Shown: one piece after another, positions 1-10,495 of the stretch
Layout: each line of letters begins with the position of its first letter
Position numbering within the stretch: position 1 is the first letter of the stretch
Assembly: GCA_937883885.1 (NCBI GenBank)
Contig: CAKZXL010000802.1
Span: 1 to 10,495 of the forward strand
From: an uncultured Aquincola sp.
GTDB lineage: Bacteria; Pseudomonadota; Gammaproteobacteria; Burkholderiales; Burkholderiaceae
DNA: 10,495 nt
Direction of reading: 5' to 3'
The notes under the pieces: model-generated
What the model saw: only the letters and a program-made list of their open reading frames with translations
The model's database searches: none
Told to the model about the DNA's origin: nothing
Program-made: the position numbers and the translations under genes

Positions 1-1
1 G

Positions 2-499
2 GGCCTGTCGGTGGGCGACCTGCACTTCAGCCAGGGTGATGGCGAGATCACCTTCTGCGGCGCCATCGAGATGGCCGGCTGGGTGCACATGAAGGTCTCG
101 CTGATCAAGGGCGGCATGGCCAAGTACGGCATCAAGAACCCGATCTTCAAGCCCAGCCCGATCACGCCCACCTACAACGACTACCTGATCTTCGAAGGCA
201 TCTCGGTGGACGAGCAGGGCAAGCAGTACTACCTGGACGTGCAGGTGGCCTACCGCCAGGCCTGCCTGAACGCGATCGAGTACCTGAAGAAGTTCGGCTA
301 CTCGGGCGCGCAGGCCTACAGCATCCTGGGCACGGCACCGGTGCAGGGCCACATCAGCGGCGTGGTGGACGTGCCCAACGCCTGCGCCACGCTGTGGCTG
401 CCCACGCAGATCTTCGACTTCGACATCAACCCCAGTGCGGCGGGGCCTGTGAAGCACCTGGACGGCAGCATCGACATGCCGCTGTCGCCCGACCTGTAG
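2..499 (+). CDS. fmdA: Formamidase/acetamidase, C-terminal part (5' end outside window)
   Basis: This is the last 165 codons of an FmdA/AmdA-family amidase, which hydrolyses formamide (or short aliphatic amides) to ammonia and the acid in the cytoplasm. Family members are about 400 residues, so roughly 40% is present. The reading frame is open from base 2, and the GTG at 11 is internal. Recognisable stretches are GDLHFSQGDGEITFCGAIEM near the left edge, then GGMAKYG, and a late block with YSILGTAPVQGHISGVVDVPNACATLWLP; these are typical of the conserved C-terminal half of formamidases. It ends in TAG and is followed 9 nt later by an FmdB-type gene on the same strand, the arrangement expected of an fmdAB amide-use operon. 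I am confident of the family. Formamide as the exact substrate follows from the family and the partner gene and is not shown by the sequence. Confidence 0.93.
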   Translation, partial: GLSVGDLHFSQGDGEITFCGAIEMAGWVHMKVSLIKGGMAKYGIKNPIFKPSPITPTYNDYLIFEGISVDEQGKQYYLDVQVAYRQACLNAIEYLKKFGYSGAQAYSILGTAPVQGHISGVVDVPNACATLWLPTQIFDFDINPSAAGPVKHLDGSIDMPLSPDL

Positions 500-508
500 G
501 CCGCCCGC

Positions 509-856
509 ATGCCCACCTACGACTACCGCTGCACCCAGTGCGGCCCCTTCGAGGCGCTGCGTCGCATCGCCGACCGCGAGCAGCCGCAGCCCTGCCCGAG
601 CTGCGGCGCTGCAGCGCCGCGCACTTGGCTGGCCGCGGCCCGCATCGCCGACATGGACCCGGCGCTGCGCGGCGCCATGGCCACCAACGAGCGCGCCCGG
701 CATGAGCCCAAGCGCTCGGGCGACTATGCCCGGCTGAAGCACCCGGCCGGCTGCGGCTGCTGCAGCACCAGCAGCGGCCGCCGCAGCGCGACGGTGACGG
801 GGGCGCAGGGCCAGAAGGCCTTTCCAAGCAAGCGGCCCTGGATGATCAGCCACTGA
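509..856 (+). CDS. fmdB: FmdB-family zinc-ribbon protein
   Basis: This is a 115-residue protein that opens with MPTYDYRCTQCG, the hallmark of the FmdB regulatory/zinc-ribbon family. Two CxxC pairs (C8/C11 and C29/C32) would bind one zinc ion. A second Cys cluster, GCGCC, lies at residues 81-85 and is often seen in the longer members next to formamidase genes. The start is fixed by the conserved N-terminus and lies 9 nt after the fmdA stop, so the two genes are almost certainly cotranscribed. In Methylophilus, FmdB was proposed to regulate formamidase expression, but the family has no firm biochemical role. The C-terminal 30 residues are Ser/Arg/Lys-rich and look unstructured. No terminator-like hairpin with a T-run is visible after the stop. 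Confidence 0.9.
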   Translation: MPTYDYRCTQCGPFEALRRIADREQPQPCPSCGAAAPRTWLAAARIADMDPALRGAMATNERARHEPKRSGDYARLKHPAGCGCCSTSSGRRSATVTGAQGQKAFPSKRPWMISH

Positions 857-883
857 TGGCCCGAAGCCGTTGACGAAGATATC

Positions 884-899
884 TGTACTTGACGGTACA
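884..899. promoter_or_regulatory. Operator O1 of the dehydrogenase gene (TGTAC-N6-GTACA dyad)
   Basis: TGTAC TTGACG GTACA is an inverted repeat with 5-bp arms and a 6-bp spacer. The same arms and spacing recur at 921-936 and 2415-2430, next to the other genes of this module. The spacer itself is a good -35 hexamer (TTGACG), so bound protein would block RNA polymerase directly. The repressor is inferred to be the TetR protein encoded at 1752-2405. Confidence 0.75.
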
Positions 900-917
900 T
901 ATTAGGAGGCTGAAAAT
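889..917 (+). promoter_or_regulatory. Predicted sigma70-type promoter of the dehydrogenase gene
   Basis: The -35 TTGACG lies at 889-894 and the -10-like GAAAAT (4 of 6 matches to TATAAT) at 912-917, with 17 bp between them. Transcription would begin near 924, inside the second dyad, giving a leader of about 25 nt. The -10 is weak. The call rests mainly on the -35 and on the matching layout at the efflux promoter. Confidence 0.55.
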
Positions 918-920
918 AAC

Positions 921-936
921 TGTACCTACTGGTACA
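921..936. promoter_or_regulatory. Operator O2 of the dehydrogenase gene
   Basis: TGTAC CTACTG GTACA has arms extendable to 7 bp (CTGTACC / GGTACAG, 920-937), the best symmetry of the set. Its centre is 37 bp from the centre of O1. It covers the predicted transcription start and ends 12 nt before the ATG at 949. Confidence 0.75.
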
Positions 937-948
937 GCAAAGAGCCTC

Positions 949-1755
949 ATGACTTCGTCCCAAGTTGTTCTCATCACCGGCGTCTCCTCCGGCATCGGCC
1001 GCGCTGCGGCGCAGCAGTTCGCGCAGCAGGGCTGTCTCGTGTTCGGCACCGTGCGCGACCTCGGCAAGGCAGAGCCAATGCCCCAGGTGGAGCTGGTGGA
1101 GATGGACGTTCGGGACGACTCGTCGGTGCGTCGCGCGGTGGGGGCTGTCCTGCAGCGCGCCGGCCGCATTGACGTGCTCGTCAACAACGCCGGGGGCACC
1201 TTGCTGGGCGCCGTGGAAGAAACCTCGGTGGCTGAAGCCAAGCACCTGTTCGACACCAACCTGTTCGGCATGCTGCGCGTGACGCAGGCCGTGCTGCAGG
1301 TCATGCGAAAGCAGGCGTCCGGGCGCATCGTCAACGTCAGTTCCGTGCTCGGCTTTCTGCCGGCCCCTTACATGGGCCTGTACTCGGCGTCCAAGCATGC
1401 CGTCGAAGGCTTGTCAGAGACGCTGGACCACGAGGTGCGCAGGTTCGGCATCCGGGTGGTGCTGGTGCAGCCTTCCTACACCAAGACCAACCTGGACCTG
1501 AATGCGCCGGTGGTGGCGTCGAAGATTGCCGCCTATGACGGCGATCGGGAACAGGTCTCACGGGCCATCACCCGGAACGTGCAGAAGGCGCCCGCGCCGC
1601 AGGCCGTGGCTGCCACCATCGTGGACGCCGCATTGGGCGCGTGGCAGATGCGCAGGACGCCCAAGGGAGAAGCGTCGCTGCTGAAGACCCTGCGGCGCTT
1701 CATGCCGGTCGGCCCGGTGGATGCCAGCCTGCGCAAAACCTTCGGCCTGGGCTAG
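949..1755 (+). CDS. Short-chain dehydrogenase/reductase (classical SDR)
   Basis: This 268-residue protein is of usual length for a classical SDR, an NAD(P)H-dependent cytoplasmic oxidoreductase. Visible motifs are the dinucleotide-binding TGVSSGIG (residues 10-17), NNAG (79-82) and the catalytic tetrad N104, S132, Y145 and K149 (YSASK). The TVRD segment at 34-37, with Arg after the second strand, leans towards NADPH. The overall pattern resembles the 17-beta-hydroxysteroid-dehydrogenase-like SDRs, many of which are annotated only as oxidoreductase. The ATG at 949 is chosen because the frame extension back to 889 would run through the operators and promoter. The Shine-Dalgarno is weak (AAGAG at 940-944). 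The gene is flanked upstream by two dyads and converges on the tetR gene, sharing CTAG at 1752-1755. Its substrate is unknown. Linkage to a repressor and an efflux pump suggests reduction of a toxic carbonyl compound, which is inference. Confidence 0.92.
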
Positions 1756-2405
1756 CAGCGGGCCTGGTAGCCCGCCAGGAACACCCGTACCGCCTCCTGC
1801 AGCATCGCGTGGTCCTGGGCTGGCGTGGGCATGGGCAGCTTCAGCAGGCCGCGGATGTGGCCATCTCCAAGGAACATGGCCAGGAACAGGTCGGCCGCCA
1901 GCCGGGGGTTGGGCACGGTCAGTGCACGGGCCAGGCTGGCACGCCCCAGGTAGTCGGCCAGGTCCGAGATGAGCCGGTCAGCACCTTGGCGGTAGAACGC
2001 CCGGCAGGCCTCGTGCTGCGTCGCCGCCGCGCCGTACAGCGCCCGGAACTGGGCCAAGGCGTGGTCCTCGCGGGCCAGCGCCAGGAAGTTCTGTCCGATG
2101 GTCAAGAGCGCCTGCTCCGGCTGTCGCGGGTCCAGGGCGTTGATGTCGGTGCGGCCCGGCATCACCTGCTCGCTCCTGTCGCGGACGACCGCCTCGAACA
2201 AGCCATTTTTGGACTTGAAGTGGCTGTAGACCGTCATTTTCGAGACGCCGGCATCTGCCGCGATCGCGTCGAGGCTTGCCTTGTCCAACCCATGGGTGTG
2301 GAACTGCGCTCGCGCGGCATCCATGATGCGCTGGCAGCGCGCCGGGTCTCGCGGCCGCCCTCTGCGTGCTTGGTCAGGCGGTTGTTCCGTGGCTCGCTTC
2401 CTCAT
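1752..2405 (-). CDS. TetR-family repressor, AefR-like (predicted repressor of the module)
   Basis: This 217-residue one-component regulator has a basic arm RRGRPRD (residues 14-20) and a TetR DNA-binding domain at about 23-72, with the helix-turn-helix around [20 protein letters not shown] (44-63) and the typical KNGLFEAV after it. The C-terminal half, with [21 protein letters not shown] and later [13 protein letters not shown], resembles the AefR-type effector domain that often regulates RND pumps. The ATG at 2405 lies only 9 bp from the dyad at 2415-2430, so the gene is probably autoregulated. Upstream of this ATG there is no clear Shine-Dalgarno. A TACACT at 2413-2418 (minus strand) could act as a -10 and would give a nearly leaderless transcript, but no good -35 is visible. 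It is divergent from the efflux operon and convergent with the SDR gene, and is the best candidate to bind all the dyads. The inducer is unknown. Confidence 0.9.
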
Positions 2406-2414
2406 TCTAAATAG

Positions 2415-2430
2415 TGTACTTGACAGTACA
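2415..2430. promoter_or_regulatory. Operator O3 between tetR and the efflux operon
   Basis: TGTAC TTGACA GTACA has the same arms and spacing as O1 and O2. Compared with O1, 15 of 16 bases are identical, although this lies 1.5 kb away in otherwise unrelated DNA. The spacer is a perfect -35 hexamer (TTGACA) for the efflux operon. The site is also 9 bp upstream of the tetR start codon, so one bound repressor could control both directions. Confidence 0.78.
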
Positions 2431-2447
2431 TTTAAAATGCGTAGAGT
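2420..2447 (+). promoter_or_regulatory. Predicted sigma70-type promoter of the efflux operon
   Basis: The consensus -35 TTGACA lies at 2420-2425 and the -10-like TAGAGT (4 of 6 matches) at 2442-2447, with 16 bp between them. The predicted start near 2454 falls inside the dyad at 2451-2466. TAAAAT at 2433-2438 is a better -10 hexamer but is only 7 bp from this -35 and has no other good -35 partner. Confidence 0.55.
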
Positions 2448-2450
2448 TCA

Positions 2451-2466
2451 TGGACTTGTGAGTCCA
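2451..2466. promoter_or_regulatory. Operator-like dyad O4 (variant TGGAC-N6-GTCCA) of the efflux operon
   Basis: TGGAC TTGTGA GTCCA is a perfect inverted repeat, with arms extendable to 7 bp (2450-2467). It has the geometry of O1-O3, but the third base of each arm is changed symmetrically (T to G, A to C). Its centre is 36 bp from the centre of O3, and it ends 12 nt before the ATG at 2479, matching O2. It may be a weaker site for the same repressor or a site for another TetR protein. In RNA it could also form a small hairpin in the leader. Confidence 0.55.
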
Positions 2467-2478
2467 TAAAAGCAGACC

Positions 2479-3963
2479 ATGAAACATCACAGGCCAGCCT
2501 GGCCTTCCGTGGCCCTGGGGTGGGGCCGGCCGATGGGGGTGATCGGCCTGGCAGTCTTGACGGCGGCATGTGCCACGCCGCCGGCGCCACCGGTGCAGCC
2601 GTCGGTGCCGCTGGCCGCGTCGTATCTGCAGGCGTCCACGGCCGGCGCGGCTGCCGCGGCGCCCGACGCGGCCTGGTGGGCGGGCTATGGCGACACCCGG
2701 CTGTCCGGCTTCATCGACGAGGCGCTCGCGGCCAACCAGGACGTGGGCATCGCAGTGCAGCGGGTGCGTCAAGCGCAGGCGGGCCTGCAGTCGCAGGACG
2801 CGCGGCTGTGGCCGAGCGTGGGTCTGCAGCTCTCGGCCTCGCAGACCGACAGCGGCCTGCCGGCGGCGGTCAAGCAAGGATCGCCCGACACGCGTGCGCT
2901 GCGCGCCGGGCTGGAAGTGGCCTGGGAAATCGATGTGGCCGGCGGCGTGCGGGCTGCGCGTGATGCGGCGCAGGCCGACGCGTGGGCGGCCCGGCTGGGC
3001 GTGGACGGTGCGCGGCTGCTGGTGGCCAGCGAGGTGGGCCGGCAGTATTTCCTGCTGCGGGCGGCCCAGGAGCAGCTGCGCATCGTGCAGTCGCTGGCGG
3101 CCACGCAGCGCGAAACGGCCGACCGGGTGGCCAGCCGCGAGCGCGAAGGCCAGGCCAGTGCCTTCGACCTCGACCGTGCGCGGGCCGAGGCCGACAGCCT
3201 GGATGCCCAGGTGCCGCTGCTGCGCCTGCAGGCCGGCACGGCGCAAAGCCGATTGGCAGTGCTGCTGGGTCGTCAGCCTTCGGCACCGGTGATGGACGCG
3301 GCCGAGCCCTTCGCCTGGCCTTCGCCGCGCAGCATCGCGCCCGGGCAGCCTGGCGAGCTGCTCAAGCGGCGGCCCGACCTCGCCGCCGCCGAGGCGCGGG
3401 TGAGCGCCGAAGGCCTGCGCACCGAAGAAGCGCGGGCGCAGTGGTGGCCCAAGCTGTTCCTCAACGCCCTCGTCGGGCGCCAGGACCTGCGGCTCAATGC
3501 CCTCGACCTGGCCCCGGTGCGCTTTTCCAACGTGGCGCTGGCCTTCGCCATGCCGCTGTTCAACGCCGGCCGCATCGACGCCGGCATCCAGGCGCAGTCC
3601 GCCCGCACGCAGGAGGCCCTGCTGGCCTGGCAGAAGGCCACCCTGGTGGCGGTGCAGGAAGTGGAAGACAGCCTGTTGATGCAGCAGCAGCAGGCGTCGC
3701 GTTCGCAGGCATTGGCGCAGACGGTGGACCACCGGCAGCGCTCGCTGCAGCGCGCGCAGTCGCTGCAGCGCGAAGGCCAGATCGACCTGCTGGTGCTGCT
3801 GGACGTGCAGCGCTCGGTGCTGGCCAGCGAACTGGCCTTGTCCGACAGCCGGCTGCAGCAGGCCCTGGCCGACGTGCAGCTCTACAAGGCGCTGGGGGGC
3901 GGACTGCCATCCCTCGCCTCGGAGGGCGCCTTTCCATCCCTTGCCGCAAGGACTTCGAAGTGA
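2479..3963 (+). CDS. RND efflux outer-membrane factor (OprM/NodT family lipoprotein)
   Basis: This 494-residue protein is the outer-membrane channel of a tripartite pump, which as a trimer would carry substrate from the periplasm to the outside. The N-terminus has a positively charged start, a hydrophobic stretch and a lipobox-like LTAAC with the lipid-bearing Cys at 31. The rest shows the two long OEP repeats: a first with IDEALAANQDVGIAVQRVRQAQAG, and a second starting near LLKRRPDLAAAEARV, with AMPLFNAGRIDAGI in the late part and LYKALGGG near the end. Length and order are normal for OprM-like proteins. The ATG at 2479 gives a complete lipoprotein signal; ATG 2533 would remove the charged N-region. 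The Shine-Dalgarno is weak (AAAAGCAG). It is first in the operon, and its TGA overlaps the GTG start of the adaptor gene by 4 nt. The order outer-membrane factor, adaptor, permease differs from the common mexAB-oprM order. Confidence 0.93.
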   Translation: MKHHRPAWPSVALGWGRPMGVIGLAVLTAACATPPAPPVQPSVPLAASYLQASTAGAAAAAPDAAWWAGYGDTRLSGFIDEALAANQDVGIAVQRVRQAQAGLQSQDARLWPSVGLQLSASQTDSGLPAAVKQGSPDTRALRAGLEVAWEIDVAGGVRAARDAAQADAWAARLGVDGARLLVASEVGRQYFLLRAAQEQLRIVQSLAATQRETADRVASREREGQASAFDLDRARAEADSLDAQVPLLRLQAGTAQSRLAVLLGRQPSAPVMDAAEPFAWPSPRSIAPGQPGELLKRRPDLAAAEARVSAEGLRTEEARAQWWPKLFLNALVGRQDLRLNALDLAPVRFSNVALAFAMPLFNAGRIDAGIQAQSARTQEALLAWQKATLVAVQEVEDSLLMQQQQASRSQALAQTVDHRQRSLQRAQSLQREGQIDLLVLLDVQRSVLASELALSDSRLQQALADVQLYKALGGGLPSLASEGAFPSLAARTSK

Positions 3964-5111
3964 GCAACGTATTCATCGTGGCTGCCCGTGTGGGCATCAC
4001 CGCCGCCAGCTTGTGGCTGGCCGCCTGCAGCCAGCCGGCGGCGCCACCGGCCCTCGTTCGGCCCGTTTTCGTGACCACCGTCCACCCCACCCAGACGGCG
4101 CAGTCGCGCAGCTTCACGTCGACCGTGCGGGCGCGGGTGGAGGGCGACCTGGGCTTTCGCACCGGTGGCAAGGTGATCGAGCGTCTGGTGGAGGTGGGTG
4201 AGGCGGTGAAGGCCGGCCAGGTGCTGGCCCGGCTCGACCCCATCGACTATCAGCTGGCCGTGAATGCGGCGGCCGACCAGGTGCAGGCGGCCCAGGTGGA
4301 TGCCGCGCAGGCCGCCTCGGACGAAGCCCGCTTTCGTCGCCTGCTGGCCGATGGCTCGGTGGGCGCGGCCGACCATGAGCGCCAGAAGGCCCGTGCCGAC
4401 GCGGCCGCCGCCCGGCTCGACCAGGCCCGCCGCCAGCTGGCGCTGGCCCGCAACCGTGAAGGCTATGCGGCGCTGGTGGCGCCATATGCCGGCGTGGTCA
4501 CCGCGATCCGCTTCGAGCGGGGGCAGGTGGTGGCCGAGGGCCAGCCCGTGATGGCGCTGGCCCGCGACGGCGAACGTGAGGTGGTGGTCGATCTGCCGGA
4601 GGACTGGGTGGGCCGCGCGCGCGGGCTCACGGCCACGGCCAGCCCCTGGGCCGACGCCCGCACCGCGCTGCCGCTGGTGCTGCGCGAACTGGCGCCCCAG
4701 GCCAGCGCCCAGGGCCGCACCTTCCGCGCCCGCTTTGCCGCCACGGCCGCTTCCCGCGCGCAGGTGTCCGCTTTGCCGCTGGGCAGCACGGTGCAGCTGA
4801 CGCTGTCGGCCCCGGCGGCCGGCCCCGCCACGGTGTCGCTGCCGGTCAGCGCGCTGCTCAAGGGCAGTGGCCAGCCCGGTGTGTGGATAGTGAACGCGCC
4901 GGGCACGGGCCTGGTGTTCACGCCGGTGGGCGTCGTCCAGGCCGACGAGGCGACGGTGCGCCTGACCGGTGTGCCCGCCGGGGCGCGGGTGGTCACCGTG
5001 GGTGCGCAGACCCTGGATGCCGGCATGGCCGTGCGGGCCATCGAGCGCAGCCCGGAGGCCACCACCAGCGCCACCAGCGCCGCCGCGACCACGGCCGCGA
5101 AGGGCAGCTGA
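3960..5111 (+). CDS. RND efflux periplasmic adaptor (membrane fusion lipoprotein)
   Basis: This 383-residue protein bridges permease and outer-membrane channel. The GTG at 3960 is chosen because it overlaps the preceding stop (GTGA) and is followed directly by a signal sequence with lipobox LAAC (Cys23). Domains in order are: the first half of a lipoyl/barrel-sandwich (GFRTGGKVIERLVEVGEAVKAG, with conserved LDP at 92-94), an Ala/Gln/Arg-rich alpha-helical hairpin at about 95-165, the second lipoyl half (APYAGVVTAIRFERGQVV), and a beta-barrel and membrane-proximal region with LPVSALL and VWIVN. The tail is a low-complexity Thr/Ser/Ala run of about 16 residues. Its stop shares one base with the permease start (TGATG), so the operon is translationally coupled. 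The substrate cannot be read from the sequence. Confidence 0.93.
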   Translation: MSNVFIVAARVGITAASLWLAACSQPAAPPALVRPVFVTTVHPTQTAQSRSFTSTVRARVEGDLGFRTGGKVIERLVEVGEAVKAGQVLARLDPIDYQLAVNAAADQVQAAQVDAAQAASDEARFRRLLADGSVGAADHERQKARADAAAARLDQARRQLALARNREGYAALVAPYAGVVTAIRFERGQVVAEGQPVMALARDGEREVVVDLPEDWVGRARGLTATASPWADARTALPLVLRELAPQASAQGRTFRARFAATAASRAQVSALPLGSTVQLTLSAPAAGPATVSLPVSALLKGSGQPGVWIVNAPGTGLVFTPVGVVQADEATVRLTGVPAGARVVTVGAQTLDAGMAVRAIERSPEATTSATSAAATTAAKGS

Positions 5112-8100
5112 TGAAACGCTTCAACCTCTCCGAGTGGGCGGTGACCCACCAGCCGATGGTGCTGTTCCTGATCATCGCGACGATGGTGATCGGCGTGTTC
5201 TCGTTCAGCCGCCTGGGTCGTCTGGAAGACCCGACCTTCGAGGTGCCGCAGATGACCGCCATCGTGGCCTGGCCCGGTGCCACGGCCGAAGAAGTGCAGG
5301 ACCAGGTGCTCAACCGCATCGAGCGCAAGTTGCAGGAGCTGGACCAGTTCGACTACGTGCGCAGCTTCGCCCGCCAGGGCTACGGCGGCATCACGCTGTG
5401 GATGAAGGGCGGCAGCAGCAAGGAGGAACTCGACCGGGCCTGGTACCAGGTGCGCAAGAAGATCGGCGACGTGCGCCAGGAGTTTCCGGAAGGGGTGCGG
5501 GGTCCTTTCTTCAACGACGAGTACAGTGACCGCTACAGCGTGCTGTATGCATTGAGCGCGCCCGAGCTGTCGATGGCTGAACTGCTCACGGTCACCGAGG
5601 CCGTCAAGCGCCGCTTCCAGAGCGTGCCTGGCGCCGGCAAGGTGGACGTGCTGGGCAAGCAGGCCGAGCGCGTGTACGTGGAGGTGTCCACCCGCCGGCT
5701 GGCGGCCCTGGGCATACCGCCATCGGCCGTGTTCGATGCGCTGGCGCGCCAGAACCTGGTGGCGCCTGCGGGCTCTTCCGACACCCCGCACGACCGGGTG
5801 CAGGTGCGTGTGGACGGCCGCTTGTCCGGCGTCAAGGACGTGGAGAACGTGACGCTGGAGGTGGCAGGGCAGGTGCTGCGGCTGGCCGATGTGGCCACGG
5901 TGCGCAGCGGCTATGAAGACCCGCCCAGCATGACCATCCGCCACAACGGCGTGCCGGTGCTGGCCATCGGCGTCAAGCTGCAGCACAACAGCAACGTGAT
6001 GGCCTTCGGCCAGGCCATGCAGGCACGCCTGGACGAGGTTCGCCGCGAACTGCCGGTGGGCGTCGAGATCCAGCAGTACGCCGACCAGCCGCGTGTGGTC
6101 GGCGAGTCGATCTGGGAGTTCGAGCGGGCTTTCCTGGAAGCGCTGGCCATCGTGCTGGCGGTGTCTTTCCTGTTCCTGGGCTGGCGCACCGGCATCGTGG
6201 TGGCGGCTTCGGTGCCCCTGGTGCTGGGCCTGGTGTCGGCCGTGATGTATGCGGCGGGCTGGAACCTCGATCGCATCTCGCTGGGGGCGCTGATCATCGC
6301 CCTGGGCCTGCTGGTGGACGACGCCATCATCGCCGTCGAGATGATGGTGGTGAAGCTGGAGGAGGGCTGGGACCGCGTGCGTGCCGCCACCTACGCCTAC
6401 ACCTCCACCGCATTCCCGATGCTCACCGGCACCCTGGTCACCGCCGCCGGCTTCATGCCGGTGGGCTTTGCCAAGTCGATCTCCGGGCAGTACGCCGGTG
6501 GCATCTTCTGGGTGGTGGGCGTGTCGCTCATCCTCTCGTGGCTGGTGGCGGTGGTGTTCACGCCTTACCTGGGCATCAAGCTGCTGCCCAGGACGCTGGG
6601 CCATGGCGGGCACCACGACGTGTACGACCGGCCGCTGTACCACCGCTTGCGCCGCTTGATCGACTGGGCGGTGCGCCAGCGCTTCATCGTGCTGGGCTTG
6701 ACGGTGCTGCTGCTGGTGGCCGCGGGTGCCGGCATGACGAAGGTGCAGCAGCAGTTCTTTCCCACCGCAGCCCGGCCGGAGCTGCTGGCCGAGCTGCGGA
6801 TGCGTGAAGGTGCGTCGTTGGCCGCCACCGAGCAGCAGGTCAAGCGCCTGGAAGCCATCCTGGCGCAAGACCCCGACATCGAGTACTTCACGGCTTACAC
6901 CGGCGCGGGCACGCCGATCTTCTACCTGTCCATCCAGGCGGAGCTGCCCAACCCGGGCTTTGCCCAGGTGGTCATCAAGACCGCGGGCATCGAGCAGCGC
7001 GAGCGGGTGCGCGCCCGGCTGATGGCACTGTTCGACGAAGGCGAAGTGCTGCCCGACGTGCGGGCGCGGGTGCTGCGCCTGGAGTTCGGTCCGCCCGTCG
7101 GCTTCCCGGTGCAGTTCCGCGTCATCGGACCCGACCCGGCGGTCGTGCGCGAGATCGCCTACCGGGTGCGCGATGCGGTGCGGCAAAGCCCGCTGGTGCG
7201 CGACACCCAGCTCGACTGGAATGAGCAGGTGCGCTCCATGCGCGTGGTGGTGGACCAGGACAAGGCCCGCCAGCTGGGCCTGACCACGGCGGACCTCCAG
7301 GGCCTGGTGCAGACCACGCTGGACGGCTCGCCGGTGACGCAGATCCGCCGGGGCGAAGAGCTGGTGGACGTGGTGGTGCGCGCCACGCCCGAGGAGCGTC
7401 GCGGCATCGGCCAGCTCGGCGACCTGCAGGTGTTCACCCGCAGCGGCGTCACGGTGCCGCTGTCGCAGGTCGCCCGCATCGAGCCGACGTTCGAAGAGCC
7501 GGTGCTGTGGCGCCGCAACCGCGACATGGCGCTCACCGTGCGCAGCGACCTGGCCGATGGCGTGCAAGGCCCTTACGCCACGACGCAGATCCGGCCTTCG
7601 CTGCAGCCCATCATCGAGAACCTGCCGGCGGGCTACCGCATCGAAGAAGGTGGCGCGATCGAAGAAAGCGACAAGGCCAACGTGGCGCTGTTCGCGGTGT
7701 TCCCGGCCATGTTCGCGGTGACGCTGGCGCTGCTGATGATCCAGCTGCAGAGCTTTTCGCGCATGTTCATGGTGTTCCTCACCAGCCCGCTGGCCATCAT
7801 CGGCGTGGTGCCTGCGTTGCTGGCCTTCCGGGCGCCGTTTGGCTTCGTCGCGCTGCTGGGGGTGATTGCGCTGGGCGGCATGATCATGCGCAATGCCATC
7901 ATCCTGGTCGACCAGATCGACCAGGACATCGGCCGCGGTGCAGCGCCCTGGTCAGCCATCGTCGAAGCGACGGTCCGGCGGTCCCGCCCGGTGGTGCTCA
8001 CCGCAGCGGCTGCGGTGCTGGCCATGATCCCGCTGACGCGCAGCGTGTTCTGGGGACCGATGGCGATCTCCATCATGGGCGGCCTGGTCGTGGCGACGGC

Positions 8101-8203
8101 ACTGACGCTGGTCTTCGTGCCGGCCTTGTACGCCGCCTGGTTCAAGGTGCGCCGCGACGCGACGGCCGCAGCTGCGCTGCCGTCGGCAACGGCGCCGGCC
8201 TGA
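5111..8203 (+). CDS. RND efflux permease (HAE family, AcrB-like)
   Basis: This 1030-residue inner-membrane proton/drug antiporter is of full AcrB-like length, working as a trimer. It has TM1 at about 16-34, a first periplasmic loop, a TM2-TM6 block from about 340, TM7 at about 523-545, a second periplasmic loop and a TM8-TM12 block from about 857. The proton-relay acids of TM4 are present in GLLVDDAIIAVE (D403, D404). In TM10 the segment is GGMIMRNAIILVDQI, so the residue matching AcrB K940 is Arg (R927). FEVPQMTAIVAWPGATAEEV near the N-terminus is typical of the family. The fold is conserved and no break is seen. The sequence looks closer to the TriC-like group of proteobacterial pumps than to AcrB itself, which I judge from motif memory only. 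Probable substrates are hydrophobic or amphiphilic compounds. Confidence 0.94.
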   Translation: MKRFNLSEWAVTHQPMVLFLIIATMVIGVFSFSRLGRLEDPTFEVPQMTAIVAWPGATAEEVQDQVLNRIERKLQELDQFDYVRSFARQGYGGITLWMKGGSSKEELDRAWYQVRKKIGDVRQEFPEGVRGPFFNDEYSDRYSVLYALSAPELSMAELLTVTEAVKRRFQSVPGAGKVDVLGKQAERVYVEVSTRRLAALGIPPSAVFDALARQNLVAPAGSSDTPHDRVQVRVDGRLSGVKDVENVTLEVAGQVLRLADVATVRSGYEDPPSMTIRHNGVPVLAIGVKLQHNSNVMAFGQAMQARLDEVRRELPVGVEIQQYADQPRVVGESIWEFERAFLEALAIVLAVSFLFLGWRTGIVVAASVPLVLGLVSAVMYAAGWNLDRISLGALIIALGLLVDDAIIAVEMMVVKLEEGWDRVRAATYAYTSTAFPMLTGTLVTAAGFMPVGFAKSISGQYAGGIFWVVGVSLILSWLVAVVFTPYLGIKLLPRTLGHGGHHDVYDRPLYHRLRRLIDWAVRQRFIVLGLTVLLLVAAGAGMTKVQQQFFPTAARPELLAELRMREGASLAATEQQVKRLEAILAQDPDIEYFTAYTGAGTPIFYLSIQAELPNPGFAQVVIKTAGIEQRERVRARLMALFDEGEVLPDVRARVLRLEFGPPVGFPVQFRVIGPDPAVVREIAYRVRDAVRQSPLVRDTQLDWNEQVRSMRVVVDQDKARQLGLTTADLQGLVQTTLDGSPVTQIRRGEELVDVVVRATPEERRGIGQLGDLQVFTRSGVTVPLSQVARIEPTFEEPVLWRRNRDMALTVRSDLADGVQGPYATTQIRPSLQPIIENLPAGYRIEEGGAIEESDKANVALFAVFPAMFAVTLALLMIQLQSFSRMFMVFLTSPLAIIGVVPALLAFRAPFGFVALLGVIALGGMIMRNAIILVDQIDQDIGRGAAPWSAIVEATVRRSRPVVLTAAAAVLAMIPLTRSVFWGPMAISIMGGLVVATALTLVFVPALYAAWFKVRRDATAAAALPSATAPA

Positions 8204-8212
8204 CGCACGACC

Positions 8213-8749
8213 ATGCCGACGAATCACCGACAGCGCCCGGTGCGCGGGCGTGGGCACATCGGGCCGGAGAAGATGCTGCTGGCCGCGTTCGACGTGTTCG
8301 TCGACAGGGGCATCGCCGCCGCCGCGATGGAGGAGATCGCCCAGCGTGCGGGGGTGGGCAAAGGCACGCTCTACCTCTACTTCGACAGCAAGGCCGACAT
8401 GTTCAACCGGCTCGTCTTCACGGAAGGCGCGCAGCATCCGTCGCTGGTGGCCTTCTGGCTTGAAGAGGTGATGGCCCCCAGCCTGGCGGCGCTGCGCCGG
8501 GTTCGGCAGGCCGCCCGCCCCGACCATCGCCTGGCGGACCTGGACGACGAAACCATCCACCACGCGCTGGTGTGGCCACTGATCGGCGGCGCGCTGCATG
8601 CGCAGTTGCTCAGGTCCGCACCGCCGCGGTCGATGCGTCGCGAGACCTCGCCACGCAGCCATGTACGTCTGGTGCAGGCGCTGCTGCAACCGGTCCGCCG
8701 AGCTTTGCGGGTCGGCCGCCTGCCTCGACCGGCTCGGTTGCCCGGCTAG
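8213..8749 (+). CDS. TetR-family regulator, short, possibly altered at its C-terminus
   Basis: This is a 178-residue protein with a clear TetR DNA-binding domain at about residues 18-66: KMLLAAFDVFVDRGI, then a helix-turn-helix MEEIAQRAGVGKGTLYLYFD (39-58) and KADMFNRLV. The effector part continues with LVAFWLEEV and a plausible late helix, HVRLVQALLQPVRRAL. The last 10-15 residues (Arg/Pro/Leu-rich) lie over DNA that reads as a LysR remnant in another frame, so the natural end may have been replaced. Relatives are usually 190-220 residues. The gene starts 9 nt after the permease stop without a visible Shine-Dalgarno, so expression with the efflux operon is likely. This is the second TetR in the cluster. 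Its DNA-binding domain differs from that of the first, so a different operator is expected, and none could be assigned. Confidence 0.8.
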   Translation: MPTNHRQRPVRGRGHIGPEKMLLAAFDVFVDRGIAAAAMEEIAQRAGVGKGTLYLYFDSKADMFNRLVFTEGAQHPSLVAFWLEEVMAPSLAALRRVRQAARPDHRLADLDDETIHHALVWPLIGGALHAQLLRSAPPRSMRRETSPRSHVRLVQALLQPVRRALRVGRLPRPARLPG

Positions 8750-8967
8750 CCCGCAGGACCTGCAGGCGCATCGGCTGGTGATGCTGCGTGCGCCCGATGA
8801 CCGCGGGCCTCGCTTTGTTGCCCGAGCTGGCGGTCACCGCGCTGCCCCGCCGGCGCTACCTGCCGCTGCGCACCCGCGCCTTCCTCGAGTGCTTCATCCG
8901 CCATGTGCAGGCGGTGGCGGCAGCGGCCGGCCGGCCGCCGCGGGTTCAGGGCGAGGTGCAGGTGTAG
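8700..8967 (+). pseudogene. Remnant of a LysR-type regulator (effector-domain C-terminus only)
   Basis: Three short pieces in two frames match the order of conserved blocks in the effector domain of LysR-type regulators. From 8721, ACLDRLGCPASPQDLQAHRLVML corresponds to the block usually reading like SPAYLxRHGxPxxPxDLxxHRCL. From 8806 (shifted frame), GLALLPELAV corresponds to the late GLGIALLPxxLV block. From 8848, RRRYLPLRTRAFLECFIRH corresponds to the C-terminal block before the stop, here TAG at 8965-8967. In an intact protein about 55-65 residues separate the first two blocks and about 25 the last two. Here they almost touch, so at least two internal deletions and a frameshift are implied. 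No LysR DNA-binding domain is present; the 5' side runs into the TetR gene. The end overlaps the tannase gene on the other strand by 22 nt. The match is by motif recognition only. Confidence 0.62.
8923..8938. repeat. 16-bp perfect GC palindrome, possible terminator of the tannase gene
   Basis: GCGGCCGGCCGGCCGC reads the same on both strands. It lies 7 nt downstream of the tannase stop codon (minus strand) and inside the LysR remnant. It could fold into a GC stem, but no T-run follows on either strand, so an intrinsic-terminator role is weakly supported. In DNA of this GC content such a palindrome can occur by chance. Confidence 0.3.
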
Positions 8968-10495
8968 TTGCTGGCCAGCGCGGCGGCGGCGGCATCGTTG
9001 GCCGGCCCGGTGTAGCGAGCGTATTGCGGGTACACGCACAGCGGCCGCGTGAGCTGCGGCGCACCGTTGGTGCCCAGCTTGGCGGCGCTCAAGGTGCCGG
9101 GGGCCTTGCCGTTGCTCACCCAGTCGTCCGGGGCGGCCAGCAGGTCGGTCTGGTCGGCACCCGGGCCACCCGAACAATGGTCCACCCCGGGCGCGATGTA
9201 GTAGCGCACGAACTCATCGGCCGCCGCCTGCCCGCCCACGCTGGCCGTGACGCCCTGGTAGTACGCCGTGGTGGCCTTGTAGCTCAGGGCCGAGTCGTTG
9301 CCGCCGTGCCAGAGAATGAGCTTGGCGTTGCTGGCCTTGAAGGGGCGCAGGTCGGTGTTGGTCGCGTCGTTCAAGGCCGCCATGGCATAGAGCGCATTCA
9401 GGTTGCTGTCCCACACGTAGCTGAGCGAGTCCTGGCTGCGGTCGCGCGCCAGGTAGTTCTTCACCGTCGTGTCCTGGAACAGGTACTGCAGCGCCGCCTG
9501 CACCGTGCCGCCGCCCGTCACCCAGGTGGGCCATGCGCCCGCGTCGTCTTCATTGCCGGTGAGTGCCCAGCCGGTATTGGTGTAGGTGCCGCCCGCCCAG
9601 GTGGCCGCAGACGTCCATGAACCCACGGTGGCCAGTTGCGCGTCGGACAGGCAGGTGTCGCCGGCATCGGCCCCGCCCGCGCAGCGCAGCACCTGCGGAT
9701 CGAAGTTGCAGGCAGCGGGGTGGGAGACGATGCCGTCCTTCACGCCGTCGTTGGCATCGCAGGCATCGCGGACCGATCGCGCGAGCAGCCCGAGCTTGGC
9801 GGCGTTGAACTGGCCACCCGGCGCGGCCAGCGCCTTGGCGGTGCGGTTGAACTGGCCCATGAAGCCCACCCAGTTGTAGGCCGGCGCGCGGGCGATGATG
9901 CCGTCGAACAGGTTGGGGTTGCGCTGGGCCGCCATCAGGGCCTCCCGGCCGCCGTTGGAACAGCCTTCGAAGTAGGCGCGGTCGGGCGTCTTGCCGTAGG
10001 CCGACTGCAGCAGTTCCTTCGCGGCGGAGGCCACGGTGGGCACCGACAAGGAGCCGAACAGGTTGGCGGCGTAGGTGTCGTTCAAGGCGAAGTCGGCGGA
10101 CAGCCCGTTGCCCGCATGGCCCGAGTCGCTGTTGACGGTGGCGTAACCTGCCTGCAAGGCCGTGAGGTTGCCGCCTTGCAGACCGGGGATGCTGCCGTTG
10201 TAGCCGCCGCCCCCGCCGTAGTAGAGCTTGCCGTTCCAGCGCTCGGGCAGCCGCATTTCCAGGTTGAGGCTGGGCGCCATGCTGGCGGTCACCTTGCAAT
10301 AGACGGGCGCAGGGCCGCTGGCCGGCACGGCCGCAGCCGCGACCACGGTGGCGCCCGCCAGCGACTTGCCGGCCAGTGCAGCGCAGGCCTGTTCGGCCGA
10401 CACCGTGTTGCTGGCAGGCGTGTGGTCGTCGCCATCGTCATCGTCGTTGCAACCCGGCAGTACAGCGGCCATGAGGGCCAGCGTGGCTGCCAGCA
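8946..10495 (-). CDS. Tannase/feruloyl esterase family lipoprotein (5' end outside window)
   Basis: This is a secreted alpha/beta-hydrolase of the tannase/feruloyl-esterase family, which cleaves esters of aromatic acids. Numbering here is from the ATG at 10472. The frame stays open to the window edge with more hydrophobic residues (LAATLAL), so that ATG is probably inside the signal peptide and the true start is beyond 10495. A lipobox-like VLPGC gives the lipid Cys8, followed by an Asp-rich linker (7 Asp within residues 10-16, interrupted only by one Gly). Catalytic features are the nucleophile in GCSNGGR (S172), Asp in HGGNDS (D393) and His in GVDHCSGG (H432). C171 and C433 would form the family's disulfide joining the Ser and His strands. 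CDANDGVKDGI at about 238-248 matches the calcium site of the lid domain. At more than 515 residues its length fits FaeB-like enzymes. MHETase of Ideonella belongs to the same family, but substrate cannot be inferred. Confidence 0.92.
   Translation of the reverse strand, partial: LAATLALMAAVLPGCNDDDDGDDHTPASNTVSAEQACAALAGKSLAGATVVAAAAVPASGPAPVYCKVTASMAPSLNLEMRLPERWNGKLYYGGGGGYNGSIPGLQGGNLTALQAGYATVNSDSGHAGNGLSADFALNDTYAANLFGSLSVPTVASAAKELLQSAYGKTPDRAYFEGCSNGGREALMAAQRNPNLFDGIIARAPAYNWVGFMGQFNRTAKALAAPGGQFNAAKLGLLARSVRDACDANDGVKDGIVSHPAACNFDPQVLRCAGGADAGDTCLSDAQLATVGSWTSAATWAGGTYTNTGWALTGNEDDAGAWPTWVTGGGTVQAALQYLFQDTTVKNYLARDRSQDSLSYVWDSNLNALYAMAALNDATNTDLRPFKASNAKLILWHGGNDSALSYKATTAYYQGVTASVGGQAAADEFVRYYIAPGVDHCSGGPGADQTDLLAAPDDWVSNGKAPGTLSAAKLGTNGAPQLTRPLCVYPQYARYTGPANDAAAAALASNYTCTSP

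Follow-up and report, generated by a model that had tools for sequence, protein, structure and literature searches.

Sequence comparison suggests that an efflux pump, a reductase gene and a TetR-type repressor gene are very probably all kept silent by that repressor, acting through matched pairs of sites placed around the promoters. The window, which is the whole analysed stretch of 10,495 nucleotides from an uncultured Aquincola sp., carries the OEP/MFP/RND pump operon at 2479-8203 and, on the opposite strand, a tetR gene lying tail-to-tail with a gene for an SDR-family oxidoreductase, with an overlap of a few bases. The genes concerned are as follows.

949-1755, + strand: SDR-family oxidoreductase, predicted target (NCBIfam PRK06179 subfamily, 418 bits, cutoff 310)
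1752-2405, - strand: tetR, predicted repressor and its own target (TetR_N plus TetR_C_7, the AefR-like C-terminal domain)
2479-3963, + strand: outer-membrane efflux protein (NodT/OEP), gene 1 of the pump operon (family search)
3960-5111, + strand: RND periplasmic adaptor (MFP) with a GTG start (family search)
5111-8203, + strand: RND efflux permease (family search)
8213-8749, + strand: second TetR_N protein (TetR2), at the end of the pump operon (family search)

The TetR protein encoded at 1752-2405 possesses an N-terminal helix-turn-helix (PF00440, TetR_N; 64.9 bits, cutoff 24) and a separate C-terminal ligand/dimer domain (PF14246, TetR_C_7; 72.9 bits, cutoff 22), while none of the 17 NCBIfam models that matched it did so above its cutoff. 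The label "AefR-like" attached to it earlier holds for the family of the C-terminal domain, the feature shared with AefR of Pseudomonas syringae, but is in doubt for the full-length protein, as the solved structure annotated AefR (3cdl) aligns with the window TetR only over residues 24-88, the helix-turn-helix part (E 3.2e-7). The gap between the start of tetR (2405) and that of the OEP gene (2479) is 73 bp, which is under the 200-bp rule for divergent targets; according to an excerpt of PMC3511530, a divergent neighbour at a distance below 200 bp is usually repressed by its TetR regulator. At 178 aa, the second TetR-type protein, TetR2, is short, and no C-terminal domain was recognised in it. 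Between TetR2 and a tannase gene, the reading frames at 8690-8960 resemble, by eye, the C-terminus of a LysR-type protein that is broken and divided between two frames. An FmdB zinc-ribbon protein of the RPWMISH family is encoded at 509-856, directly downstream of a formamidase gene and just before the SDR cassette.

Four predicted operators, forming two cassettes with the predicted promoters, were located in the window.

884-899, no strand: O1, predicted operator TGTACTTGACGGTACA, found by pattern scan; its spacer contains the -35 box of the SDR promoter
889-917, + strand: predicted SDR promoter TTGACG-N17-GAAAAT (GAAAAT at 912-917), a consensus match only
921-936, no strand: O2, predicted operator TGTACCTACTGGTACA, covering the predicted SDR transcript start, 37 bp from O1
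2415-2430, no strand: O3, predicted operator TGTACTTGACAGTACA; its spacer contains the -35 box TTGACA of the pump promoter
2420-2447, + strand: predicted pump promoter TTGACA-N16-TAGAGT (TAGAGT at 2442-2447), a consensus match whose -35 box is kept in orthologs
2431-2436, - strand: predicted tetR -10 region abutting O3 (4/6 matches in the window)
2451-2466, no strand: O4, predicted operator TGGACTTGTGAGTCCA, over the predicted pump transcript start, 36 bp from O3
880-940, + strand: cassette A (O1, promoter and O2), towards the SDR gene; model R1, which was built from sequences including this one, gives 39.8 bits
2411-2470, + strand: cassette B (O3, promoter and O4), common to the pump operon (+) and tetR (-); R1, for which it was likewise one of the building sequences, gives 43.1 bits

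The original prediction placed three exact TGTAC-N6-GTACA dyads at 884-899, 921-936 and 2415-2430 and nowhere else, and a renewed scan of the whole window recovered these three and no further copy; the stated difference of a single base between O1 and O3 was also confirmed (15/16 bases identical). The three sites therefore stood but their number did not, since a fourth site, O4, had been overlooked, which brings the total to four, two in each promoter cassette. O4 departs from the exact pattern by two mismatches and fits TGKAC/GTMCA, the arm form of the orthologs. The start-to-start spacing is 37 bp for O1/O2 and 36 bp for O3/O4. Chance origin of the repeats was ruled out by counts in first-order Markov copies of the window: three exact dyads were observed versus none in 300 copies, and the relaxed pattern TGKAC-N6-GTMCA was observed four times versus 0.017 expected.

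The dyads are in register with the predicted promoters, with TTGACG (889-894) inside the O1 spacer and TTGACA (2420-2425) inside the O3 spacer. A consensus scan of 780-2560 returned only these two promoter-like sites, versus 0.2 expected in shuffles; the SDR boxes are weak, weaker than those of the pump promoter. Because of the positions of the two predicted promoters, the predicted starts fall in O2 and O4, so that in each pair, as inferred from consensus, one operator would cover the -35 box and the other the start. On the reverse strand, the tetR -10 region beside the first dyad scores a mean of 5.0/6 (range 4-6) in the 26 cassettes counted as divergent, which take in the second cassette of L065, one that does not adjoin tetR. 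It is perfect (6/6) in six other cassettes versus only 4/6 in the window's own tetR cassette, and only 3-4/6 in five one-directional cassettes facing an SDR or hydrolase gene. By sequence register, two operators would thus lie over overlapping divergent promoters, with the -35 box in dyad 1, the predicted start in dyad 2, and the reverse -10 region, weak in the window, beside dyad 1.

This arrangement is conserved in orthologous loci. A scan of genome contigs gave 41 loci, the 13 closest of which (L001-L013) encode a TetR 60-70% identical to that of the window and all have the same pump. A dyad pair with 36-37 bp spacing is present in the tetR-pump gap of all 13; other pairs in these loci occur only at the second cassettes of L005, L009, L010, and L012, before an SDR or hydrolase gene, with one extra overlapping register among the dyad pairs of L009. 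The second dyad of L007 has two arm mismatches, and in L008 one dyad has two mismatches and the other one. Within 311 bp before tetR, L001-L013 together hold 24 single sites that have no more than one mismatch, compared with 0.36 expected from the remainder of the loci. The 18 remoter loci (L017-L037 without L019, L028, and L033; TetR identity 29-37%) hold 33 such sites versus 0.52 expected, with at least one in every locus. L019 and L028, set apart as contig ends, likewise have two dyads, while L033 and L038-L041 align to only part of TetR and lay outside the dyad assessment. Protein searches in relatives added five pump-bearing orthologs (L056-L059 and L126), all with the pair; in L126, the OEP (73% identical) is the only pump gene inside the fetched stretch. 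The comparison of gaps beside orthologous tetR genes, which had been proposed as a check, thus found genes and dyad pair kept together in 18/18 pump-bearing loci examined (13 + 4 + 1), loci fetched twice being counted once (L055=L005, L062=L008, L064=L003, L052=L007). No dyad pair was found at L014-L016 (TetR identity 48-49%, same recognition helix, no adjacent pump), where the upstream letters hold, by eye, one degenerate site only. At L075 (62% identity over residues 33-215, no adjacent pump), there were no dyads upstream, no cassette in the genome and no flavin oxidoreductase match. These four loci speak against the assignment, as do the degenerate dyads of L007 and L008 and the weak boxes of the SDR promoter. 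A second stretch resembling the C-terminal half of TetR (63%) lies at 10238-10555 of L013, about 4 kb from the first.

The consensus of 31 aligned cassettes reads TTAnTGTACTTGACAGTCCA, about 20 bp, and then TTACTGTACTnnnnAGTCCAnTAA. The inner AC and GT are invariant in all 31, and the two dyads are spaced 36 bp apart from start to start in 28 cassettes and 37 bp in three. On this alignment, the operator is better given as TTAnTGKACTnnnnAGTMCAnTAA, with a length of about 24 bp because the outer TTA/TAA bases are also conserved. The dyad form of the operator proposed earlier was upheld, but not its exact 5-bp arms, which are degenerate at arm position 3.

Genome-wide, the single dyad is a poor detector. 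A scan of 399 genomes of the order with TGKACTTGACNGTMCA gave six matches in five genomes, of which two lie at tetR (L048 in G001 and L052 in G394, the latter the same DNA as L007) and four (L047, L049-L051) fall within long reading frames and look like chance. The exact pattern occurred at five places in three of seven whole genomes, with one at tetR (L044). The paired cassette model, which uses sequence only, was therefore applied instead. Of 26 genomes that encode a TetR relative, it detected a cassette in 22, with best E values of 1e-8 or lower, most of these cassettes having served to build the model, and gave no match in G007 (L014), G572 (L075), G040 (L060), and G085 (L063). Cassettes not used in model building (L068, L072, L073, L110, L126, L128, and the first L086 cassette) match at 31-53 bits.

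Among 249 genomes related to G002, the TetR of L110 as query (E <= 1e-50) found nine TetR genes in eight genomes, and the cassette model (E <= 0.01), run with stricter filters that lose weak matches, found nine cassettes in eight genomes, two shorter reverse-strand matches to the same cassettes (G002, G630) being left out of the nine. The two sets coincide in seven genomes with eight gene-cassette pairs, and all nine cassettes adjoin a tetR of this family. G085 encodes a 46%-identical TetR with a different helix and has no cassette; the cassette of G489 lies beside a 40%-identical TetR that had been detected earlier with the window's protein as query.

The recognition helix VSKMT[VIL]YS[HN]F is present in 51 of 56 aligned TetR genes, and all of those 51 except L014-L016 and L075 have at least one GTMCA-type dyad upstream. 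The other five genes have the helices VSKVTIYRYF (L060, L063), VSKMTIYSYF (L061, with a cassette), VAKMTVYSNF (L073, with cassettes), and VSKTTVYNNF (L110); upstream of L060 and L063, the letters are, by eye, of TATAC and TTTAC type. We take residue 39 of TetR to align with the M of VSKMT. In an excerpt of PMC6570905, the TetR P39K mutant is described as not recognising the operators. L110 is the second repressor copy in G002, 74% identical to the first, and lies beside a flavin oxidoreductase gene (89%). Its helix VSKTTVYNNF is accompanied by the dyads TGAACTCCTGAGTTCA and TGAACTGTCAAGTTCA, which are of the TGAAC-N6-GTTCA type. The tree places L110 within a group of 12 TetRs (L065-L075 and L110; support 100/100, exact place 91/50), whose other members have either a ten-residue helix not spelled out here or VAKMTVYSNF and, L075 excepted, arms of the TGKAC/GTMCA type. 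Since helix and operator arms have both changed in L110, the pair points to TetR as the binder; the co-change in this one paralog is suggestive and not proof.

The genes behind the cassette vary among relatives. The SDR gene has its own dyad pair in the window, L005, and L010, and in L008 it has become the leading gene of the pump operon and follows the tetR cassette. In L128, the tetR cassette is followed by an SDR gene of this subfamily, with 51% identity across 237 aligned columns, and there is no pump match within that 3.6-kb locus. An alpha/beta hydrolase gene lies behind the second cassette in L009 and L012; in L009, the SDR gene (6640-7116) is broken, with an internal stop and a missing stretch, and is preceded by the hydrolase gene with its own cassette, and in L012 there was no SDR match covering over a quarter of the protein. 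All ten loci from relatives of the Variovorax genome G003 (L065-L074) have, close to the tetR cassette, a gene for a flavin (thioredoxin-reductase-like) oxidoreductase, with 88-100% likeness; apart from a remnant in L065, these 3.6-kb loci gave no pump match. At this locus (L065/L086), two tandem cassettes and a fragment covering residues 981-1025 of the RND permease, from its C-terminus, precede the flavin oxidoreductase gene (L086 4007-4544), which is likely a deletion scar of pump loss. In the actinobacterial L036, the gene for a 32%-identical TetR is flanked by two exact dyads with a spacing of 28 bp, and the divergent gene encodes an alpha/beta hydrolase. An SDR search in G002 and three other genomes gave a best G002 match of 39% identity, so G002 has no close SDR ortholog. 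Other SDR genes were observed near pump or tetR at L085 2142-2933 (47% identical to the window's) and L058 550-1323 (41%), and in the corresponding genomes (G453, G485) the model detects the tetR cassette only. Detoxification is the apparent function of the pump and of each cargo enzyme, and the relatives appear to keep the switch but to exchange the controlled gene: some have a flavin oxidoreductase in its place, some an alpha/beta hydrolase, and some only the reductase.

Several other readings of the dyads were weighed. It is unlikely that TetR controls the tetR/pump pair only and that the SDR pair is a relic or belongs to another regulator, a reading partly compatible with the preferred one. 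The weaker boxes of the SDR promoter are in line with it, as is the SDR gene being broken or not found in L009 and L012, but O1 departs from O3 at a single base in 16, L005 and L010 retain a pair that faces the SDR gene, and the SDR gene follows the tetR cassette in L008 and L128. That the operators belong instead to TetR2 is very unlikely, even though TetR2 is a TetR_N protein of the same operon and, of nine orthologs inspected beyond the pump, five have a TetR-like gene at that place (L077, L080, L081, L083, L085; E <= 1e-3). The cassette is kept in the other four (L078, L079, L082, L084), where no TetR-like gene was found within the 2.4-3.1 kb that follow the pump, and the pumpless L065-L074 keep both the cassette and a gene of the family of the window tetR; the co-changed paralog L110 is a homolog of this tetR. 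On these grounds (cassette kept where a TetR2-like gene was not found after the pump, or where the 3.6-kb locus gave no pump), TetR2 was rejected as the binder and is, by sequence, not a constant partner of the cassette. TetR2 itself was found in one of 20 genomes at E <= 1e-15, a count that is weak alone given the five of nine at E <= 1e-3. The TetR-like genes after the pump in relatives are 29-33% identical to TetR2; where the loci L001 and L011 end, identity reaches 53-60%, but across stretches shorter than 60 residues.

A role of the dyads in RNA, as terminators or 5' leader hairpins, is extremely unlikely. O2 was flagged as terminator-like on the minus strand, and O2 and O4 would sit at the 5' ends of the transcripts, but no minus-strand gene among the reading frames of the window ends at O2, and the first dyad of each pair lies upstream of the predicted start. 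Across the 31 cassettes, the arms pair fully in only seven first and ten second dyads, and arm position 3 is paired in 11 and 14, respectively. The arms seldom pair completely mainly because position 3 varies independently on both sides, which fits protein half-sites and not RNA stems, and the RNA role was ruled out on this incomplete pairing. There is likewise only the slightest probability that the dyads serve some other regulator, such as a sigma-54 activator whose site resembles them. Azotobacter VnfA was suggested, in an excerpt of PMC7294313, to bind GTAC-N6-GTAC, which is also the core of the dyads. The dyads, however, lie on a sigma-70-type -35 box and the predicted start and not far upstream of a -24/-12 promoter, and a VnfA-like site was ruled out on this position; moreover, every cassette that the model detected in the 249 genomes adjoins a tetR of this family, and the co-change in L110 points to TetR.

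The preferred explanation is therefore control by the TetR of 1752-2405, and the operator and regulon originally predicted for this protein gain support from the computed sites, the dyad pairs of the orthologs, the promoter register, the co-occurrence with tetR, and the one co-change of helix and operator. The repressor would bind, as a dimer, to four operators of the form TTAnTGKACTnnnnAGTMCAnTAA, arranged as two pairs, one per promoter, with the first operator on the -35 box and the second on the start, 36-37 bp apart. When bound, it would block RNA polymerase at two places, the promoter of the SDR gene (O1/O2) and the divergent promoter between tetR and the pump (O3/O4), and the reductase, the OEP-MFP-RND pump, and tetR would thereby be off. 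Release may be brought about by a small molecule, probably a lipophilic xenobiotic that would be exported by the pump and modified by the reductase. We infer the binding, the repression, and the ligand of TetR, and the direction of regulation is deduced from the position of the sites and from knowledge of the TetR family; the explanation as a whole is given high confidence.

In Tn10, TetR with tetO1/tetO2 combines divergent repressor and efflux genes, two tandem operators, overlapping promoters, and autoregulation. As read here from sequence register, the window would resemble this system in all these respects, but differs in repressor subfamily and operator sequence, in having an RND pump instead of the MFS pump of Tn10, and in a second cassette 1.5 kb away that would drive an enzyme gene. 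A paper by Yun (2015) reportedly deals with the AefR site. According to excerpts of the respective papers, SmeT of smeDEF (PMC3128119) and PmeR of mexAB-oprM (PMC12421961) are TetR repressors of their own gene and an adjacent RND pump, with SmeT binding a pseudopalindromic region and PmeR two overlapping palindromes. As predicted here, the repressor would likewise act in a region common to its own gene and the RND pump. Compared with the sites described in those excerpts, the window dyads differ in being separate, 36 bp apart, and accompanied by a second pair at an enzyme promoter. Among the listed titles and abstract openings of open-licence PMC papers, no account of this operator was recognised, although the motif was met in work on nitrogenase regulators; an excerpt of PMC12285254 gives no operator sequence. 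Autoregulation of a TetR through tandem operators at a divergent promoter is an ordinary kind of system; novelty is clearest in the exchange of cargo genes and in a single natural shift of specificity.

We lean slightly towards reading the cassette of about 60 bp as a mobile regulatory unit. In the repressor subfamily with the helix VSKMT[VIL]YS[HN]F, one operator code of GTMCA half-sites would span Burkholderiales to Acetobacteraceae and an actinobacterium, its cargo (pump, reductase, hydrolase, or flavin oxidoreductase) would be swapped, and duplicated repressors would be insulated by changes of both helix and operator, as exemplified by the TGAAC pair of G002 and possibly by the VSKVTIYRYF type (L060, L063). 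The analysis provides a concrete predicted operator and regulon for a Burkholderiales TetR group for which no description was found among the open-licence PMC papers listed, and in which detoxifying enzymes would be tied to an efflux pump under one signal. With two repressors whose helices and operators appear to have diverged together, G002 would hold a natural repressor pair that offers a ready test of the evolution of TetR specificity without engineered changes.
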